From Aliarcobacter sp. (GTDB taxonomy: Bacteria; Campylobacterota; Campylobacteria; Campylobacterales; Arcobacteraceae): a stretch of 64,000 bases of DNA. Both the position numbers and the translations under genes were made by a program. The notes under the pieces were generated by a model. It worked only from the letters and a program-made list of their open reading frames with translations. It had not been told where the DNA came from and did no database searches. The DNA lies in the NCBI GenBank assembly GCA_028689025.1, contig JAQTXA010000010.1, forward strand, positions 1 to 64,000, written 5' to 3'. Shown here piece by piece: positions 1 through 64,000 of the stretch (position 1 is its first letter; the number at the start of each line of letters is the position of its first letter).

Positions 1-106
1 TATTTTAAATGATGGAAAAATTGTAAAAACAGGAGATTATAGCTTAGCTTTAGAACTTGATGAAAAAGGTTATGAAGCAATAGGAATTAAAGATGCAAAT
101 AAATAA
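1..106 (+). CDS. sufC: SufC C-terminus (Fe-S assembly ATPase), cut by window edge
   Basis: Only the last 34 or so codons are present. The reading frame runs in from the left edge and ends with TAA at 104-106. The visible tail (DGKIVKTGDYSLALELDEKG) is typical of the end of SufC, the ABC-type ATPase of the SufBCD scaffold, but it holds no catalytic motif. The call therefore rests mainly on the next gene: sufD starts inside this one with a 14-base overlap, the usual SufC-SufD translational coupling. Confidence 0.75.
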   Translation, partial: ILNDGKIVKTGDYSLALELDEKGYEAIGIKDANK

Positions 107-1127
107 TATTGATGGTTTAATCCTTCCTAATAAAAAAGATGAAGAGTTTTTAAAAATAAATTTTGATTCGCTTTTTTCTTATGATTTTGCAAAAAAAGAG
201 ACCTATGAATTTGATATTATGGGTTTAGAATCTATAGTTGATGAAGAAAATCATGAATCAGTTTTATTTAATATTTCAAGAAGTTTGGACAATAAACAAA
301 AGATTTTGACTATAAATAAAAATATTCAAGAGCCAATTTTTTTGATTCATAAGCTAAAAGATGATGAAACACTTTTTACAAACTCATTAAAAATTGTAGT
401 TGCAAAAGATATAAAAGCTAGTATTGTTGAAGTTTTTGTAAACACGTGTAAAAATAGTTTTTATAGTGTAAATAGAAAAATAGAACTAGAAGAGAATGCA
501 TCTTTAGAATATGCAAAGATTCAAGATATAAACTCTTCAAACTCAATGATTTTTGCCCTTGCAACTGAGCAAAAAAATAGTTCAAATTTAGAGTTTTCTA
601 ACTTTGATTTTGGAGATGGATTTGTTGTAAATAGTTTTGAAAATATTATAAATAGTGAATTTGCAAACTATGAATTAAACGGTTTAGTAAAACTTTACAA
701 AGAAGCAACAACTTCAAATCTAATAAAAACAATTCACAATGAAAAAAGCTCAAATAGCAATATAAATTTCAAACATAGTTTAAAAGATAGTTCAAAAGCT
801 GTATTTAAAGCAAAATCGATAGTAAATCCAAGTGCCCTATTTACAAAAGCTTTCCAAAATTGTGACACTATTTTATTAAGTGATGATGCAACTATTATTG
901 CCCAACCTCATCTTGAGATTTTAATAGATGAGTTAGAAGCAAGTCATGGAGCAACAACTGGAAGTTTAAATAAAGAACAACTTTTATACCTTCAATCAAG
1001 GGGAATAAGTGAAGAAAAAGCTTATGAGATGTTATTAAGTGCTTTTGAAAACAAAATAGTTGATAATATAAAAGATGAATTAATAAAAGATTTTATAAAA
1101 ACTTATAAAAGGGATAAATATGTTTAA
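93..1127 (+). CDS. sufD: SufD, Fe-S cluster scaffold subunit
   Basis: SufD is a beta-helical subunit of the cytosolic SufBCD complex that builds iron-sulfur clusters. The 344-residue protein has the SufB/SufD core in its C-terminal half: the SIVNPSA segment, then LSDDATIIAQPHLEI, a conserved H next to an SHGATTGSL stretch, and the terminal helix with YLQSRGISEEKA. The length is below that of SufB, which fits SufD. The ATG lies inside the preceding sufC-like frame, and the 3' end overlaps sufS by 8 bases, so all of this is one operon. SufB itself would be expected to the left of the window. Confidence 0.9.
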   Translation: MQINNIDGLILPNKKDEEFLKINFDSLFSYDFAKKETYEFDIMGLESIVDEENHESVLFNISRSLDNKQKILTINKNIQEPIFLIHKLKDDETLFTNSLKIVVAKDIKASIVEVFVNTCKNSFYSVNRKIELEENASLEYAKIQDINSSNSMIFALATEQKNSSNLEFSNFDFGDGFVVNSFENIINSEFANYELNGLVKLYKEATTSNLIKTIHNEKSSNSNINFKHSLKDSSKAVFKAKSIVNPSALFTKAFQNCDTILLSDDATIIAQPHLEILIDELEASHGATTGSLNKEQLLYLQSRGISEEKAYEMLLSAFENKIVDNIKDELIKDFIKTYKRDKYV

Positions 1128-2304
1128 AAAGGATTTTCCATATTTTCAAAACTCAAAAACTGTATATTTAGACAATGGAGCAACTACACAAAAACCAAAA
1201 AGTGTAATTGATTCACAAGTTGAGTATTATGAAACATATTGTGCAAATACCCATAGAAGCAATTTTGGTCATGCAAATAAAGCAACACAAGAGTTTGAAA
1301 AAACAAGAACACTTCTTGCAAAATTTATAAATGCTCCAATAGAAGAGCAAATTATCTTCACAAAAGGTGTAACAGAATCTATAAATTTTATTGCCTCATC
1401 TTTTGCCAAAGATTTTAAAACAGTAATAATCTCTTCACTAGAACACCACTCAAATATTGTTCCTTGGCATATGCAAGGACGAACTTTAGGAGCTGGACTT
1501 GAAGTTGTAAATTGTAATGAAAATTTGGATTTTGACCTGATTCATTTTGAAGAACTTTTAAAAGCAAATCCAAATGCCTTTGTAAGTATTACACATATTT
1601 CAAATGCCTTTGGAACAATCCATGATATAAAAAATATCACTAAATTAGCCCATGAATATGGAGCTGTTGTTATAGTTGATGGGGCTCAGAGTTTATCTCA
1701 TTTTAAAATAGATGTTCAAGACCTTGATGTTGATTTTTTTGCAATTTCAGGACATAAAACATTCGCACCAACTGGAGTTGGAGCAATTTATGTAAAAGAA
1801 AAATATTTAAAAGATGTAAAACCTTATCAAACAGGAGGAGCAACGATTCATGAAGTTGACTATAGTGGTTCAACTTTGCTTGATTCTCCTTATAAATTTG
1901 AAGCAGGAACTCAAAATATCGCAGGAATTATAGGTTTTGGAAAAGCAATTGAATATATAAATCACGTAAAATATGAAACAATTCACAGCTTCGAACATAA
2001 TGTTTTTAAATACCTCGATGAAGAGTTAGCAAAACTTCCTGGAATTATTTTTTATAATGATATTTCAAATAGTATTGGAAGTAGAAGTTTCAATTTTGAA
2101 GGTTTAATTCACGATGATATTGGAATTTTAGTTGATAAAATGGATATTGCAGTTAGAGTTGGACACCATTGTGCTCAACCTATTATGAAAAAACTTGGAA
2201 TCAAAGGAACTATTAGAGTTTCTGTTGCATTTTATAATGACTTTGTGGATGTTGATAAACTTATTATTGCTTTGAAAAAAGCCTTGAGTATGTTAAAGGA
2301 TTAG
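1120..2304 (+). CDS. sufS: SufS-type cysteine desulfurase
   Basis: This PLP enzyme removes sulfur from cysteine as a persulfide and passes it to SufE for cluster assembly. The 394-residue protein is the normal length for group II desulfurases. The PLP lysine is in SGHKTFAPTG (K213), the cofactor aspartate is in VIVDGAQS, and the sulfur-carrying cysteine is in RVGHHCAQP (C351). The single cysteine immediately after GHH, without the long loop of IscS, supports SufS. It overlaps sufD by 8 bases and is followed by sufE after 2 bases. Confidence 0.95.
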   Translation: MFKKDFPYFQNSKTVYLDNGATTQKPKSVIDSQVEYYETYCANTHRSNFGHANKATQEFEKTRTLLAKFINAPIEEQIIFTKGVTESINFIASSFAKDFKTVIISSLEHHSNIVPWHMQGRTLGAGLEVVNCNENLDFDLIHFEELLKANPNAFVSITHISNAFGTIHDIKNITKLAHEYGAVVIVDGAQSLSHFKIDVQDLDVDFFAISGHKTFAPTGVGAIYVKEKYLKDVKPYQTGGATIHEVDYSGSTLLDSPYKFEAGTQNIAGIIGFGKAIEYINHVKYETIHSFEHNVFKYLDEELAKLPGIIFYNDISNSIGSRSFNFEGLIHDDIGILVDKMDIAVRVGHHCAQPIMKKLGIKGTIRVSVAFYNDFVDVDKLIIALKKALSMLKD

Positions 2305-2306
2305 GA

Positions 2307-2717
2307 TTGAATAATATAGAAAAAAGAGTAGAAAATATAAAAGAAGATTTAGATTTTTTTGAAGATGAATTATCAAAATATGAATACATTATAGATTTAG
2401 GAAAAAAACTAGAAGAGTTTAAAGAAAGTGACAAAATCCCAGAAAATATAGTACATGGTTGTACTTCACAAGTTTGGTTAACCCATGAAACAAAAGATGG
2501 AAAAATGTACTTTCATGGAACTAGCGATGCCATAATTGTAAAAGGTTTGGTTTATATGATTTTACAAATATTCTCAGATTCAACAATCGAAGAGTTAAAA
2601 GAGATTGACATGGATATTGTTCATGAATTAAAACTTAGCGAAATCATAACTCCAAATAGACAAAGTGGCGTAATTGGAATGATGAAAAAAATAAAAGAGT
2701 ATGCAATAAACGCATAA
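2307..2717 (+). CDS. sufE: SufE, sulfur acceptor for SufS
   Basis: SufE accepts persulfide from SufS and delivers it to SufBCD. The 136-residue protein has the family signature IVHGCTSQVW with acceptor cysteine C52 on its exposed loop, followed by the FHGTSDAIIVKGL region. The start is a TTG two bases after the sufS stop. The sequence AAAGGATTAGGA just upstream lies inside the end of sufS and supplies the ribosome-binding site, and no in-frame ATG is available at this end. Coupling to sufS makes co-translation likely. Confidence 0.93.
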   Translation: MNNIEKRVENIKEDLDFFEDELSKYEYIIDLGKKLEEFKESDKIPENIVHGCTSQVWLTHETKDGKMYFHGTSDAIIVKGLVYMILQIFSDSTIEELKEIDMDIVHELKLSEIITPNRQSGVIGMMKKIKEYAINA

Positions 2718-2727
2718 AGGATAGAAA

Positions 2728-3078
2728 ATGGAAACAACATTTGACTTTAAAGAGATTGAAAAAAAAGTAATAGAACACTTAAAAAAAGTATATGACCCAG
2801 AAATCCCAGCAAATATTTTTGATTTGGGATTGATTTATAATATTGAATTTGACGTAAACAACAGCTATTTATATTGCACAGTTACAATGACACTAACAAG
2901 TCCAACTTGCCCTGTTGCAGATAGTTTACTAGAACAAGTAAAATACGTAACCCTAGCAGTTGATGAAATAGATGAAGCATTCGTAAAACTAGTATTTTCA
3001 CCACCATGGAGTCCAGAAATGATGAGTGAAGATGCAAGGGAGATTATGGGAGCAAGTGGTGCAGCTATGCCATTTTAG
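2728..3078 (+). CDS. SufT-like MIP18/DUF59 family iron-sulfur protein
   Basis: Small MIP18-family (DUF59) protein of 116 residues. It has the family signatures YDPEIPANIFDLGLIYNI and TSPTCPVADSL, where the cysteine is the conserved family residue, and ends with the hydrophobic FSPPWSPEMMSEDA segment. Members encoded at the end of suf operons are called SufT and assist maturation of iron-sulfur proteins. That role is inferred here from its place 10 bases after sufE. An ATG start follows the ribosome-binding stretch AAGGAT. It appears to be the last gene of the operon, since a strong hairpin follows at 3154-3196. Confidence 0.88.
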   Translation: METTFDFKEIEKKVIEHLKKVYDPEIPANIFDLGLIYNIEFDVNNSYLYCTVTMTLTSPTCPVADSLLEQVKYVTLAVDEIDEAFVKLVFSPPWSPEMMSEDAREIMGASGAAMPF

Positions 3079-3136
3079 GTTTAGCATCTTGTTTGATAAA
3101 TAATGATTTTAATATTTATATGTAAAGATTTTAATA

Positions 3137-3196
3137 TTTTTTTAACATAGATCTTAACCTATGTTAAAAATTTTTACTTTTTTTAACATAGGTTAA
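3137..3196. terminator. Three-armed inverted repeat between converging genes, probable two-way terminator
   Basis: TTAACCTATGTTAAAAA (3154-3170) and TTTTTAACATAGGTTAA (3180-3196) form a perfect 17-base-pair stem with a 9-base loop. A third arm, TTTTTAACATAG at 3139-3150, is identical to most of the right arm. It can instead pair with 3159-3170, giving a 12-pair stem with an 8-base loop. The two hairpins exclude each other. The site sits between the end of the suf operon (+) and the end of the Fic gene (-), so termination in both directions is the simplest role. Confidence 0.7.
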
Positions 3197-3209
3197 ATGA
3201 TATGTTGAA

Positions 3210-4277
3210 TTATATGCCTTTTTTTAACATGGCGAATAGCTCAATATTTACAAAATATTTACTATTTTTAATTTGTATATTTTCTAATATTCCTATATTT
3301 TCAAGTTCATTTAAATATTTTGATGCAGTTTGTCTAGTAATATTTAATCTATCAACCAAAAACTCTATTTTTGTATAAGGATGCATAAAAAGTATCTCTA
3401 CTAAATCTTTACTATAAATTTTTGGTAAGTCCCCAGATATTTTATCCTGAGTTTTTATCATCAAATTACTAATATTATTGATAAGCTCAATTGTTTCAAT
3501 TGAAGTTTGCTCCACTGCATCAAGCATATACAAAATCCACTCTTCCCATTTATCTTCTGTTCTTACTTCTTGTAAAAGTTTATAATAATCAGTTTTGTGA
3601 GTGATGATATATCTACTTAAATATAAAACTGGAATATCAAGTAAATCTTTTAAAATCAAATATAAAATATTTATAATCCTTCCCGTTCTTCCATTTCCAT
3701 CATAAAAAGGATGTATAGATTCAAATTGATGATGAATTATCGCCATATTTACAAGTGGGTCAATATCATTTGGTTCATTGATATAATTTTCAAGATTTGA
3801 TAAAAGTTCTTGAATAGTTTCATAATCTTGTGGTGGAGTATAAATCACTTCACCAGTCAAAGCATTTTTAAGATTTGTTCCTGCTTGTTTTCTCACCCCT
3901 GCATCATTTTGTTCTAAAACACCTTGAATTTCTACAATGTGTTTTTTAAGAAGTAGTTTTGTATCTTTCACAAGCGAAAAACCTTTTAATAAAGCTTCTT
4001 TGTAGTTTTGAACTTCTTTTGCTTCATTTGTTACACTTTCAATATCAAGATTTGCACGATAAAGTTCATCGTGGGTTGTGATGATATTTTCAATAGCCGA
4101 ACTATCTTTTGCTTCTTGAAGAACTAAAGAGTTTATTAAAATTGCACTATTTGGAATGATACGAGCCACACCGTTTAGGTTTGCCAAAGCACGATTTGCT
4201 GATATTGCTTTTTTTAGGACTTTAGTAGTTTCGATTGTTTGAGATAACGGGAGTTTATTTAATTTTGTATTCATCAT
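3210..4277 (-). CDS. Fic family protein with self-inhibitory helix and winged-helix tail
   Basis: Fic proteins usually transfer AMP from ATP to a hydroxyl side chain of a target protein. The 355-residue protein carries an intact active-site loop HPFYDGNGRTGR (residues 189-200) with catalytic H189. It also has a likely inhibitory motif of the form S-x-x-x-E-N (S59 to N64), placing it among Fic proteins with an N-terminal inhibitory helix. The C-terminal 60 residues look like a winged-helix DNA-binding domain (ITRQTASKYLNELENIGIL). The ATG follows AAAGGT and lies 2 bases after the stop of the STAND gene, so the two are co-transcribed. The target is unknown. A regulatory or toxin role are both possible. 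Confidence 0.85.
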   Translation of the reverse strand: MMNTKLNKLPLSQTIETTKVLKKAISANRALANLNGVARIIPNSAILINSLVLQEAKDSSAIENIITTHDELYRANLDIESVTNEAKEVQNYKEALLKGFSLVKDTKLLLKKHIVEIQGVLEQNDAGVRKQAGTNLKNALTGEVIYTPPQDYETIQELLSNLENYINEPNDIDPLVNMAIIHHQFESIHPFYDGNGRTGRIINILYLILKDLLDIPVLYLSRYIITHKTDYYKLLQEVRTEDKWEEWILYMLDAVEQTSIETIELINNISNLMIKTQDKISGDLPKIYSKDLVEILFMHPYTKIEFLVDRLNITRQTASKYLNELENIGILENIQIKNSKYFVNIELFAMLKKGI

Positions 4278-4279
4278 AT

Positions 4280-6568
4280 TTACCTTTCAAATAAATCATC
4301 AATATTATCAATTTTAAATGTAACATTTTGATGTTCATAACTATCTCCGGAAAGATTATTGTAATAATTTTCTACTAATTGCTCTTGTAAGGAATCAATA
4401 TTAACTTTTTTTAGCATATTATTTTTATCAATATGAGATACATCAAAAGAATATGAAGCATCACATATCAAATCTTCATAATATACATCAATAAAATTTA
4501 TAACATATTCTTCATCAAAATATATGTTCCCTTCGTCATCATTTTCATATTCAATATCTTCATCATAAAGATTATTATGTATTCTATTATCTAATTCGCA
4601 TTCAATATAATTTTCTATTAATGCCTTAATATCATCATTAATGTTTTCATCATCAATTTCAAAATATTCAATCAATTTAATTATATATTCAATATCCATA
4701 TCATTATAATGATAATATTTATTCAGTAATTTAGAAAGAAAATCATAATTTTTTACTTTAAATTCTTCTAATTTAAATTGTGAAATCAATTTAAAAAAAT
4801 CATAAATTCTTTTAAAACAAATCGCTCTATCAATTAAATCTTGAAGAAAACATTTTACTTTTAAATTCTCACTCATAGAAAATGTTTGCATAGACAACAA
4901 CTCTATAATATAATCAGCATCATCTATTTTATTTATCTCACAATTTTCAAATAATGATAAAACAATTTGATTAAAAAAATCTTCTGAAATTATTTTACTT
5001 TTTAACGATTTAAGTTGAGTCAATGATTCTAGTGTCTGCAAAGATTTAAATACATTTTCTAATATTTCAAATTTATCTCTATATCTCATCAAAATAAAAT
5101 CTGAAATAGAAGGGTTAAATAAAGTATATTCGATAGTTTTATTATACGTTTGTGTTCTATTTAAAAAATATTTAACTACTTCTTCAATAATGCTATCAAA
5201 CTCTTTTGAGATATGAGAATCATTTTGTAATCTAGATAATTTTATATATTCTTTATAAGCATTTTTTAACTTACTTTCTTCTATTTTATTCCCATTAAAA
5301 ACTACTAATGTAACAATTATACGAATAAAGTCATCACTTTGTTTATCAAAAGTATTTTTCCATATATCTTGAGGATTCTCAAGTTTTTCAACTACATAAC
5401 TCCAATAATTATTAGCTTCTATTTTTTCTTTAGAAATTTTTTGTACATCTGTGATAAATGATATTAAGCGAGGGTTAAAATTTTTATGACCTATAATCAC
5501 TTTATATCTTTTATCAACATAAATTTCATCAATAAAATTTTCAGATAAATCACTATGCCAAATATGATTATAAAGTATCATTGCCTTATCTATATCTTTT
5601 AAAGATTCAATTTTGATTATAAACTCTTCACTCTCAACATTTTTACTTCTAAAAGTATCGCTTAATGCTAAACCTTGATTAAATATATTTGTTCTACTTG
5701 TAAGAATAAATCTTTTTGTTTTATCTTTTTTTACTCTATCTATAAACTTTACGATATGAGAATCTTTTTTATCTTCAATTGCATTAAGATAATTTGCACC
5801 TAAAAAATCATCAAAATAAAATATTTGTTTTTCATCTCTTTTATAAATATTTTCTGCTTCATTTATAGAATTCTCAATATTATAAAATCTAAAATCTTTT
5901 TCTATATACCATAGAGCCAAATGTTCAGCAAGTGTAGTTTTACCAATTCCAGGTTCTCCTGCAATTATTATAATATGAGAATTTTCTAATTTTTCTATTG
6001 CTTTATCATGATTTTCAGTTACTACATAGTATTTAGATTTTTCTTTTATATCTTCAAGTAAAAATTCACTTCTACTCTCAATAGCATTATTAAATATCTT
6101 ATCTAAGACAACTGTACTACTTAACCAAAGTTTATAGTATCTTTTTTCAATATCAGGGTTATTTTTAAGTATTACATTTAAATCTTCTTTTCCATAAATA
6201 TCATTATCATTTTTTATATGTGGGTAAAAAAGTTCTTTTATTGTTTTTTTATTTTCTGCTGATAAAGGTAATGATGTAACAAAAATATATTTTATAGGAT
6301 TTAACTTTTTAACTTTTTCTATTTCATTAATACCTTTATCGTTTTTCTTTTTTAAAGAAGATATTAAACTATTGAAACCTGTTTTTAAATAATGTTTACA
6401 TTGAATAACTTCTTGTGTTCCATCATCATAATAAAACCTTCCATCAATACCACCATCTTTTCCAACTTTAAATCGTTCAAATCTTTTATTTTTATCTTTT
6501 GAAATCAAATCTATTGATAAATCTTCAAATTCTTTATCATTTAATGTTGAGAAATCATAATCAATCAT
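4280..6568 (-). CDS. Mrr-like nuclease fused to an nSTAND3-type NTPase, candidate antiviral STAND protein
   Basis: The 762-residue protein begins with an Mrr-type PD-(D/E)XK nuclease domain: E14 in the first helix, D42 in KDGGIDG, and Q56-C-K58 in IQCKHY, so all active-site positions are present. A STAND ATPase follows, with Walker A GEPGIGKTT (204-212), Walker B IFYFDDFLG (249-257) and a FILTSR sensor. The FDDFLG form is typical of the nSTAND3 group. The C-terminal 400 residues are helical and very rich in D, E, I and N, probably a sensor region. STAND-nuclease fusions of this plan are known antiphage proteins (the Avs type). That function here is inferred. It is followed by a Fic gene after 2 bases. 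Confidence 0.75.
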   Translation of the reverse strand: MIDYDFSTLNDKEFEDLSIDLISKDKNKRFERFKVGKDGGIDGRFYYDDGTQEVIQCKHYLKTGFNSLISSLKKKNDKGINEIEKVKKLNPIKYIFVTSLPLSAENKKTIKELFYPHIKNDNDIYGKEDLNVILKNNPDIEKRYYKLWLSSTVVLDKIFNNAIESRSEFLLEDIKEKSKYYVVTENHDKAIEKLENSHIIIIAGEPGIGKTTLAEHLALWYIEKDFRFYNIENSINEAENIYKRDEKQIFYFDDFLGANYLNAIEDKKDSHIVKFIDRVKKDKTKRFILTSRTNIFNQGLALSDTFRSKNVESEEFIIKIESLKDIDKAMILYNHIWHSDLSENFIDEIYVDKRYKVIIGHKNFNPRLISFITDVQKISKEKIEANNYWSYVVEKLENPQDIWKNTFDKQSDDFIRIIVTLVVFNGNKIEESKLKNAYKEYIKLSRLQNDSHISKEFDSIIEEVVKYFLNRTQTYNKTIEYTLFNPSISDFILMRYRDKFEILENVFKSLQTLESLTQLKSLKSKIISEDFFNQIVLSLFENCEINKIDDADYIIELLSMQTFSMSENLKVKCFLQDLIDRAICFKRIYDFFKLISQFKLEEFKVKNYDFLSKLLNKYYHYNDMDIEYIIKLIEYFEIDDENINDDIKALIENYIECELDNRIHNNLYDEDIEYENDDEGNIYFDEEYVINFIDVYYEDLICDASYSFDVSHIDKNNMLKKVNIDSLQEQLVENYYNNLSGDSYEHQNVTFKIDNIDDLFER

Positions 6569-6771
6569 TAATATCCTTAAGTAATAATATTTTTAAGTTC
6601 TTTCTATTTTAATATATTACATTATACTAAATTTAAGTTATAAAAAAATAATCTAAAATAATTATTTTCATTCCACTTAGAGCAATAATAAATAAAATAT
6701 TTAGCAATAATAAACAATTATTATGGCAAAAATTAAGAAGATTAAATTTGAAAAAAACTCTACAATTCTCC

Positions 6772-6777
6772 TATAAT
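6772..6777 (+). promoter_or_regulatory. Probable -10 element for the biotin carboxylase gene
   Basis: TATAAT lies 30 bases before the ATG at 6807. Campylobacterota housekeeping promoters depend mostly on the -10 box, and I see no convincing -35. The rest of the 238-base gap between 6569 and 6806 is AT-rich with no other feature I can support. Confidence 0.5.
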
Positions 6778-6806
6778 TTTTAAAAAATTCATTAAAGGCA
6801 AACTAG

Positions 6807-8258
6807 ATGGCAAAGATAAAAAAAGTACTTATTGCAAATAGAGGGGAAATCGCTCTTAGAATCATTAGAGCTTGTAAAGAGCTAGAAATTGGCAGTGTTG
6901 CTATATTCTCAGAAGTTGATGTTGAAGGTATTTGGGTTAGAAAAGCTGATGAATGTTATCCAATCATGGGAGATGTTATCAAAGCTTATCTTGAATATGA
7001 CAATATCATCTCAATTGCAAAAAAAGCTAACTGTGATGCAATTCACCCAGGTTATGGATTTTTAAGTGAAAATGCAGATTTTGCAAAGGCTTGTGAGGAT
7101 AATGGAATTATTTTCATTGGGCCAAAACCAGAACATATAGAACTTTTTGGTGATAAAATGGCTTCAAAAGTTGCTATGAAAAAAGTTGGAGTTCCAGTAC
7201 TTGAAGGAACTGATGAGCCAATAGTTAGCATTAATGAAGGTGAAAAAATTGCAAGAGAAATTGGATTTCCTGTAATCATCAAAGCTGCGTTTGGTGGTGG
7301 CGGACGTGGAATGAGAATTGTTAAAGCTGAAAAAGATTTTAGAGAAATGTTTGAAAGTGCAACAAATGAATCTATGAAATATTTTGGAAGAGATGAAGTT
7401 TTTATCGAAAAATATGTTGAAAATCCAAGACACATAGAAATCCAAATTATTGCTGATAAATATGGAAATGTTCTTCATTTAGGAGAAAGAGATTGTTCAA
7501 TTCAAAGAAGACACCAAAAAGTTATTGAAATTGCTCCAAGTCCAAGACTTAACAATGAAACTAGAAAAGAACTTTATAGAATTGCTACAAAAGCAATGTT
7601 TAAATTAGGTTATGAAAGTGTTGGAACTGTTGAGTTTTTAGTTGATGCTAATGATAATATCTACTTTATTGAGATGAATACAAGAGTTCAAGTTGAGCAT
7701 CCTGTAACTGAAACAATCACAGGTGTTGATATTATTCAAAGAATGATTGAAATTGCAGAAGGTGATAAATTACAATTTTTACAAGAAGAGATTCAATTTA
7801 GAGGTTATGCAATTGAGTTCAGAATAAATGCAGAAAATCCACAAAAAAACTTTATGCCAGGAACTGGAACAGTTAGTAAATATTTAACTCCAGGAGGTCC
7901 AGGTGTTAGAATTGATACAAGTATTTATACTGGATATAAAGTTCCTGCAAATTATGACTCAATGATTGGGAAACTAATTGTGTGGGCATTAACATGGGAA
8001 GGTGCAGTTAAAAAAGCAAAAAGAGCTTTAGATGAGTTTTATATTGAAGGATTCCCTACAAATATTCCACTTCATAGAGAAATCGTAAGGGATGAAGATT
8101 TTATTAATGGAACTTTTAATACAAGTTATTTAGATAAAAAAATGGAAATATTTACTCTTAACAGTGAAGATAATATTAAAAAAGAAGAAGATAAAATAGC
8201 AAATATTATGAAACTAATGGATGCTATCAAAAAGAATAAACTTACAGTAAAACATTAA
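6807..8258 (+). CDS. Biotin carboxylase subunit (pyruvate carboxylase A or AccC type)
   Basis: ATP-grasp enzyme that carboxylates biotin on a partner carrier protein. The 483-residue protein has the full family set: IANRGEIALR at the N-terminus, HPGYGFLSENADFA, the glycine-rich ATP loop FGGGGRGMR, the EMNTRVQVEHPVTE catalytic segment, and a C-terminal cap. AccC proteins of acetyl-CoA carboxylase are usually about 450 residues. This one carries a charged tail of about 35 extra residues, as in separate PycA subunits, so the pyruvate carboxylase A subunit is a fair alternative. No biotin-carrier or transferase subunit is adjacent. The ATG follows AAAGGCAAAC. Confidence 0.85.
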   Translation: MAKIKKVLIANRGEIALRIIRACKELEIGSVAIFSEVDVEGIWVRKADECYPIMGDVIKAYLEYDNIISIAKKANCDAIHPGYGFLSENADFAKACEDNGIIFIGPKPEHIELFGDKMASKVAMKKVGVPVLEGTDEPIVSINEGEKIAREIGFPVIIKAAFGGGGRGMRIVKAEKDFREMFESATNESMKYFGRDEVFIEKYVENPRHIEIQIIADKYGNVLHLGERDCSIQRRHQKVIEIAPSPRLNNETRKELYRIATKAMFKLGYESVGTVEFLVDANDNIYFIEMNTRVQVEHPVTETITGVDIIQRMIEIAEGDKLQFLQEEIQFRGYAIEFRINAENPQKNFMPGTGTVSKYLTPGGPGVRIDTSIYTGYKVPANYDSMIGKLIVWALTWEGAVKKAKRALDEFYIEGFPTNIPLHREIVRDEDFINGTFNTSYLDKKMEIFTLNSEDNIKKEEDKIANIMKLMDAIKKNKLTVKH

Positions 8259-8279
8259 TAACCTCTTTTGAGGTTATTA
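8256..8279 (+). terminator. Hairpin terminator overlapping the biotin carboxylase stop codon
   Basis: TAATAACCTC, a TTTT loop and GAGGTTATTA make a perfect 10-pair stem. Its left arm begins with the stop codon itself. The following sequence is only moderately T-rich, so efficiency is uncertain. Confidence 0.6.
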
Positions 8280-8315
8280 ACTCCTATTTAATCAAAACAA
8301 TGTAACAATCCTTTT

Positions 8316-8543
8316 ATGAAAGATTTAAAAGAATTTATTATAAAACTAATTATAAGTGCTATAGTTTTAGCTATTGCATTTACATATCTTGATAAGAAAC
8401 CTCCAGTAAATAGTATTCAATTCCCCGTAAAAAAACAAGATTCTACACCACCTACACCTTCACAACTTCAATGGCATGACCATTTTAAAGGTATAGAAAA
8501 TCTACCTTCAAAACCAAAAGTTCAACCAAAAGAAAGTAATTAA
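8316..8543 (+). CDS. Small single-pass membrane protein, unknown function
   Basis: A 75-residue protein with a short charged N-terminus, one membrane helix (about residues 9-24, IIKLIISAIVLAIAFTYL) and a proline- and lysine-rich tail likely to lie in the periplasm. I do not recognise a family. No clear ribosome-binding site precedes the ATG, so translation is less certain than for its neighbours. Being 36 bases downstream of a hairpin and 67 bases ahead of the EAL-protein gene, it could be read with either or alone. Confidence 0.55.
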   Translation: MKDLKEFIIKLIISAIVLAIAFTYLDKKPPVNSIQFPVKKQDSTPPTPSQLQWHDHFKGIENLPSKPKVQPKESN

Positions 8544-8610
8544 GAAATTTTAGCTTGCTCTCATATTTTTAATTGTATGATTGGACAATATTGCAAATTT
8601 TGAGGGAAAG

Positions 8611-10770
8611 ATGTCAAATAATAACTGCTATGAAATTGATGAAAATAATGAAAATGAAGAGATAATACTCACATCAGATGAATATAATCAAATTTTAAAT
8701 ATTCAACAACAAATTTTAGAAATGATTGCAGCACATAATCAAACATCTGAAATCTTAGCAAAACTTTGTTCTCTTGCTGAGTCTCTTCTTCCTAACTCTG
8801 TAGCTTCCATAATGATTAAAAATAAAGAGACTGGTTTAATGAGTGTAAAATCAGCTCCATCTATTCCACAAAATGGCCAAGACAGACTTGCAAATCTGAA
8901 ACCAGGTTCACATGGTGGCTCTTGTGGGAACGCTGTATTTAAAAATCGTCCTCAATTTGTTCAAAATACTTTTACCGATGAAAGATGGGAAAATCTTCGA
9001 CAAGTTGCCATAGATTTTAATATTTGTTCTTGTTGGTCAATGCCAGTAAGAGATAAAGTAAAACATTCGATTGGTTCTTTTGCCCTTTCGTCTTTTGAAC
9101 ATAGAGCTCCAAATCTTTTTCATGTAAAATTATTAAGAACAGCTGCTTCTATTGTTAGTATAATTTTAAAAGATGAAGAGATGGAAAAACGAAATAAACT
9201 CTTTTCAAATGCCATGAAAAACTCTGCAGATGGAATAGTTATAACTGATGAAAAGAATCAAATCATAGAAGTAAATAATGCTGTTACAAATATTTATGGT
9301 TACTCAAAGGATGAAATAATAGGGAAAAATCCTAAAATGTTTGCATCAAAAGAATATAGTAAAAATTTCTATAAAAAAATGTGGAATGATTTAAATCGAG
9401 ACTCTAAATGGAGTGGAGAAATTGTAAATAAGAAAAAAGACGGCTCATTGATAACTCAATGGATTAGTATTACTGCTTTACATGATGAAAATAATTTAGC
9501 ACACAACTATTTAGCAATGTTTACAGATTTAACTCCTTTAAAAGAAGCTCAAAATAAAATGGAATTTATGGCTTACCATGATTCATTAACAAATCTTTAT
9601 AATAAGAGTTATTTAGAAATCATATTAAATACGCAAAAAGATAAAACTTTAATTCTTTTAAACATAAATAACTTTAGTTATATAAATACAGCTTATGGCT
9701 TTGATATTGGTGATGAGATTTTAATAAATGTTTCTAGAACATTAGAAAAACATTTTGAAATAGATACTCTTTGTAAAATTAATTCTGATGAATTTGCACT
9801 TGTATTTAATGAAAGAATACCAATTAGTGAAAAGATTATTGAAATACAAAATTATTTTATGAAAAATCTTATAAACATAGAAAAAATTAAATTAAACATC
9901 ACTTTCTCATACGGTGCAGTTTCTGGAAAAAATAATCTTCTTAGAAAAGCAGCCTCAGCTTTAAAAGAAGCAAAAGAAAATGGTAAAAATAGATTTGAAA
10001 TTTTTGAACAAAATAGCAATGATGATTATTTAAAAAGAGAAGCCTTTATTAACTATACAAATCTAATAAGAAATGCCTTAGATAATAATCAAGTAGTTCC
10101 CTTTTTCCAAGGTATCTATAATAATGATAATAACTGCATTACAAAATATGAAGCTTTGGCTAGAATAGTATTAGAAGATAGAGTTGTTTCTCCTTACGAG
10201 TTTTTAGAACCTGCAAAATTATCTGGATTATTACCTGAAATTACAAAAGTAATGATTGATAAAACTATGAAAACAATGTCAAGTAATAATCATGAATTTT
10301 CAATAAATATAACTGAAGATGATTTGGCAGAAGAGTACTTAAATGAGTATTTAGATGAAAAAATTGCTTTATATAAAATAGAACCTAAAAGAGTAATTCT
10401 TGAAATTTTAGAAGGTGTAAGCTCAACAGGTAAAAAAAACCAAATTAAGCAACTAACTCTTTTGAAAAAAAGAGGATTTAAAATTGCTATTGATGACTTT
10501 GGAGCTGAATATTCAAACTTTGAGAGAATTTTGGATTTAGATATTGATTATATAAAAATCGATGCAAAATATATAAAAGATATTGATACAAATAAAAGAA
10601 GTTACGAAATAGTAAAAGCTATTAGTTTTTTTGCTAGAAATGTAAATATACCTTGTATTGCTGAATTTGTTCATAATGAAAGTGTTCAAAAATTTGTTAA
10701 AGATTTAGGGATTAATTATTCTCAAGGATACTATTTTTCTGAACCTAAAAAAGAACTGCTAAACAAATAA
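8611..10770 (+). CDS. GAF-PAS-GGDEF-EAL protein, likely c-di-GMP phosphodiesterase
   Basis: Soluble signalling protein of about 719 residues with a GAF domain, a PAS domain (about 200-320, with YGYSKDEIIGKNP), a GGDEF domain and an EAL domain. The GGDEF signature is degenerate (NSDEF), so synthesis of c-di-GMP is unlikely. The EAL domain keeps its catalytic set: KYEALAR, SINI, LEILEG, AIDDFGAEYSN, DYIKID and AEFV. Hydrolysis of c-di-GMP is the expected activity, with GAF and PAS as input sensors. I chose the ATG at 8611, preceded by GAGGGAAAG. An in-frame TTG exists at 8581 but has no ribosome-binding site. A FecR/OmpA pair follows. Confidence 0.85.
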   Translation: MSNNNCYEIDENNENEEIILTSDEYNQILNIQQQILEMIAAHNQTSEILAKLCSLAESLLPNSVASIMIKNKETGLMSVKSAPSIPQNGQDRLANLKPGSHGGSCGNAVFKNRPQFVQNTFTDERWENLRQVAIDFNICSCWSMPVRDKVKHSIGSFALSSFEHRAPNLFHVKLLRTAASIVSIILKDEEMEKRNKLFSNAMKNSADGIVITDEKNQIIEVNNAVTNIYGYSKDEIIGKNPKMFASKEYSKNFYKKMWNDLNRDSKWSGEIVNKKKDGSLITQWISITALHDENNLAHNYLAMFTDLTPLKEAQNKMEFMAYHDSLTNLYNKSYLEIILNTQKDKTLILLNINNFSYINTAYGFDIGDEILINVSRTLEKHFEIDTLCKINSDEFALVFNERIPISEKIIEIQNYFMKNLINIEKIKLNITFSYGAVSGKNNLLRKAASALKEAKENGKNRFEIFEQNSNDDYLKREAFINYTNLIRNALDNNQVVPFFQGIYNNDNNCITKYEALARIVLEDRVVSPYEFLEPAKLSGLLPEITKVMIDKTMKTMSSNNHEFSINITEDDLAEEYLNEYLDEKIALYKIEPKRVILEILEGVSSTGKKNQIKQLTLLKKRGFKIAIDDFGAEYSNFERILDLDIDYIKIDAKYIKDIDTNKRSYEIVKAISFFARNVNIPCIAEFVHNESVQKFVKDLGINYSQGYYFSEPKKELLNK

Positions 10771-10816
10771 TAATTTTTTACAACCACTTCTTTATACAAT
10801 TACATGCTAAATTTGA

Positions 10817-10822
10817 TATAAT
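10817..10822 (+). promoter_or_regulatory. Probable -10 element for the FecR/OmpA pair
   Basis: TATAAT in the context TTTGATATAATT, 28 bases before the GTG at 10850 and in the gap after the EAL gene. This suggests that the pair is transcribed on its own. Confidence 0.5.
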
Positions 10823-10849
10823 TAACAAAATTAATAATCGGAGGAAAAT

Positions 10850-11290
10850 GTGAAAAAATATTTCTCTTTTTTTATATTACTACTAAGTATACCTACTTTA
10901 CTATTATCAGCACAATCAGTTGCCTTAGTTAAATCTGTTAACGGCGAAATTAGTGTAATACATGAAGACAAAACAATTTCTAACTTAAAAAAAGGTGATA
11001 AACTTTTAGAAAAAGACACTATTAAAAGTGGAGCTAATAGTAGTGTTGGGCTTATTTTCAATGATAATACTTTAATTTCAATTGGTTCAAATTCTGCATT
11101 TTCTGTCGATGAATATCTATTTGAACCAGCTGAAAAAAATGTTAAATTTAAAAGTAATCTTTTAAAAGGAACAATGGCTTGTGTAACAGGTGTAATATCA
11201 AAAATAAATCCTGATGCAATGGAAATAAAAACAAAATCAGCATCGATTGGTATTAGAGGAACTTATTTTGTTGTGGAGGTTAAAGAATGA
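10850..11290 (+). CDS. FecR-domain periplasmic protein
   Basis: A 146-residue exported protein with an N-terminal signal sequence (about residues 1-20) and a FecR-like domain: KGDKLLEKDTIKSGANSSVG, then LIFNDNTLISIGSNS, and a closing SASIGIRGTYFVV. FecR-like domains outside iron sensing are common in surface and adhesin-type proteins. There is no sigma factor or TonB receptor nearby, so iron signalling is not supported. The start is a GTG preceded by GGAGGAAAAT. The ATG two bases earlier is out of frame and runs straight into a stop. It overlaps the OmpA-like gene by 4 bases. Confidence 0.8.
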   Translation: MKKYFSFFILLLSIPTLLLSAQSVALVKSVNGEISVIHEDKTISNLKKGDKLLEKDTIKSGANSSVGLIFNDNTLISIGSNSAFSVDEYLFEPAEKNVKFKSNLLKGTMACVTGVISKINPDAMEIKTKSASIGIRGTYFVVEVKE

Positions 11291-11883
11291 AATATTCACT
11301 ATCGTTATGCATCTTTGTTGTAACACTTATTTTTTCAGGTTGTGCTCCGAAAACACAAATAACATTATTACCTGAAGATGATGGGAAAGTTGGAGTTATC
11401 TCAATAGCAGATAACAAAAAAGAAACTCATACTATAGACAAAGCTTATACCTCATTAAATATATCTGAAAAAGGTGATATTGAGAAAAAAGCTGAAATAG
11501 AAAAAGATGTACTTTCAAAATATTCTGAAGTTTTAAACACTTTACCAAAAAAAGGTCAAAGTCATCTATTTTATTTTCCTAATGATAGTGCAGAGTTAAA
11601 TGAGGAACAAATTCTAGAATTAAGAAATTTTACTCTACTTATTAAAAATAATGACATAATTGAAATTATTTGTATTGGGCATAGTGATAGTTTAGGAGAC
11701 AAAGAATATAACAAAATTCTTTCATTAAAAAGAGCCCAAAGTGTTGCTAATGTGTTAACTAGAAATTCTGTAGATAAGTCAATTATTAAATTAGAATATT
11801 ATGGAGATGCAAATCCTTTAGTTAAAACAGAGGGAAACAAATCAAGTCCAAAAAATAGAAGAGTTGAAATTATTTTAAAATAA
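11287..11883 (+). CDS. OmpA-family outer-membrane lipoprotein
   Basis: A 198-residue lipoprotein with signal peptide and lipobox FSGC (about residue 19). The C-terminal half is an OmpA peptidoglycan-binding domain: FYFPNDSAELNEEQ, IICIGHSDSLGDKEYNKILS, RAQSVANVL and NRRVEIIL. It should anchor the outer membrane to peptidoglycan. The ATGA overlap with the FecR-domain gene indicates translational coupling and a shared task, possibly assembly of a cell-surface structure, though no partner beyond the pair is visible. A hairpin terminator follows directly. Confidence 0.87.
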   Translation: MKYSLSLCIFVVTLIFSGCAPKTQITLLPEDDGKVGVISIADNKKETHTIDKAYTSLNISEKGDIEKKAEIEKDVLSKYSEVLNTLPKKGQSHLFYFPNDSAELNEEQILELRNFTLLIKNNDIIEIICIGHSDSLGDKEYNKILSLKRAQSVANVLTRNSVDKSIIKLEYYGDANPLVKTEGNKSSPKNRRVEIILK

Positions 11884-11894
11884 ATTTCAATTTT

Positions 11895-11919
11895 GAAGAG
11901 ATATAAATAATATCTCTTC
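11895..11919. terminator. Hairpin terminator after the OmpA-like gene
   Basis: GAAGAGATAT (11895-11904), loop AAATA, ATATCTCTTC (11910-11919), then TTTGTCTTCT. It is a perfect 10-pair stem between converging genes and may serve both strands. Confidence 0.75.
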
Positions 11920-11927
11920 TTTGTCTT

Positions 11928-12779
11928 CTAAACTTTCTTAGAAAATATTGTAAGTAAAATTCCTGCAAATATAATTACAGTTGATAAAAGTAATGTAATT
12001 GTTAAACTCTCATTTAAAAATATAATACTAATCACTATAGAAATAATCGGTACAAATAACTGAATTATTCCAGCAGTAATCAACTGTATTTTAGGTAACA
12101 CTTCATACCACAACAAATATCCAATAGCAGAAGTTAAACTTCCAGAGATAAATGCTAAAAGAATTCCTTTCTCACTTGTAAAACTATTTTCAGGGGAAAA
12201 TAGAAGATAAAAAATCACTACAAAAATAAGTGCTTTTGCAAAATTATCTGTTGTGTTATATAAAGAGTCTGAAGATTTTTTCCCAAGAACCGTATAAACT
12301 GCCCAAGAAATCCCAGCAATAATCATTAAAAAAGCATGAAATAAAGAGAGTTCAAAACTCTCTTTTGGATATAGAAGATATATTAATCCAAACAAAGCCA
12401 ATAATATCCCAACGATTTTTTGAAAGTTTATTTTCTCTTTATGAAATAGTGAAAATATAACCATTACCAGTTGAACAACTGCGAAAAGTAAAAGTGTTCC
12501 TACACCTGCTTCAATATTCAAAAAAGAGTAAGAAAAACATATTGCATATAAAAAAAGCATCAAAGAACTAAGCCAATTTTTCTTAATTGAAAAATGTAAT
12601 TTTTTTCTTTTGTATAGATAAATTAGAATAAGTGTGATTGAGCCAAAAAGGATTCTATACATTGTAAAAGAAAAGGCATCAATAAAATTGTTTGATAAAG
12701 CCAATTTACAAAATATTGAATTAAGAGCTAAAAAAAGTAATGATAACAATAAAAAGAAGGCAAATTTTATAGTTATCAT
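11928..12779 (-). CDS. EamA-family drug/metabolite transporter
   Basis: A 283-residue inner-membrane protein with about ten predicted helices arranged as two EamA repeats. Characteristic stretches are LFLALNSIFCKLALS near the start, AGISWAVYTVLGKKSS at the start of the second repeat, and GYLLWYEVLPKIQ. Family members export metabolites or amino acids, but the substrate cannot be told from sequence. It ends 10 bases ahead of nothing else on this strand and follows the DUF2798-type gene by 10 bases, so the two may be co-transcribed. Confidence 0.85.
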   Translation of the reverse strand: MITIKFAFFLLLSLLFLALNSIFCKLALSNNFIDAFSFTMYRILFGSITLILIYLYKRKKLHFSIKKNWLSSLMLFLYAICFSYSFLNIEAGVGTLLLFAVVQLVMVIFSLFHKEKINFQKIVGILLALFGLIYLLYPKESFELSLFHAFLMIIAGISWAVYTVLGKKSSDSLYNTTDNFAKALIFVVIFYLLFSPENSFTSEKGILLAFISGSLTSAIGYLLWYEVLPKIQLITAGIIQLFVPIISIVISIIFLNESLTITLLLSTVIIFAGILLTIFSKKV

Positions 12780-12789
12780 TTTGGACTTT

Positions 12790-13017
12790 TTAGATTTTTA
12801 CTATTAATTTATGCACAATTTTATGAACAATTGGCGCAACAACTACAATTATTGGAAAAGCACAAACAAATGCTGTTCCCCAAGCTTTTAACCAACTAGA
12901 AATAAAATTCTCTACAAAACCTAAATTTATAAATGTAATTATAAAGCTCATTATAAAACTCATAAACAATGCCATAAAAAAAGCAAATACTATTCTTTCA
13001 TATTTTCTACTTATCAT
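12790..13017 (-). CDS. DUF2798-like small membrane protein
   Basis: A 75-residue protein with two membrane helices (about FAFFMALFMSFIMSFIITF and TAFVCAFPIIVVVAPIV). The order of a basic N-terminus, MSF repeats, a WLKAWG turn and VVAPIVHKIV matches the DUF2798 family, whose role is unknown. I place the start at the ATG 13015-13017 because AGAGGA lies 6 bases upstream of it. A longer frame from 13050 includes 11 extra residues without a ribosome-binding site. Confidence 0.7.
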   Translation of the reverse strand: MISRKYERIVFAFFMALFMSFIMSFIITFINLGFVENFISSWLKAWGTAFVCAFPIIVVVAPIVHKIVHKLIVKI

Positions 13018-13081
13018 TTTTCCTCTATTAATTAAAAAATCAACTCGCATTTTATCATAACACTTAAAAAAGCTACTGATT

Positions 13082-14533
13082 TTAAGAAGAACAAGATAGT
13101 TTTATATTTGCATGTTTCATAGGAGTTGGTTGAGCATATCTATCAAAATCTGGATGCTCAGAATAAGGATTTTGAGCGATTTTTAATAAATCATTTACCA
13201 AAGTATAGTCTCCCTCATGAGCTTTTTCAATAGCATCTTGAAGAATATAGTTTTTTAATATATATTTTGGATTTACTTTTTTCATAACTTCAAATCTTGT
13301 TTCAAAAGTTGTTTCTTGCTCGTCACACATTTTTTTATAAGATTCAAACCATATTTTAAGTGGCTCTTGAAAAACTGCAATATCAAGGATAGAACTTAAA
13401 TCTTCAAAAGATTTAAGATGAGTTAATCTATAAAAGAAAACATTGTAATCCATTTTTGCATTTTCTAAACTTCCAAGTAACTCTAAAATCAAATGAAGAT
13501 TTGAGTTCCCACTTTTTGAAGCATCTAAACCTAATCTTTTGTTCATTAAATCTAAATATACTTTTTCATGTTGTGGTAAAAATGTTTTCATATAAGATTC
13601 TAATTTACTCTCATCACAAATCAATTTTAAAGCACTTATTAGTGCAAATAGATTCCATCTAGCAACATAAGGTTGATTATTATAAGAGTATCTTCCCTCT
13701 TCATCTGTGTGATTACAAATAGCATTTTTTTCAAAATAATCCATAAAAGCATAAGGACCATAATCAATAGTAAGACCAGCAAGTGAGAAATTATCAGTAT
13801 TCATAACTCCATGTTGAAATCCATAAACTTGCCATTTTGCTAGAAGTTCAGCTGTTTTATCTGTCAAAGAATAAAACATTTTTTCGTATTTGTTTTCTTC
13901 ATTTTCTAAATGTGGATATGACTGTTTTATCACATAATCTGCAAGTTTAGAGATAGTCTCTTTATCTCTACTTCTTGCAAAAAACTCAAATGTTCCAACT
14001 CTTACCCAAGATGGTGACATTCTTAAAACTATAGCACATGACTCTTGTTCCCAATCTCTGTGAGTAAAAGAATCAGAATCAATAATAGCTAAAGCTCTAG
14101 TTGTAGGAATTCCAAGACCAAACATAGCTTCACTCATAATATATTCTCTAATTGATGAACGTAAAACCGCTCTTCCATCACCTTGTCGTGAATATCGAGT
14201 AAGTCCTGAACCTTTTGTTTGTAAATGCCAATTATTAACAGCACCCAAATTTATAGCTCGTCCATCGCCAAGCTGTGGAACAAAATAACCAAATTGATGC
14301 CCAGCATAAGCCATAGCAAAAGGAGTTGAACCCTCTAAAATCTTGCTTCCATTTATAAAATCTATAAAATCTTGAGTTTGACATTCTTCATAATCAAGAT
14401 TTATTAAGTCACAAGCAAGGGGATTAAAAGATACAAGTTTTGGATTTTTAAGTGGAGTAGGATTTACTTTGTGATAATACTTTTCATCAAACTCGAAATA
14501 ATCAACTTCAAGTTTTAATTCGTTTAATTTCAT
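13082..14533 (-). CDS. selO: SelO-family protein adenylyltransferase (YdiU/UPF0061)
   Basis: Pseudokinase-fold enzyme that transfers AMP from ATP to protein hydroxyls and is linked to redox stress. The 483-residue protein has the family hallmarks AYAGHQFGYFVPQLGDGRA, TKGSGLTRYSRQGDGRA with the conserved arginines, REYIMSEAMFGLGIPT, and the metal-binding segment GVMNTDNFSLAGLTIDYGPY. It ends in CSS, so the position that is selenocysteine in some homologues is ordinary cysteine here. An inverted repeat TTCTCTTTTG/CAAAAGAGAA (14539-14548 and 14584-14593) lies just upstream of the start and might be an operator. Confidence 0.92.
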   Translation of the reverse strand: MKLNELKLEVDYFEFDEKYYHKVNPTPLKNPKLVSFNPLACDLINLDYEECQTQDFIDFINGSKILEGSTPFAMAYAGHQFGYFVPQLGDGRAINLGAVNNWHLQTKGSGLTRYSRQGDGRAVLRSSIREYIMSEAMFGLGIPTTRALAIIDSDSFTHRDWEQESCAIVLRMSPSWVRVGTFEFFARSRDKETISKLADYVIKQSYPHLENEENKYEKMFYSLTDKTAELLAKWQVYGFQHGVMNTDNFSLAGLTIDYGPYAFMDYFEKNAICNHTDEEGRYSYNNQPYVARWNLFALISALKLICDESKLESYMKTFLPQHEKVYLDLMNKRLGLDASKSGNSNLHLILELLGSLENAKMDYNVFFYRLTHLKSFEDLSSILDIAVFQEPLKIWFESYKKMCDEQETTFETRFEVMKKVNPKYILKNYILQDAIEKAHEGDYTLVNDLLKIAQNPYSEHPDFDRYAQPTPMKHANIKLSCSS

Positions 14534-14739
14534 AATTTTTCTCTTTTGATAAATATTTGTTTATATATATGCAAGAAGCTTACCAAAAGAGAACATAAAA
14601 GAGGATAAAGATTATCTTGATTAATCAATAATGATAAATTACTGAAAAAGAGTGTCATATTTACCTTAATTCCAAAATTCCAACCCAAATCTAAGCGTGC
14701 ATACAATAAACTTCCACACTAGATAAAGGGAATAATTAT

Positions 14740-15825
14740 ATGGCTACAAATTTACAATCTATCAAACCAGATAGACCTGATATTATAACTTCGCAAATTG
14801 AAGGTATAAAATTTTATAGAAAAATGGATACTCAATCAGTTGTTGCTCAAATGATTGCAGGAAAATATGTTTTTGTTGAAGAATATTACAGTAATGGTTT
14901 ACAAGTTCTTGCTGAGCTGAAAAAAAATCTTTCAGAAAAATTCAAAGACAAAAGCTTTCAAGGACAAAGAGATTATCGAGCAGCTTTTAGAAAAGCTTCA
15001 CACAGATTACTAATCAAAGTAAAAGATAATAAACTTGATGTTAAAAAAGCTCCGAATATTGGTTGGCTAGAATCACTTTATCCAGATGTTTCAGAGTTTT
15101 ATATATCTTTTCCAGAAGTGCAAGGAATGAATAGTTCATGGCAATGGCATGAAAAAGGTCTTGAAATTAAAACTTTGAATTTAACGATTCATCCTTATTA
15201 TGGAACATATTTCCCAACAAGATTTGATCATTTAAAACTGTTTGATAAATGGTTAAAAAAATATGATGGACCTAAAGATAATGCCATTGATATTGGTGTA
15301 GGAAGTGGTATTTTAACATATCAATTAATTCAAAATGGTTTTGAAAATGTTTATGCAACTGATACAAATAAAAATGCGATTATTGGTGTTTATAAGGAGG
15401 GTAGAAGATTAGATTTTCAAAAGAAAATAACTCTAAATCATTGTGATTTATTTGGAGATTTTGATAGAAAAGTAGATGTAATTGTATTTAATCCTCCTTG
15501 GTTATTGGCAAAACATAATTTAGAAGAGGGAATTGATAAAGCTATGTATTATGAAGAAGACCTATTTCCAAGGTTTTTCGAAGAAGCAAAAAAATATCTA
15601 AAAGAAGATGGAAAATTAGTTTTAATATTCTCAAATCTTGCTCAAGAAGTTGATAATCAAAGCACTCATCCAATAATAGAAGAACTACAAAAAAATAATA
15701 GATTTAGAAAAGATTTACACTTAAGACGAGAAGTAAGAGCTTCATCAAGAAGAACTCAAAGAACAGATTCAAGAGAGACTGAAAAAGTTGAATTATGGGT
15801 TTTAGCTCACAAAAAAGTGAAATAA
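14740..15825 (+). CDS. Class I SAM-dependent methyltransferase (N-methyltransferase type)
   Basis: A 361-residue protein whose second half is a Rossmann methyltransferase: SAM-binding DIGVGSGILTYQLIQNG, acidic ATDTNKNA and the catalytic NPPW motif in VFNPPWLLA. NPPY/NPPW enzymes methylate amino groups of nucleic-acid bases or glutamine side chains. The N-terminal 170 residues are not a domain I recognise. A C-terminal run of arginines (HLRREVRASSRRTQR) could bind RNA, so an rRNA methylase is a reasonable guess. The ATG follows AAAGGGAATAATT. It converges with the phosphatase gene, leaving only about 10 bases. Confidence 0.75.
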   Translation: MATNLQSIKPDRPDIITSQIEGIKFYRKMDTQSVVAQMIAGKYVFVEEYYSNGLQVLAELKKNLSEKFKDKSFQGQRDYRAAFRKASHRLLIKVKDNKLDVKKAPNIGWLESLYPDVSEFYISFPEVQGMNSSWQWHEKGLEIKTLNLTIHPYYGTYFPTRFDHLKLFDKWLKKYDGPKDNAIDIGVGSGILTYQLIQNGFENVYATDTNKNAIIGVYKEGRRLDFQKKITLNHCDLFGDFDRKVDVIVFNPPWLLAKHNLEEGIDKAMYYEEDLFPRFFEEAKKYLKEDGKLVLIFSNLAQEVDNQSTHPIIEELQKNNRFRKDLHLRREVRASSRRTQRTDSRETEKVELWVLAHKKVK

Positions 15826-15835
15826 GTAAAGAAGC

Positions 15836-16291
15836 CTAAGCGCTCTTTACTTTTTCATCAATCAAATTTCTAACACAAATATCAATCATCTCAAAAACTT
15901 TATCAAAACCCTCAAAACCATCAAAAAAATATGGGTCAGGAACACACTCTCCATTAAAACCAAAATCACCAAGTTTTATAGGATTTTTACAACCTAAGTT
16001 TTTTAGATTTGAAATATTGCTATCATCAAGTCCAACTATTAAATCAAAGGTTTTAAAATCTGATTTTTTAACTTGTTGCGCTTTCTGATTTGAAATATCA
16101 ACACCATTTAATTTTCCAACTTTAATAGAGTTTTCACAAGGAGCTTCTCCAATATGCCAATGTCCAGTTCCTGCACTTTCAATCACTAAATTTAAATTTT
16201 TTTCTTTTATATACTGCTTTGCTATTCCCTCAGCAAGTGGCGAACGGCAAATATTTCCTAAACACACAAATAAAATTGACTTTACTTCCAT
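15836..16291 (-). CDS. Low-molecular-weight protein-tyrosine phosphatase
   Basis: A 151-residue cytosolic phosphatase of normal family length. The active-site loop VCLGNICRSP (C10, R16) sits at the N-terminus and the general-acid aspartate is in VPDPYFFDGFEGF. Bacterial members act on tyrosine kinases of capsule synthesis or on small phosphoesters, but no kinase or capsule gene is visible here, so the substrate is open. The start ATG overlaps the stop of the small zinc-binding gene by one base, which indicates co-translation. Confidence 0.9.
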   Translation of the reverse strand: MEVKSILFVCLGNICRSPLAEGIAKQYIKEKNLNLVIESAGTGHWHIGEAPCENSIKVGKLNGVDISNQKAQQVKKSDFKTFDLIVGLDDSNISNLKNLGCKNPIKLGDFGFNGECVPDPYFFDGFEGFDKVFEMIDICVRNLIDEKVKSA

Positions 16292-16485
16292 TAAAATTCA
16301 TTTCCTTCAATACTATTATAAGAATAAGTTTTTATCTCGCCATCTTCAACGATATAAGAGATTTCTATTGGTCTACAGCACACTTCACAATCATCAACAA
16401 CACTTTCATGGCCATAAATACCTGTGTCTAAAAGAATCGAAATTGCTTGTAAACAATATGGACATTGTATATGTATCTCTTCCAT
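16291..16485 (-). CDS. CPXCG-type cysteine-rich zinc-binding protein
   Basis: A 64-residue protein with CPYC and CEVCC pairs that should bind one zinc ion, followed by an acidic stretch. The layout I-x-CPYC-x(24)-C-x-x-C-C-RPIE matches the small CPXCG/CPXC family found in many Proteobacteria, function unknown. The gene precedes the phosphatase with a one-base overlap and has AAAGGAT about 7 bases ahead of its ATG. Confidence 0.75.
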   Translation of the reverse strand: MEEIHIQCPYCLQAISILLDTGIYGHESVVDDCEVCCRPIEISYIVEDGEIKTYSYNSIEGNEF

Positions 16486-16578
16486 TTTTTATCCTTTTTG
16501 TTAGTTTATCAAAACATTAATTAATCATTTAAAACTATAAAATATGTTACTATTTCAAAAATTTCAAAAGGATAAATC

Positions 16579-16740
16579 ATAGCAACTTGTAAAAATTGTA
16601 AAAATGAAATCGAACCAAAAAAAAGACAATGTCCCTACTGTGGAATTTTAAATCCAACAGTAACCCTAAAAGATGTATTTGTAGGCATTGCTTTTGTTTT
16701 ATTTGTTATGAGTATAGTAACTTATTTTGTAAATAACTAA
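16579..16740 (+). CDS. Zinc-ribbon membrane microprotein with apparent AUA start
   Basis: A 53-residue product: a zinc ribbon with CKNC and CPYCG pairs in the first 22 residues, then one membrane helix (about 34-50, VGIAFVLFVMSIVTYF). The frame has no ATG, GTG or TTG at its 5' end. A TAA stop lies at 16573-16575 and only ATC and ATA codons come before the GCA-ACT-TGT run. Starting at the ATA (16579) gives a product that would read M-A-T-C-K-N-C, and AAAAGGAT sits about 6 bases upstream. The frame ends one base before the rhomboid gene's stop. Unusual initiation or a single-base change of ATG to ATA are both possible. Confidence 0.6.
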   Translation: MATCKNCKNEIEPKKRQCPYCGILNPTVTLKDVFVGIAFVLFVMSIVTYFVNN

Positions 16741-17292
16741 TTATCTTTTTGTAATAATTGCGTACAAAAATCCAATTCCTAAACCAATAAAGTGAGAATA
16801 CCAAGCGATTGGTAAACCAATAATTAGTGGTGCAACTGAGATTAATAAAATCCAAGTTATTATTCCACCTCTTTGGGCTTTATCATAATAAGCAACAAAT
16901 CCAAGCAAGGCACAAATAGCTCCTGAAGCTCCAACTAAATTTACATTATGGTCTAAATAATATATATATGCAAATGATAAAATTGAAGTTAATAATCCAG
17001 TTATTAAATATAAAGCAACAAATTTTTTAGCACCAATAAATCTTTCAATCAAATTTCCAAACTGCCAAAGAACAAACATATTCATTCCAAGATGGGCAAT
17101 TCCACCATGGGCAAAAATAGTACTTAGTGGTTGCCACCAAAATCCATAGACTAAAAAATATAGATTTAATCCAAATAATAAACCACCATTAGTTATGTTA
17201 ATTTGAATAATATACATTAAAACTGTAATTGTTATTAGAACATTTGTGGCAGTGAAATCTTTTCTACTAAAGTTTTTTAACATTGTTTTCAT
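16741..17292 (-). CDS. Rhomboid-family intramembrane serine protease
   Basis: Cleaves membrane proteins within the lipid bilayer. The 183-residue protein has six predicted helices, the catalytic serine in GASGAICALLGF (S123), the partner histidine in YSHFIGLGIGF (H167) and the H-x-x-x-N helix GIAHLGMNMFVLW. It is a compact bacterial rhomboid with no extra cytosolic domain. The ATG overlaps the end of the upstream unknown gene by 26 bases, so the two are probably co-expressed. A second in-frame ATG lies three codons in. Confidence 0.88.
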   Translation of the reverse strand: MKTMLKNFSRKDFTATNVLITITVLMYIIQINITNGGLLFGLNLYFLVYGFWWQPLSTIFAHGGIAHLGMNMFVLWQFGNLIERFIGAKKFVALYLITGLLTSILSFAYIYYLDHNVNLVGASGAICALLGFVAYYDKAQRGGIITWILLISVAPLIIGLPIAWYSHFIGLGIGFLYAIITKR

Positions 17293-17860
17293 ACACCTTT
17301 ATCGTACAATCTATTTTTGAAGCAATCTCATTTTTATCATATAATCTAAAATCTATATAAAATTTAAAAATCTCTTTATCATCAGCTAGAAATGAGGTTA
17401 AAATTCCTCCTGAACAAAACTTACAATTACTTATTTTTTTATTTTGCTCTTTTCTATCATTTTCAATTATCTCATATTTAATTGTTAAATACTTATTTAT
17501 ATCAACTTTTGGTTTTTTTTCAATTGATTTTACATAATAACTATTTAATTCATTCAAAGAGATAAAATCTTCAATAATAGATTGGGTTTGTTGGGATTTT
17601 TTATAAGAGCCTTCTAATTTATAAAAGCCTTTATTAAAGGCTTTCATAGATTTATTTAGAAGTTCTTGGTTATAAACTTTTGAAGCAGAGAAAACCTCTT
17701 TTTCGCAAGAAAGAGGAATAACTTCCTCTTTTGTAACTTCATCATAAGCATCATTTGCAATATATTTTGAATATATAGTTATAGTTATTACAATTAGAAC
17801 TATTGAAGCTATAGTAAAAAAGTTATTTACTAATACACTATCTCTAGCTCCTTTTCTCAT
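17267..17860 (-). CDS. Single-pass membrane protein of unknown function
   Basis: A 197-residue protein with a basic N-terminus, one membrane helix (about residues 14-32, FFTIASIVLIVITITIYS) and a periplasmic domain of about 160 residues containing four cysteines, two of them close together in CKFC. I recognise no family. It lies 4 bases after lon and overlaps the rhomboid protease gene by 26 bases. A membrane-tethered protein coupled to an intramembrane protease could be its substrate or adaptor, but that is conjecture. Confidence 0.7.
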   Translation of the reverse strand: MRKGARDSVLVNNFFTIASIVLIVITITIYSKYIANDAYDEVTKEEVIPLSCEKEVFSASKVYNQELLNKSMKAFNKGFYKLEGSYKKSQQTQSIIEDFISLNELNSYYVKSIEKKPKVDINKYLTIKYEIIENDRKEQNKKISNCKFCSGGILTSFLADDKEIFKFYIDFRLYDKNEIASKIDCTIKVYENNVKKL

Positions 17861-17864
17861 ATAT

Positions 17865-20282
17865 TTATACTAATGCTTCTTTTAAAATATCTTCTATAAC
17901 ATCAACAGCTTTTATTTCCATAGCATCTTTTACTTCTTGAGGAATTTCATCTAAATCTCTCTCAAAATTCTTTCTAGGAATTAAAGCTTTTTTCATTTTT
18001 GCTTTATATGCTGCAATTAACTTCTCTTTTAGTCCACCAATAGGTAAAACTTTTCCTGAAAGTGTTAATTCTCCAGTCATTGCAACATCTGATTTTATAG
18101 GCTTTTCAGCTAAAATTGAAGCTATTGTTAAAGCCATTGTTATACCAGCACTTGGTCCATCTTTTGGAGTTGCACCCTCTGGAATATGTAAGTGAATATC
18201 ATATCTTTTATAAACTTCACTTGGATCTACCATAGTTTTATCTGTAGTTTCTTGAGGACTTTTTGGAATAATTTCATTATCAATTAATAAAACACCCTTA
18301 TCTATTAAAACTTTTACAACAGAATAAGAGATTCTTGAAGATTCTTTCATAACTTCACCAAGATTTCCAGTTACAGATAAAGTACCTTTTCCTTTTAATT
18401 TAATAGCTTCGATTTTAAGGACATCTCCACCAACAGAAGTCCATGCTAATCCATTTGCTATTCCAATTGAGTTTTTCTTATCAGCTGGGTCAATTTCAAA
18501 AATTGGATTATCTAAATATGCTTTTAAATCTTTTGTAGCAATTGTTACTTTTTCTATTGTTTCATCATTTAAAATTTGTTTAACAACTTTTCTAAATAGT
18601 TTAGAGAATACTCTTCTTAAATTTCTAACCCCTGCTTCTCTTGTATATTTAGAAATAATCATCTCAATAGTTGCTTTGTTTAGATTAACTTCAGATTTTT
18701 TAAGCCCATGTTTTACTAACTCTTGAGGAATTAAATAATCTTTTGCAATATGATATTTCTCATTTGGAGTATAAGATGAAATTTCAATAAATTCCATTCT
18801 ATCTCTTAATGGTGCTGGAATTTTTCTAACATCATTTGCAGTTGATACAAAAATAACTTGAGATAAATCAAGTGGAAAATTCAGATATAAATCTCTAAAT
18901 TCATGATTTTGTTCTGGATCTAAAATCTCTAACATAACAGCAGTTGGATCACCTCTGTGATTTGCTCCTATTTTGTCAATTTCATCTAAAACCATAACTG
19001 GATTCATTTTTTTTGCATCAATAATACCTTTTACAAGACGTCCAGGCATTGCTCCAACATAAGTTCTTCTATGTCCTCTTAACTCGTTAACATCTTCCAT
19101 TCCACCAAGAGCAATTCTGATTAATGGTCTTTGTAATGCTTTTGCAATTGAGTTTGCCAATGAAGTTTTACCAACACCAGGAGGTCCTACAAAACATAAA
19201 ACTGTACCTTTTGCTTTTAAATCTTCAATATTTCTTTGCTCAAGTAGTTGTTTAACTGCAAAATATTCAGAGATTCTCTCTTTTGCTTTTTCTAAAGAAT
19301 AGTGGTCTTTATTTAACTGGTCTTCAACATTTTTTACAGATATTTTTTCATTTGCATATTCACCAAAAGGAATATCTAAAACTTGTTCAACATAAGTTTG
19401 TAAAAGTGAAGCATCAGGAGAATCTGGATTCATTCTTCCAAGTTTTTCAACTTGTTTTTTTGTCTCTTTATAAGCTTCTTTAGGCATAAAATCTTTTTTA
19501 GCTTTTAGTTTTTTCTTATAAGATTTAATCTCTTCATCTTTTTGATTATCACTTCCAAGTTCTTTTTGAATAGCTTTAATCTGCTCTTTTAAGAAATAAT
19601 CTTTGTGAGTTTTTTCTATTTTTGAGTTTACTTTTTGAGTAATCTCTTTTTGAATTTTAAAAGATTCAATCTCTTTTTTAATTACTTCAATAATATCAAA
19701 CAATCTTTGTTCAATATTTGTTTGAGCAAACAGTTTATAAGCTTCGTCTTTTTTTACTTTTAAAACAGATGAAATTAAATCTGCAATTCTTGTTGCATCA
19801 TCATTTTCTTCAATTGTTTTTACTAGATCAGCAGGAAATTTAATATTTAATCTTGATAGTTTTTTTACATTTTCAATTAAAACTTCAATAACTGATTTAA
19901 TGCTCTCTTCATTTGCTTGTTCACTTCTTAAAATATCAACTTTTGCAAATAAAGAGTCTTCTTTTATAAATTCAGAAATATGGCCTTTTACCAAACCTTG
20001 GAAAAGTACTTTTATTTTACCATCAGGTAAAGATACTTTTCTCATAATATTTCCAACAACACCAACATCATAAAAAGAGTCAGCTTCTCTTTTTCCTTCT
20101 TTCCCATGTTTAGAAACAGTAACAACTACAAGTTTGTTGTGTTCTATAGCATATTCAACCGCTTTAATATTTTCTTCATTGCTTAAAAAAAGAGGAGCAA
20201 TCATAAAAGGATATAAAAATATATCATCTTCTATTATTAAAGGTATAGTTTGTGGGAATTCATCATAATTTTCTAATTCCAT
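17865..20282 (-). CDS. lon: Lon ATP-dependent protease
   Basis: Cytosolic AAA+ protease that degrades misfolded and regulatory proteins. The 805-residue protein has the Lon N-terminal substrate domain, a long coiled coil, the ATPase with GPPGVGKTSLA and VLDEIDKIG, and the C-terminal Ser-Lys protease with PKDGPSAGIT (catalytic S) and SGKVLPIGGLKEKL (catalytic K). Length and motif order are typical of bacterial LonA. It lies 27 bases after bamD and leads into two membrane-protein genes. Confidence 0.97.
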   Translation of the reverse strand: MELENYDEFPQTIPLIIEDDIFLYPFMIAPLFLSNEENIKAVEYAIEHNKLVVVTVSKHGKEGKREADSFYDVGVVGNIMRKVSLPDGKIKVLFQGLVKGHISEFIKEDSLFAKVDILRSEQANEESIKSVIEVLIENVKKLSRLNIKFPADLVKTIEENDDATRIADLISSVLKVKKDEAYKLFAQTNIEQRLFDIIEVIKKEIESFKIQKEITQKVNSKIEKTHKDYFLKEQIKAIQKELGSDNQKDEEIKSYKKKLKAKKDFMPKEAYKETKKQVEKLGRMNPDSPDASLLQTYVEQVLDIPFGEYANEKISVKNVEDQLNKDHYSLEKAKERISEYFAVKQLLEQRNIEDLKAKGTVLCFVGPPGVGKTSLANSIAKALQRPLIRIALGGMEDVNELRGHRRTYVGAMPGRLVKGIIDAKKMNPVMVLDEIDKIGANHRGDPTAVMLEILDPEQNHEFRDLYLNFPLDLSQVIFVSTANDVRKIPAPLRDRMEFIEISSYTPNEKYHIAKDYLIPQELVKHGLKKSEVNLNKATIEMIISKYTREAGVRNLRRVFSKLFRKVVKQILNDETIEKVTIATKDLKAYLDNPIFEIDPADKKNSIGIANGLAWTSVGGDVLKIEAIKLKGKGTLSVTGNLGEVMKESSRISYSVVKVLIDKGVLLIDNEIIPKSPQETTDKTMVDPSEVYKRYDIHLHIPEGATPKDGPSAGITMALTIASILAEKPIKSDVAMTGELTLSGKVLPIGGLKEKLIAAYKAKMKKALIPRKNFERDLDEIPQEVKDAMEIKAVDVIEDILKEALV

Positions 20283-20309
20283 CTAATTCAACTCCAAAAT
20301 CTATAATAT

Positions 20310-20963
20310 TTATTCAAAAATCGATCTGTACCAAGGTACTTTTACAGGTTCAATTTCAGTTGGTTCAACCCAAGAATTTTTTACTTTTTGACCATAAAAA
20401 GCTGCACCTAATTCTTTATCTCTTCTAATATAAAGCTCAGCTATCTCTTTATCCATTGAAGCTTTTGACATATATAATCTTGAATTAATTGTATCAACTA
20501 AAGGCATATACGGAGAATTTTTATATTTAACTTTAAAATCTTCAATTTGATTTAAAGTATCTTCGATTAATTGTTGATCTCTAAATTGATATTTAAATCC
20601 TAAGAAGTTTGCTTTAATTTTTAAGTATCTTGCATAATCAATATCTTTACTTAAACCAAATCTTTTAATATATTCATCTAAATAAAAGTTAGCTAAAGCA
20701 TACTCTTCTTCATCAATATGAGCATTTACTAACACTAACATTGCTGTTGGGATATATGGAGTATTTCTATGTTCACTCTCTAATGATGTATATGTATCAT
20801 CTGCTTTATCTAAATCATTTGAAGCAATTTCTTTTAACATTTTGTTATACCAATATATGGCTGGTTTATTATATTCTTCTTCAGTTTTACTTGAACAAGC
20901 AGTAAGTACAAAGGCTGTACAAGCTATTAATAATAAGTTTTTCAAATTAAAGCTTTTATTCAT
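20310..20963 (-). CDS. bamD: BamD, outer-membrane protein assembly lipoprotein
   Basis: Lipoprotein of the BAM complex that folds beta-barrels into the outer membrane. The 217-residue protein has a signal peptide with lipobox LTAC (about residue 22) and about five TPR-like helical pairs, with the family features KPAIYWYNKML at the start and ALANFYLDEYIKRF in the middle. It is slightly shorter than the E. coli protein. It sits directly upstream of lon, an order seen in other Campylobacterota. Confidence 0.88.
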   Translation of the reverse strand: MNKSFNLKNLLLIACTAFVLTACSSKTEEEYNKPAIYWYNKMLKEIASNDLDKADDTYTSLESEHRNTPYIPTAMLVLVNAHIDEEEYALANFYLDEYIKRFGLSKDIDYARYLKIKANFLGFKYQFRDQQLIEDTLNQIEDFKVKYKNSPYMPLVDTINSRLYMSKASMDKEIAELYIRRDKELGAAFYGQKVKNSWVEPTEIEPVKVPWYRSIFE

Positions 20964-21158
20964 TTTTAAATATCCTTTCTCATAAAAGTGATATTCTATC
21001 TAATACTAGCTTATTTTTTTGGCAGTTTGTTTTATATAAAACTAAACTAATAACACATAAAATTGCATTTTCTAAACTTATTAAATTTTTATTTATAAAA
21101 AAGTTAATAAAAAAAATCATAAAAAAGAAACTAGAAAGATTAATAAAAGGGATTTTAA

Positions 21159-21938
21159 TTGACTCGAAAAGATATTGAAGCAAAAGTAAATGAACGAATA
21201 AAAGTGGGTACAGCTTTTTCCAAAAATGAATTAATGAAAAAATATTTAAAAATATATTCGAAACAATTAAATACATTGGAAGATAACGTTATAACATATG
21301 CAAAAAAATTTGATACAGAAATATACAATTCATCTTCAAAATTATATAAAATTTTTAAATATATCAAAACAGGAAAAAGATTTTTAGATAATGATGTTTT
21401 ATGGTTGATTGAAAAAGAATTTATGGAGTCAAAAAATAAATTAAGTATAGAATATAATTTAAGAGAAGCAAGCTTCTATATAAAAGAATACGAACAAAAA
21501 AAAGATTTATGGCTTATTGTAAATGCAAGTAGCCATTTTAGAAAATCTAATAACTCTAATAAATCAATTGAAATTATTGAAAAAATAAATTTTAATGAAA
21601 TAAAAGACAAGTGTTTAAAGTCTGCTTTAATTATTACACAAGGTGGAGCATATAGAGATTTAAAGGAATTTGATAAAGCACTAAAAAATGCAAAAAAAGG
21701 TTATGATTGGAATCCAAAAGATTATCATCCTTGTACACTATTTGGCGCATTGTACTATGAAAAGCATGAATATTCTTTAGGTGACAAATGGTATTCAAAA
21801 GCAAAAGAAAATGGTGCAAAATCTGATATTATTGAAAAAGAGATATATTCTATTTACAAAAAGAAGACAGGAAAAGAAAAAGAAAAACTGAAAGAACATT
21901 TAGAAAAAAGTGATTCATATTATGCTTGGTTATTATAA
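21159..21938 (+). CDS. Unknown protein with TPR-like repeats
   Basis: A 259-residue, lysine-rich protein with no signal peptide. Residues about 150-230 look like two or three TPR helices (YRDLKEFDKALKNAKKGYDW, ALYYEKHEYSLGDKWYSKAK). The first half is helical without a recognised domain. The start is a TTG preceded by AAAAGGGA about 7 bases upstream, and no ATG is close enough to compete. It stands alone between bamD and proC, is more AT-rich than its neighbours, and may be an accessory gene. Confidence 0.6.
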   Translation: MTRKDIEAKVNERIKVGTAFSKNELMKKYLKIYSKQLNTLEDNVITYAKKFDTEIYNSSSKLYKIFKYIKTGKRFLDNDVLWLIEKEFMESKNKLSIEYNLREASFYIKEYEQKKDLWLIVNASSHFRKSNNSNKSIEIIEKINFNEIKDKCLKSALIITQGGAYRDLKEFDKALKNAKKGYDWNPKDYHPCTLFGALYYEKHEYSLGDKWYSKAKENGAKSDIIEKEIYSIYKKKTGKEKEKLKEHLEKSDSYYAWLL

Positions 21939-22002
21939 AAATAAGAAATAAAAAGAATATATACTTAATTATAAAGAGTTAATATATACAAAACAACTGA
22001 AT

Positions 22003-22051
22003 TTCCTAAGAGAATAATAATGGCCATTAGTTACTTATCTTAGCTTAGGAA
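22003..22051. promoter_or_regulatory. Nested palindrome upstream of proC
   Basis: TTCCTAAG (22003-22010) pairs with CTTAGGAA (22044-22051), enclosing the perfect 12-base palindrome TAATGGCCATTA (22018-22029). It ends 9 bases before the proC -10 box, so it could be an operator. It has no T-run typical of a terminator. Confidence 0.35.
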
Positions 22052-22059
22052 TTATCTGC

Positions 22060-22065
22060 TATAAT
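22060..22065 (+). promoter_or_regulatory. Probable -10 element for proC
   Basis: TATAAT in the context CTGCTATAATTG, 28 bases before the proC ATG. It would also drive the overlapping pseudopilin genes. Confidence 0.55.
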
Positions 22066-22093
22066 TGACCAAAATAATTAAAAAGGCAATATT

Positions 22094-22858
22094 ATGAAAC
22101 TTACATTAATTGGTAATGGTATTATGGCTCAATCATTAGCAAGAGGTTTAATAAAAAATCATGAAGTTGAAATCATCGGCAGAGACGGTGATAAATTAAA
22201 AGCTATCCAAGAAAAAATTCCACAAATTACAATAAAAGTATTAGATGATAATGAAGACATTAGTGGTAAAAATATAATATTTTGCGTAAAACCTTATGCC
22301 CTACAAAGTGTTTCAGCAAGATTTTCAGGAACTGCAAATATGTTATTCTCTATTTTAGCTGGAACAAAACTTGAAAGTTTAAAAAAACAGATAAAAGCTA
22401 AACACTATATTAGAACTATGCCAAATGTTGCAGCATCTGTTCAAAACTCAATGACTACAATTACAGGTGATAATGAAGCTAAACTTGTAGCAATGGAAAT
22501 TTTTTCAAGTATTGGACAAGCTATTTGGGTTAATACTGAAGACCAATTAGATATTGCAACTGCAGTGGCTGGAAGTGGACCTGCATTTTTAGCACTTGTG
22601 GCAGAAGCTCTTGCAGATGGTGCAGTAAAAGCTGGACTTGAAAGACATCTTAGTTATCAATTAGTTCAAGGATTATTTTCTGGAACGGCATCATTACTTA
22701 AACACTCACATCCTGCAATCATAAAAGATTCTGTTATGAGTCCTGGTGGAACTACTGCTGCTGGATATGCAAAACTTGAAGAGTGTGGAGTTAGAGATGC
22801 TATGATAAAAGCAATTGAAGAAGCATATAAAAAAGCTATCGAACTTGGTAAAAAATAG
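22094..22858 (+). CDS. proC: Pyrroline-5-carboxylate reductase
   Basis: Last step of proline synthesis, reducing pyrroline-5-carboxylate with NAD(P)H. The 254-residue protein starts with the nucleotide-binding fold LTLIGNGIMAQSLARGL and carries the family C-terminal signature SPGGTTAAGYAKLEECGVR. IRTMPNVAASV and AVAGSGPAFLALVAEAL are also diagnostic. Its 3' end overlaps the first pseudopilin gene by 14 bases. The same proC-pseudopilin junction occurs in Campylobacter jejuni (proC next to ctsT). Confidence 0.95.
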   Translation: MKLTLIGNGIMAQSLARGLIKNHEVEIIGRDGDKLKAIQEKIPQITIKVLDDNEDISGKNIIFCVKPYALQSVSARFSGTANMLFSILAGTKLESLKKQIKAKHYIRTMPNVAASVQNSMTTITGDNEAKLVAMEIFSSIGQAIWVNTEDQLDIATAVAGSGPAFLALVAEALADGAVKAGLERHLSYQLVQGLFSGTASLLKHSHPAIIKDSVMSPGGTTAAGYAKLEECGVRDAMIKAIEEAYKKAIELGKK

Positions 22859-23132
22859 TTTTACCCTACTTGAAACTCTAATTAGCATCACTTTTTTATC
22901 TATTGTGATAAGTGGATTTATATATTCCTCTTATCACGAAAAGACTAATGAAAAAAACTTCATGTTGTTAAATGATTTAGAAAACAACTTTGATACAAAA
23001 AATTATACTAACTTTTCAAAAACCACTCAAAACCTACAAATTGTAAAAAACGAAAAGACAATTGAAAATATTGTTGTTTCAAAATATCAATTTGAAAATG
23101 AAAACATAAAAGTTTTTAAATATGAAAAATAG
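22845..23132 (+). CDS. Type II/IV pseudopilin, CtsT-like by position
   Basis: A 95-residue protein beginning M-V-K-N-S-FTLLETLISITFLS, a classic prepilin leader: short basic peptide, then a phenylalanine, the conserved glutamate at position +5, and a hydrophobic helix. Cleavage would follow the serine rather than the more common glycine. I place the start at the TTG 22845. An earlier in-frame TTG (22815) would give an over-long leader. It overlaps proC by 14 bases and the next pseudopilin by 11. In C. jejuni the neighbour of proC is ctsT, needed for natural transformation, so a competence role is inferred from position. Confidence 0.7.
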   Translation: MVKNSFTLLETLISITFLSIVISGFIYSSYHEKTNEKNFMLLNDLENNFDTKNYTNFSKTTQNLQIVKNEKTIENIVVSKYQFENENIKVFKYEK

Positions 23133-23463
23133 TTTTTCTCTTCTTGAAATAATTTTAACCCTAATAATCTCATCAATTGTAATAATCTATTCTACACTTT
23201 TTACAAAAGAGCTGTTTTTTGAAAATAGAATAAATCAACAACTAGAAATTCAAAAAATAGATTTATTATCTACAAAAGTATTTTTTGAAAAACATCTAAA
23301 TGAAATAAATGAGTTTACTTTTTCAAATAATAATTTATATTTTAAAAATAGTTTGCTCTTAGAAAATGTAAAAGATTTTACTCTAAATAAATCGACAAAC
23401 AAAGTGAAAATTCATATAAATCTAGATGATAAAATCATTCAAAATTGGGAATTTGTACAATGA
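23122..23463 (+). CDS. Pseudopilin (second of three)
   Basis: A 113-residue protein starting M-K-N-S-FSLLEIILTLIISS. It has the prepilin cleavage region, glutamate +5 and a hydrophobic helix, with a small polar periplasmic remainder. It would be processed by a prepilin peptidase and join a minor-pilin or pseudopilus complex. It overlaps its neighbours by 11 and 4 bases, so translation of the three is coupled. Confidence 0.75.
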   Translation: MKNSFSLLEIILTLIISSIVIIYSTLFTKELFFENRINQQLEIQKIDLLSTKVFFEKHLNEINEFTFSNNNLYFKNSLLLENVKDFTLNKSTNKVKIHINLDDKIIQNWEFVQ

Positions 23464-23786
23464 AAAAAGCTTATACTCTTTTAATAACAATAGTTTTAAT
23501 TACGATTTTTTCAGTTTTTGGAATTTTTATATTAGAGACAAAATCCCTAAGAAGTACAAATTTAACAAATCAGTATTTATACATACAAGCTAAAAATCAT
23601 AAGAATTTTTTGAAAGATTATTTAAAAGATATGGATTTAAAAAATATAAATCATCTAAAAATTGAAGATGATTTATTTGATATTTATGCAAAAGTAGAAC
23701 CTAAAGATTCTACTTTTATTATTGATATTTTTGTGAAAGCGAAAGATTATAATATTTCACTTTATGAAAGAGTTATTAAAGAATAA
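23460..23786 (+). CDS. Pseudopilin-like protein (third of three)
   Basis: A 108-residue protein starting [21 protein letters not shown]. The helix resembles a prepilin, but the glutamate expected at +5 is isoleucine here. A missing E5 is known in the K-type minor pseudopilin that caps the pseudopilus, so that role is a plausible inference. I use the ATG at 23460, which overlaps the previous stop as ATGA. An in-frame TTG at 23445 would add five residues with no better ribosome-binding site. The 3' end overlaps the converging rdgB gene by 11 bases. Confidence 0.65.
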
Positions 23787-24375
23787 CATCTAAAACTTTT
23801 TTAGCAAGATTTAGAGCTTTTGTTCTGTGAGAAAACTCTTTTTTTGCTTCGTAACCTAATTCACCTAAAGTTTTTTTAAAACCTGTTGGAATAAACATTG
23901 GGTCATATCCAAAACCACCCTCACCTATTTCTTTATTTATCACTTCTCCATGCATCCAACCATGAACTGTATAAACTTCATTATTATAAATTATTGCAAT
24001 ACAAGCCGTGTAAAAAGCAGGTGTTTTTTCTAAATTTATTTTATTTAAATTTTCTATTAATTTTGCATTATTTGCTTTATCATTTGCATTTAAACCTGCA
24101 TATCTTGCACTATAAATACCTGGTTCATTATTAAGTGCAGGAACTGTGATTCCTGAATCATCTGAAATTACAATAACATCTTTTAAATTTTTTTCTATTA
24201 ATAAATCATAAATAGTTCTAGCTTTTTTAATTGCATTACCTTTAAAACTATCTTGATCTTCATCTATTTCAATTTCACCTAAAATCTCACTAAAGGCAAT
24301 TACTTCATCATTTGGCATTAATTTCTCAAATTCTGCAATTTTTCCTTTGTTTCCTGATGCTAAAACTATCCTCAC
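23776..24375 (-). CDS. rdgB: RdgB/HAM1 XTP/dITP diphosphatase
   Basis: House-cleaning enzyme that hydrolyses dITP and XTP to keep inosine and xanthosine out of DNA. About 199 residues with the family motifs [14 protein letters not shown] at the N-terminus, [25 protein letters not shown] in the middle, and [13 protein letters not shown] and FSHRTKAL near the end. I place the start at GTG 24373-24375, with AAAAGGATTATA directly ahead. A TTG 15 bases further upstream would overlap that ribosome-binding site. Confidence 0.93.
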
Positions 24376-24412
24376 TATAATCCTTTTCAACCTATTATTA
24401 ACTATTATTAAC

Positions 24413-24418
24413 TATAAT
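24413..24418 (+). promoter_or_regulatory. Probable -10 element for the MFS transporter gene
   Basis: TATAAT within AACTATAATCC, 33 bases before the ATG at 24451. It follows three near-repeats of TATTATTAAC at 24393-24412, an AT-rich stretch shared with the divergent rdgB promoter region. Confidence 0.45.
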
Positions 24419-24450
24419 CCGACAAAATTATATTATGTTTAGGATTATAT

Positions 24451-25761
24451 ATGATTAAATCAGTTTTCCCTCTTAGTGCTATTATTGCCCTAAGATTTTT
24501 CGGTCTATTTTTAGTTTTACCAGTTATATCAGTATATGCTATGAATTTAGAAGGCGCAACTCCAACTTTAGTTGGAATTGTAATTGGTGGTTATGCATTA
24601 ACTCAAATGATTTTTCAAGTTCCATTTGGAATAATTAGTGACAAATTAGGAAGAAAAAAGACTATTATTTTTGGATTAGTTCTTTTTGCAATTGGTTCTT
24701 TAGTTTGTGCTCTATCAACAGATATTTATACTTTATTATTTGGAAGACTTTTACAAGGTGCAGGTGCTATAGGTGCAGTTGTAACAGCAACTATTAGTGA
24801 CTTAGTAAAAGAAGAGCAAAGACCAAAAGCAATGGCTACAATGGGTATGTTTATTGGTGTTGCATTTGCAGCTTCAATGGCAGCAGGTCCAACTATTGGT
24901 GCATCATTTGGTGTTCAAACACTATTTTATATAACAATGATTATAGCACTTGGTTCTATTTTTGTTTTAATTAAAATGGTTCCAAATCCTCCACACATCA
25001 CTCACACTTATAACAAAAAAGTTGAACTTGCTGCAGTTTTAGGAAATGTGAATTTAATCAAAATGAATATCACAAACTTTTTACAAAAAGGTTTAATGAC
25101 ATTTGCATTTATGATTATTCCTATGGTTTTAACAAAAACTTATGGTTGGCAATTAAGCGATTTATGGCAAGTTTATATGCCTGCTATGATTTTTGGATTT
25201 ATTTCTATGGCACCTGCTGCAATTATTGCAGAGAAAAAAGGTAAATTTAGAGAAATCTTAATTATTGGTATTGCATTTTTTGCAATTTCATATTTAATTA
25301 TTGGATTTAGTACAAGTGCATCTGTATTTGTAATTGGTGTAGTTATATTCTTTATTGGATTTAATATGCATGAACCAATTATGCAATCACTTGCATCAAA
25401 ATTTGCAAAAGTTCACCAAAGAGGTTTAGTTTTAGGAATTTTTAATTCAGCTGGTTATTTAGGAACTTTCTTAGGTGGTTTAATTGGTGGTATGTTTTAT
25501 CAAGATGTATCATTAACTACTTTAGCTGTTGTAATTGCTGTTGTTTGTGTTTTATGGGCTATTTTAATAATCACTATGCACAATCCATCTAAGAAAAAAT
25601 TTGCTTATTTATCACTAAATGAATTTCATTTAGAAAACAGTGGAAATTTAAATCATAATGCAATTGATGAGTGGTATGTAAATAACACTGAAAACATTAT
25701 TGCCATTAAATATGATAATGAAAAAATAAGTGAAGAAGAAATAAAAAATCTCTTAAAATAA
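24451..25761 (+). CDS. MFS transporter with cytosolic C-terminal extension
   Basis: A 436-residue inner-membrane transporter with about 12 helices. The loop 2-3 signature GIISDKLGRKKTI and the helix 4-5 segment GRLLQGAGAIGAVVTATISDL place it with drug:proton antiporter-type MFS proteins. After the last helix come some 60 polar residues ending in an acidic stretch, more than most relatives have. The substrate is unknown. It stands between its own promoter and a separate promoter for the LapG-like gene. Confidence 0.85.
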   Translation: MIKSVFPLSAIIALRFFGLFLVLPVISVYAMNLEGATPTLVGIVIGGYALTQMIFQVPFGIISDKLGRKKTIIFGLVLFAIGSLVCALSTDIYTLLFGRLLQGAGAIGAVVTATISDLVKEEQRPKAMATMGMFIGVAFAASMAAGPTIGASFGVQTLFYITMIIALGSIFVLIKMVPNPPHITHTYNKKVELAAVLGNVNLIKMNITNFLQKGLMTFAFMIIPMVLTKTYGWQLSDLWQVYMPAMIFGFISMAPAAIIAEKKGKFREILIIGIAFFAISYLIIGFSTSASVFVIGVVIFFIGFNMHEPIMQSLASKFAKVHQRGLVLGIFNSAGYLGTFLGGLIGGMFYQDVSLTTLAVVIAVVCVLWAILIITMHNPSKKKFAYLSLNEFHLENSGNLNHNAIDEWYVNNTENIIAIKYDNEKISEEEIKNLLK

Positions 25762-25788
25762 TATTTTATTTTTTAATAGAATATTCGC

Positions 25789-25794
25789 TATTAT
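25789..25794 (+). promoter_or_regulatory. Probable -10 element for the LapG/LapD pair
   Basis: TATTAT in GCTATTATAG, 22 bases before the ATG at 25817. Confidence 0.4.
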
Positions 25795-25816
25795 AGTAAC
25801 AAAAAAAGGAGATAAG

Positions 25817-26458
25817 ATGCAAAAAATATTAATAATATCTTTTATTCTTATCTCTTTTTTCTCTCTTTTCTCAACCGCCTCAAAAACTTTCAACATTGAT
25901 CAAACGAAACTAGATTCCATAGAAAAGAAATATGGTGTTATAGCTAAAAACAGAGTTGAAGAGTGGGATTCTATGATTGAAACTTCAAAAAATGAAACTA
26001 TTTTGAATAAACTCAAAAATGTAAATGATTTTTTTAATCAAATCACTTATAGATCCGATTTAGTTACTTGGGGAACAAAAGATTATTGGGCAACACCATT
26101 TGAATTTATGGGAAAAGGTTCTGGTGATTGCGAAGATTATGCAATAGCAAAATATTTTTCTTTAATTAAATTAGGTGTTCCAGATGATAAACTAAGAATT
26201 ACCTATGTTTCTTATAGAAAAACAAATACTTCATATGAAGAAGCTCACATGGTTTTAACTTATTATCATAAAGTTGGGGTTGAACCTGTTGTTTTAGATA
26301 ATATCAATAAAACATTACAAATAGCATCAAAACGACATGATTTAAAACCAGTTTATAGTTTTAATGCTTCTGGATTATGGCAAGCTAAAACAAAAGGTGA
26401 AGCAAGGGTTGGAAATAATGAACTTAGATCTTGGAAAGATTTAATGAGTAGATTTTAA
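25817..26458 (+). CDS. LapG-like periplasmic cysteine protease
   Basis: Transglutaminase-like cysteine peptidase with signal peptide (about residues 1-21) and 213 residues in all. The catalytic triad is visible: C105 in GSGDCEDYAIAKY, H144 in EEAHMVLTYY and D161 in VLDNINKTL. LapG proteases cut large surface adhesins to release cells from surfaces, and are held inactive by LapD when c-di-GMP is high. The next gene, 14 bases on, encodes a LapD-like protein, which makes this role likely. No adhesin substrate is in the window. Confidence 0.87.
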   Translation: MQKILIISFILISFFSLFSTASKTFNIDQTKLDSIEKKYGVIAKNRVEEWDSMIETSKNETILNKLKNVNDFFNQITYRSDLVTWGTKDYWATPFEFMGKGSGDCEDYAIAKYFSLIKLGVPDDKLRITYVSYRKTNTSYEEAHMVLTYYHKVGVEPVVLDNINKTLQIASKRHDLKPVYSFNASGLWQAKTKGEARVGNNELRSWKDLMSRF

Positions 26459-26472
26459 AAAAGGAATACAAA

Positions 26473-28701
26473 ATGTCTTTATCTAAACAGTTATATATAA
26501 TCATATCAGTTATATTTTTTATGATTTTTACAGGTAATTTTATTATCAGCGTTAAAAATACTAAAGAGTATTTAGAGATTGAGTCAGTAACAAAAGCTCA
26601 AGATACAGCAACTTCATTAGGGATGAGTTTAAAAAATCTATTAAAAGATAAAAAAGATCCTGAAATTGAATCTACAATAAATGCCATTGCAAATAGAGGT
26701 TTTTATAAAGAGATTAGATTAGAAGATGTATATTTTTCTATTAAAGACAGTGATGTTATTAAAAACTCTAAAGATTTAGCTGTTGGTAAATGGCAAATTT
26801 CTGATTTAAAAGTTGATGAAAAAGTTGGTAAACTTGAATTATTAACTTCAATTTCAAGTATGGAAAATGAGCTAAATGCACTTGAAAATATCACATCTGA
26901 ACAAAAAGTAGAAAAATCTACACCAACTGTTGAATTAGAAAACAGTTATATCTTCACTCCAAATGAAAACAATCACAATAATAATATTTCTATCTCTTTT
27001 ACAGCAATGGATGAAAATGGTAAAAAAATCAATACAACTGCCTCTTTAAATCTAAATAAAGTTTTAGTAAAAGTATCAAGAGATGTGAAGTTTGATTATA
27101 TTCCTCAATGGTTTATCAATACAATTTCATTTAATTTAGAAGAGCAATCAAGTGAAATTAGTGATGGTTGGCAAACAAGTGCAATTATTTATGTTAGTGC
27201 AAATCCAGGTGATGCTTATGCAAAACTTTATGATCAAGCAAAAGGTGCTATGATTTATGCACTTATTGCATTTATAATCTCAATGGCTCTCGTATTTGTT
27301 TTTGTTCAATATATTTTGAAACCTCTTAAAAAACTAGAAAAATTAGCACATAGCATTGCAAGTGGAAAATTTGGAACTATTAAAGAACTTCCTTGGACAA
27401 CAGAAATAAAAGCTGTTGCAATTGCTTTTAATGATATGTCTACAAAAATCGAAGCTATTATAAATAGATTAAATAATACTCTAGAAGGATTAAGTAAAAA
27501 ATTATCTTCAGATGAATTAACAGGACTTTGTTTAAAACAAAATTTTGAAACAGATATGAAAAAAATGTTTATAAATAAATCTACTGGTTATGTTTTTTTA
27601 ATAAAAATTGCTGACTTAGGCTCTTTTGCTAAATCTCATACAACAACTGAAGTAAATGATTTTATTAAAAAATTTGCAAAAATTCTAAAACATACAGTAT
27701 TAAATTTAGATATAAAAACCTCAGCTTATAGATTTTTTGGTTCAGAGTTTGCATTAATTGCAAAAAATGCAACTTATGAAGATGCAATTGCTTTGACAAA
27801 ATTATTGCAAAAAAACTTTGAAGAATTAGCTATTGAATTTAATAAAAAAGAGGTAGTTCATATTGGTGGAACTCCATTTAATCCAATAGGAACAACTCCT
27901 GAAATTCTACAAAGCTCAACTCAAGCTTACGAAAAAGCAACTTTAATTGGTTCAAATGAGTTCTTTATTACAGATACAAATGAACTATCAAGGGATATGG
28001 AATCTTGGAGAGATTTAGTTTTTGATATTATTAATAACTCTAAATTTGAGGTTAACTATATTGGTAATTCTAAAATCTTAAATGCTAATGATGACAGAGT
28101 TGTTATGCAAGAAGCATTTACAAATATAAAAGATAAAGATGGAAATAATATTCCAATTGGAACATTTGTTTCTATTGCTGAAAAATATGAAAAAATTGTT
28201 GAGTTTGACAAAAAAGTTATTGAAAAAGTTATAAATCACATTTTAATAAATGGTGTTAGTCATGATATTTCAATAAACTTATCACTAGAATCAATCAATA
28301 ATACAGCATTTATAGCATGGATTAAAAATAAAATTCTTGAAAATAAAAGTATTGCTTCTCAACTTGTATTTTCTGCGACTGCTTATGCTGTTGCAAAAAA
28401 TGAAGATAAGTTTAAATTCTTTGCTGATGAAATACATAAATGTGGTGCAAAAATAATTATAAAAAGATTTGAATCTAAATTTGTTCCTCTTGGAAATCTA
28501 AAAGATTTTAACCTTGATTATATTAGACTTGCAAGGGATTATACTTGTAATATTAGTAAAGATTATTCAAAACAAAGTTTCATTGAATCAATTAGTGAAC
28601 TAGCATCATTACTAAATATAAAAGTTCTAGCTGAAAATGTAAAAGATGATGAAGATATAGAATTTCTAAAAAAATATAATTTATATGCAGTAAGTAGATA
28701 A
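26473..28701 (+). CDS. LapD-like c-di-GMP receptor with degenerate GGDEF-EAL
   Basis: A 742-residue inner-membrane receptor: helix at residues 5-27, periplasmic LapD/MoxY-type domain of about 230 residues, second helix near 257-280, HAMP, then GGDEF and EAL domains. Both are catalytically dead. GGDEF reads FFGSEF, EAL reads QEAF, and the DDFG metal-binding stretch is replaced by KRFES. That is the pattern for LapD, which binds c-di-GMP and signals outward to sequester LapG. Its pairing with the LapG-like gene strengthens the call. Confidence 0.87.
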   Translation: MSLSKQLYIIISVIFFMIFTGNFIISVKNTKEYLEIESVTKAQDTATSLGMSLKNLLKDKKDPEIESTINAIANRGFYKEIRLEDVYFSIKDSDVIKNSKDLAVGKWQISDLKVDEKVGKLELLTSISSMENELNALENITSEQKVEKSTPTVELENSYIFTPNENNHNNNISISFTAMDENGKKINTTASLNLNKVLVKVSRDVKFDYIPQWFINTISFNLEEQSSEISDGWQTSAIIYVSANPGDAYAKLYDQAKGAMIYALIAFIISMALVFVFVQYILKPLKKLEKLAHSIASGKFGTIKELPWTTEIKAVAIAFNDMSTKIEAIINRLNNTLEGLSKKLSSDELTGLCLKQNFETDMKKMFINKSTGYVFLIKIADLGSFAKSHTTTEVNDFIKKFAKILKHTVLNLDIKTSAYRFFGSEFALIAKNATYEDAIALTKLLQKNFEELAIEFNKKEVVHIGGTPFNPIGTTPEILQSSTQAYEKATLIGSNEFFITDTNELSRDMESWRDLVFDIINNSKFEVNYIGNSKILNANDDRVVMQEAFTNIKDKDGNNIPIGTFVSIAEKYEKIVEFDKKVIEKVINHILINGVSHDISINLSLESINNTAFIAWIKNKILENKSIASQLVFSATAYAVAKNEDKFKFFADEIHKCGAKIIIKRFESKFVPLGNLKDFNLDYIRLARDYTCNISKDYSKQSFIESISELASLLNIKVLAENVKDDEDIEFLKKYNLYAVSR

Positions 28702-28750
28702 TTTCTACTTCTTGCATCCTCTTATTAATATATTATTTATATAACTACTA

Positions 28751-28756
28751 TATAAT
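28751..28756 (+). promoter_or_regulatory. Probable -10 element for the RND permease gene
   Basis: TATAAT in CTACTATATAATCC, 26 bases before the ATG at 28782. Confidence 0.5.
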
Positions 28757-28781
28757 CCTTAGTTCGTAAAAAAGGAAAATA

Positions 28782-31700
28782 ATGTTCGAAAAAATTTTAA
28801 GATTTTTTGTTGAAAACTCTCGTATGAACTATACTTTGTTCATTCTTGTATTTGCTATTGGTATTTGGTCTTATACAAAAACTCCAAAAGAGATATTCCC
28901 AAATTTTGACCTAGATATGATTTCAATAAAAGGCTCTTATAGTGGAGCTAGTGTAGATATTTTAGACAAAATGGCTGTAACAGAAATTGAAGATAATATA
29001 AAAAATATTGATTCTATTAATACAATGTCAACAGTTATAAGTCCTGGTAAATTTTCCATTATTCTTGAGCTAAAAAAAGGTCATAATAAATATGTAGAAG
29101 CTGATAAAATAAAAGATGTAATAACTTTAGTAAAAACAAATCTTCCATCAGACATGAATGAACCTTCTGTTAATACCCTTGATAGAACTAGATCATTAGT
29201 TAATATCTCAGTTACGTCAAGTAAAGTTCAGATTGATGGTTTAAAACCCTTTGCAGATGATTTAAAAAGTAAACTTTTAACAATAAATGGAATAAATGAA
29301 ATTACTATTTTTGGAGATTCTGATAAGTATTTTGAAGTATTATTAGATGAAAGAAAAATTGATGCTTTAAATCTTAATAAAAGTGAAGTTTTTAATGTTA
29401 TTTCTAATTTATCATATATTTTTCCAATTGGAAAAATTGAAGACCCTAAAAAGCACTATTATATCTCTACAAATAATGGAGCTAAAAATGCTGAAGATTT
29501 TGGAAATACACTTGTTAGAATATCAAATAAAACTGTTTATATAAAAGATATTGCAATAATTGCTAAAAAATATGAAGATTCATCTACCTTATACTCTACC
29601 AATGGACAAAATGCTCTATCTTTAGAAATAGTTCAATCAGATACAGCAGACGCCATAAAAATTGTTGAAAATATAAAAAAAGTCTTACCAAATATAAGAG
29701 AAAAAAATCCTGATATAAATATTTCAATTACAAATGATGATAGTGAAAGAATTGTTGATAGATTAAATGTTGTTACTTCAAATATTATGTTTGGGATTAT
29801 TTTAATCACAATTTTAGTGGCACTTTTAATAAATAAAAGAATGTCTTTTATTATTGTTCTTGGAATTCCAACATCTTTTGTAATTGCTGCTGTTTATTTC
29901 TATCTTTCTGGATATACAATAAATATGATTTCATTAGTTGGAGTTTTAATTGCAATTGGAATTGTAGTTGATGATGCTATTGTTGTAAGTGAAAATATAC
30001 AACAACATTTAGAAGAGGGATATACACCAAAAGAAGCTGCTGTAATGGGAGCAAAAGAGATGTTTGAACCAGTTACCATTGCTTCTCTTACAACACTTTT
30101 CTCTTTTTTACCAATTTTAATGATTAGTGGAACAATGGGTGAAGTTATGAAATTAATCCCTATTGCACTTAGTGCTTTAGTTGTGGCTTCTTTAATTGAA
30201 TCATTTATCTTTTTACCAATTCATGCAGCTCACACTTTAAAAAGTGGAGATAAAGTAACTTCATGGGAAAAAGCAAATGAAATATACAATAAGATTATTC
30301 ATTTTTTTATGCATTGGAAAAAGAGTTTTATTTTAATTTTTTTAATACTTGTACCATTCTTAACTTTCAAATTTATTAGTGATTCAAGATTCCAAATGTT
30401 CCCTAAATTTGATGCAACAGATGTAAAGATAACTCTAAAAGCAAATGAAAATACAACCCTTGAAGAAGCCTTTAAAATAGTAAGTTCTATAGAGTCTGAT
30501 TTAATGGATAAAAAAGATGAGTTTTTCATACGAAATATAAATTCAAAAGCTGGATATAGAAAAGATGTGGGAAATAATACAGAAAATTTTCCATACGCTA
30601 TGTATATGACTGTTGAGTTACAAAAAACAAAAGCAATGAATTTCTTAGATAAATATATTACTCCATATTTAAGTTTTCAATATAATGAAGAGGGACGAAC
30701 AAGAGATATAAAATCAGACGTTGTTTCTAACAAATTAAAAGAGTTCCTAAAACAAAGTGACTATAAAACAAAATTTAATCTTGATGAAATTGAAGTATTA
30801 GAGCGAAAAGTTGGCCCTGTAAAATCTGATATTCAAATAGGGATTATAACTGCAAATAATCAAAAAGCAATAAGTGCTGTTCAAAGATTAGATGATGAAC
30901 TAAAAAAAATCAAAGGTATTAAATCATCTTCAAACTCTTTAAAATTTGGTATTGATGAGATAAAACTAAAAGTTAACTCTTATGGAGAAAGGTTAGGTTT
31001 AACAGAATCATTTATTGGAACTTATCTTTCAAATCTATATTTATTAAAGAAAAAAGCTGTCTCTTTTGATGAAAAAGAGATGTTAGATATAAAAATAAAA
31101 TCACAAAATAAAGATGATTTTGAGAGTTTTAAAAACACTAAAATTCCATTATCAGATGGAACTTATGTGGCACTTTATGAAGTTGTTGAATTAAATTCAA
31201 TAAGAGCATTTGAGCAACTTTTAAAAGATAATGGAATAAAAAACTTCTATGTTTTTGCAAATGTTAATCCAGATATTATCACTGCATCTGAAGTGTTAAA
31301 AGATTTAAAACCTATCTTAGATGAAATAGAAAAAGATGGTGTTAGAGTTGTATTAAAAGGTGAAGCAGAAAAAAATGCAGAGTTAGGTAGAGATATGTCC
31401 CTAGCAACTGCCTTTGCACTTGTATTAATAATGCTTTCACTACTTTATTTGTTTAATTCATTTAGAGAAACATTCATAGTAATGAGTGTAATTCCTTTTT
31501 CAATTTTGGGAGTTTTAATTGGTCATCAAGTAATGGGATTAAATCTTTCAATGCCCTCATTAATTGGAGCATTAGGACTTTCAGGAGTTGTTATAAATGA
31601 TGGGATTATTATGATGACTTATTTGAAAAAAGCAAAAACAATGAATGAAATATTTGAAAGAGCTACAAAAAGATTTAGACCAATTATCATAACAACCGTA

Positions 31701-31883
31701 ACAACAGTTTTTGGTATGTTAACTTTGATTTTATTTCCAAGTGGTGAGTCTGTTATATTCCAACCAATAGCTATAGCTTTAGGATTTGGACTTGCATGGG
31801 GAACAGTTTTAAATCTTATTTATCTACCTGTTCTATATACACTAACACATAAACTGAGAAATGTTCCTAAAGAGTATCTTTAA
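28782..31883 (+). CDS. RND-family efflux permease
   Basis: A 1033-residue proton-driven exporter of the AcrB type, with helix 1, a large periplasmic domain, helices 2-6 (starting with MFGIILITILVALLINKR), a second periplasmic domain and helices 7-12. The proton-relay aspartates are in GIVVDDAIVVSENI, and the IPTSFVIAA and FEPVTIASLTTLFSFLPI segments are typical. Length is normal. No membrane-fusion protein or outer-membrane channel gene is next to it, so it may use partners elsewhere or act alone. The substrate is unknown. Confidence 0.9.
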   Translation: MFEKILRFFVENSRMNYTLFILVFAIGIWSYTKTPKEIFPNFDLDMISIKGSYSGASVDILDKMAVTEIEDNIKNIDSINTMSTVISPGKFSIILELKKGHNKYVEADKIKDVITLVKTNLPSDMNEPSVNTLDRTRSLVNISVTSSKVQIDGLKPFADDLKSKLLTINGINEITIFGDSDKYFEVLLDERKIDALNLNKSEVFNVISNLSYIFPIGKIEDPKKHYYISTNNGAKNAEDFGNTLVRISNKTVYIKDIAIIAKKYEDSSTLYSTNGQNALSLEIVQSDTADAIKIVENIKKVLPNIREKNPDINISITNDDSERIVDRLNVVTSNIMFGIILITILVALLINKRMSFIIVLGIPTSFVIAAVYFYLSGYTINMISLVGVLIAIGIVVDDAIVVSENIQQHLEEGYTPKEAAVMGAKEMFEPVTIASLTTLFSFLPILMISGTMGEVMKLIPIALSALVVASLIESFIFLPIHAAHTLKSGDKVTSWEKANEIYNKIIHFFMHWKKSFILIFLILVPFLTFKFISDSRFQMFPKFDATDVKITLKANENTTLEEAFKIVSSIESDLMDKKDEFFIRNINSKAGYRKDVGNNTENFPYAMYMTVELQKTKAMNFLDKYITPYLSFQYNEEGRTRDIKSDVVSNKLKEFLKQSDYKTKFNLDEIEVLERKVGPVKSDIQIGIITANNQKAISAVQRLDDELKKIKGIKSSSNSLKFGIDEIKLKVNSYGERLGLTESFIGTYLSNLYLLKKKAVSFDEKEMLDIKIKSQNKDDFESFKNTKIPLSDGTYVALYEVVELNSIRAFEQLLKDNGIKNFYVFANVNPDIITASEVLKDLKPILDEIEKDGVRVVLKGEAEKNAELGRDMSLATAFALVLIMLSLLYLFNSFRETFIVMSVIPFSILGVLIGHQVMGLNLSMPSLIGALGLSGVVINDGIIMMTYLKKAKTMNEIFERATKRFRPIIITTVTTVFGMLTLILFPSGESVIFQPIAIALGFGLAWGTVLNLIYLPVLYTLTHKLRNVPKEYL

Positions 31884-31925
31884 ATAGAGAATCGTAAATT
31901 AAAGCCCATTCTCTAGGGATTTTTA

Positions 31926-32687
31926 CTAAAGTATAAAAATAAAACCCGTTAAGGCTGAAATACTCATTTCATAAGGTTCAACATTTATTTTTCTAAGAGT
32001 ATGTTCTACATCTATAATCATTTTTGAAAGGATAATCTCAAAAGAGAAATTTGAGTGGTCATAAACACTCTCTTTATTTGATTTTATGTACTCCAAATTA
32101 TTGATAATATTATAATCACTACTATATTTTTTTGCTAATTCAAGTTGCCAATTATTTTGCCAAGTATTAAAAAGATATTCACCTTTATCATTTTTATCAA
32201 CTCTTATTTTCCATCTTACAACTTGAAGATATTCATATAATTTTTGCAATTCATATTTACTATATTCCATAGCTGTAAATTGATGTTCACTATCCATACT
32301 ATAGGCTTTGAAAATAAGTTTATAAAGTCCAATTATCAAAAAGTCATTTCTATTTTTTATGTTTTGTTTTGAAAAAGCATAATAAAAATATTCATCACTA
32401 CTATTTAATCTTTTTCCATCTTTTAATAAATTTATATAATCTTTATTTATCATAACTTGATGTTCTAAACTACTTTGGATTTGTTTATTATAAGCATTTG
32501 GATTTCTTAAATCTAATCTTTTTTTATACTCTATTAAAGATTTTAAAATCTCTTTTTTGTACTCTTCAATTTGTGATGCAGAATTTGTTTGAGCAATACT
32601 CTCTATTTTTTCAGTAGGCATTGTACATGCTTGAAAAAGAATTGATAAACATATTAGGAAAATGATTTGAACTTTTTTGAATTTCAT
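31926..32687 (-). CDS. Lipoprotein of unknown function
   Basis: A 253-residue protein with signal peptide and lipobox FQAC (C21), rich in lysine, tyrosine and asparagine, mostly helical, with a short hydrophobic tail (ALTGFIFIL). I recognise no domain. It converges with the RND permease gene. A short imperfect hairpin (TAGAGAAT at 31885-31892 and ATTCTCTA at 31908-31915) lies between them. No operon partner is evident. Confidence 0.7.
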   Translation of the reverse strand: MKFKKVQIIFLICLSILFQACTMPTEKIESIAQTNSASQIEEYKKEILKSLIEYKKRLDLRNPNAYNKQIQSSLEHQVMINKDYINLLKDGKRLNSSDEYFYYAFSKQNIKNRNDFLIIGLYKLIFKAYSMDSEHQFTAMEYSKYELQKLYEYLQVVRWKIRVDKNDKGEYLFNTWQNNWQLELAKKYSSDYNIINNLEYIKSNKESVYDHSNFSFEIILSKMIIDVEHTLRKINVEPYEMSISALTGFIFIL

Positions 32688-32820
32688 AATTTTACTTTTT
32701 TATTTATTGCTTTGTTTTTTATTATATATAAAAAAATAGATTTTTCAAACAATAAAAATAGATTATTTGATATTTTATTTTTAATACAATATAGTTCCTA
32801 AATTAAAAAGAAGAGATAAT

Positions 32821-33243
32821 ATGCCTATAGAAATTAATCAAACTGTTAAAATAATGTTTGAAGTACGAGTTGATGGAGTTTTAGTTGATGGAAGCAGAAG
32901 TAACAAACCTTTTGAATTCTCTTTTGGAACAGGACAAGTAATTGCTGGCCTTGAAAGTAGAATCATAAATATGAAAGCAGGAGAAGCAGCTGATATTCTA
33001 GTTCCTGCAGCTGAAGCTTATGGAGAATATGACCAAAATGCAATTCAAACTATGCCAATAGAACAATTTGCAGGAATAAATGATTTAAAAGTTGGAATGC
33101 AAATTCAAGGTCAAGATGAAAACGACCAACCTATTCAATTTATTGTAAAAGAGATTGGTGAAAAAGAAGTAATTATTGATTTTAATCATCCCCTTGCTGG
33201 AAAAGATTTAGAGTATAAAATAAAAATAGATTCACTTCTGTAA
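32821..33243 (+). CDS. FKBP-type peptidyl-prolyl isomerase, SlyD-like
   Basis: A 140-residue cytosolic protein with the SlyD-type arrangement: a short FKBP N-terminal segment (VKIMFEVRVDG), the FEFSFGTGQVIAGLESRI loop, an AAEAYGEYDQNAIQTMP insert-in-flap region and the C-terminal IDFNHPLAGKDLEYKI. These isomerases assist folding. The histidine-rich metal-binding tail of E. coli SlyD is absent. The ATG follows AAGAAGAGATAAT. Confidence 0.88.
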   Translation: MPIEINQTVKIMFEVRVDGVLVDGSRSNKPFEFSFGTGQVIAGLESRIINMKAGEAADILVPAAEAYGEYDQNAIQTMPIEQFAGINDLKVGMQIQGQDENDQPIQFIVKEIGEKEVIIDFNHPLAGKDLEYKIKIDSLL

Positions 33244-33339
33244 ATAAATTTTCTTCATAAATAGCCATTTGATGGTCATAATAATAAATATTTTTTTTTA
33301 AGATATACTGACTCCTACAAACAATTAAAAGGAGTTAAA

Positions 33340-33441
33340 ATGGCAAAAGGTAAAGACGTTAAAAAAGCAGTAAAAAAAGAACCTGCAAAATCAATGAAAG
33401 AAAAAAAAGCTGATAAAAACGCTAAAAAAAATTCAAAATAA
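33340..33441 (+). CDS. Lysine-rich 33-residue microprotein
   Basis: A short gene with a strong ribosome-binding site (AAAAGGAG, 6 bases ahead of the ATG), a TATACT -10-like box at 33304-33309 and a terminator hairpin formed right over its stop codon. The product is nearly half lysine, with no hydrophobic segment, and begins MAKGKDVKKAVKKEPAK. Such a basic peptide could bind nucleic acid or ribosomes, but function is unknown. The full set of expression signals is the reason for calling it real. Confidence 0.7.
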   Translation: MAKGKDVKKAVKKEPAKSMKEKKADKNAKKNSK

Positions 33442-33465
33442 AGAAGAGTTTATCTCTTCTTTATT
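33437..33465. terminator. Strong two-way hairpin terminator
   Basis: AATAAAGAAGAG (33437-33448), loop TTTAT, CTCTTCTTTATT (33454-33465) is a perfect 12-pair stem. It is followed by TTTTG on the plus strand and lies over the stop of the 33-residue gene and the last codons of the converging membrane-protein gene. Confidence 0.8.
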
Positions 33466-33967
33466 TTTGTACTAAAATTGATTCTTGTTTTACTGCAAGT
33501 TGATTAAGTTCTTCAAAACGAGTACCATTAAAAAGTTTGAAAGATGCTGCAATAAATATTAAAACCAATGGAACAATTATTTTTCCACTCATTAAAAAAA
33601 GAACAACTCCAATAACTGCAATTATTTGAATTATTGCCCAAATAGTAAAAAGCATTGAAAGATAATTAGCAAAAAATACTGGCTCATCAATTGATTTATT
33701 TGTCTCTTTTATTTTAAACATTGAATCTGAGGCAAGCATACTTTTACGAATAATAATCACAATAGCAATTACAGTGACAGCCACAAGAAATGAAGAATAT
33801 TCAAGTAGAGAAATAGTTTCAACATCCTTTAAAATAGGTTGGATTGGAGCGTATTTATATATATAAAGCATAACTATTCCATATATAATATCCCCTAAAA
33901 CCATCATCAAATGTACAATTCTAAAGGATTGTAGTTTTTTTCTAATTAATGTACTCATCTCTTCCAT
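33461..33967 (-). CDS. Four-helix membrane protein, unknown
   Basis: A 168-residue inner-membrane protein with about four predicted helices (for example VHLMMVLGDIIYGIVMLYIY and FLVAVTVIAIVIIIRKS). I recognise no family or catalytic motif. The ATG has GGAG nine bases upstream. A second ATG three codons in is also possible. It ends in the shared terminator at 33437-33465 and starts next to the gene-free element region. Confidence 0.65.
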   Translation of the reverse strand: MEEMSTLIRKKLQSFRIVHLMMVLGDIIYGIVMLYIYKYAPIQPILKDVETISLLEYSSFLVAVTVIAIVIIIRKSMLASDSMFKIKETNKSIDEPVFFANYLSMLFTIWAIIQIIAVIGVVLFLMSGKIIVPLVLIFIAASFKLFNGTRFEELNQLAVKQESILVQK

Positions 33968-34093
33968 TTTCTTAACTCCAAATTAATAATTTTGTAGAGT
34001 GTATTATTTTATTTGTTAATTCTCAATAGTCTAATGTATATAAAATATCTAAATTACTATCTCTCTTGAAAACCACGAGGGTTTCCGCTTTCT

Positions 34094-34290
34094 CTTACTT
34101 TTTGGTCTCAAAAAAGTAAGCAAAAAAGACTGCCGAATTGATGAAGGCAAAGCTTCCTAAGATTTGCTCCTTTATTTTCTGCGTTGCGGAACTCGCAAAA
34201 AAGAGTGAATTTGTCACTCTTTTTTACTCAAACAGTCCTCACTTTTCACCGAAAATAAAGAATCAAACCTTAGCTTCATCAAAGGCAGAA
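34094..34290 (+). repeat. Structured intergenic element, copy A
   Basis: No protein frame of note. It contains, in order, the hairpin CTTACTTTTT-GGTCTCA-AAAAAGTAAG (34094-34120), the block TTTTCTGCGTTGCGGAACTCG (34175-34195, its first 20 bases are the part shared best), a perfect 11-pair hairpin AAAAAAGAGTG/CACTCTTTTTT (34197-34225), TTTTTTACTCAAACAG (34220-34235), TTTTCACCGAAAA (34243-34255) and AGCTTC. The same blocks recur in the same order on the other strand at 34395-34577. It is more G+C-rich than the surrounding genes. Confidence 0.6.
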
Positions 34291-34394
34291 TAAATCCCGA
34301 GTGTTCAAACTATCTTTTTTAAATTGAGCCATAAGAAATTCAGAATAAAGAAAATAAAAAATGCAAATGTCCTTATCCCAATATTCCAACATCT

Positions 34395-34577
34395 ACAGAA
34401 GCTGAGCGTTTGTTTTCTCTTTTCGAAAAGGCTTGCAACTGTTTGAGTAAAAAAATATGCTGGGAGCATATTTATTTACGAGTTTTGCAAGACAGAAAAG
34501 ACAAAACAATAAGTGAAGGAACCCAAAGGGCTTCGAAGCCGTTGGTGGTTTTGCTTACTTTGTCCATACAAAGTAAG
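34395..34577 (-). repeat. Structured intergenic element, copy B (inverted relative to A)
   Basis: Read on the minus strand it shows the same block order as copy A: hairpin CTTACTTTG/CAAAGTAAG (34554-34577), the AACTCG-containing block (34479-34499), a stem-loop AAATATGCT-GGG-AGCATATTT (34453-34473), TTTTTTACTCAAACAG (34439-34454), then TTTTCGAAAA. The stem at the third position has a different sequence from copy A but the same place and form. It also has a GGCTTCGAAGCC palindrome (34529-34540). Sequence identity between blocks is low, so the copies are old. Confidence 0.6.
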
Positions 34578-34624
34578 AAGAAGTAATGAGCTTTATATTT
34601 TTTAAGAGAAAATAGTTTTAGTAT

Positions 34625-34653
34625 GCATTCCCATCGAGGACAATGGGAACGAG
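34625..34653. repeat. REP-like palindrome GCATTCCCA...TGGGAACGAG
   Basis: GCATTCCCA (34625-34633) and TGGGAACGAG (34644-34653) flank a short centre, with a perfect 7-pair stem TTCCCAT/ATGGGAA. The two half-sites match a palindrome family I know to be scattered through many unrelated bacteria and to be linked with REP-type transposases. No such transposase is in the window. The whole stretch 33968-34688 has no gene that I can support. Confidence 0.5.
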
Positions 34654-34688
34654 AGAAAAGTAGTTTATTTTTCTAGTAAACTTCTTTA

Positions 34689-35267
34689 CTATTCTTCAAA
34701 TTGTTGAAGTTCAATAAATTTTATAAATTTTTCACCAATACTAGTGATTATATATGGAGAAAGAACATCTTTTGCAATTAAGTTCATATTTAGTAAATCA
34801 TTTATGAATGCATCTTGAAATGATTTATCAAATTCTGTACTCTCAAAATAGTGTACAAATTCAAAATATTCTTTTCTAAATACAAGTTTTAGAAATCTAA
34901 AATGTGTTATAGTTAAATCATTTACTAATTTGATATAAAACTCTATTGATGGGTCTACTATATATTCACAAATTGCACTATTTTTAAGTATTGCTCGAAA
35001 GAGTTTAATTTTCTCCTGACTATGTTCTTCTATTGCACTTTTAAATACTTTAAATAAAATAGTCATATATTCTTCACTTTCAAGTCTACCAGGTTTTATC
35101 TCTTCCTTTATAGCTTCTATATCATTATCAAATTTTTCTATTAAATTGTTTCTTCTCTTTTCTAATTCTGATGGTATATATTTATCAATAAGAATTGATA
35201 TACTTCCACCCACAATTGGTATAGCAGCCGTTCCAGAAATAATTAAGTTTTTACTATGTTCATTCAT
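34689..35267 (-). CDS. Unknown protein with hydrophobic N-terminal helix
   Basis: A 192-residue protein. Residues about 9-27 (SGTAAIPIVGGSISILIDKY) form a hydrophobic, glycine-rich segment, followed by a long charged helical region and a C-terminal stretch resembling a winged helix (NMNLIAKDVLSPYIITSIGEKF). I recognise no named family. It lies between the element region and valS, is very AT-rich and reads as an accessory gene. A membrane-associated regulator is one guess. Confidence 0.6.
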   Translation of the reverse strand: MNEHSKNLIISGTAAIPIVGGSISILIDKYIPSELEKRRNNLIEKFDNDIEAIKEEIKPGRLESEEYMTILFKVFKSAIEEHSQEKIKLFRAILKNSAICEYIVDPSIEFYIKLVNDLTITHFRFLKLVFRKEYFEFVHYFESTEFDKSFQDAFINDLLNMNLIAKDVLSPYIITSIGEKFIKFIELQQFEE

Positions 35268-35367
35268 TCTTATAATTTCCTTATTTCTATTATAAATTAT
35301 GGGAAAGATATATAAAATTCTTTACTTTAATTCTCTTCTAACTTTTTACAACTAATTAAATAAGAAA

Positions 35368-38037
35368 TTAACTCAAAGATTTAAGTTCAGCCACAACCTT
35401 AGCCAATTTATCTTCAGCCGATGCCAACCCTGCTCTATTTTCTTCTAAAACATTTGCTGGTGCATTTACTACGAATTTTTCATTATTTAGCATTCCAGCA
35501 AGTTTTGCTATCTCTTTTTCTAGTTTCTCTTGTTGTTTAGTAAGTTTAGAAATAATTGGTGCCATATCTATTTCACCTCTTGGGATATAAACTTCTAAGT
35601 TATCACTTACATCTGTGATTGAGTTTTCTACTTTTGATAGGACGAACTCTAAGTTTTCAACTTTTGCAAGTTTCTCGATAAATGGTTTTGCCATTTCATT
35701 ATCTATATTTTTATTGATTTTTATATATGCTTTTGCAATTTTTGAGTTACCCATATCTATGATAACTTTTGCTCTTCTGATTGCTGTAATCGCTTCTTCG
35801 ATGATTGCAAACATATCTTCAATTTCTTGATTTTTTGCAATATTTTTAGGGAAAGGATTAACCATTAAGGATTCACCCTCTTCTAAAGTTGTTCCAGATA
35901 ATTTATGATATAAATAATCAGAAATAAATGGCATAAATGGACTTACCATTTTTAATGTTTCTTTGAAAATTGCTCCAAGTTCTACAACAGAGTCTTTGCT
36001 AGCTTTTGCATATTCGATTCCCCAGTCGCAGAATTCATTCCATACAAATTTGTATAAAATGCTCGCTGATTCGTTGAATTTATAAGTTTCAAGTGCATTT
36101 CTTAACTCATCAACTGCATCGCTTAGTTTACTTTGCATATAAAGACCAAGAGGTGTTTTGATTTCAATATCTTTTAAATCAGGGAATGTTTCTACATTTA
36201 ACTGTAAGAAATTTGTTGCATTGTAAAGCTTGTTTGTAAAGTTTCTAAATTGCTCTAAATTTTTAGCCCCAAGCTTAATGTCTCTTCCTTGAACACAAAG
36301 ATATGCAAGTGTGAATCTGATAATATCTGCACTATGCTCATTTACCATATCAAGTGGATCAATTACATTTCCTTTTGATTTAGACATTTTTGCACCATTC
36401 TCATCTCGTACAAGTGCATGCATATAAATATCTTCAAATGGTAACTCTTTTTTAAAGTGTTCACCCATCATCATCATTCTTGCTACCCAAAAGAACATAA
36501 TATCAAAACCAGTGATTAGTAATGAATTTGGATAAAAATCTTCTTCATCAGTTGAGTTATATAACTCTTCTAATTTTCCATTATTTCCCCAACCTAATGG
36601 TGACATTGCCCAAAGTGCTGACGAGAACCAAGTATCAAGTACATCTGGGTCTTGAGTAAACTCTTTTCCTCTACATTTTGGACAAGCTTCTGGTTCATCA
36701 GCTTTGTCTGCCCATTGGTGATTACAAGAAGCATCGCTACATGTAAATACAGGAATTCTATGTCCCCACCAAAGTTGTCTTGAAATACACCAAGGTCTTA
36801 ACTCATCCATCCACGCTGTATATGAGTTTATCCAATGTGCTGGGTGGAAAAGTGTTCCATTATGCTCACCAGTTTGTGCTCTCTCTTTTGTAGTCTCTTT
36901 TGTTTTTCTAATAGACTCTTGAGCCATTTCAGAACTTAAAAACCATTGTTGAGAGATAAATGGTTCAACAATATTTTTACATCTATAACAATGCCCTACT
37001 TGGTGAACGTGGTCTTCAATTTTTACAATATATCCCTCATCTTGAAGTTTTGCAACAATAATAGGTCTTGCTTCTAATCTTTCAAGTCCTGCAAACTCTC
37101 CACAATATTCATTTAAAATACCTTTTTCATCAAATACTTTGATAAATTCTAAATCGTGTCTTTTCCCAACTTCGTAGTCATTTTGGTCATGAGCTGGAGT
37201 TACTTTTACAACACCTGTTCCAAATTCCATATCAACGTGTGAATCTGTGATTACTTTTATTTTTCTGTCAGTTAATGGTAATAATACTTCACGCCCAACA
37301 ATATTTGAATATCTTGAATCATCTGGATGAACCATAATTGCAGTATCTCCAAAATATGTTTCAGGTCTTGTAGTTGCAACTTGAAGTTCACCACTTCCAT
37401 CTGCAAATTTGTAAATCATGTGGTAAAACTTACCATTTATTTCTTCGTGTTCAACTTCGATGTCTGAAAGTGCACCATCGTGTGTACACCAGTTTACCAT
37501 GTAGTTATTTTGAGTGATATGACCTTCATTGTATAAAGAGATAAAAGCTTCTTTTACAGCCTCTTTTAATCCCTCATCCATTGTAAATCTTTCTCTTTTC
37601 CAAGCAGGAGTAACACCTAATTTTCTCATTTGGTGAACTATGTTTCCACCTGATGTTTCTTTTTGAAGCCAAGCACGTTCAAGAAATTTTTCTCTTCCGA
37701 TTTCTTCTTTTGTTGTACCCTCAGCGATTAATTGTTTTTCAACAACATTTTGAGTTGCGATTCCTGCGTGGTCAGTTCCTGGTTGCCAAAGAGTTTTAAA
37801 CCCATCCATTCTTTTGTATCTAGTAATAATATCTTGTAATGTAAATGTTAGGGCATGACCAATATGTAAGCTTCCTGTTACATTTGGAGGTGGCATCATT
37901 ATTGAGAATGTTTTTTGTTTTCCATTAGCATCATGTTCTTGAATAGATTTATTTCCATCTATTTCAAAATAACCTCTGCTTTCCCAAATTTTATAAAAAC
38001 TATCTTCTACTTGTGACGGTTCGTATTTTTCGCTCAT
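35368..38037 (-). CDS. valS: Valyl-tRNA synthetase
   Basis: Class I aminoacyl-tRNA synthetase, 889 residues, normal length. The HIGH signature is in PPPNVTGSLHIGHAL and KMSKS is in AKMSKSKGNVIDP. The editing domain (ATTRPETYFGDTA), the WWGHRIPVF segment and the C-terminal coiled coil (SKLTKQQEKLEKEIAKL) are all present. It stands alone as a monocistronic gene. Confidence 0.97.
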   Translation of the reverse strand: MSEKYEPSQVEDSFYKIWESRGYFEIDGNKSIQEHDANGKQKTFSIMMPPPNVTGSLHIGHALTFTLQDIITRYKRMDGFKTLWQPGTDHAGIATQNVVEKQLIAEGTTKEEIGREKFLERAWLQKETSGGNIVHQMRKLGVTPAWKRERFTMDEGLKEAVKEAFISLYNEGHITQNNYMVNWCTHDGALSDIEVEHEEINGKFYHMIYKFADGSGELQVATTRPETYFGDTAIMVHPDDSRYSNIVGREVLLPLTDRKIKVITDSHVDMEFGTGVVKVTPAHDQNDYEVGKRHDLEFIKVFDEKGILNEYCGEFAGLERLEARPIIVAKLQDEGYIVKIEDHVHQVGHCYRCKNIVEPFISQQWFLSSEMAQESIRKTKETTKERAQTGEHNGTLFHPAHWINSYTAWMDELRPWCISRQLWWGHRIPVFTCSDASCNHQWADKADEPEACPKCRGKEFTQDPDVLDTWFSSALWAMSPLGWGNNGKLEELYNSTDEEDFYPNSLLITGFDIMFFWVARMMMMGEHFKKELPFEDIYMHALVRDENGAKMSKSKGNVIDPLDMVNEHSADIIRFTLAYLCVQGRDIKLGAKNLEQFRNFTNKLYNATNFLQLNVETFPDLKDIEIKTPLGLYMQSKLSDAVDELRNALETYKFNESASILYKFVWNEFCDWGIEYAKASKDSVVELGAIFKETLKMVSPFMPFISDYLYHKLSGTTLEEGESLMVNPFPKNIAKNQEIEDMFAIIEEAITAIRRAKVIIDMGNSKIAKAYIKINKNIDNEMAKPFIEKLAKVENLEFVLSKVENSITDVSDNLEVYIPRGEIDMAPIISKLTKQQEKLEKEIAKLAGMLNNEKFVVNAPANVLEENRAGLASAEDKLAKVVAELKSLS

Positions 38038-38164
38038 TAAAAATCCTATCTTTTTTCTATAATATACGCGATTATATCTACTTTTTTCTTATGATGTTAT
38101 TTTACTAATATTTTTAAAAAGCTCTATATTTAAAAAGTATTATTAATTTTTTTAATAGATGTGC

Positions 38165-38170
38165 TATAAT
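38165..38170 (+). promoter_or_regulatory. Probable -10 element for the rhodanese gene
   Basis: TATAAT in GTGCTATAATTTTT, 36 bases before the ATG at 38206. The gene also has AAGGAGAG as ribosome-binding site. Confidence 0.5.
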
Positions 38171-38205
38171 TTTTTGTACTGAGTTTTAATATTAAGGAGA
38201 GAAAA

Positions 38206-38880
38206 ATGTTAAAAATAATTATAGGAAGTTTTGTATTAAGTGCTTCACTTTTTGCAGTTGATTTACAAAGTGATGGAGTTGAAGTAAATTATAAAAACTC
38301 AAAAGATGAAGTAAAAAATATTGTTATAAAAAGAGAAAAAAAAGATGAGTGTAAAAGCGTAAATTTCGACCCAAAAACTGTTTATGGTGGAAATGGTCAA
38401 GCTGCTGATTCTGTTGATGCAAACTGCAAAAGAGCCTTTGTAACTTATATGGGAAAAATTGCTCCAATGAAATTTTCACCAAAAGTTGAAACATATGGAG
38501 AAGTTGAAGTTTTAGACTTTATTGAAAAAGCAAAAACAGATAAAAATATGATGTTAGTAGATTCAAGAACTGAAAATTGGTTTTTCCACGAAACAATTCC
38601 AAGTGCTATAAATATTCCATATATTTATATGAAACAGTCTCAATATCCTGATGAATTTAAAGAGTATTTAGAAATTTTAGGTGTAAAAATCACTGGCGAT
38701 AAATATGATTTTTCAAAGGCTAAAGAGATTTTATTATTTTGTAATGGCGCATGGTGTGGACAATCTCCTGAATCTATGAAAGCATTAATTGCGATTGGTT
38801 ATCCAGAAGAGAAACTAAAATGGTATAGAGGCGGAATGCAGTCTTGGTTAAGTCTAGGATTTACAACTGTTAAACCATAA
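38206..38880 (+). CDS. Periplasmic rhodanese-like protein
   Basis: A 224-residue exported protein with a short signal peptide ending near SASLFA. Its rhodanese domain shows MLVDSRTENWFFHETIPSAINIPY and the active loop LFCNGAWCGQSPESM. The first cysteine of the loop is the expected persulfide carrier, and a second cysteine lies four residues on. It is clearly a paralogue of the rhodanese in the sox cluster at 46092-46748. Sulfur transfer in the periplasm is likely. The acceptor is unknown. Confidence 0.83.
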   Translation: MLKIIIGSFVLSASLFAVDLQSDGVEVNYKNSKDEVKNIVIKREKKDECKSVNFDPKTVYGGNGQAADSVDANCKRAFVTYMGKIAPMKFSPKVETYGEVEVLDFIEKAKTDKNMMLVDSRTENWFFHETIPSAINIPYIYMKQSQYPDEFKEYLEILGVKITGDKYDFSKAKEILLFCNGAWCGQSPESMKALIAIGYPEEKLKWYRGGMQSWLSLGFTTVKP

Positions 38881-38908
38881 AAAAAGAGAGTTTTAAACTC
38901 TCTTTTTT
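38880..38908. terminator. Two-way hairpin terminator
   Basis: AAAAAAGAGAG (38880-38890), loop TTTTAAA, CTCTCTTTTTT (38898-38908): a perfect 11-pair stem with A- and T-runs at both sides. It lies between the rhodanese gene and the converging HD-GYP-like gene. Confidence 0.8.
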
Positions 38909-38910
38909 AC

Positions 38911-39942
38911 CTAATCTTTAAAAAATCTATCAAAATCTTCCACAAGTGACATATCAAGTTTTCCATCTTTTGCTTCATTTTTCATAATTTCAATAGCTTT
39001 TTCATGACTAAAAGCAGCTCTGTAAACTCTTGGTTCTTTTAAAGCATTATAAATATTTAATGTGTTCATCAATCTATCTTTTAAACTTAAATCTTTTGCA
39101 CTTAAGCCCAAAGGATAACCACTTCCATCAACTCTTTCTTGAACTTTTGAAGCCCAAACTGCAATGTCATTAAATCCCATAATATTATTTAAAATCTTTT
39201 TTGAATAGTATGGATAAGCTTTTATGATTTCATATTCATTTGAAGTTAGTGGCTCATTTTTGTTTTGAATTTTTGAGGGAATTGTTAGTTTCCCAATATT
39301 TTGCAAAGAGTTAGCAATTAAAAAAGTTTGTTTATCTTTGTGTTCAAAATCATACTCTTTTGTGATTTTTTCACATAAAATCAAAAGATTTGAATTTGGA
39401 TTTACGATTTTATGAAAAACTGTTGTGATTTTTAAAATCTCTTCAAAATCTAAAATAGTCGTAAAATCATGCAAAGAAGCATAAATAAACATCAAAATAT
39501 CATTTTCATTTAATAAATATAAGAAAAAACCCACTTGTAAAGAAATATCAAGAAGTTCACTTTTATTTTCTTTTATATACTCTTTTGCTTTTGTTCTATT
39601 TTCAATATTATCAATTCCTAAAGAGAACTCTTTATCTAAAAAACTAGCAAAGGAAATAATCTCTAAAAACAAAGGATTATTCAAAGTTTCATTTTTTTCT
39701 AAAAAAGGTAGTTGTTCCAAATCCTCTTTTTTAAAATCATAACATAAAGAATAAGAGCATAAATCAGCTAGTTGTTTTGGTTCAAGATTGTGTTTTATTC
39801 CTAAATGCAAAGCTATAAAAGCCACTCTTTTGTAGTGTCCTAAAGTTGTGTTTTCTAAATCTTTTTTTCTAAAATCAAAGGCTAAACTTGTTGCTAATAA
39901 AAAATTATTTAGATTAAAAGGCATCTGTTTTTTCTTATCCAT
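38911..39942 (-). CDS. Degenerate HD-GYP domain protein
   Basis: A 343-residue cytosolic protein with an HD-type N-terminal half and an HD-GYP-like C-terminal half. The fold signature is clear in SLQNIGKLTIPSKIQNK and QERVDGSGYPLGLSAKDL. The metal-binding residues are lost: HD is Q214-N215, the later HP reads YP (KAYP), and the paired HH before E-R reads V-Q. The first half also has YD where HD is expected. It is unlikely to hydrolyse c-di-GMP and more likely senses or binds a partner. Transcription ends at the shared terminator 38880-38908. Confidence 0.8.
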   Translation of the reverse strand: MDKKKQMPFNLNNFLLATSLAFDFRKKDLENTTLGHYKRVAFIALHLGIKHNLEPKQLADLCSYSLCYDFKKEDLEQLPFLEKNETLNNPLFLEIISFASFLDKEFSLGIDNIENRTKAKEYIKENKSELLDISLQVGFFLYLLNENDILMFIYASLHDFTTILDFEEILKITTVFHKIVNPNSNLLILCEKITKEYDFEHKDKQTFLIANSLQNIGKLTIPSKIQNKNEPLTSNEYEIIKAYPYYSKKILNNIMGFNDIAVWASKVQERVDGSGYPLGLSAKDLSLKDRLMNTLNIYNALKEPRVYRAAFSHEKAIEIMKNEAKDGKLDMSLVEDFDRFFKD

Positions 39943-39999
39943 TTTTTAAATCCTATCTATAAAATTAAAACTATTACTTATATAAAAGTGATATTACAA

Positions 40000-40005
40000 T
40001 ATAAT
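40000..40005 (+). promoter_or_regulatory. Probable -10 element for the MBL-fold gene
   Basis: TATAAT in ACAATATAATTTTT, 29 bases before the ATG at 40034. Confidence 0.45.
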
Positions 40006-40033
40006 TTTTAATTATAAATTAAAAAGGATAACT

Positions 40034-40954
40034 ATGCTAAAAAAAGTTCTATTTTCACTAATACTTACATCAATTTATGTTTTTGCATTTGATTACAATT
40101 TAAAACCGGTAAAGGTTACAAAAGATGTTTGGTGTTTCTTAGGAAAACTTGAAGTTCCATCAAAAGAAAATGGTGGATTTATGTCAAATAGTTGTTATAT
40201 AAAAGCAGATAATAGTTATGTTTTAATTGATACGGGAGCAAATTTCCAATTTGCAAAACAAGCCTATGAAGCCATGTCAAAAATAGAAAAACTTCCCGTT
40301 AAATTAGTAATAAATACCCATAGTCATGATGATCATTGGCTTGGAAATAATTTTTACAAAGAGACTTTTAACGCAAAAATTTTAGGACCATCACTTATTA
40401 ACACTCAATATTCAGCCGATTCGAAAACAAGAATGTTTGAAGTTTTAGAACCTAATGAAATAAAGGGAACAAAAATTATAAAAATTGATGAGATTGTAAA
40501 TGAAGTTAAAAACATAAAAATAGGAAATAAAGAAATTACAATTATTCCTGTTGGAACAAAAGCTCATACTTCAGAAGACTTATTTGTATTTATGCCAAAT
40601 GAAAAAGTTCTTTTTTCAGGTGATTTAGTAATGAATGGAAGAGTTACCTCAAATAGAGATGGTTCAGTTATTGGCTCAATCAAAGCTCTTGATATGATAA
40701 AAGAAAAAGATTGGAACTATTTAGTTGCTGGTCATGGATTAGATACTTCAAAAACTGCAATTAATGAAGCTGTTGAGTATTTTACTTTATTAAAACAAAG
40801 GGTTTTAGAAGCTATTGAAAATGAGACAATTGGAAGTGAAATTACAAAAGTAGTAACTATGGATGAATTTAAAAATAAAGCTATGTATCAAGAGTTAAAT
40901 AGTAAAAATGTATTTGATGCCTTTAGAGAATTGGAATTTTACGAAGGGAATTAA
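40034..40954 (+). CDS. Periplasmic metallo-beta-lactamase-fold hydrolase
   Basis: A 306-residue exported protein (signal peptide about residues 1-18) with the dinuclear zinc site motif T-H-S-H-D-D-H-W (H96, H98, D100, H101). Further metal ligands are likely in GTKAHTSEDLFV, FSGDLVMNG and VAGHGLD. The family covers thioesterases, lactamases and quinoprotein-relay hydrolases, so the substrate cannot be fixed. It is monocistronic. Confidence 0.83.
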   Translation: MLKKVLFSLILTSIYVFAFDYNLKPVKVTKDVWCFLGKLEVPSKENGGFMSNSCYIKADNSYVLIDTGANFQFAKQAYEAMSKIEKLPVKLVINTHSHDDHWLGNNFYKETFNAKILGPSLINTQYSADSKTRMFEVLEPNEIKGTKIIKIDEIVNEVKNIKIGNKEITIIPVGTKAHTSEDLFVFMPNEKVLFSGDLVMNGRVTSNRDGSVIGSIKALDMIKEKDWNYLVAGHGLDTSKTAINEAVEYFTLLKQRVLEAIENETIGSEITKVVTMDEFKNKAMYQELNSKNVFDAFRELEFYEGN

Positions 40955-41075
40955 ATATCTCTTTTTTTATTGTAGTTTCACTATATTAGAGTAAAAAAAA
41001 CTAAATTGAAAATAAATCTTCTTTTAAATTGCTTTGCTATATTATTTACTTAATTAATAAAATTAAGGAGAACTT

Positions 41076-41642
41076 ATGTCAAAAAGAATTTTAATATTAG
41101 CTGGTGATTTTGTAGAAGATTATGAACTTATGGTTCCTTTTCAATGTCTAAAAATGTTAGGTTACACTGTTGACGTTGTATGTCCAGATAAAAAAGCAGG
41201 TGAACAAATTAAAACTGCTATTCATGATTTTGAAGGTGATCAAACTTATACAGAAAAACCAGGTCACAAATTCACTTTAAATGCCTCATTTGCTGATGTT
41301 GATGAATCAACTTATGATGCATTAGTGATTCCTGGTGGGCGTGCTCCTGAGTATATTAGATTAAATGCAAGAGTAATTGAGATTGTTCAAAACTTCAATA
41401 GTGCAAATAAACCAATTGCTTCTGTTTGTCATGGTATTTTAGTTTTAGCAGCTGCAGGAATTATAAAAAACAAAACTTGTTCTTGTTATCCAGCTTGTGC
41501 TCCTGATGTGAGACTTGGTGGTGGAACATGGGCAGATATTGGATTTGAGAGTGCAATTGTAGATGGGAATTTAGTAACCGCTGCTGCTTGGCCTGCGCAC
41601 CCTGAATGGTTAGCTAAATTTAATGAGTTATTAGTAAAATAA
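41076..41642 (+). CDS. DJ-1/PfpI-family protein
   Basis: A 188-residue cytosolic protein of the DJ-1/PfpI superfamily. The nucleophile elbow is SVCHGILVLAAAGI and the first strand reads RILILAGDFVEDYELM with the conserved glutamate. YDALVIPGGRAPEYIR is the usual strand before the elbow. Family members are glyoxalases, deglycase-like or stress proteins. ATG follows AAGGAGAAC. A strong hairpin ends the transcript. Confidence 0.87.
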   Translation: MSKRILILAGDFVEDYELMVPFQCLKMLGYTVDVVCPDKKAGEQIKTAIHDFEGDQTYTEKPGHKFTLNASFADVDESTYDALVIPGGRAPEYIRLNARVIEIVQNFNSANKPIASVCHGILVLAAAGIIKNKTCSCYPACAPDVRLGGGTWADIGFESAIVDGNLVTAAAWPAHPEWLAKFNELLVK

Positions 41643-41675
41643 CTTAGGTTTAAATTTCAGAAAATCTATAAATTT

Positions 41676-41709
41676 AAAAGTCTAATATTCTATAGTTTAT
41701 TAGACTTTT
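41676..41709. terminator. Two-way hairpin terminator
   Basis: AAAAGTCTAATA (41676-41687), 10-base loop, TATTAGACTTTT (41698-41709), perfect 12-pair stem followed by T, between the PfpI-type gene and the converging hydrolase gene. Confidence 0.8.
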
Positions 41710-41724
41710 TCATTTAAAACTATC

Positions 41725-42513
41725 TTACTCTTCAACTAATTCTAAAATAGCATTTACAGATTCATTTGTCATATCTAAATCTAAATGAGGAGCATCTTTT
41801 GCTTCTACAAGTATTGCATTTAGGCCTTTTGATTTTGCTAAATTATAAAAATCTATTGTAGTTTTTGGAACTGAAATATCATCAGCTGTTCCATAAACAA
41901 GGGCAAACTTTGTTTTTTTACTAACTTTATCTAAAACATCAACTATTGAAATCAAACCTTTAACATCTGTTTTTTCATGGATATTATAAACTCCACCTGC
42001 ACAAACAATATTATTTATAAGTTCTGGGTCAATTCCTGTCAAAGTTGCACCCATCATACATCCAGCACTATGACCAATATATGTAAGAGTTGAGGCATCA
42101 TATTTATCTTTTAAGGCTTTTACCAATTTATCTAAAAACTCAACATACTCTTTTTTTGCAGCTAAATTTTCAACTCCATTATGAGATAAAGAAGAGAAAT
42201 TATTTGTTGAACTTTTTGAATATCCAGGAAGTGCAACTGCAATTGTTGTAACATCTGTTTTCATGGCTATATCTTCTGCAAATGGAGCATATCGTGCAAG
42301 TGTATCAGTTCCCTCTTTCCAAGTTCCATGAACTATGATATTTAATGAACCTTCTACTTCACCTTTGAATTGTTTGAACTCTATACACTCATTTCCAGCA
42401 TAAATAAAATTATCACCTTTTTTATCACAATCACTTTGAGAAACATTTGCTGCATTTAAAGATAAACTTGATGCTAGTATTAGACTTGATAATATTAAAC
42501 TTTTTTTAAACAT
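41725..42513 (-). CDS. Exported alpha/beta hydrolase
   Basis: A 262-residue protein with signal peptide (cleavage near LNA-ANV). The alpha/beta-hydrolase fold shows the nucleophile elbow YIGHSAGCMMGA, the oxyanion-region segment IIVHGTWKEG, an acid in YGTADDISVP and the histidine in DAPHLDLD. Lipases and esterases share this plan. The substrate is unknown. It lies at the end of the run of minus-strand genes that follows the sox cluster, 16 bases after a DsrE-like gene. Confidence 0.78.
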   Translation of the reverse strand: MFKKSLILSSLILASSLSLNAANVSQSDCDKKGDNFIYAGNECIEFKQFKGEVEGSLNIIVHGTWKEGTDTLARYAPFAEDIAMKTDVTTIAVALPGYSKSSTNNFSSLSHNGVENLAAKKEYVEFLDKLVKALKDKYDASTLTYIGHSAGCMMGATLTGIDPELINNIVCAGGVYNIHEKTDVKGLISIVDVLDKVSKKTKFALVYGTADDISVPKTTIDFYNLAKSKGLNAILVEAKDAPHLDLDMTNESVNAILELVEE

Positions 42514-42529
42514 TTTTTATCCTTTTTAA

Positions 42530-42967
42530 TTAATAAGGTGTAACACCAACATATCCAATCATTTGTCTCTCAATTACTTCAACGATTCCTGCTTGAACAA
42601 ATTCAACACCATCAATAAAATCATCATCTTTCCATTTCATTGTTTCCATTGTATTTCTACACCCTACGAATTCAACATCATATTCCATTAAAGATTTAAT
42701 TCTTGTAAGTGTATTTTTATCATAATCTTTTTTGATTGCTCTCATTCCTTTTCCATAAAGAACAACTGCCACTTTTAAAGTATCACTTGGATACTCTTTT
42801 AAAATATTATAAATTGAACCAATCGTGTGATTTACTGTGTCTAAATCATCAACATGAAGATTTATAACCAATTTTCTTGGGTTTTCAAATGTTGGTTGTG
42901 GATCATTAAACTTTGATTGTCCGTAAGAAAATATTGTCATTAAAACAATTAATATAATTTTTTTCAT
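42530..42967 (-). CDS. Exported DsrE-family protein
   Basis: A 145-residue protein with signal peptide (about residues 1-16) and a DsrE/DsrF-like fold: KLVINLHVDDLDTVNHTIGSI, VAVVLYGKGMRAI and VEFVGCRNTMETM, where the cysteine sits at the usual active position. DsrE relatives carry sulfur or act in sulfur relay, which fits its place downstream of sox genes. Five bases separate it from the MOSC gene. Confidence 0.78.
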   Translation of the reverse strand: MKKIILIVLMTIFSYGQSKFNDPQPTFENPRKLVINLHVDDLDTVNHTIGSIYNILKEYPSDTLKVAVVLYGKGMRAIKKDYDKNTLTRIKSLMEYDVEFVGCRNTMETMKWKDDDFIDGVEFVQAGIVEVIERQMIGYVGVTPY

Positions 42968-42972
42968 ATATG

Positions 42973-43419
42973 TTATCCTTTTATTTTTACTATCATATCT
43001 TTTGATATGATACCACTTTTTAAGATTTTACAATAAAGTCCCCTATGGTTTTTTAGTAAAAGTGGTAATTCTTCACCAAACACACTAAGATGATTACAAA
43101 CGGTACAGATTTGCGTTATTTGAATCACACAATCTCCTATTAAAATCTCATCAGAAACATTTAATTCATGTGGGTCAAAATCTAATAAAATATTTTCACC
43201 TAAACTTCCAAACTCTAATTTTATCCCATTTTGCAAAGCTATTTCATAAGACTTAAGTCCAACAATCATAACTGTTTGTTCTAGTTTTTTACCAGCAAAC
43301 TTATCATTTTCAATTCCAAATCCCTCAATTAGATTTAAAGATAGAACTTGTGGTCGTGGAAGTCCACTTGACTCTTTTGTGGCACTAAAGGTATCTAAAA
43401 CTTTTCCTACACTTTTCAT
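42973..43419 (-). CDS. MOSC-domain protein
   Basis: A 148-residue protein with the MOSC fold of molybdenum cofactor sulfurases: GLPRPQVLSLNLIEGFGIENDKFAG at the N-terminus, LEFGSLGENILLDF and a likely cofactor- or sulfur-handling cysteine in ITQICTVCNH. It may bind molybdenum cofactor, and the cluster's SoxC is a molybdoenzyme, so support for SoxC is a possible link. It starts two bases after the end of the next-upstream gene. Confidence 0.82.
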   Translation of the reverse strand: MKSVGKVLDTFSATKESSGLPRPQVLSLNLIEGFGIENDKFAGKKLEQTVMIVGLKSYEIALQNGIKLEFGSLGENILLDFDPHELNVSDEILIGDCVIQITQICTVCNHLSVFGEELPLLLKNHRGLYCKILKSGIISKDMIVKIKG

Positions 43420-43420
43420 A

Positions 43421-44209
43421 TTATTTTATATTCTCTTTCAAAATTTCTAAAAAATCACTTTTTGTCCAACTTCCTGGATACTGTTTTATATAAGTTCCAT
43501 CCTTTGAAACTATAAAAAATGTTGGAGTTATTTGTTTATAAACTTTTTCTAATCCAAAAGGAAGTTTTGTTTCATCAACATCAATTTTTACATAAACAAA
43601 ATTTTTATTAGTTTCATTTTTAACATCATCTAAACTAAGAACTTCTTTATCCATTTTTTTACAGAAAAAACAAGTTTTTGAAGTTGCATAAACAATGATT
43701 TTTTTATTCTCTTTTTGAGCTTTTTTCAAAACTACTGTTTCATCATTTAAAGCTAACTCTTTTGTTTTTATCGTTTGAGTTTTATATTTTTTATAATTCA
43801 TAAAAAATATTGCAAGATTTGAATACTCTTCACTACTCAATCCTAAAATAGGTTTTTTAACATCATAATATTTCAAAATATGTTCATCACAAATTGAATT
43901 AAATCTATCAGGATTTTCTAAATATGATTTTAAAAAACTCTCTATTTCAATCTGTTGCATTTCAGGGTCTGTTTCATCACCAATTTTTTTTGAACTATCC
44001 ATTATTTCATAAGCTAACATATTTACTGTTGGTGCTTTTAGATTTAAAAGCTTATTTTCTTTTTCAAAAAAATTCTCTTTTAAAATATTTATATCTATAG
44101 CTTTTCCATGACAAGAGGAACATTTATTTTTAAAAATAGCTTCACCATCTTTAAAATCTGCATTTAAATTAACAAGTAAAAATAGACAAAATAGTAAAAC
44201 TTTTATCAT
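43421..44209 (-). CDS. Cytochrome c-thioredoxin fusion, SoxW-like
   Basis: A 262-residue exported protein with signal peptide, a c-type haem motif CSSCH (C30 to H34) and a C-terminal thioredoxin-fold domain with redox pair C180-F-F-C183 in TSKTCFFCKKMD and a cis-proline in KQITPTFFIV. Thioredoxins next to sox genes (SoxW) keep SoxY or other periplasmic cysteines reduced. The added haem domain is a variation. No methionine ligand is certain. It lies 100 bases downstream of soxB, with a hairpin in between. Confidence 0.78.
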   Translation of the reverse strand: MIKVLLFCLFLLVNLNADFKDGEAIFKNKCSSCHGKAIDINILKENFFEKENKLLNLKAPTVNMLAYEIMDSSKKIGDETDPEMQQIEIESFLKSYLENPDRFNSICDEHILKYYDVKKPILGLSSEEYSNLAIFFMNYKKYKTQTIKTKELALNDETVVLKKAQKENKKIIVYATSKTCFFCKKMDKEVLSLDDVKNETNKNFVYVKIDVDETKLPFGLEKVYKQITPTFFIVSKDGTYIKQYPGSWTKSDFLEILKENIK

Positions 44210-44273
44210 ATAAAAAATCCTTTTTTCAACTTAATAAATATTTACTATAAAAAATTTACTAAATCGAAAAAGA

Positions 44274-44293
44274 CATAAAGAAAAATCTTTATG
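44274..44293 (-). terminator. Hairpin after soxB, minus-strand terminator
   Basis: Read on the minus strand: CATAAAGA, loop TTTT, TCTTTATG, then TCTTTTTCG. It is an 8-pair stem with a T-rich tail just after soxB, so the genes beyond may be transcribed at a lower level or from their own promoter. Confidence 0.6.
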
Positions 44294-44310
44294 CTTTCTC
44301 AAACCTTGAA

Positions 44311-46074
44311 CTATACAATTCCAGGATTACCTTTGATACCAATAATATCAGGAGTATCAACTTTTATATTACTAATATGTTTAACATTTTTTAAATATGT
44401 TTCAACAGTTTCCCAAACAGGTTCACCCTCAGATTTTGCTCCAACAGTTGACCAACCAGCTACTTTGTAAGATTTACTAGCATCAAGTTTTTGACCAGTT
44501 TTTGTTAAAACTATATCAGAGATTCTTTCACCCATTTTAGCTGTTGGATTTATTCTATATGAAATTCCACCAGTTCTTACCATATCTCCACCTTGTTGGT
44601 AGAATGGATCTTCGTTAAATAAATTATCTGCAACATCTTCTAAAATTGCTTTAATATCCTCACCTTTAATATCTCTTGCATAAGTTTCAGGATATGTCAT
44701 AGCAGTTTGAGTCATTAAATCGTCAAAAGTTATAGCTTGTCCTGGCATTACTGAAGTTCCCCATCTAAATCCTGGACTTAATGAAATTTGTGCCTCTTTT
44801 ACTTCTAGAAGTGCATCACAAATAATTTGATCCCAAGAACCATTGAAGTTTCCTCTTCTAAATAGAGTCATTTCAGTTGTAGCTATTTCTCTTGTAAGTT
44901 CTTTAAGAAAAGGAAGTCTTACATCTTCAATATATTTTTTCATCTCTTTATTTTCAGGAATTAAATCAGAGAAAATTGGAAGAAGTGTAAATTTGAAGTC
45001 TTTGATTTTTCCATTTTGAATATCTAAATCTAAAACATTTAAGAATTTTCCATTACTTCCAGCATTACAAACATAAGTTGTACCACTTGCATTTTTAACA
45101 GGAACAGCTTCAGGAACACCATCGTGAGTGTGTCCACCCATGATAAAGTCAATTCCAGTTACAACTTCTCCCATTTTTTTATCTGTATCAAAACCATTGT
45201 GAGAAAGAACAATGATTGCATCTGGTTTTTCTTCAGCTTTTATCTTATCTATAATTTCTTGCATATTGTCTTCTTTTATTCCAAAAGTCCAATCAGGAAT
45301 AAATCTTTGAGGATTTGCAATAGTTGTATAGGGGAATGCTTGTCCGATAATTGCAACTCTAGCTTTTCCCATTGTTTTGATTGTATATGGTTTAAAAGCA
45401 TGACCTGTATCTTCATCAAAAGCTTCAGCTCCATTCATTAAAGCATCCTCTTTAACAAAGATATTTTGTGCTAAAAATTCAGCTTTTAGCTCTTTTACAT
45501 TTGCTAAAACTTCTTCAGCTCTATATGTGAATTCCCAGTGTCCAACAGCAACATCAACACCAAGTAAGTTCATAGCACCAACCATATCTCTACCTCTTGT
45601 GTAAAGAGCAGTTGCACTTCCTTGCCAAGTATCTCCACCATCTAATAAAAGAGTTTTATCAGCACCAAAACTATCTTTTAAATAATCAACAACTGTTTTA
45701 ATTTGAGAGAAGCCACCAACTTTTCCCATAACTTTTGCATGTTTTTCAAAATCTACACAAGAGTATGCATATTCAAGTCTTTTATTTCCTTTAATTCCAT
45801 AATAATCAAGTAATTTTTCACCTACAATGTGTGGTGGTTTACCAAAATTACTAAAAAATCCAAGATTAACACTTGGTTCTCTAAAATACACAGGAAGTAA
45901 TTGTGCATGAGAATCTGTCATATGTAAAAATCTAGCATTTCCAAATGGTTTTAATTTATAATAATCTTCTAATCTTTTTGTGTCTGTCATTCTTGTGTGA
46001 GAATTTGCAAATACAGGCGCAGCTCCTAGCATTGCCATCATATAAACAAATTCTCTTCTACTTAATTTACTCAT
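44311..46074 (-). CDS. soxB: SoxB, periplasmic thiosulfohydrolase
   Basis: Dinuclear manganese enzyme that removes the terminal sulfone from SoxY-bound thiosulfonate as sulfate. The 587-residue precursor begins with a twin-arginine-like signal (SRREFVYMMAMLG). Metal and catalytic motifs are MTDSHAQLLP (D54, H56), LLDGGDTWQGS, GHWEFTYR, VLSHNGFDTD and GGHTHDGVP. GHWEF in place of the nucleotidase GNHE marks SoxB. It is preceded by the rhodanese gene after 17 bases. Confidence 0.96.
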   Translation of the reverse strand: MSKLSRREFVYMMAMLGAAPVFANSHTRMTDTKRLEDYYKLKPFGNARFLHMTDSHAQLLPVYFREPSVNLGFFSNFGKPPHIVGEKLLDYYGIKGNKRLEYAYSCVDFEKHAKVMGKVGGFSQIKTVVDYLKDSFGADKTLLLDGGDTWQGSATALYTRGRDMVGAMNLLGVDVAVGHWEFTYRAEEVLANVKELKAEFLAQNIFVKEDALMNGAEAFDEDTGHAFKPYTIKTMGKARVAIIGQAFPYTTIANPQRFIPDWTFGIKEDNMQEIIDKIKAEEKPDAIIVLSHNGFDTDKKMGEVVTGIDFIMGGHTHDGVPEAVPVKNASGTTYVCNAGSNGKFLNVLDLDIQNGKIKDFKFTLLPIFSDLIPENKEMKKYIEDVRLPFLKELTREIATTEMTLFRRGNFNGSWDQIICDALLEVKEAQISLSPGFRWGTSVMPGQAITFDDLMTQTAMTYPETYARDIKGEDIKAILEDVADNLFNEDPFYQQGGDMVRTGGISYRINPTAKMGERISDIVLTKTGQKLDASKSYKVAGWSTVGAKSEGEPVWETVETYLKNVKHISNIKVDTPDIIGIKGNPGIV

Positions 46075-46091
46075 TTGTTATTACCTTTCAA

Positions 46092-46748
46092 TTATTTTGC
46101 ATCATCGCCAACAACAGTAAATCCTAAAGAAGTCCATGCTTGCATTCCACCTCTGTAATATTTAATTTTATCAGCTGGATAACCAATTTTTAATAATGCA
46201 AATTGTGCATTTTTTACCATTCCAGGAGTTTGTCCACACCAATAACCATTACAATACAATACTAAAGTTTTTGCTTTTGAGAAATCTAATGTTTTATCAG
46301 CTTTAACTGTAATACCCATATTATCTTCCATCATATCAATAGCATCATTCATATTATCAAAGTTTGTATATGGCACATTCACAGCACCTGGAATTCTTAG
46401 TCTTGCAAACCAACCTGGTTTTCTTGAATCAATAATTACTATATTTTCATCTGTTTGTGCTTTTTTCATATAATCAATAAACTCTAATTCTCCTACTGTT
46501 TCAACTCCAGGAGCTAAAATCATAGGTTGTGGAGTTCCTCTATCTGTTGTATCATAAAGTGGAGTAATTTTATTTCCAGCAGTTTGATTTCTCATAAGAG
46601 TAAATTTTTCACCATTTAAATTCATATCTATTGATTTTACACCAGATGAAATTGCTACAAAACTCTCTGCAACCTCAGCACCAAGTGATATAGATGAACT
46701 AAAAGCTAAAATTAAAGTTGAAACTACTAAATTTCTTAAATTTTTCAT
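46092..46748 (-). CDS. Sox-cluster periplasmic rhodanese
   Basis: A 218-residue exported protein (signal peptide ends near SLGA-EVA) with a rhodanese domain: IVIIDSRKPGWFARLRIPGAVNVPY and the active loop LYCNGYWCGQTPGM. It shares loop and overall plan with the rhodanese at 38206-38880. Placed directly upstream of soxB, it probably carries persulfide sulfur within the thiosulfate pathway. That is inference from position. Confidence 0.82.
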   Translation of the reverse strand: MKNLRNLVVSTLILAFSSSISLGAEVAESFVAISSGVKSIDMNLNGEKFTLMRNQTAGNKITPLYDTTDRGTPQPMILAPGVETVGELEFIDYMKKAQTDENIVIIDSRKPGWFARLRIPGAVNVPYTNFDNMNDAIDMMEDNMGITVKADKTLDFSKAKTLVLYCNGYWCGQTPGMVKNAQFALLKIGYPADKIKYYRGGMQAWTSLGFTVVGDDAK

Positions 46749-46776
46749 TGTTTTCCTTTATAAAAAAATAAAAAAA

Positions 46777-46802
46777 AAGCCAAGATTTAAAACTCTTGAC
46801 TT
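46777..46802 (-). terminator. Hairpin inside the sox cluster
   Basis: On the minus strand AAGTCAAGA pairs with TCTTGGCTT, with one G-U pair, followed by seven T residues. The wobble pair is only possible on the minus-strand transcript. It separates the soxCDXYZA-unknown segment from rhodanese-soxB and probably acts as a partial terminator. Confidence 0.6.
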
Positions 46803-46839
46803 TTTACAAATTAAATATTAACAGTAATTAAACTTGATA

Positions 46840-47265
46840 CTAATATTTATACCCATCACTTGGACTTGCCAACTTCCAAGTTTTTTTAGCTTCTTCTTCT
46901 TGAGTTAATGCACTAATTGCAAAAGAGCAAGCTCTCCAAGCTGCGTATTCAACAGTTACGTCACCTGTTTTTTTCTTTTTAACATCAACAATATCAATAT
47001 TTTTAGCACCTGATTTTAAAGCAGCATCAACAGCTTCAATATATTGACTAGTTTTCATTCCTAATCTCATAAATTCAACATTGTGTTTTATTGCAATTTC
47101 ATTATATTTTGTTGCTGTTGCTAATACTTTTTCAATTCCATTTGCTTCAACATTACACTCTTTTTTTACATCTAATTTAGATATTTCAGAAGCATTAACA
47201 CTTACAACTAATCCAGAAGTTAATAATGCTGTTGCTGTTACGAATTTTAAAATTGTTTTTTTCAT
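46840..47265 (-). CDS. Unknown exported protein of the sox cluster
   Basis: A 141-residue precursor with a clear signal peptide (KKTILKFVTATALLTSGLVV, cleaved near VNA-SEI) and a helical mature part with two cysteines, one in KKECNVEA and one in AAWRACSFAIS. No haem or metal motif is present. I do not recognise a family. It lies 14 bases after soxA, so it is co-transcribed with the SoxXA cytochrome genes. An assembly or binding partner of SoxAX is possible, but it does not resemble SoxK as I know it. The start is the ATG at 47265, with AAGGTGG six bases ahead. Confidence 0.7.
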   Translation of the reverse strand: MKKTILKFVTATALLTSGLVVSVNASEISKLDVKKECNVEANGIEKVLATATKYNEIAIKHNVEFMRLGMKTSQYIEAVDAALKSGAKNIDIVDVKKKKTGDVTVEYAAWRACSFAISALTQEEEAKKTWKLASPSDGYKY

Positions 47266-47278
47266 AATATCCACCTTA

Positions 47279-48193
47279 TTATTTTCTTACATCTGGACCG
47301 TCAACAGCCATACCATTTGACATATACGCAAGGAAATATAATAACTCTTTCATTTGTGTACTCTCATCTTTTGGTGGAACTTGACCTTGATCTACAATAC
47401 AACCTGATATTCTTCGCTCAATAGTACCAAGACTATCCCATTTTAATCTATACACAGGGAAATGTGTAGATTGCCCAGTTAATGGAGAAAGTTTTTCATT
47501 TCTAACTCTTACACCTGCACCTTGAATATGACACTCAGCACAAGAAAGTTTTAAATATCCTTTTTGACTGTAATAATATTCTTTCCCATTTTCATAAGCT
47601 TTTTTTGCATCAGCACTTGATATTTTAATATCAACTTTTTTACCAGCTTCTGTTGCTGTGCTAGCTAAATATGCTTGAAAATCTGCCATAGCACCTTTTT
47701 GTGTATCCCACTCTGTTTCACCATTTGCTCTTAGACAATCATTAACAGCAGATGTTAAAGATACTAACTCTTTTTTCTTCTCATCAAAATATGGATAATT
47801 TCCAGTTACTTTTGTATCAGGAAAACAAGTTGCTAATGAATTTCCATTAGCAAATTTTTTGTTATATAACTCTTCACCTTTTTCAATACCTGCGTCATAA
47901 GGAGGCATTTCTTTAATTGCTTCATATTGAGATTTAGCATCTTTAGAAAATGAATAAGCTCCTATTGCAAAATCATTATGTTTTAAATTTTTTTCATAAT
48001 CATTTTTTAACTCTTCATCTGTTGAATATGGGAAAAAAGTATTTTTATTTTTTTCTGGATCAGCAAACTTTGCTTCAAAATACTTTATTGCTGCAACTCT
48101 ATCTTTTTCTGCTTGAGCATTGAAATCAGCTGCATATAAAGAGCAAACTGTAAGTGCTATTAATGCTGTAGACTTTACAAATTTTGATAACAT
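47279..48193 (-). CDS. soxA: SoxA, monohaem type, c-type cytochrome
   Basis: With SoxX it attaches thiosulfate to the SoxY cysteine. The 304-residue precursor has a signal peptide and one haem-binding motif CAECH (C218 to H222). The axial cysteine that carries a persulfide is in RISGCIVDQGQ (C265). The first haem site found in dihaem SoxA proteins is missing; that region has only C123 and C153 without a CXXCH. This is the single-haem form seen in several lineages. Confidence 0.93.
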   Translation of the reverse strand: MLSKFVKSTALIALTVCSLYAADFNAQAEKDRVAAIKYFEAKFADPEKNKNTFFPYSTDEELKNDYEKNLKHNDFAIGAYSFSKDAKSQYEAIKEMPPYDAGIEKGEELYNKKFANGNSLATCFPDTKVTGNYPYFDEKKKELVSLTSAVNDCLRANGETEWDTQKGAMADFQAYLASTATEAGKKVDIKISSADAKKAYENGKEYYYSQKGYLKLSCAECHIQGAGVRVRNEKLSPLTGQSTHFPVYRLKWDSLGTIERRISGCIVDQGQVPPKDESTQMKELLYFLAYMSNGMAVDGPDVRK

Positions 48194-48229
48194 CGTATCT
48201 CCTTTTATTTTAATTGCTAAAGTTTATAA

Positions 48230-48535
48230 CTATTTTATTATTCCACTACTTGTGTCTGTATTACCTTTTAAGTCTTTCCATGTAATCACAACTGTATCAC
48301 CAACAGCAGCACCTTTAAATGAAAATTTCATATAAGGATCTTTTGATAAGAATTGACTTGTTGATGCTTCATACACAACTTTATCTCCAACTTTTGCAAC
48401 TACATAAGTAATAAAATTAGCCTCTTTTTTTGCTCTTTCAGCTTCTTGGTAACTCATCATTGGATGTGTTGCTAATGCTTTTACTTCAACTATTCCGTCT
48501 TTTAACTTTGCTTTGATTTTTGTAGTATCTGACAT
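48230..48535 (-). CDS. soxZ: SoxZ, partner of the SoxY carrier
   Basis: A 101-residue protein with the SoxZ fold and no signal peptide, exported together with SoxY. It starts with MSDTTKIKAKLKDGIVEVKAL and shows HPMMSYQEA and FKGAAVGDTVVITWKDLKGN, which are typical. It forms the scaffold holding the SoxY swinging arm. Upstream 65 bases separate it from soxY. Confidence 0.94.
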   Translation of the reverse strand: MSDTTKIKAKLKDGIVEVKALATHPMMSYQEAERAKKEANFITYVVAKVGDKVVYEASTSQFLSKDPYMKFSFKGAAVGDTVVITWKDLKGNTDTSSGIIK

Positions 48536-48600
48536 TTTTTTTCCTTTTTTCTATCTATTTTTTATGTTATTTATAATTTTTTATGAATAAGTTGAAAAAA

Positions 48601-49053
48601 TCAACCTCCACATCCACCAATAGTTACTTTTACTAATTTTGATACTGAATATAATTTTCCTTCAGCTTCTGCAACAACTGTAACAGTTCCTGTTTTTGCC
48701 ATTTTAATTCTAATTGCATAATCAGCAACAGAATTTTCATTTAAACTAAATACAGCAACTGCACTTTCTGGATTTGCATCTTGGAATACTGCAATTCTTG
48801 TAGCTTTTAATTGAGTATCAAAAGAAACTGGAATAACTGCACCATTTTCAGCAATATCAGGAGCACTTAAATTGATGCTTCCTTCAGTTAATGTAGATGA
48901 TCCAAAAAGCTCTTTTATTGCTTCATCTACTTTTGTTGCAGTCCATGCTTTTGGTAGAGTTTCTCTAAAATCAACAGCACTTAATTTTCCTGGAATCGCT
49001 GCAATTGCAACTGCACCTAATCCTAAGCTTAAAAAACTTCTTCTATTCATCAT
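48601..49053 (-). CDS. soxY: SoxY, sulfur-carrier protein
   Basis: A 150-residue precursor with twin-arginine signal (NRRSFLSLGLGAVA) and the C-terminal swinging arm GGCGG, whose cysteine C148 carries the sulfur substrate through the cycle. The immunoglobulin-like middle region is usual. ATG-ATG doublet at the start; AAAGGATAAAAC precedes the first ATG, which I use. Confidence 0.95.
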   Translation of the reverse strand: MMNRRSFLSLGLGAVAIAAIPGKLSAVDFRETLPKAWTATKVDEAIKELFGSSTLTEGSINLSAPDIAENGAVIPVSFDTQLKATRIAVFQDANPESAVAVFSLNENSVADYAIRIKMAKTGTVTVVAEAEGKLYSVSKLVKVTIGGCGG

Positions 49054-49068
49054 GTTTTATCCTTTGTT

Positions 49069-49422
49069 TTAATTAATTGTTTTTAAATATGCAATTACAG
49101 CTTTGATTTCATCATTGCTTAACCAACCATTTTTACCAAATGCTGGCATTGCTGAAATTGGATTTGTTGTATTTGGGTCATAAATTTTTTCATATAAAGC
49201 TTCTTCTGGCCAAGCTGATAAAGCTTGTAAAACAGGTCCCATACTTCCAGGTCCATCTAGTGTTTTACCATTAATTGCATGACAAGCTACACAATTTCCC
49301 TGAGTATTAGTGTTAAAGATTTTTTCACCTTTTTTAACTAACTCATCATCTGATGCAAAACCACTAACTACCATCAATCCACTAATTGCAGATGCGGCTA
49401 GTAACTTTTTAATTACATTCAT
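49069..49422 (-). CDS. soxX: SoxX, c-type cytochrome
   Basis: Small cytochrome partner of SoxA. The 117-residue precursor has a signal peptide, one haem motif CVACH (C44 to H48) and a methionine ligand in ISAMPAFGKNG (M92). The GPGSMGPVL stretch after the haem site is typical of SoxX. It lies 15 bases upstream of soxY on the minus strand. Confidence 0.93.
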   Translation of the reverse strand: MNVIKKLLAASAISGLMVVSGFASDDELVKKGEKIFNTNTQGNCVACHAINGKTLDGPGSMGPVLQALSAWPEEALYEKIYDPNTTNPISAMPAFGKNGWLSNDEIKAVIAYLKTIN

Positions 49423-49435
49423 AAGCTCTCCTTTG

Positions 49436-50623
49436 TTATTTGCTAGAATTAATCATATAATCGATTACTTCTTTCATTTTCTCATCCGTTAACTCAGTAC
49501 CACCTTTAGGGGGCATAGAATTTATACCATTAATTCCATTATTATAAACTTTATCAATTCCCTTAGCAACTACTTTTTCCCAAGCAGCTTTATCACCTAA
49601 AACAGGAGCTCCAATAGCTGGATTTCCATGACAAGTTACACATGTTTCTTCATATATTTTTTGTCCAGGTAAAACATCACCTTTATCTTCAGTTTTTACT
49701 AAATCACGAACTGTTAATACAGGTTGGTTTGCATTTGCAGTTAAATCATTTTCGATTTTTAAAAGAAGTGTATTTACATCCTCTTTTATACAATCTTTCA
49801 TACATTTAGTTCCTGTTCCATAAATTTTAGGATTAGAAAGTAATGCAGTCATATTTTTCACACCTTCTCTTGGATCTTTTGTATCAACTTCAGGATAAAA
49901 TCCATCATGATTTGGCATCACAATTTTCATCATTTTTTCTTTATCTAATACAAACTCATCTTCAAGATCTTCACCTTCATACTGAATACCATTTACTGAT
50001 AATAAATATGCAGTTAAAGCATAAGTTTCACTATTAGTTAAACTTTTTGGATGTGGGAAAGGCATTGAATCTTGAATATACCAATACAATGTACTAGCAT
50101 ATGGCCAATATGAACCAATAGTTCTAATTGGAGTATCTGGATTTGGATTTTCATCCGCTGGATTTAGTCTTTGAATTTTTAACGATTCTTTTGTTCCACC
50201 TGCAAGTCTAGGATAACCTTTTCCTCCTGCTCCAAAATCACCATGACACATAACACAATGTGCATCGTATAATTCTGAACCTGATTCAACTGAACCTTCA
50301 GCTTTTTTAGGTTTGCCATCATCTCCAAGTACCACTTCACCATTTTTCATATCAAATTCAGGTAAACCAGTTCCATCAGGTTTTACATCAACATTCCAAG
50401 CTGTTATTTCATTTTTTGTAACGGCTCTTCCTATATTATAATCTTTAACTTCTTGAGTGTTTACATGATATGCATTATACTTACCATCTTTAATTGGATA
50501 TTTAACAGCACCATCAACTGACATCTCTTTAGAAGCAGCAATTGCAGAACTTGCTAATAGCGTTGATAAACCAATGCTAAGAAGAGTAAATTTAAGCTTT
50601 TTTGTGTTTTCTAATTTGAACAT
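49436..50623 (-). CDS. soxD: SoxD, dihaem cytochrome of sulfane dehydrogenase
   Basis: Electron-accepting partner of SoxC. The 395-residue precursor has a signal peptide and two haem motifs, CVMCH (C123 to H127) and CVTCH (C328 to H332). It also has an additional CMKDC pair at 274-278 of unknown role. The two-domain layout with a 200-residue gap is typical of SoxD. The ATG has GGAGAG seven bases upstream and overlaps the end of soxC by 32 bases. Confidence 0.9.
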   Translation of the reverse strand: MFKLENTKKLKFTLLSIGLSTLLASSAIAASKEMSVDGAVKYPIKDGKYNAYHVNTQEVKDYNIGRAVTKNEITAWNVDVKPDGTGLPEFDMKNGEVVLGDDGKPKKAEGSVESGSELYDAHCVMCHGDFGAGGKGYPRLAGGTKESLKIQRLNPADENPNPDTPIRTIGSYWPYASTLYWYIQDSMPFPHPKSLTNSETYALTAYLLSVNGIQYEGEDLEDEFVLDKEKMMKIVMPNHDGFYPEVDTKDPREGVKNMTALLSNPKIYGTGTKCMKDCIKEDVNTLLLKIENDLTANANQPVLTVRDLVKTEDKGDVLPGQKIYEETCVTCHGNPAIGAPVLGDKAAWEKVVAKGIDKVYNNGINGINSMPPKGGTELTDEKMKEVIDYMINSSK

Positions 50624-51926
50624 TATTGCACTCTCCTTTACTTGTAATTTCCCATGTCACAATTGCATTTCTGTGATAAACCGATTCAACACCAATTGCA
50701 GATGTTTCTTGGTCGATTGTAGGTTGAATATTTCCAAAATCATCATACGATCTACTTGATAATAATAGAGGTTTTCCATCCCATCTGTAAACATAAGAGA
50801 ATCTTGTCCAAGATTTTGGTAATACTAAACCTTTAAGTTTAGCCTCAATCCAATTATCTCCACCATCAAAAGATATATCAACACCTTTGATTGTTCCATG
50901 TCCAGACCAAGCAAGTCCTTCAATTTCTACCATATCACCTTTTTTCAAATGTGTCCATGGTTTTTCAGGACAAGGACTAGTAATTACTGAGTTAACTTCA
51001 TTAACCCAAAAATATCTAATTGCTTTTCCAGATTTTTGTAACATTGTATATTTAGAAGTCTCTTCTTTAGAATGCCAAGGTTTATCTGAGAACTCTAATC
51101 TTCTTAACCATTTAGTATTAAGATTTCCTTCCCATCCTGGAACAATAAGTCTTACAGGATAACCTTGTTCAGGTCTTAATGCTTCACCATTTTGTCCCCA
51201 AACAACCATAACATCATCTAAGGCTTTTTCAACAGGAATACTTCTTGGATTTGAAGCATTATCACTTCCTTCTGCTAACATCCAAACAGCGTCTTTTTCA
51301 AGGCCTAAATCATCTAAAATAGTTTTTAACATTACTCCTGTCCATTGAGCAGCACTCATTAGACCTTTCATAAATTGTAAACTATTAAATTGAGGTCCTC
51401 TCCACTCAGGACTTCCATTTGCTGGACACTCTATAAAATAAATTCTTGATTCGCTTGGATATCTTTTTAAATCTTCTAAAGTTAAAACAATCTCTTTTTT
51501 AACTTTTCCATGAATCATTAATCTCCACTCATTAGGATCAACATGGGCAGTTCCCCCATGATCTCTTGTAAAAAATAATCCATTTGGTGTAATAATACCT
51601 TCAGATTCATGAATTGGACTCATTGATACAGATGCATACGCATCTCCCGATGAAAATAAATCATGTGTTCTTCTAATATTATTGTGCTCATATGGTGATG
51701 GAATACCATATAAGTTTTTATCTACTGGATCTCCTAACTTTATACCCCAAGGTACTTCATTTATTATTGCCGCTTCATCTGCTTTTACAGATACTGGCGA
51801 TAAAATTGATGCTGCACTCAAAGCACTAGCTGAATAAATAGCTGTTTTTCTGAAAAAATCTCTTCTACTTGTAACTTCTACAGAATTAGATTTAACATCA
51901 CTTTGCAAAGCTTTGCTGTTTTTCAA
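50592..51926 (-). CDS. soxC: SoxC, molybdenum sulfane dehydrogenase subunit
   Basis: Sulfite-oxidase-family molybdoenzyme that oxidises the SoxY-bound sulfane sulfur. The 444-residue precursor has a twin-arginine signal (SRRDFFRKTAIYSAS) and the molybdenum-binding cysteine C167 in FIECPANGSPEW. Cofactor contacts appear in VWGQNGEALRPEQGYPVRLIVPGWEG. The start is a TTG preceded by a very strong AGGAGGT six bases upstream. It is the first gene of the sox run and is followed by soxD in an overlapping arrangement. Confidence 0.94.
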   Translation of the reverse strand: MKNSKALQSDVKSNSVEVTSRRDFFRKTAIYSASALSAASILSPVSVKADEAAIINEVPWGIKLGDPVDKNLYGIPSPYEHNNIRRTHDLFSSGDAYASVSMSPIHESEGIITPNGLFFTRDHGGTAHVDPNEWRLMIHGKVKKEIVLTLEDLKRYPSESRIYFIECPANGSPEWRGPQFNSLQFMKGLMSAAQWTGVMLKTILDDLGLEKDAVWMLAEGSDNASNPRSIPVEKALDDVMVVWGQNGEALRPEQGYPVRLIVPGWEGNLNTKWLRRLEFSDKPWHSKEETSKYTMLQKSGKAIRYFWVNEVNSVITSPCPEKPWTHLKKGDMVEIEGLAWSGHGTIKGVDISFDGGDNWIEAKLKGLVLPKSWTRFSYVYRWDGKPLLLSSRSYDDFGNIQPTIDQETSAIGVESVYHRNAIVTWEITSKGECNNVQIRKHKKA

Positions 51927-51996
51927 CTTTTACCTCCTAAACAATTTGATAATACTTACTAAATGATAATATTTATAAATATACTTCATTAAATCT

Positions 51997-52002
51997 ATTA
52001 TA
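51997..52002 (-). promoter_or_regulatory. Possible -10 element for the sox operon
   Basis: TATAAT on the minus strand, about 70 bases before the soxC start, in AT-rich sequence. Several other AT-rich matches exist, so the choice is tentative. Confidence 0.35.
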
Positions 52003-52065
52003 AGTTTTATAACTTAAATTAAAACTTAATTTATTAGTTTTTCTTATAAAAATTTGAATTATTTT

Positions 52066-52228
52066 GCAATAGAATAGCAATAGAATAGCATTTAAAGAGT
52101 ACCTATATCTTTATGTATTAGAATATATAACCTATGAATAATCATTCATAGATGGGCATAAATTGGGATTTATTTTTATATTTAATTTAATTTCCAGCAC
52201 TCACATAAAAAAATTATTTTTTATGTGA
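52066..52228. promoter_or_regulatory. Palindrome and repeat cluster upstream of sox
   Basis: The 660-base gap 51927-52586 has no gene. It holds an exact tandem repeat of GCAATAGAATA (52066-52087), a palindrome CTATGAAT-AATC-ATTCATAG (52132-52151) and a perfect 12-pair inverted repeat TCACATAAAAAA/TTTTTTATGTGA (52201-52228). A further one, TTTCTTAT/ATAAGAAA, lies at 52276-52298. Operators for sox control are plausible. The 12-pair repeat could instead end transcription of the helicase gene. Nothing else stands out as far as 52586. Confidence 0.4.
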
Positions 52229-52586
52229 TAAATATTGAAAATATTGTTTTTTCTAGCTCAAATATTTTATAAATTTTTCTTATACATATCATAAGAAAGA
52301 GTTCATTTAGCATACTTGTAATAATATTTCTTGTGTATATAAAGCCTGAGTAAAAGGAAAAATTGCTATTACAATAGAAAAGTTAAAGGTAGAGAATCAT
52401 TAAGTGAAATAAGTGTAGTTTGTTTAAATTTAAGATATATATAAAAGATAAAAAAGGACTAATCCAAAGGATTCTATTTTCAAGTAATTCAAGTTTTTAA
52501 TTTAAAAATATTAAAAAATAATCCAGTAGAAAGTTAAACTAAAAGAACATCAGATTTCGATGTTTGATATTATCCTTGCCTTAAAG

Positions 52587-54635
52587 TTAAGACTCTTCAC
52601 TATCTTTTATAACCATTCCAGCTTCTTTTAAAAATGGACTTGCTACGAATGTCATCTTTTTTATTTTGTCATATTTAGCATATGAGAGATACAAAATATC
52701 TTTTGCTCTTGTAACTGCCACATAGAAGAGTCTTCTCTCTTCTTCTATGCTTCCGCCTTTACTCATAAGTTTTCTATTTGGGAATCTTCCATCCATTAAA
52801 TCTATTACATAAACTTCTTTAAACTCTAAACCTTTACTTGCATGAATTGAAAGAAGATTTACTCCATCTCCCTCGCTCATTTCACTTCCACCTAAAATCA
52901 TTGCATTAATAAATTTTGATAAATCTTGAAAATTTCTTGATAGATTTTTTAGAAGCATCACTTTTCTATTAATTTTTGCCAGAGATTTTGTTTTTTGACT
53001 TGGATTTATAGTTCCATCTTTTTGTGTTGCTCTTTTTGTAGATAAAAAATCTTTTAATTTTGAGTAAGCCATAGAAGATGAAATACTTGAAATTAAAGTT
53101 TCTGGAATTTTTGTTCTTCTTAAATGTTTCATTAGTAAATAAATATCATATAAATATTTTCCACCATCAACATTTAATTTTGGATGTTTTAAAATTGGAT
53201 TTCCTAAAAAAGCCTCTTCAAAATTACAATCTTTAAATTTTGAAATAGAACCTAACTCTATAAAATCATCAAAAAGTCCAAGTTGTCTATTTTTAACTTT
53301 TCCATTTTCATAAGGATTGTTTATATCATCTCTTGGTGAAAACAAACCTTTTAATAAATCCCCATCACCTAGTTTTATAAGTGCATCAAAAACATCTTTT
53401 GCAATAGCTTTTCCAATACCTTTTCCATGTTCAACAACGTGAATAAAAGCCATCATATCGTTATGGGTAATTTGCATAACTAAAATATCAAGTATAAATT
53501 TTACTTCAACTGAGTCAAAAAAGCTCATTCCACCTTTTCTTTTTGCGGGAATTGAAAACTCTCTTAAGTTTGCTTCTATTCCATCTGCACTTGAGTTGTT
53601 TCTATAAATAATTGCTATATCATTATGAGGAGTTGAACTTTTAGAAATCAATTCAGAAATATATTCATACTGAGAAAAAAGTTCATTAAAAGCTAATAAT
53701 TTTGGTTTATGCTCATTTTCAGTTCGTACAACTTCAAGTTTTTTTTCATAAACCCTTTCATTGTATTCAATAACTTTTGTTGCTAAATCTAAAATCGGTT
53801 TTGTTGAACGATAATTTTTTCGCAAAGTAAAAACTGTTGCATCTTTATATCTATCGCCAAAAGTAGAAATAATCCCAATATCTGAGCCATTAAAAGCATA
53901 AATACTTTGGTCATAATCTCCTACACAAAATAGAGATTTAGGTCTAAAGGCATCAAGAAGTCTTCCTTGAAGGGGATTTGTATCTTGGTATTCATCTACT
54001 AAAATCTCTTTAAATTCAAACTCTTTTTCTTTTAAAGTATCTAACATAATTGTTAATAAATCATCGAAGTTTGCATAACCATATTTTGTTTTTAGTTCAT
54101 GAAACTCAGCAACTACATCTTCATAAATCAAAGTATATAATTCATGATTTGCATTTTTTGATTTTATCCAATCACCAAACTCTTCACCATCATTTGAGTT
54201 TAAATATAAAGAGTACATATCGTATAAATATCCACCATCATAAGGATTAGCTTCATCGTCTCTTTCGAAAAATACTCTTTTTTCATAGATAGATTTGAAT
54301 AGTGTTTTTAATTCATTTGGTTGTTTTAGAGTTATATTTACTTTTAACTCTTTTAAAAGTTTATATGAAACAGAGTGGAAAGTTCCTGCCATGATTTGTT
54401 TAGCAATATCTTTTCCAAAAAATTTAGCAACCCTTGCAACCATTTCAGCTGCTGCTTTATTTGTAAAAGTTAAAAGTAAAATTTCACTTGGTTTTACACC
54501 ACTATTTATAAGAGTGGCAATTCTTCCAACTATGGTAGATGTTTTTCCTGTTCCAGCACTTGCAATTATAAGATTATATCCAGCACCACAAGTTGCAGCA
54601 CTTAGTTGTTCTTGATTTAGATTCGATAAAGGCAT
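52587..54635 (-). CDS. UvrD/Rep-type DNA helicase
   Basis: A 682-residue superfamily 1A helicase. Motifs are Q-motif LNQEQLSAA, Walker A SAGTGKTS (near residue 30), LLTFTNKAAAEM (Ia), EILVDEYQDTNP (II), FCVGDYDQSIYAFNG (III), TLRKNYRSTKPIL (IV), VNLLSIHASKGLEFKEVY (V) and RRLFYVAVTRAK (VI). It unwinds DNA 3'-5' in repair or replication restart. It is somewhat shorter than E. coli UvrD at the C-terminus. Whether it is the UvrD or Rep equivalent cannot be fixed. Confidence 0.92.
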   Translation of the reverse strand: MPLSNLNQEQLSAATCGAGYNLIIASAGTGKTSTIVGRIATLINSGVKPSEILLLTFTNKAAAEMVARVAKFFGKDIAKQIMAGTFHSVSYKLLKELKVNITLKQPNELKTLFKSIYEKRVFFERDDEANPYDGGYLYDMYSLYLNSNDGEEFGDWIKSKNANHELYTLIYEDVVAEFHELKTKYGYANFDDLLTIMLDTLKEKEFEFKEILVDEYQDTNPLQGRLLDAFRPKSLFCVGDYDQSIYAFNGSDIGIISTFGDRYKDATVFTLRKNYRSTKPILDLATKVIEYNERVYEKKLEVVRTENEHKPKLLAFNELFSQYEYISELISKSSTPHNDIAIIYRNNSSADGIEANLREFSIPAKRKGGMSFFDSVEVKFILDILVMQITHNDMMAFIHVVEHGKGIGKAIAKDVFDALIKLGDGDLLKGLFSPRDDINNPYENGKVKNRQLGLFDDFIELGSISKFKDCNFEEAFLGNPILKHPKLNVDGGKYLYDIYLLMKHLRRTKIPETLISSISSSMAYSKLKDFLSTKRATQKDGTINPSQKTKSLAKINRKVMLLKNLSRNFQDLSKFINAMILGGSEMSEGDGVNLLSIHASKGLEFKEVYVIDLMDGRFPNRKLMSKGGSIEEERRLFYVAVTRAKDILYLSYAKYDKIKKMTFVASPFLKEAGMVIKDSEES

Positions 54636-54718
54636 GGGATTAGTTTGTTGTATTTATAAAAAGTTTTATCATTTCGCAATAGTATCATAATAGATTTAAG
54701 AAAGATTGAAAATAAAAA

Positions 54719-54742
54719 AAGGGATGTCTGGGAACATCCCTT
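54719..54742 (-). terminator. Strong minus-strand terminator
   Basis: GGGATGT (54721-54727), loop, ACATCCC (54734-54740), with pairing extended by flanking A-T pairs. On the minus strand it is followed by seven T residues, ATTTTC. It lies 176 bases past the end of the EAL gene. The stretch 54743-54917 also holds a hairpin better formed on the minus-strand RNA (see findings), so this may end a separate small RNA. Confidence 0.75.
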
Positions 54743-54917
54743 CTTTACACAAGGAAACATAAAAATTATTTTGTCTAAGAAATTTATCTTAAGCGTTCGA
54801 ATAAATAAGTCGCTGCGTCAACTTATCTATAGAGAAATTCTAACAGCTCACAATTAACTAAAACATAATCAAGAATTAATGAAAAGTTAACTTGATTTTA
54901 TTTAATGTAAATAACTA

Positions 54918-56969
54918 CTATAAAATATCTTTTGGAGGACTATAATAGTATCCTTGTCCGAAATTTATACCTAATTTTGTCACATATTCATCTACTTCAG
55001 AACTATCAACAAATTCAGCAACTGTTTGTATACCTGACTCTTTTGCCAACATTATCATAGCTTTTACAATATTTTCTGAGTTTTTATTTGTTGTTATATC
55101 TTTTATTAAACTACCATCAAGTTTTAAAATATCTGGATTCATATTGAATATATGAGTGAAGTTTGAATATCCACTTCCAAAGTCATCTATTGCCAATTTA
55201 CACCCATAACTTTTGATTAAATCAATAAATTTAAATACTTCATCATAATTTTCAATCTGTTCACTCTCAAGTAATTCAAATGTAATAAGATATGAAATAT
55301 TTCTATTTATTTCTAAAATTGAGGCAATAAAATTCAATGTGGATTTGTCTTTTATATCTTGATAAGAGATATTTATAGATACTTCTAGGTTCTCTTTTTG
55401 GATAAATTCTATTGATTTTTCTATAACTAATTTTGTGATTTTAGGATAGAGTTTTGATTTTTTTGTAAGTTCCAAAAAGAAAAAAGGTGCAATAGCTTTT
55501 CCATCATCATCAATAAGTCTTACTAGCGCTTCATATTTAACTATAGTTTTTGTTCTCAAATCAACTAAAGGTTGAAAGAATGGTCTGATTTTATTGTTTT
55601 TCAAAGCCTCTTTTACTTTTTTTAACATATTAATATTTTCTATACTATGTTTTTTATTATTTAACTCTGTTGTATAAAATGAAACCTTTTCAAAACTATT
55701 TTTTGTTTGCAAAATTGCCAACTCTGCATTTCTTAGAAATGGTTCTTCTTGTGAAATACCAGCTTGAATATACACAGGAAGTTCTAACTCTTCATAAACA
55801 AATAGACTATTTTCTATTTGTGAAATAATTTCTAATGCCATTGAACTTAAATAAAATTTATCTTTAGTTTCAACTACTATTGCAAAACAATCAGCATTTA
55901 CCCTATAAATTTTTTTCTTATTTAGTTCAAACTCTTTTATATTTTTAAGAATTCTACATAAAGAGTTAAGAATATAATCACCACCTTTATATCCAGTAAT
56001 TGAATTAATATCACTAAAATCAGTAATATCAATTAATATAACTGAAAAATCATCAATCTTTTTTGAATCTTCATAAAATGCATTTCTATTTAAAAGTCCT
56101 GTTAATTTGTCTGATCTTAAAGTTTTTTGTTTTTGTTTTTCTAAATCTACAATTTTATAGGTATCTTTTTTTATTTTTACAGAATAAAAAACTATTAACA
56201 TAAAGAAAAATATATATGCAGTTAATATAATAAAAAATAGATTCTGCATACTAGCTTTTAACTTATTAGATTCCTTATCTAAATCAATAAACATCTCATC
56301 AATAATTTCATCTAATTTACTGTGTTCAATAGTGTTAAATAAAACTTTAAACTTTGGTAACTCTTCATATAATAATTTTATATGAACAAAATTAAGCTCA
56401 TTCATAGAATTGAGTGATTTTGTATTTTCAAAATATTCATATATCTCTTTTGAGATATTATTATCTTCATTAAAATTATTCTTAGCACTCATAAAACGAG
56501 TTAATATTTGAATATATTTTTCGCCATATATTTTTTCATATTTACCTAAATCTCTTAAATTTCTTTCCAAAATAAAAAGAGAATTTTTAATTTTTGCGTT
56601 AATCATAAGAAAATTATATGTATTCTCAACAACTAAAGCATACTCATATTCAAATTGAGAAAAATCTTTATATACAATTGGAAAATTATCTTTTAATTCA
56701 CTTTTATTATTTAAATCTTTTATATGCAAATTTGTATGTTTTAAATGTTCAACAATATCATCATTACTAAAACGTAAAAAAATTATTGACTGTTTTAAAG
56801 TATCTAAATGTTGGTGCCAATTTAATCTTAACTCATTTATATTTTGTGTCATATCATAGTAATTATTGTTAAATCTATCCAACCTAGATTTAAAATCAAA
56901 TGATAGATACAAAACAATTAAAAACGAACAAACTATACTAAAAAGTTTAAAATCAAATTTATTAATCAT
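54918..56969 (-). CDS. Membrane GGDEF-EAL protein, likely c-di-GMP phosphodiesterase
   Basis: About 683 residues: a helix near the N-terminus, a helical periplasmic sensor region of about 230 residues, a second helix, then GGDEF and EAL domains. The GGDEF core is degenerate (NADCF), though TGYKGGDYIL is kept. The EAL domain retains KYEALVR, SINISYQD, FELLESE, AIDDFGSGYSN, LKLDGSL and AEFVD, so hydrolysis of c-di-GMP is likely. I use the ATG at 56969, inside the stop region of the upstream peroxidase gene with an 8-base overlap. A GTG at 56999 is the alternative. Confidence 0.83.
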   Translation of the reverse strand: MINKFDFKLFSIVCSFLIVLYLSFDFKSRLDRFNNNYYDMTQNINELRLNWHQHLDTLKQSIIFLRFSNDDIVEHLKHTNLHIKDLNNKSELKDNFPIVYKDFSQFEYEYALVVENTYNFLMINAKIKNSLFILERNLRDLGKYEKIYGEKYIQILTRFMSAKNNFNEDNNISKEIYEYFENTKSLNSMNELNFVHIKLLYEELPKFKVLFNTIEHSKLDEIIDEMFIDLDKESNKLKASMQNLFFIILTAYIFFFMLIVFYSVKIKKDTYKIVDLEKQKQKTLRSDKLTGLLNRNAFYEDSKKIDDFSVILIDITDFSDINSITGYKGGDYILNSLCRILKNIKEFELNKKKIYRVNADCFAIVVETKDKFYLSSMALEIISQIENSLFVYEELELPVYIQAGISQEEPFLRNAELAILQTKNSFEKVSFYTTELNNKKHSIENINMLKKVKEALKNNKIRPFFQPLVDLRTKTIVKYEALVRLIDDDGKAIAPFFFLELTKKSKLYPKITKLVIEKSIEFIQKENLEVSINISYQDIKDKSTLNFIASILEINRNISYLITFELLESEQIENYDEVFKFIDLIKSYGCKLAIDDFGSGYSNFTHIFNMNPDILKLDGSLIKDITTNKNSENIVKAMIMLAKESGIQTVAEFVDSSEVDEYVTKLGINFGQGYYYSPPKDIL

Positions 56970-57900
56970 TCTTATTCTCGAAATTTTTAGGTATTTCACC
57001 AGTTAAAGTTTTCAAAAAGCTCTCAATATCATTTATCTCATTTTCTTCTAACATAACACCTATATTAAAATATGCCATGGTATAAATTGCATCTGTTAAT
57101 TTTTCTACACTTCCATCATGAAAATATGGAGAAGTCATTTCTACATTGCGTAAACTTGGAACCTTATATACATTTATGTCTTCTGGTCTATTAGTAATAG
57201 AAAATCTATCTTGCCATTGAGAAGCTCTTTTTTCTTTATATTCAATAACTGAACCAAATTTTTGATAAGAATTCCCACCAATATTTATTCCATTATGACA
57301 AGACACACAACCATAAGAGATAAAAAGTTCCATTCCATTTTTCTCATTTTCGTCTAGTTCAATCTCATTTCTTAAATATTTATCGAATTTAGAATTTATA
57401 GAAATAAGAGTTTTTTCATATTCCACAATTGCATCAAGCATTCTGTCAAAGCTTGGATTACGATTGTATGCTTTTTTAAACAATTTTTGATACTTTCCTG
57501 AAGTAGTTAACCGCTCTTCAATAAGTTCTTTGGAACTTGCCATCTCTTTATTATTAATAAGTGGACCACTTACCATCTGTTCTTTTAAAGTTTTACTTCT
57601 ACCATTCCAAAAATAGCCTAAATTATAAGGTAAATTAAATACACTAGGAGTATTCATATTTCCTATATTACCTTCATGGCCAACGCTAAACTGTTTTGTA
57701 TCAGCTCCATAATTATAATGACATGAATAACAAGAGATATCTTGGTTTTTTGATAATAGTTTATCGTAGAAAAGTTCTTTTCCTAAATTCACAATATTTT
57801 CATTATAACTCTCTACTTGTGGTAGAGGTTTAAATAAATCTTGTGCTTGGCAAGTAGATATAATTGCAAGTAACATTATTTTCAATAATACAATTTTCAC
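56962..57900 (-). CDS. Dihaem cytochrome c peroxidase (MauG/CcpA family)
   Basis: A 312-residue exported protein with signal peptide and two haem motifs, CYSCH followed by YNYGADTKQFS, and CVSCH followed by NGINIGG. The layout with PLPQVESYNENIVNLGKELFYD at the start matches bacterial cytochrome c peroxidases, which reduce hydrogen peroxide in the periplasm. MauG-type relatives act on other substrates. Coupled by overlap to the EAL protein downstream, which might sense the redox state. Confidence 0.87.
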   Translation of the reverse strand: MKIVLLKIMLLAIISTCQAQDLFKPLPQVESYNENIVNLGKELFYDKLLSKNQDISCYSCHYNYGADTKQFSVGHEGNIGNMNTPSVFNLPYNLGYFWNGRSKTLKEQMVSGPLINNKEMASSKELIEERLTTSGKYQKLFKKAYNRNPSFDRMLDAIVEYEKTLISINSKFDKYLRNEIELDENEKNGMELFISYGCVSCHNGINIGGNSYQKFGSVIEYKEKRASQWQDRFSITNRPEDINVYKVPSLRNVEMTSPYFHDGSVEKLTDAIYTMAYFNIGVMLEENEINDIESFLKTLTGEIPKNFENKND

Positions 57901-57971
57901 TATTACCTTTCTTGTAGGAATTTAAAGCGCCATAGTATATTATTTTTTTTATTAAAAGCTTTAATAAAAAA

Positions 57972-58535
57972 TTATTTAATTATTGTAGTATACCTAATTT
58001 TTTGTTGTTGTAGTTTATAATATGCAATTATAATTATGAAAATTATATAAATATACTGAATTATACTTAATACTTTTTGAGCCATAATCCAATGAATTGT
58101 AATAAGAAATAAAGAAAGATATACTAATTTATGGTACTTATTGTACTTTCTAAATAGAGTTTTTGTTGAAGTAATAGCCATAAATAAAACTATAAAAAAA
58201 GCTATCATTCCTAAATAAATAAAAGGTTTATCAACTGTCTCTTTTATAATAAAACTGAAATCAAATTGAGCATCTAAAACTATAAAATTCAACAGATGTA
58301 AAAGTGCATAAAAAAAACCTAAAAGCCCAATCTCTTTTCTATATTTTATTAGATTAATTTTTTCTCTTATCATAGAAAGAGTGATAGATATAAATACAAT
58401 AACAGTAGCACTTGCACCTGTTATTGTATAAATATATTTTATTGGGTCACTCACATCATCAAAAATAAATAATCTAAGCAATAAATAAACTATTGGTAAA
58501 AAAGCGATTAGATAAATAAATAATCTTATCATCAT
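57972..58535 (-). CDS. msrQ: MsrQ, haem-binding membrane subunit
   Basis: A 187-residue inner-membrane protein with about six helices, of the ferric-reductase-like YedZ/MsrQ family. The haem-ligand histidines are likely in GFFYALLHLLNF, YHKLVYLSL and ITIHWIMAQK. It passes electrons from quinol or flavin to MsrP. The start overlaps the msrP stop by 4 bases (ATGA), the classic pair arrangement. Confidence 0.87.
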   Translation of the reverse strand: MMIRLFIYLIAFLPIVYLLLRLFIFDDVSDPIKYIYTITGASATVIVFISITLSMIREKINLIKYRKEIGLLGFFYALLHLLNFIVLDAQFDFSFIIKETVDKPFIYLGMIAFFIVLFMAITSTKTLFRKYNKYHKLVYLSLFLITIHWIMAQKVLSIIQYIYIIFIIIIAYYKLQQQKIRYTTIIK

Positions 58536-59491
58536 ATAAACTTTGTTAAATCCATACCAGAATAAAGAGAGCTTACCTCTTTTTCATAACCATTAAACAT
58601 TAAGGTATTTTGTTTTAGAAAACTTCCTAAAACTCTCTCTTTTTTTTGTGACCATCTTGGATGATCAACATTTGGGTTTACATTTGCATAAAATCCATAC
58701 TCTTTTGAATTTTGTACTTGCCAAGTATTCAAAGGTTCTTTTTCAACAAATGAGATTTTCACTATTGATTTTATAGATTTAAATCCATATTTCCATGGAA
58801 CTACAAGTCTAATTGGTGCTCCATTTTGTTTTGGCATTAAATCTCCATAAAGTCCAATAGCTAAAAAAGATAAATCATTCATAGCTTCATCAATTCGTAA
58901 CCCTTCAACATAAGGATAATCCAAAGCTGCAAAAACTCCTCTTTTTTGGTCAGGAAAACTTGAAGAATCAACTAATGTTTCAAATCTAATATATTTAGCA
59001 CTTGAAAGTGGTTTTACTTTTTTTATTAAAGAGCTAAGTGTATAACCATTCCAAGGAACAACCATACTCCAACCCTCAACACATCTAAATCTATAAATTC
59101 TCTCTTCAAGTGTTAACATCTTTTTTAAATCATCTAAATCAAGCTCCATTGGATTTTCTACTAAACCATCAATAGTGATTTTCCAGTTTTCAGTTTTTAG
59201 AGTATTAGCTTTATCTTTTACAGCACTTTGATTTGTAGTAAATTCATAAAAATTATTATGCGAAGTTATTTGTTCATAAGTATTTAATTTTAGATTATTT
59301 TTGTTTTCATCTTTTAGGAAATCAAGGGTAATTTTTGGAAGATTCTCTTGGGCTAAAAGTTCCATAAGTGAACCGCTTGCAACCAAGGAAGCAGCACCTA
59401 ATTTTATAAAACTTCTTCTTTTTTCAAACAGCTCTTTTGGAGTAACTTCATTTTGTGAAATTTCCCAAGATTTCTTTTTAATAATATTCAT
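58532..59491 (-). CDS. msrP: MsrP, periplasmic methionine sulfoxide reductase
   Basis: Molybdoenzyme that repairs oxidised methionine in periplasmic proteins. The 319-residue precursor has a twin-arginine signal (KRRSFIKLGAASLVASG) and the molybdenum-binding cysteine in YRFRCVEGWSMVVPW. The AALDYPYVEGLRIDEAMNDL and NGAPIRLVVPWKYGFKS segments are typical of MsrP. It pairs with the overlapping msrQ gene. Confidence 0.93.
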   Translation of the reverse strand: MNIIKKKSWEISQNEVTPKELFEKRRSFIKLGAASLVASGSLMELLAQENLPKITLDFLKDENKNNLKLNTYEQITSHNNFYEFTTNQSAVKDKANTLKTENWKITIDGLVENPMELDLDDLKKMLTLEERIYRFRCVEGWSMVVPWNGYTLSSLIKKVKPLSSAKYIRFETLVDSSSFPDQKRGVFAALDYPYVEGLRIDEAMNDLSFLAIGLYGDLMPKQNGAPIRLVVPWKYGFKSIKSIVKISFVEKEPLNTWQVQNSKEYGFYANVNPNVDHPRWSQKKERVLGSFLKQNTLMFNGYEKEVSSLYSGMDLTKFI

Positions 59492-59557
59492 AAAATACCC
59501 TTTTTTATAATTTCCATATTATAGATATTTTATATAAAGAATATGTTTAGTCTAGAA

Positions 59558-60751
59558 TTATTTTCCTTTTATCAAAATAGTTATATATTTAATAGACCAT
59601 AAAAGCAAAATAATTAGTAATAAACTAGCTGTTAGATTTACAAAAAATAGATAATTCAAATCAAAATTTAGACTAAAAGAGGTAAATATTCTTAGTATCG
59701 TCACTATTTGAACACATACAAATATAAACGTGGCAAAGTTATTTGCATGAATCACACTTCCTGAATGTCCTAAAATCACCCTAGTTCCAAAACCAACAAG
59801 CATAGTAATAAAATATCCCAAAGCTAAAGTATGAATAACTGCTTTTTCAAAGATAATATTTGGCTCATAAATTGCCATTAAGCCTTGAAGAATAGAGATA
59901 AAAAATGCAATTGGAATCCAATAAAGTCCAAGAAATAAAATCCACATAATTGAAGGAACTTTAAATATTGGAAGTTTCCATTTAATTAGCTCTTTTGTGA
60001 TAATTATAAACAAAGGAATATCAGCTATTAGATTTATTTTTGCATTATCAAAAGATAAAAGAATCACTTTTAAAACTAAAAAACCAAACACTAAAAACAA
60101 AAGGTTTTCACTTTTATTTATCTTATATGTTGCATCTTTTGCTGTTGCAAAAAAAGGAATCATTCTTTGTGAGATTGTAAAAATTATCATAAAAATAAAT
60201 AGATAAAATCCACCATTAATGGCAATTTTTGAAACTTCATAAGAGTAAGTAAAATCTAAATTTGAGATTATAAAAAAAGAATGAAAAATAAGTCCTGCAC
60301 AAAATGCTATTAAAACCCACTTTGTATCTTCTTTTATTTTTACAACACTTTTTTTGTGAATGGTATAAAGTAATTTAAAACTAAAGACTTGAGCTATTAA
60401 CATCATTATTTGAAATATAAAAGTGATTTTAGAGTAAAAAATCAGTGTTAAGAAAATCCCAAAAGAGGCAATAAAATACAATAAAAACTGATTCATATAA
60501 ACTTCTGTTTTTATCTCAGTTTGGGCTAGAAATCTAGGAAAAACTACAAATAAAAATCCCAAAAAGAATTGAATAAAAACAACAAACACCATACTATAAG
60601 CATGAAATGATAAAACTGTACTATCTAATGTTAAAATATTTGAATATGAGAGAATAAATAAAAACATAAAAAGAGTGAAAAATAGAACACCATTTGTAAA
60701 AAATGGCTGGTGAGGTTGAGAAGAGAACTTCTTATACCAAGTAAACAACAT
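59558..60751 (-). CDS. NnrS-family haem/copper membrane protein
   Basis: A 397-residue protein with about 12 helices. The order HQPFFTNGV, FHAYSMVFVVFIQFFLGFLFV, SQRMIPFF, HTLALGYFITMLVGFGTRVILGHSG matches NnrS, a family that protects against nitric oxide during nitrite or nitrate respiration. The conserved histidines are likely metal ligands. No denitrification gene is next to it, but the neighbouring MsrPQ and peroxidase fit a stress group. Confidence 0.85.
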   Translation of the reverse strand: MLFTWYKKFSSQPHQPFFTNGVLFFTLFMFLFILSYSNILTLDSTVLSFHAYSMVFVVFIQFFLGFLFVVFPRFLAQTEIKTEVYMNQFLLYFIASFGIFLTLIFYSKITFIFQIMMLIAQVFSFKLLYTIHKKSVVKIKEDTKWVLIAFCAGLIFHSFFIISNLDFTYSYEVSKIAINGGFYLFIFMIIFTISQRMIPFFATAKDATYKINKSENLLFLVFGFLVLKVILLSFDNAKINLIADIPLFIIITKELIKWKLPIFKVPSIMWILFLGLYWIPIAFFISILQGLMAIYEPNIIFEKAVIHTLALGYFITMLVGFGTRVILGHSGSVIHANNFATFIFVCVQIVTILRIFTSFSLNFDLNYLFFVNLTASLLLIILLLWSIKYITILIKGK

Positions 60752-60767
60752 AATTTCTCCTAAAATT

Positions 60768-60790
60768 AAGCCACTTAAAAAAAGTGGCTT
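60768..60790. terminator. Hairpin terminator after the Sel1-repeat gene
   Basis: AAGCCACTT (60768-60776), loop of five A, AAGTGGCTT (60782-60790), with T-runs on the plus side. It ends the minus-strand Sel1 gene transcript before nnrS. Confidence 0.7.
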
Positions 60791-60849
60791 TTTGATTTTG
60801 AGAAATTATATCAATTATAAAAGTCTAAAACCTTGATTGTAAACAAGAG

Positions 60850-61593
60850 TTATTTATATACTGAACCTTTTAAATCATCATAAGCTTTACAAGCTTCTTT
60901 AAGATTCATTCCACAAGCTTTTGTGAATAGTTCAAGAGCTTTGATATTATCTTTTCTATAATAATCATCTTCTATATACATAATTCCAAGATTGTAACAA
61001 GATTTTGCATATCCTAAATCACATGATTTTGTATAAAGTAAAGCTGATCTTCCTAAACTTTTTTCAACGCCTTCTGCATTATTGTATCTAACAGCTAGAT
61101 TATAACAAGCTTTTGAATGGTCTAAGTTACAAGCTTTTGTCAGATAATCTACAGTTTTAAAAGTATCTTTTTCAACTCCATCTCCAACAGAATACATATT
61201 TGATATGTTGTAACAAGAAGCTCCCAATCCACCCTCACAAGTTTTTTCATATAAACTTAACGCTTTTTTAGCGTCCAATTTAACCCCATAACCATTTTGA
61301 TACATATAAGCTAAGTTATAACATGCTTTTGTATGATTATCATCACAAGCTTTTGCAAAAGCTTCTGCAGCTTTGAAATACTCTTGTTCAACATTTGTTC
61401 CATTATAATACATGAGTCCTAGATTATAACATCCAGAAGATGCGCCATTATCACAGGCTTTTTTAAATATTTCGATAGCTTGTTGATTATTTCCATTTTG
61501 ATATTCCACATAACCATCATTTACAGCTGCTGCAAATAAAGATTGTAGACCTAACAAAAAAAACAATGTAAATTTTAATGATTTTTTTAACAT
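60850..61593 (-). CDS. Exported Sel1-repeat, cysteine-rich protein (Hcp-like)
   Basis: A 247-residue protein with signal peptide (cleaved near LFAA-AVN) and about six Sel1-like repeats of 36 residues. Each repeat has two cysteines spaced eight apart, as in CDNGASSGCYNLG, so each should be a disulfide-bonded helical pair. The plan equals that of Helicobacter cysteine-rich Hcp proteins. Those are secreted, bind penicillin-like compounds weakly and interact with hosts. The role here is unknown. Confidence 0.85.
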   Translation of the reverse strand: MLKKSLKFTLFFLLGLQSLFAAAVNDGYVEYQNGNNQQAIEIFKKACDNGASSGCYNLGLMYYNGTNVEQEYFKAAEAFAKACDDNHTKACYNLAYMYQNGYGVKLDAKKALSLYEKTCEGGLGASCYNISNMYSVGDGVEKDTFKTVDYLTKACNLDHSKACYNLAVRYNNAEGVEKSLGRSALLYTKSCDLGYAKSCYNLGIMYIEDDYYRKDNIKALELFTKACGMNLKEACKAYDDLKGSVYK

Positions 61594-61658
61594 GATTTAC
61601 TCCTACTAATAAATTTAGTGTGAGTTATTATACTACTTATTTAGATAAAGAAGAGAAT

Positions 61659-61683
61659 AAAAAGCCACAAAAGTGGCTTTTTT
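61659..61683. terminator. Hairpin terminator after tpx
   Basis: AAAAAGCCAC (61659-61668), loop AAAA, GTGGCTTTTT (61673-61682). It has A- and T-runs on both sides and lies just after the minus-strand tpx stop. Confidence 0.8.
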
Positions 61684-61695
61684 AGAGATTTGAGA

Positions 61696-62244
61696 TTAGT
61701 GGCAACCGCAACCAGTTCCACAAGAACCAGATGATGCTACAACACCATTAGCTGCTGCTAATGCTGCTTCATAGTTTGGCTCTTCTGTAATTTCAGGACA
61801 AATTTCTTTATAAGTAATAATTCCTTTTGCGTCAATTACAAATACTGCTCTACAAGCAACACCAGCTAATGCTCCTGAAGAAATTAAAACTCCATAAGAT
61901 TTAGCGAAAGCTTTTGCTCTGAAATCTGAACCAACAGTTAAGTTTTCGATTCCTTCAGTTGTACAAAATCTTTTCATTGCAAATGGTAAATCCATAGAGA
62001 CTACGATTACTTCTGCATCTTCAATTTTTGCTGCTGCTTCATTGAATTTTCTAGTTTCAGCTGCACAAACTGCTGTATCTAAAGAAGGAACTACAACTAC
62101 GATTTGAGTTTTACCTTTTTCTCCACCAACTTGAACATCTGATAAATCTTGTGCTACCACTGTTACAACTGGTGCAATATCACCAACTTTTACGTCTGTT
62201 CCACTTAAAGTTACTTCATTACCTTTTAATTTTGTTGTTGCCAT
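61696..62244 (-). CDS. tpx: Tpx thiol peroxidase with cysteine-rich tail
   Basis: Peroxiredoxin that reduces peroxides. The 182-residue protein has the Tpx core: VPSLDTAVCAAETRKFNE with the peroxidatic cysteine C60, and the resolving cysteine C94 in KRFCTTEG. The usual GVACRAVFVIDAKG segment follows. The last dozen residues, ASSGSCGTGCGCH, are an addition of about 15 residues over standard Tpx and look metal-binding. It is monocistronic with its own terminator. Confidence 0.92.
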   Translation of the reverse strand: MATTKLKGNEVTLSGTDVKVGDIAPVVTVVAQDLSDVQVGGEKGKTQIVVVVPSLDTAVCAAETRKFNEAAAKIEDAEVIVVSMDLPFAMKRFCTTEGIENLTVGSDFRAKAFAKSYGVLISSGALAGVACRAVFVIDAKGIITYKEICPEITEEPNYEAALAAANGVVASSGSCGTGCGCH

Positions 62245-62349
62245 ATTATTATTTCCTTTAATTTATTTAAATTTATATGAAATTATAATCAAATAGGATA
62301 AATATACTCTTAATTATTTGCAATCAAGATGTAATTATTTTATCTGTTA

Positions 62350-63189
62350 CTATTTAACTCTAATACCATCTTCTTCAAGGATAATTTTATCCTCACTTAT
62401 TAGTTTTGTCAATGAAGCTTTGAAAGCTTTTTTACTAAGTCCAAATACTTTGTTTATATCTTCAGCTTCACTTTTATATGTGAAATTTAATTTCCCACCA
62501 TTTTGAACCAATACATCAAAAACTTTATCTCCTGATGCTTTTTCGCCAATTTTTTGAAGTGAAATATCTATTTTATTATCATCTCTTACATTTTTTACAT
62601 AAGCTCTTTTTTTATCACCGATTTTTAGATTTTCAAAAATTTCTGTGTGGTAAATCATTCCATCATAAGAGTTATTTACTATAACTTTATATCCAAGAGG
62701 TGTTTTAGAATAAAGTATAATTTCAACCTCAGCATTTTTTTCTAAATCTTTTATCTCTTTTAATAAATCATATTTTTCTGAAGCAATTAATCTATTTGTT
62801 CTCTCGTCAAGTTGAAGTTGTAAAACCTTTGTATTTCCAATTGAGTAAGTTCCCTTTTGTTTATTTTTAGGAACTAAGATATGTTTTGGTAATCCAATAT
62901 CAACAAAAGAGCCAAATTTCATAGAATCAACAATCTCTAAAGAAGCAAATTCATATAAATATACATAAGGTTTTAGCGTTGTTGCTACCAGTCTGTCTTC
63001 ACTGTCTGTATATATAAATACATCAAGAAAACTGCCTATTTCCATAGACTTTGTAACATAGGCATTTGGAAGTAGAACTTCTGTTTGGTCATCACTAATT
63101 AGATAGATTCCAGGTTCGCTAACTCTATTAACTGCAAGAGTATTTAACTCGCCCACATAGATGTGTTCGTTTATTTGTTTTTCATTCAT
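62350..63189 (-). CDS. CvfB-like S1-domain RNA-binding protein
   Basis: A 279-residue cytosolic protein built of S1-like OB folds: SMKFGSFVDIGLPKHILVP and YHTEIFENLKIGDKKRAYVKNVRDDNKIDISLQ are S1-type segments. The C-terminal winged helix (VFGLSKKAFKASLTKLISED) completes the CvfB plan. CvfB proteins affect virulence gene expression in Gram-positive bacteria. The role in this organism is unknown. Confidence 0.82.
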   Translation of the reverse strand: MNEKQINEHIYVGELNTLAVNRVSEPGIYLISDDQTEVLLPNAYVTKSMEIGSFLDVFIYTDSEDRLVATTLKPYVYLYEFASLEIVDSMKFGSFVDIGLPKHILVPKNKQKGTYSIGNTKVLQLQLDERTNRLIASEKYDLLKEIKDLEKNAEVEIILYSKTPLGYKVIVNNSYDGMIYHTEIFENLKIGDKKRAYVKNVRDDNKIDISLQKIGEKASGDKVFDVLVQNGGKLNFTYKSEAEDINKVFGLSKKAFKASLTKLISEDKIILEEDGIRVK

Positions 63190-63288
63190 TTAGGTTTTTC
63201 CGTTTCTTTTTTTATGTTTGATAGTTGATTATAGCCAAATAATCCTTTTTAGCTATGTTCATCCCCTTTTTCTCTATATTGAAAATGA

Positions 63289-64000
63289 TTAAACTTTTTT
63301 AACTATTCTAATATGAGAAGGTGGTATTAAAGAAGGTTTTGATAATAATGCAGTACTCCATACTCCTGCGTCTACAGTTGTTGGTGCTATGATACTTATT
63401 TGTTGAAAGTTATTTTCTTCTTTTACGATTATATGAGAAATTTTCTTATTATTTATCTCTTTATATCTTTTTGAGTGTCCTGAGGAACAAAGTGAATTAT
63501 TATCCATTTGTACTGTTTCAATATTTAGATTCTCATTATGTGGATCTTCTATTCCTATATTCCATTTTTCTCCACTGTTATTTCCAATTGCAGCTAAATC
63601 TCCTCCAAAATTAACTAAAGCAGAGTTGATTTTATAATCTTTTAGTATTGCAATTGATATATCTACTGCATACTCTTTTACCAGTCCACCAAAATCTATT
63701 TTTGTATTATCATGGGAAAATATTAATTGATTTTCTTCTAGTTTAATTGTGCCATCAAGGGTAACATCAAAAGCACCTAATGTTTTTTTGTAATAAAAAA
63801 GAGCAAGTTTCACCAAAGAAGTAAATTCATCATCTAATAAAACACTATTAGTTGTTCTATGATTTATTTTATAAAGTTCAGAATTTTCTAAAAAGAAGCC
63901 ATATTTTTGCTCTAAACGTTTTGCTTCTAGTGAAATAATATGAGCTATATATTGTGCATAAACTTCATTTTCTGCATCAATATGTAGCTCACAAAGTGTT
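63289..64000 (-). CDS. apbE: ApbE FAD:protein FMN transferase, N-terminus beyond window
   Basis: Attaches FMN covalently to threonine of Na+-pumping or other periplasmic flavoproteins. The frame stays open to the right edge, so only the C-terminal 236 or so residues are seen. Diagnostic segments are RLEQKYGFFLENSELYKIN, KIDFGGLVKEYAVD, SALVNFGGDLAAIG, WNIGIEDPH, LCSSGHSKRY and APTTVDAGVWSTALL. A TTG in the middle is not a start, since homology clearly extends upstream of it. Confidence 0.88.
   Translation of the reverse strand, partial: TLCELHIDAENEVYAQYIAHIISLEAKRLEQKYGFFLENSELYKINHRTTNSVLLDDEFTSLVKLALFYYKKTLGAFDVTLDGTIKLEENQLIFSHDNTKIDFGGLVKEYAVDISIAILKDYKINSALVNFGGDLAAIGNNSGEKWNIGIEDPHNENLNIETVQMDNNSLCSSGHSKRYKEINNKKISHIIVKEENNFQQISIIAPTTVDAGVWSTALLSKPSLIPPSHIRIVKKV

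Follow-up and report, generated by a model that had tools for sequence, protein, structure and literature searches.

Can a start codon that should initiate translation poorly be kept in the same gene across many species? This question is raised by a short frame in the stretch of Aliarcobacter sp. DNA analyzed here (the window, 64,000 nt, contig JAQTXA010000010.1). The frame opens with ATA, closes with TAA at 16738–16740 and has the product IATCKNCKNEIEPKKRQCPYCGILNPTVTLKDVFVGIAFVLFVMSIVTYFVNN. The source genome (G000) measures 2.7 Mb, in 32 contigs. A preliminary description, made from the sequence, saw here either a zinc-ribbon microprotein gene with a rare and weak AUA start, or a gene nearly silenced by a recent change from ATG to ATA. 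The comparisons presented below indicate that the microprotein is encoded by a real, conserved gene, whose sub-optimal start codon is probably kept by selection. We use AUH for AUA, AUC or AUU, and canonical for ATG, GTG or TTG. The features discussed are collected in Table 1.

Table 1 Features of the microprotein locus (window positions) and further AUH genes of the source genome (G000, with contig and positions).
Feature	Position	Strand	Basis or remark
Possible -10 element TACTAT, own promoter of the microprotein gene	16548..16553	+	speculative
Shine-Dalgarno AAAGGA	16567..16572	+	6 nt ahead of ATA; invariant in 12 genus copies
In-frame stop TAA	16573..16575	+	sequence
Zinc-ribbon membrane microprotein gene	16579..16740	+	53 codons plus TAA; pN/pS 0.12
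Start codon ATA	16579..16581	+	ATA/ATC/ATT kept in 55/65 family copies
Zinc ribbon, codons of Cys4, Cys7, Cys18, Cys21	16588..16641	+	29-row alignment; Pfam sub-threshold
Membrane helix, residues 30–51	16666..16731	+	AlphaFold2 model; hydrophobic sequence
Rhomboid-family gene	16741..17292	-	Pfam PF01694, E 1.4e-22; tail to tail with the microprotein gene
Radical-SAM/SPASM gene (L094)	G000:C25:21615-22487	+	ATA start; leader near-identical to that of the microprotein gene
DUF234 gene (L279)	G000:C16:114282-115160	+	ATT start
PnuC-like transporter gene (L257)	G000:C16:291109-291732	+	ATA start
TetR-family regulator (L162/L163)	G000:C16:179768-180361	-	ATT start in two compared genomes

The signals around the start were as described before. 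ATA opens the frame, a ribosome-binding sequence is in place, and a stop codon six bases upstream bars an earlier start. Due to this in-frame TAA, no upstream in-frame start is possible for the microprotein gene. Scanning of the frame for ATG, GTG and TTG found none before an ATG at codon 44. The gene has an AUH codon behind a Shine-Dalgarno sequence, and no usable canonical start. An AUA start agrees with all of the observations.

Of the 12 genus copies, 11 carried a TACTAT in the 45 nt ahead of the start. Taken as a -10 element, a speculative assignment, it would give a leader of ~20–25 nt, which would offer little space for any other control of the gene. A consensus promoter scan of the locus had no match on the plus strand, and scanning it against Rfam and for tRNAs gave no matches. 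The microprotein gene is alone on the plus strand, with a cysteine-rich CPXCG gene as divergent 5' neighbor. On the other side, a convergent rhomboid gene was found in 52 of 65 microprotein loci, in 48 of them with a gap within ~50 nt. The rhomboid gene is a neighbor and no part of the start-codon feature.

The microprotein combines a CxxC-x10-CxxC zinc ribbon with one membrane helix, and this part of the preliminary description held. The four cysteines (Cys4, Cys7, Cys18 and Cys21), in two CxxC knuckles, were invariant in 29 aligned copies, its own included. The AlphaFold2 model from this alignment (mean pLDDT 81, pTM 0.43) had one long helix at residues 30–51, with a mean pLDDT of 89 in residues 31–40 and of 94 in residues 41–50. 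None of the 12 families listed by the Pfam scan reached its cut-off. The microprotein has in common with DZR (PF12773) and Zn_Ribbon_1 (PF13240) an N-terminal CxxC...CPxCG ribbon, but its scores, 19.6 bits (cut-off 27.3) and 18.3 bits (cut-off 25), respectively, were under both curated cut-offs. The NCBIfam search gave no model over its cut-off, and the sequence search of the PDB gave no related solved structure. Judging from the charges, the ribbon would lie in the cytoplasm. Our guess is that the microprotein could be a zinc ribbon with an accessory or regulatory role, tethered to the membrane and required at a low dose.

Coding constraint was assessed on the 12 genus copies. The frame had a pN/pS of 0.12 and 36 of its 50 variable sites were third codon positions, indicating a coding frame under purifying selection. 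Over the 30 nt preceding the start, the sole long invariant run was AAAGGA, at positions -12 to -7. The 6 nt spacer following it was constant in length and variable in sequence.

The start codon itself was then compared between relatives. Within the genus, the microprotein gene was found in 12 of 31 genomes, with ATA in ten copies and ATC in two (own included). A relative beginning M-A-T-C-K-N-C, against which the ATA had been set in the preliminary description, was thus not found in the genus. The other 19 genomes, three of them under 90% complete, gave no match to the gene. When 104 family genomes were searched with a profile, 65 were found to carry the gene. An AUH start, conserved between species, was present in 55 of these copies (39 ATA, 11 ATC and 5 ATT), the other ten having ATG (7), TTG (1), an ambiguous start (ATA or TTG, 1) or a broken gene (1), with the canonical-start rows assigned by eye. 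Five weak second matches in already counted genomes (E 3.7e-7 to 0.008) are left out of this count. Two explanations had been offered in which the ATA is an accident: the near-silencing of the gene by a recent ATG-to-ATA change, and a sequencing error where other strains have ATG. Because the start is ATA, ATC or ATT in 55 of 65 copies from many genera, and purifying selection acts on the frame, both are excluded, their joint probability being close to nil.

The copies with ATG belonged to three genera (g7, g8 and g12) and the one with TTG to a fourth (g13), therefore the weak start is not needed everywhere. In clade g9, the start mostly lay three codons further upstream of the ribbon, here too as ATA, ATC or ATT and at the same Shine-Dalgarno distance. 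Weak relatives outside the family (L226 and L231 left out) had ATG or an apparent TTG, except for one genome from another family of the order (f7; G203, locus L218), whose copy was very similar and started with ATC, from either horizontal transfer or contamination. Scanning our collection for the microprotein gave 24 loci: 20 from Campylobacterota, one from a “bacterium”, and three Firmicutes-type ribbons. The carriers included Aliarcobacter sp., Arcobacter caeni, Poseidonibacter and Malaciobacter species and Campylobacterota metagenome bins. In two near relatives (L311 in G023 and L313 in G022), the gene was cleanly absent between the CPXCG and rhomboid genes. Absences within the genus indicate that the gene is dispensable.

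The conserved codon could also be something other than a start, namely an internal isoleucine of a longer product made by a frameshift or from a hidden start. Its column does behave like an isoleucine codon, with A, C or T as third base, and 13 of 14 isoleucine columns of the radical-SAM gene introduced below were also without ATG. A longer product would need space, and the frames around the 65 matches are 53–86 codons long, so that there is little room upstream. It would also need an entry point, but in 50 of the 55 AUH copies the interval from the stop to the AUH codon had no canonical codon, and in the other five the in-frame canonical codon upstream was never in the Shine-Dalgarno position. 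Further, the upstream sequence varies freely save for AAAGGA and the Shine-Dalgarno spacing is fixed, the distance from AAGG to the AUH codon being 7 bases in 54 of the 55 copies and 8 in one. A short upstream ATG frame is in phase with the microprotein gene in some species only. We consider an internal isoleucine very improbable. Two specific candidates were rejected as well. The ATG frame at 16544–16546, joined by a frameshift, has a frame relation to the microprotein gene that differs between species. The ATC at 16576 was dismissed as a start because, unlike the AUH codon, the codon at this position is free to vary (AAA, TCC, CTC, ACC and others).

A DNA match of 70 bases elsewhere in the source genome was evaluated as a paralog of the microprotein gene and rejected, the match being the similar leader of a radical-SAM/SPASM gene that starts with ATA. 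The leader motif TTTCAAAAGGANNNNNNATA was also rejected as a specific signal. It had three exact matches in the source genome, and because one of them (C7:3858) runs into a stop after two codons, it is no dedicated signal. The radical-SAM gene was present in 93 of the 104 family genomes, and its start was read in 70 of the 93. AUH was found at 53 of these 70 loci (30 ATA, 20 ATT and 3 ATC). At another 16, a canonical codon occupied the aligned position or lay next to it (g6, g7, g8, g11 and g12), and one was masked. The Shine-Dalgarno sequence was weaker in many relatives, and two AUH rows also carried an upstream canonical codon. On a quick protein tree of this gene, its start changed at least 14 times (four states), 12 changes being among A, C and T as third base and 2 between AUH and canonical. 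The start of the microprotein gene, placed on the same tree (48 genomes), changed 8 times, at least 6 of them among A, C and T within the AUH rows.

Further AUH genes were searched by comparing 300 kb of the source genome with 400 kb of a syntenic relative (202 homologous pairs). The strict filter asked for a Shine-Dalgarno sequence and a conserved non-canonical codon in both genomes, with canonical codons barred in both, upstream and within nine codons downstream. Three of the 202 genes passed, encoding a DUF234 protein, a TetR regulator and a PnuC-like transporter. All had AUH at 6–7 nt, and the identical three were recovered in a rerun (201 pairs). This amounts to 1.5% of the pairs relying on a conserved AUH start (95% interval 0.3–4.3%). 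Survey matches in other codon classes were neighboring or internal codons of the same genes. Two other designs were discarded: a single-genome AUH survey was swamped by antisense frames, its second version yielding candidates only, and a looser two-genome filter, in whose place the strict one was used, had internal codons mixed in.

When the filter was applied to two control genomes of another family (288 pairs), it retained ten genes, of which one was an AUH gene, the one for DUF234. In the other nine, the codon was no start codon, or was an AUH at an incorrect spacing. We read them as false positives whose true start lies further downstream. The difference between 3/201 and 1/288 was not significant (Fisher p 0.31), and therefore we do not claim an enrichment of AUH starts in Arcobacteraceae over other families.

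The DUF234 gene gave 31 matches in the genus, and the start was read at 30 loci. Half of these (15) had AUH (9 ATT, 3 ATC and 3 ATA), and the remaining 15 formed a second clade, all with ATG. In 30 genomes chosen from across the order, 25 carried the gene, at 26 loci. AUH was present at 22 of the 26, in families f1 (15/15 loci), f3, f6 and f10. From the rest, the second copy in G292 had ATG, G108 had apparently ATG, G109 apparently TTG, and the start of the G106 locus was not assigned, which makes two or three canonical loci in other families. Five of the 22 AUH loci had an in-frame canonical codon upstream, lacking a Shine-Dalgarno sequence. The occurrence in several families suggests that the AUH start of DUF234 is older than the family, unless the gene moved between families. 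The PnuC-like gene had AUH at 20 of 22 genus loci and TTG at 2, and in two distant AUH rows there was also a canonical codon, four codons before the AUH. The AUH arrangement of the microprotein gene is thus shared by no fewer than three further conserved genes of the lineage (radical-SAM/SPASM, DUF234 and PnuC-like), and for the TetR gene it was seen in two genomes.

With several unrelated genes using AUH, and one of them (DUF234) spanning families of the order, it could be that the apparatus of this order treats AUH as a good start, through an altered IF3, an altered ribosome or an extra initiator tRNA, and that expression is not weak at all. If AUH equaled AUG, it would be odd that only 3 of 202 pairs rely on it. 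The source genome had three initiator-type tRNAs (C1:A72, GGG/CCC anticodon stem), all with the anticodon CAU. The 38 tRNA matches were all assigned an identity, and we noticed in them no initiator-type tRNA with a different anticodon, in a set that is incomplete in that Ile GAU, Ala and Val tRNAs were absent from it. Ordinary fMet-tRNA would therefore need to read AUH with a third-base mismatch. We hold an altered apparatus to be improbable. A tRNA array in the source genome (L398, G000:C25, about 15981–17073) carried five CAU tRNAs, three of the initiator type. A tRNA-Sec was located at L166, 19177–19272, and the source genome may make selenoproteins.

For a weak start kept by selection, the course of initiation would be as follows. 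The strong Shine-Dalgarno sequence would recruit the 30S subunit to the microprotein mRNA, and ordinary fMet-tRNA(CAU) would pair with the first two bases of AUH. The proofreading of the third position by IF3 would let pass only a fraction of the initiation complexes. The outcome would be a small amount of membrane-anchored zinc-ribbon protein, with its ribbon in the cytoplasm and fMet as first residue. The weak start would keep synthesis low and open to IF3 discrimination. Relaxed discrimination by IF3 would increase the output, and an AUG would increase it several-fold, a rise that selection would avoid.

In vitro, weak third-base pairs are reported to be excluded by IF3 (PMC10158994). In Staphylococcus aureus reporters, the AUU/AUA starts of cvfC1, ccpN and citZ reached ~10% of the AUG output when the medium was poor (PMC13009471). 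Because of these two results, a low output is expected for the microprotein gene. The weak, factor-dependent initiation at AUA proposed in the preliminary description is plausible, and we infer both low output and dependence on IF3. In each of the 19 genus genomes in which its start was read, the infC gene began with TTG (placed by eye, with the conserved N-terminus as guide). An autoregulation of IF3 via a weak infC start was rejected on this ground, and there is therefore no IF3 self-control through an AUH start here.

A weak start could also be tolerated, and not selected. If the dose hardly matters, any AUN would work, and an A/T mutation bias would keep G away. A third-base G was indeed rare in the AUH genes (3–9%), so that its absence from the start column is partly mutational, and 19 of 31 genus genomes gave no match to the microprotein gene itself. 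We used fourfold-degenerate columns as a control for such drift, since G would be expected in the start column at the silent-site rate if any AUN served. G-free columns were uncommon in the two widest samples, with 5/34 for radical-SAM (51 of the 53 AUH sequences) and 1/6 for the microprotein (55 sequences). They were frequent for PnuC-like (16/25, 20 sequences) and DUF234 (45/57, 15 near sequences), both of which are weak samples. The product for four G-free start columns by drift was 0.012, a value that is only moderately small, with columns treated as independent and the start columns picked for having no G in the query genome. The control would favor avoidance of AUG, which is supported but not proven against drift. 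Two further results speak against drift: 199 of 202 gene pairs failed the AUH filter, and DUF234 has AUH in several families versus ATG in 15/15 of one clade, which resembles two regimes more than drift. Drift is in our view unlikely, and a weak start kept by selection remains the preferred explanation.

One lineage has several AUH genes in dozens of species, with a third base that wanders between A, C and T, and entire clades lack a G there. A tentative extension, which we consider possible but doubtful, is that Campylobacterota hold an old, dispersed set of AUH genes (~1.5% of the sampled genes), forming a translation-initiation-fidelity regulon. If this were true, its members would be the zinc-ribbon microprotein, radical-SAM/SPASM, DUF234, PnuC-like and TetR genes, and their synthesis would be set jointly by the level or activity of IF3 and the supply of initiator tRNA. 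Common gene finders allow only ATG, GTG and TTG as starts, and by these rules the regulon would have been overlooked. Under such calling, we predict that microproteins of this kind are missed and longer genes truncated. As there are several AUH genes and an ATG clade of DUF234, it is testable whether the weak start is selected and whether the genes respond jointly to fidelity.

To our knowledge, conserved AUU or AUA starts are known for only a handful of bacterial genes. In Escherichia coli, the weak AUU start of infC and pcnB limits expression, and IF3 discriminates against AUU. The E. coli infC is autoregulated by IF3, unlike the infC of this genus with its TTG start. No AUH starts were described for Arcobacter or Campylobacterota in the titles and abstract openings of the open-access papers searched. 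A term search in the main text of a Campylobacter jejuni Ribo-seq paper gave no AUA, AUU or AUC (PMC11955535).

The closest parallels are from S. aureus (PMC13009471). There, cvfC1 (AUU), ccpN, infC and citZ (AUA) have a strong Shine-Dalgarno sequence followed by AUU or AUA, as found here, and infC differs by its AUA from the TTG of this genus. The non-AUG start of cvfC1 and ccpN is conserved, as in the microprotein gene. The cvfC1 product is a putative zinc finger of 61 aa and the microprotein is a small zinc ribbon too, while ccpN is a regulator, like the TetR gene (PMC13009471). S. aureus belongs to another phylum, and its genes are others than those described here. Its starts were shown by initiation profiling, and those of cvfC1, ccpN and citZ also in reporters (PMC13009471). 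The AUH starts described here thus belong to a known type, the conserved weak starts, but occur in a new lineage and in unusual company, with unusually clear comparative evidence.
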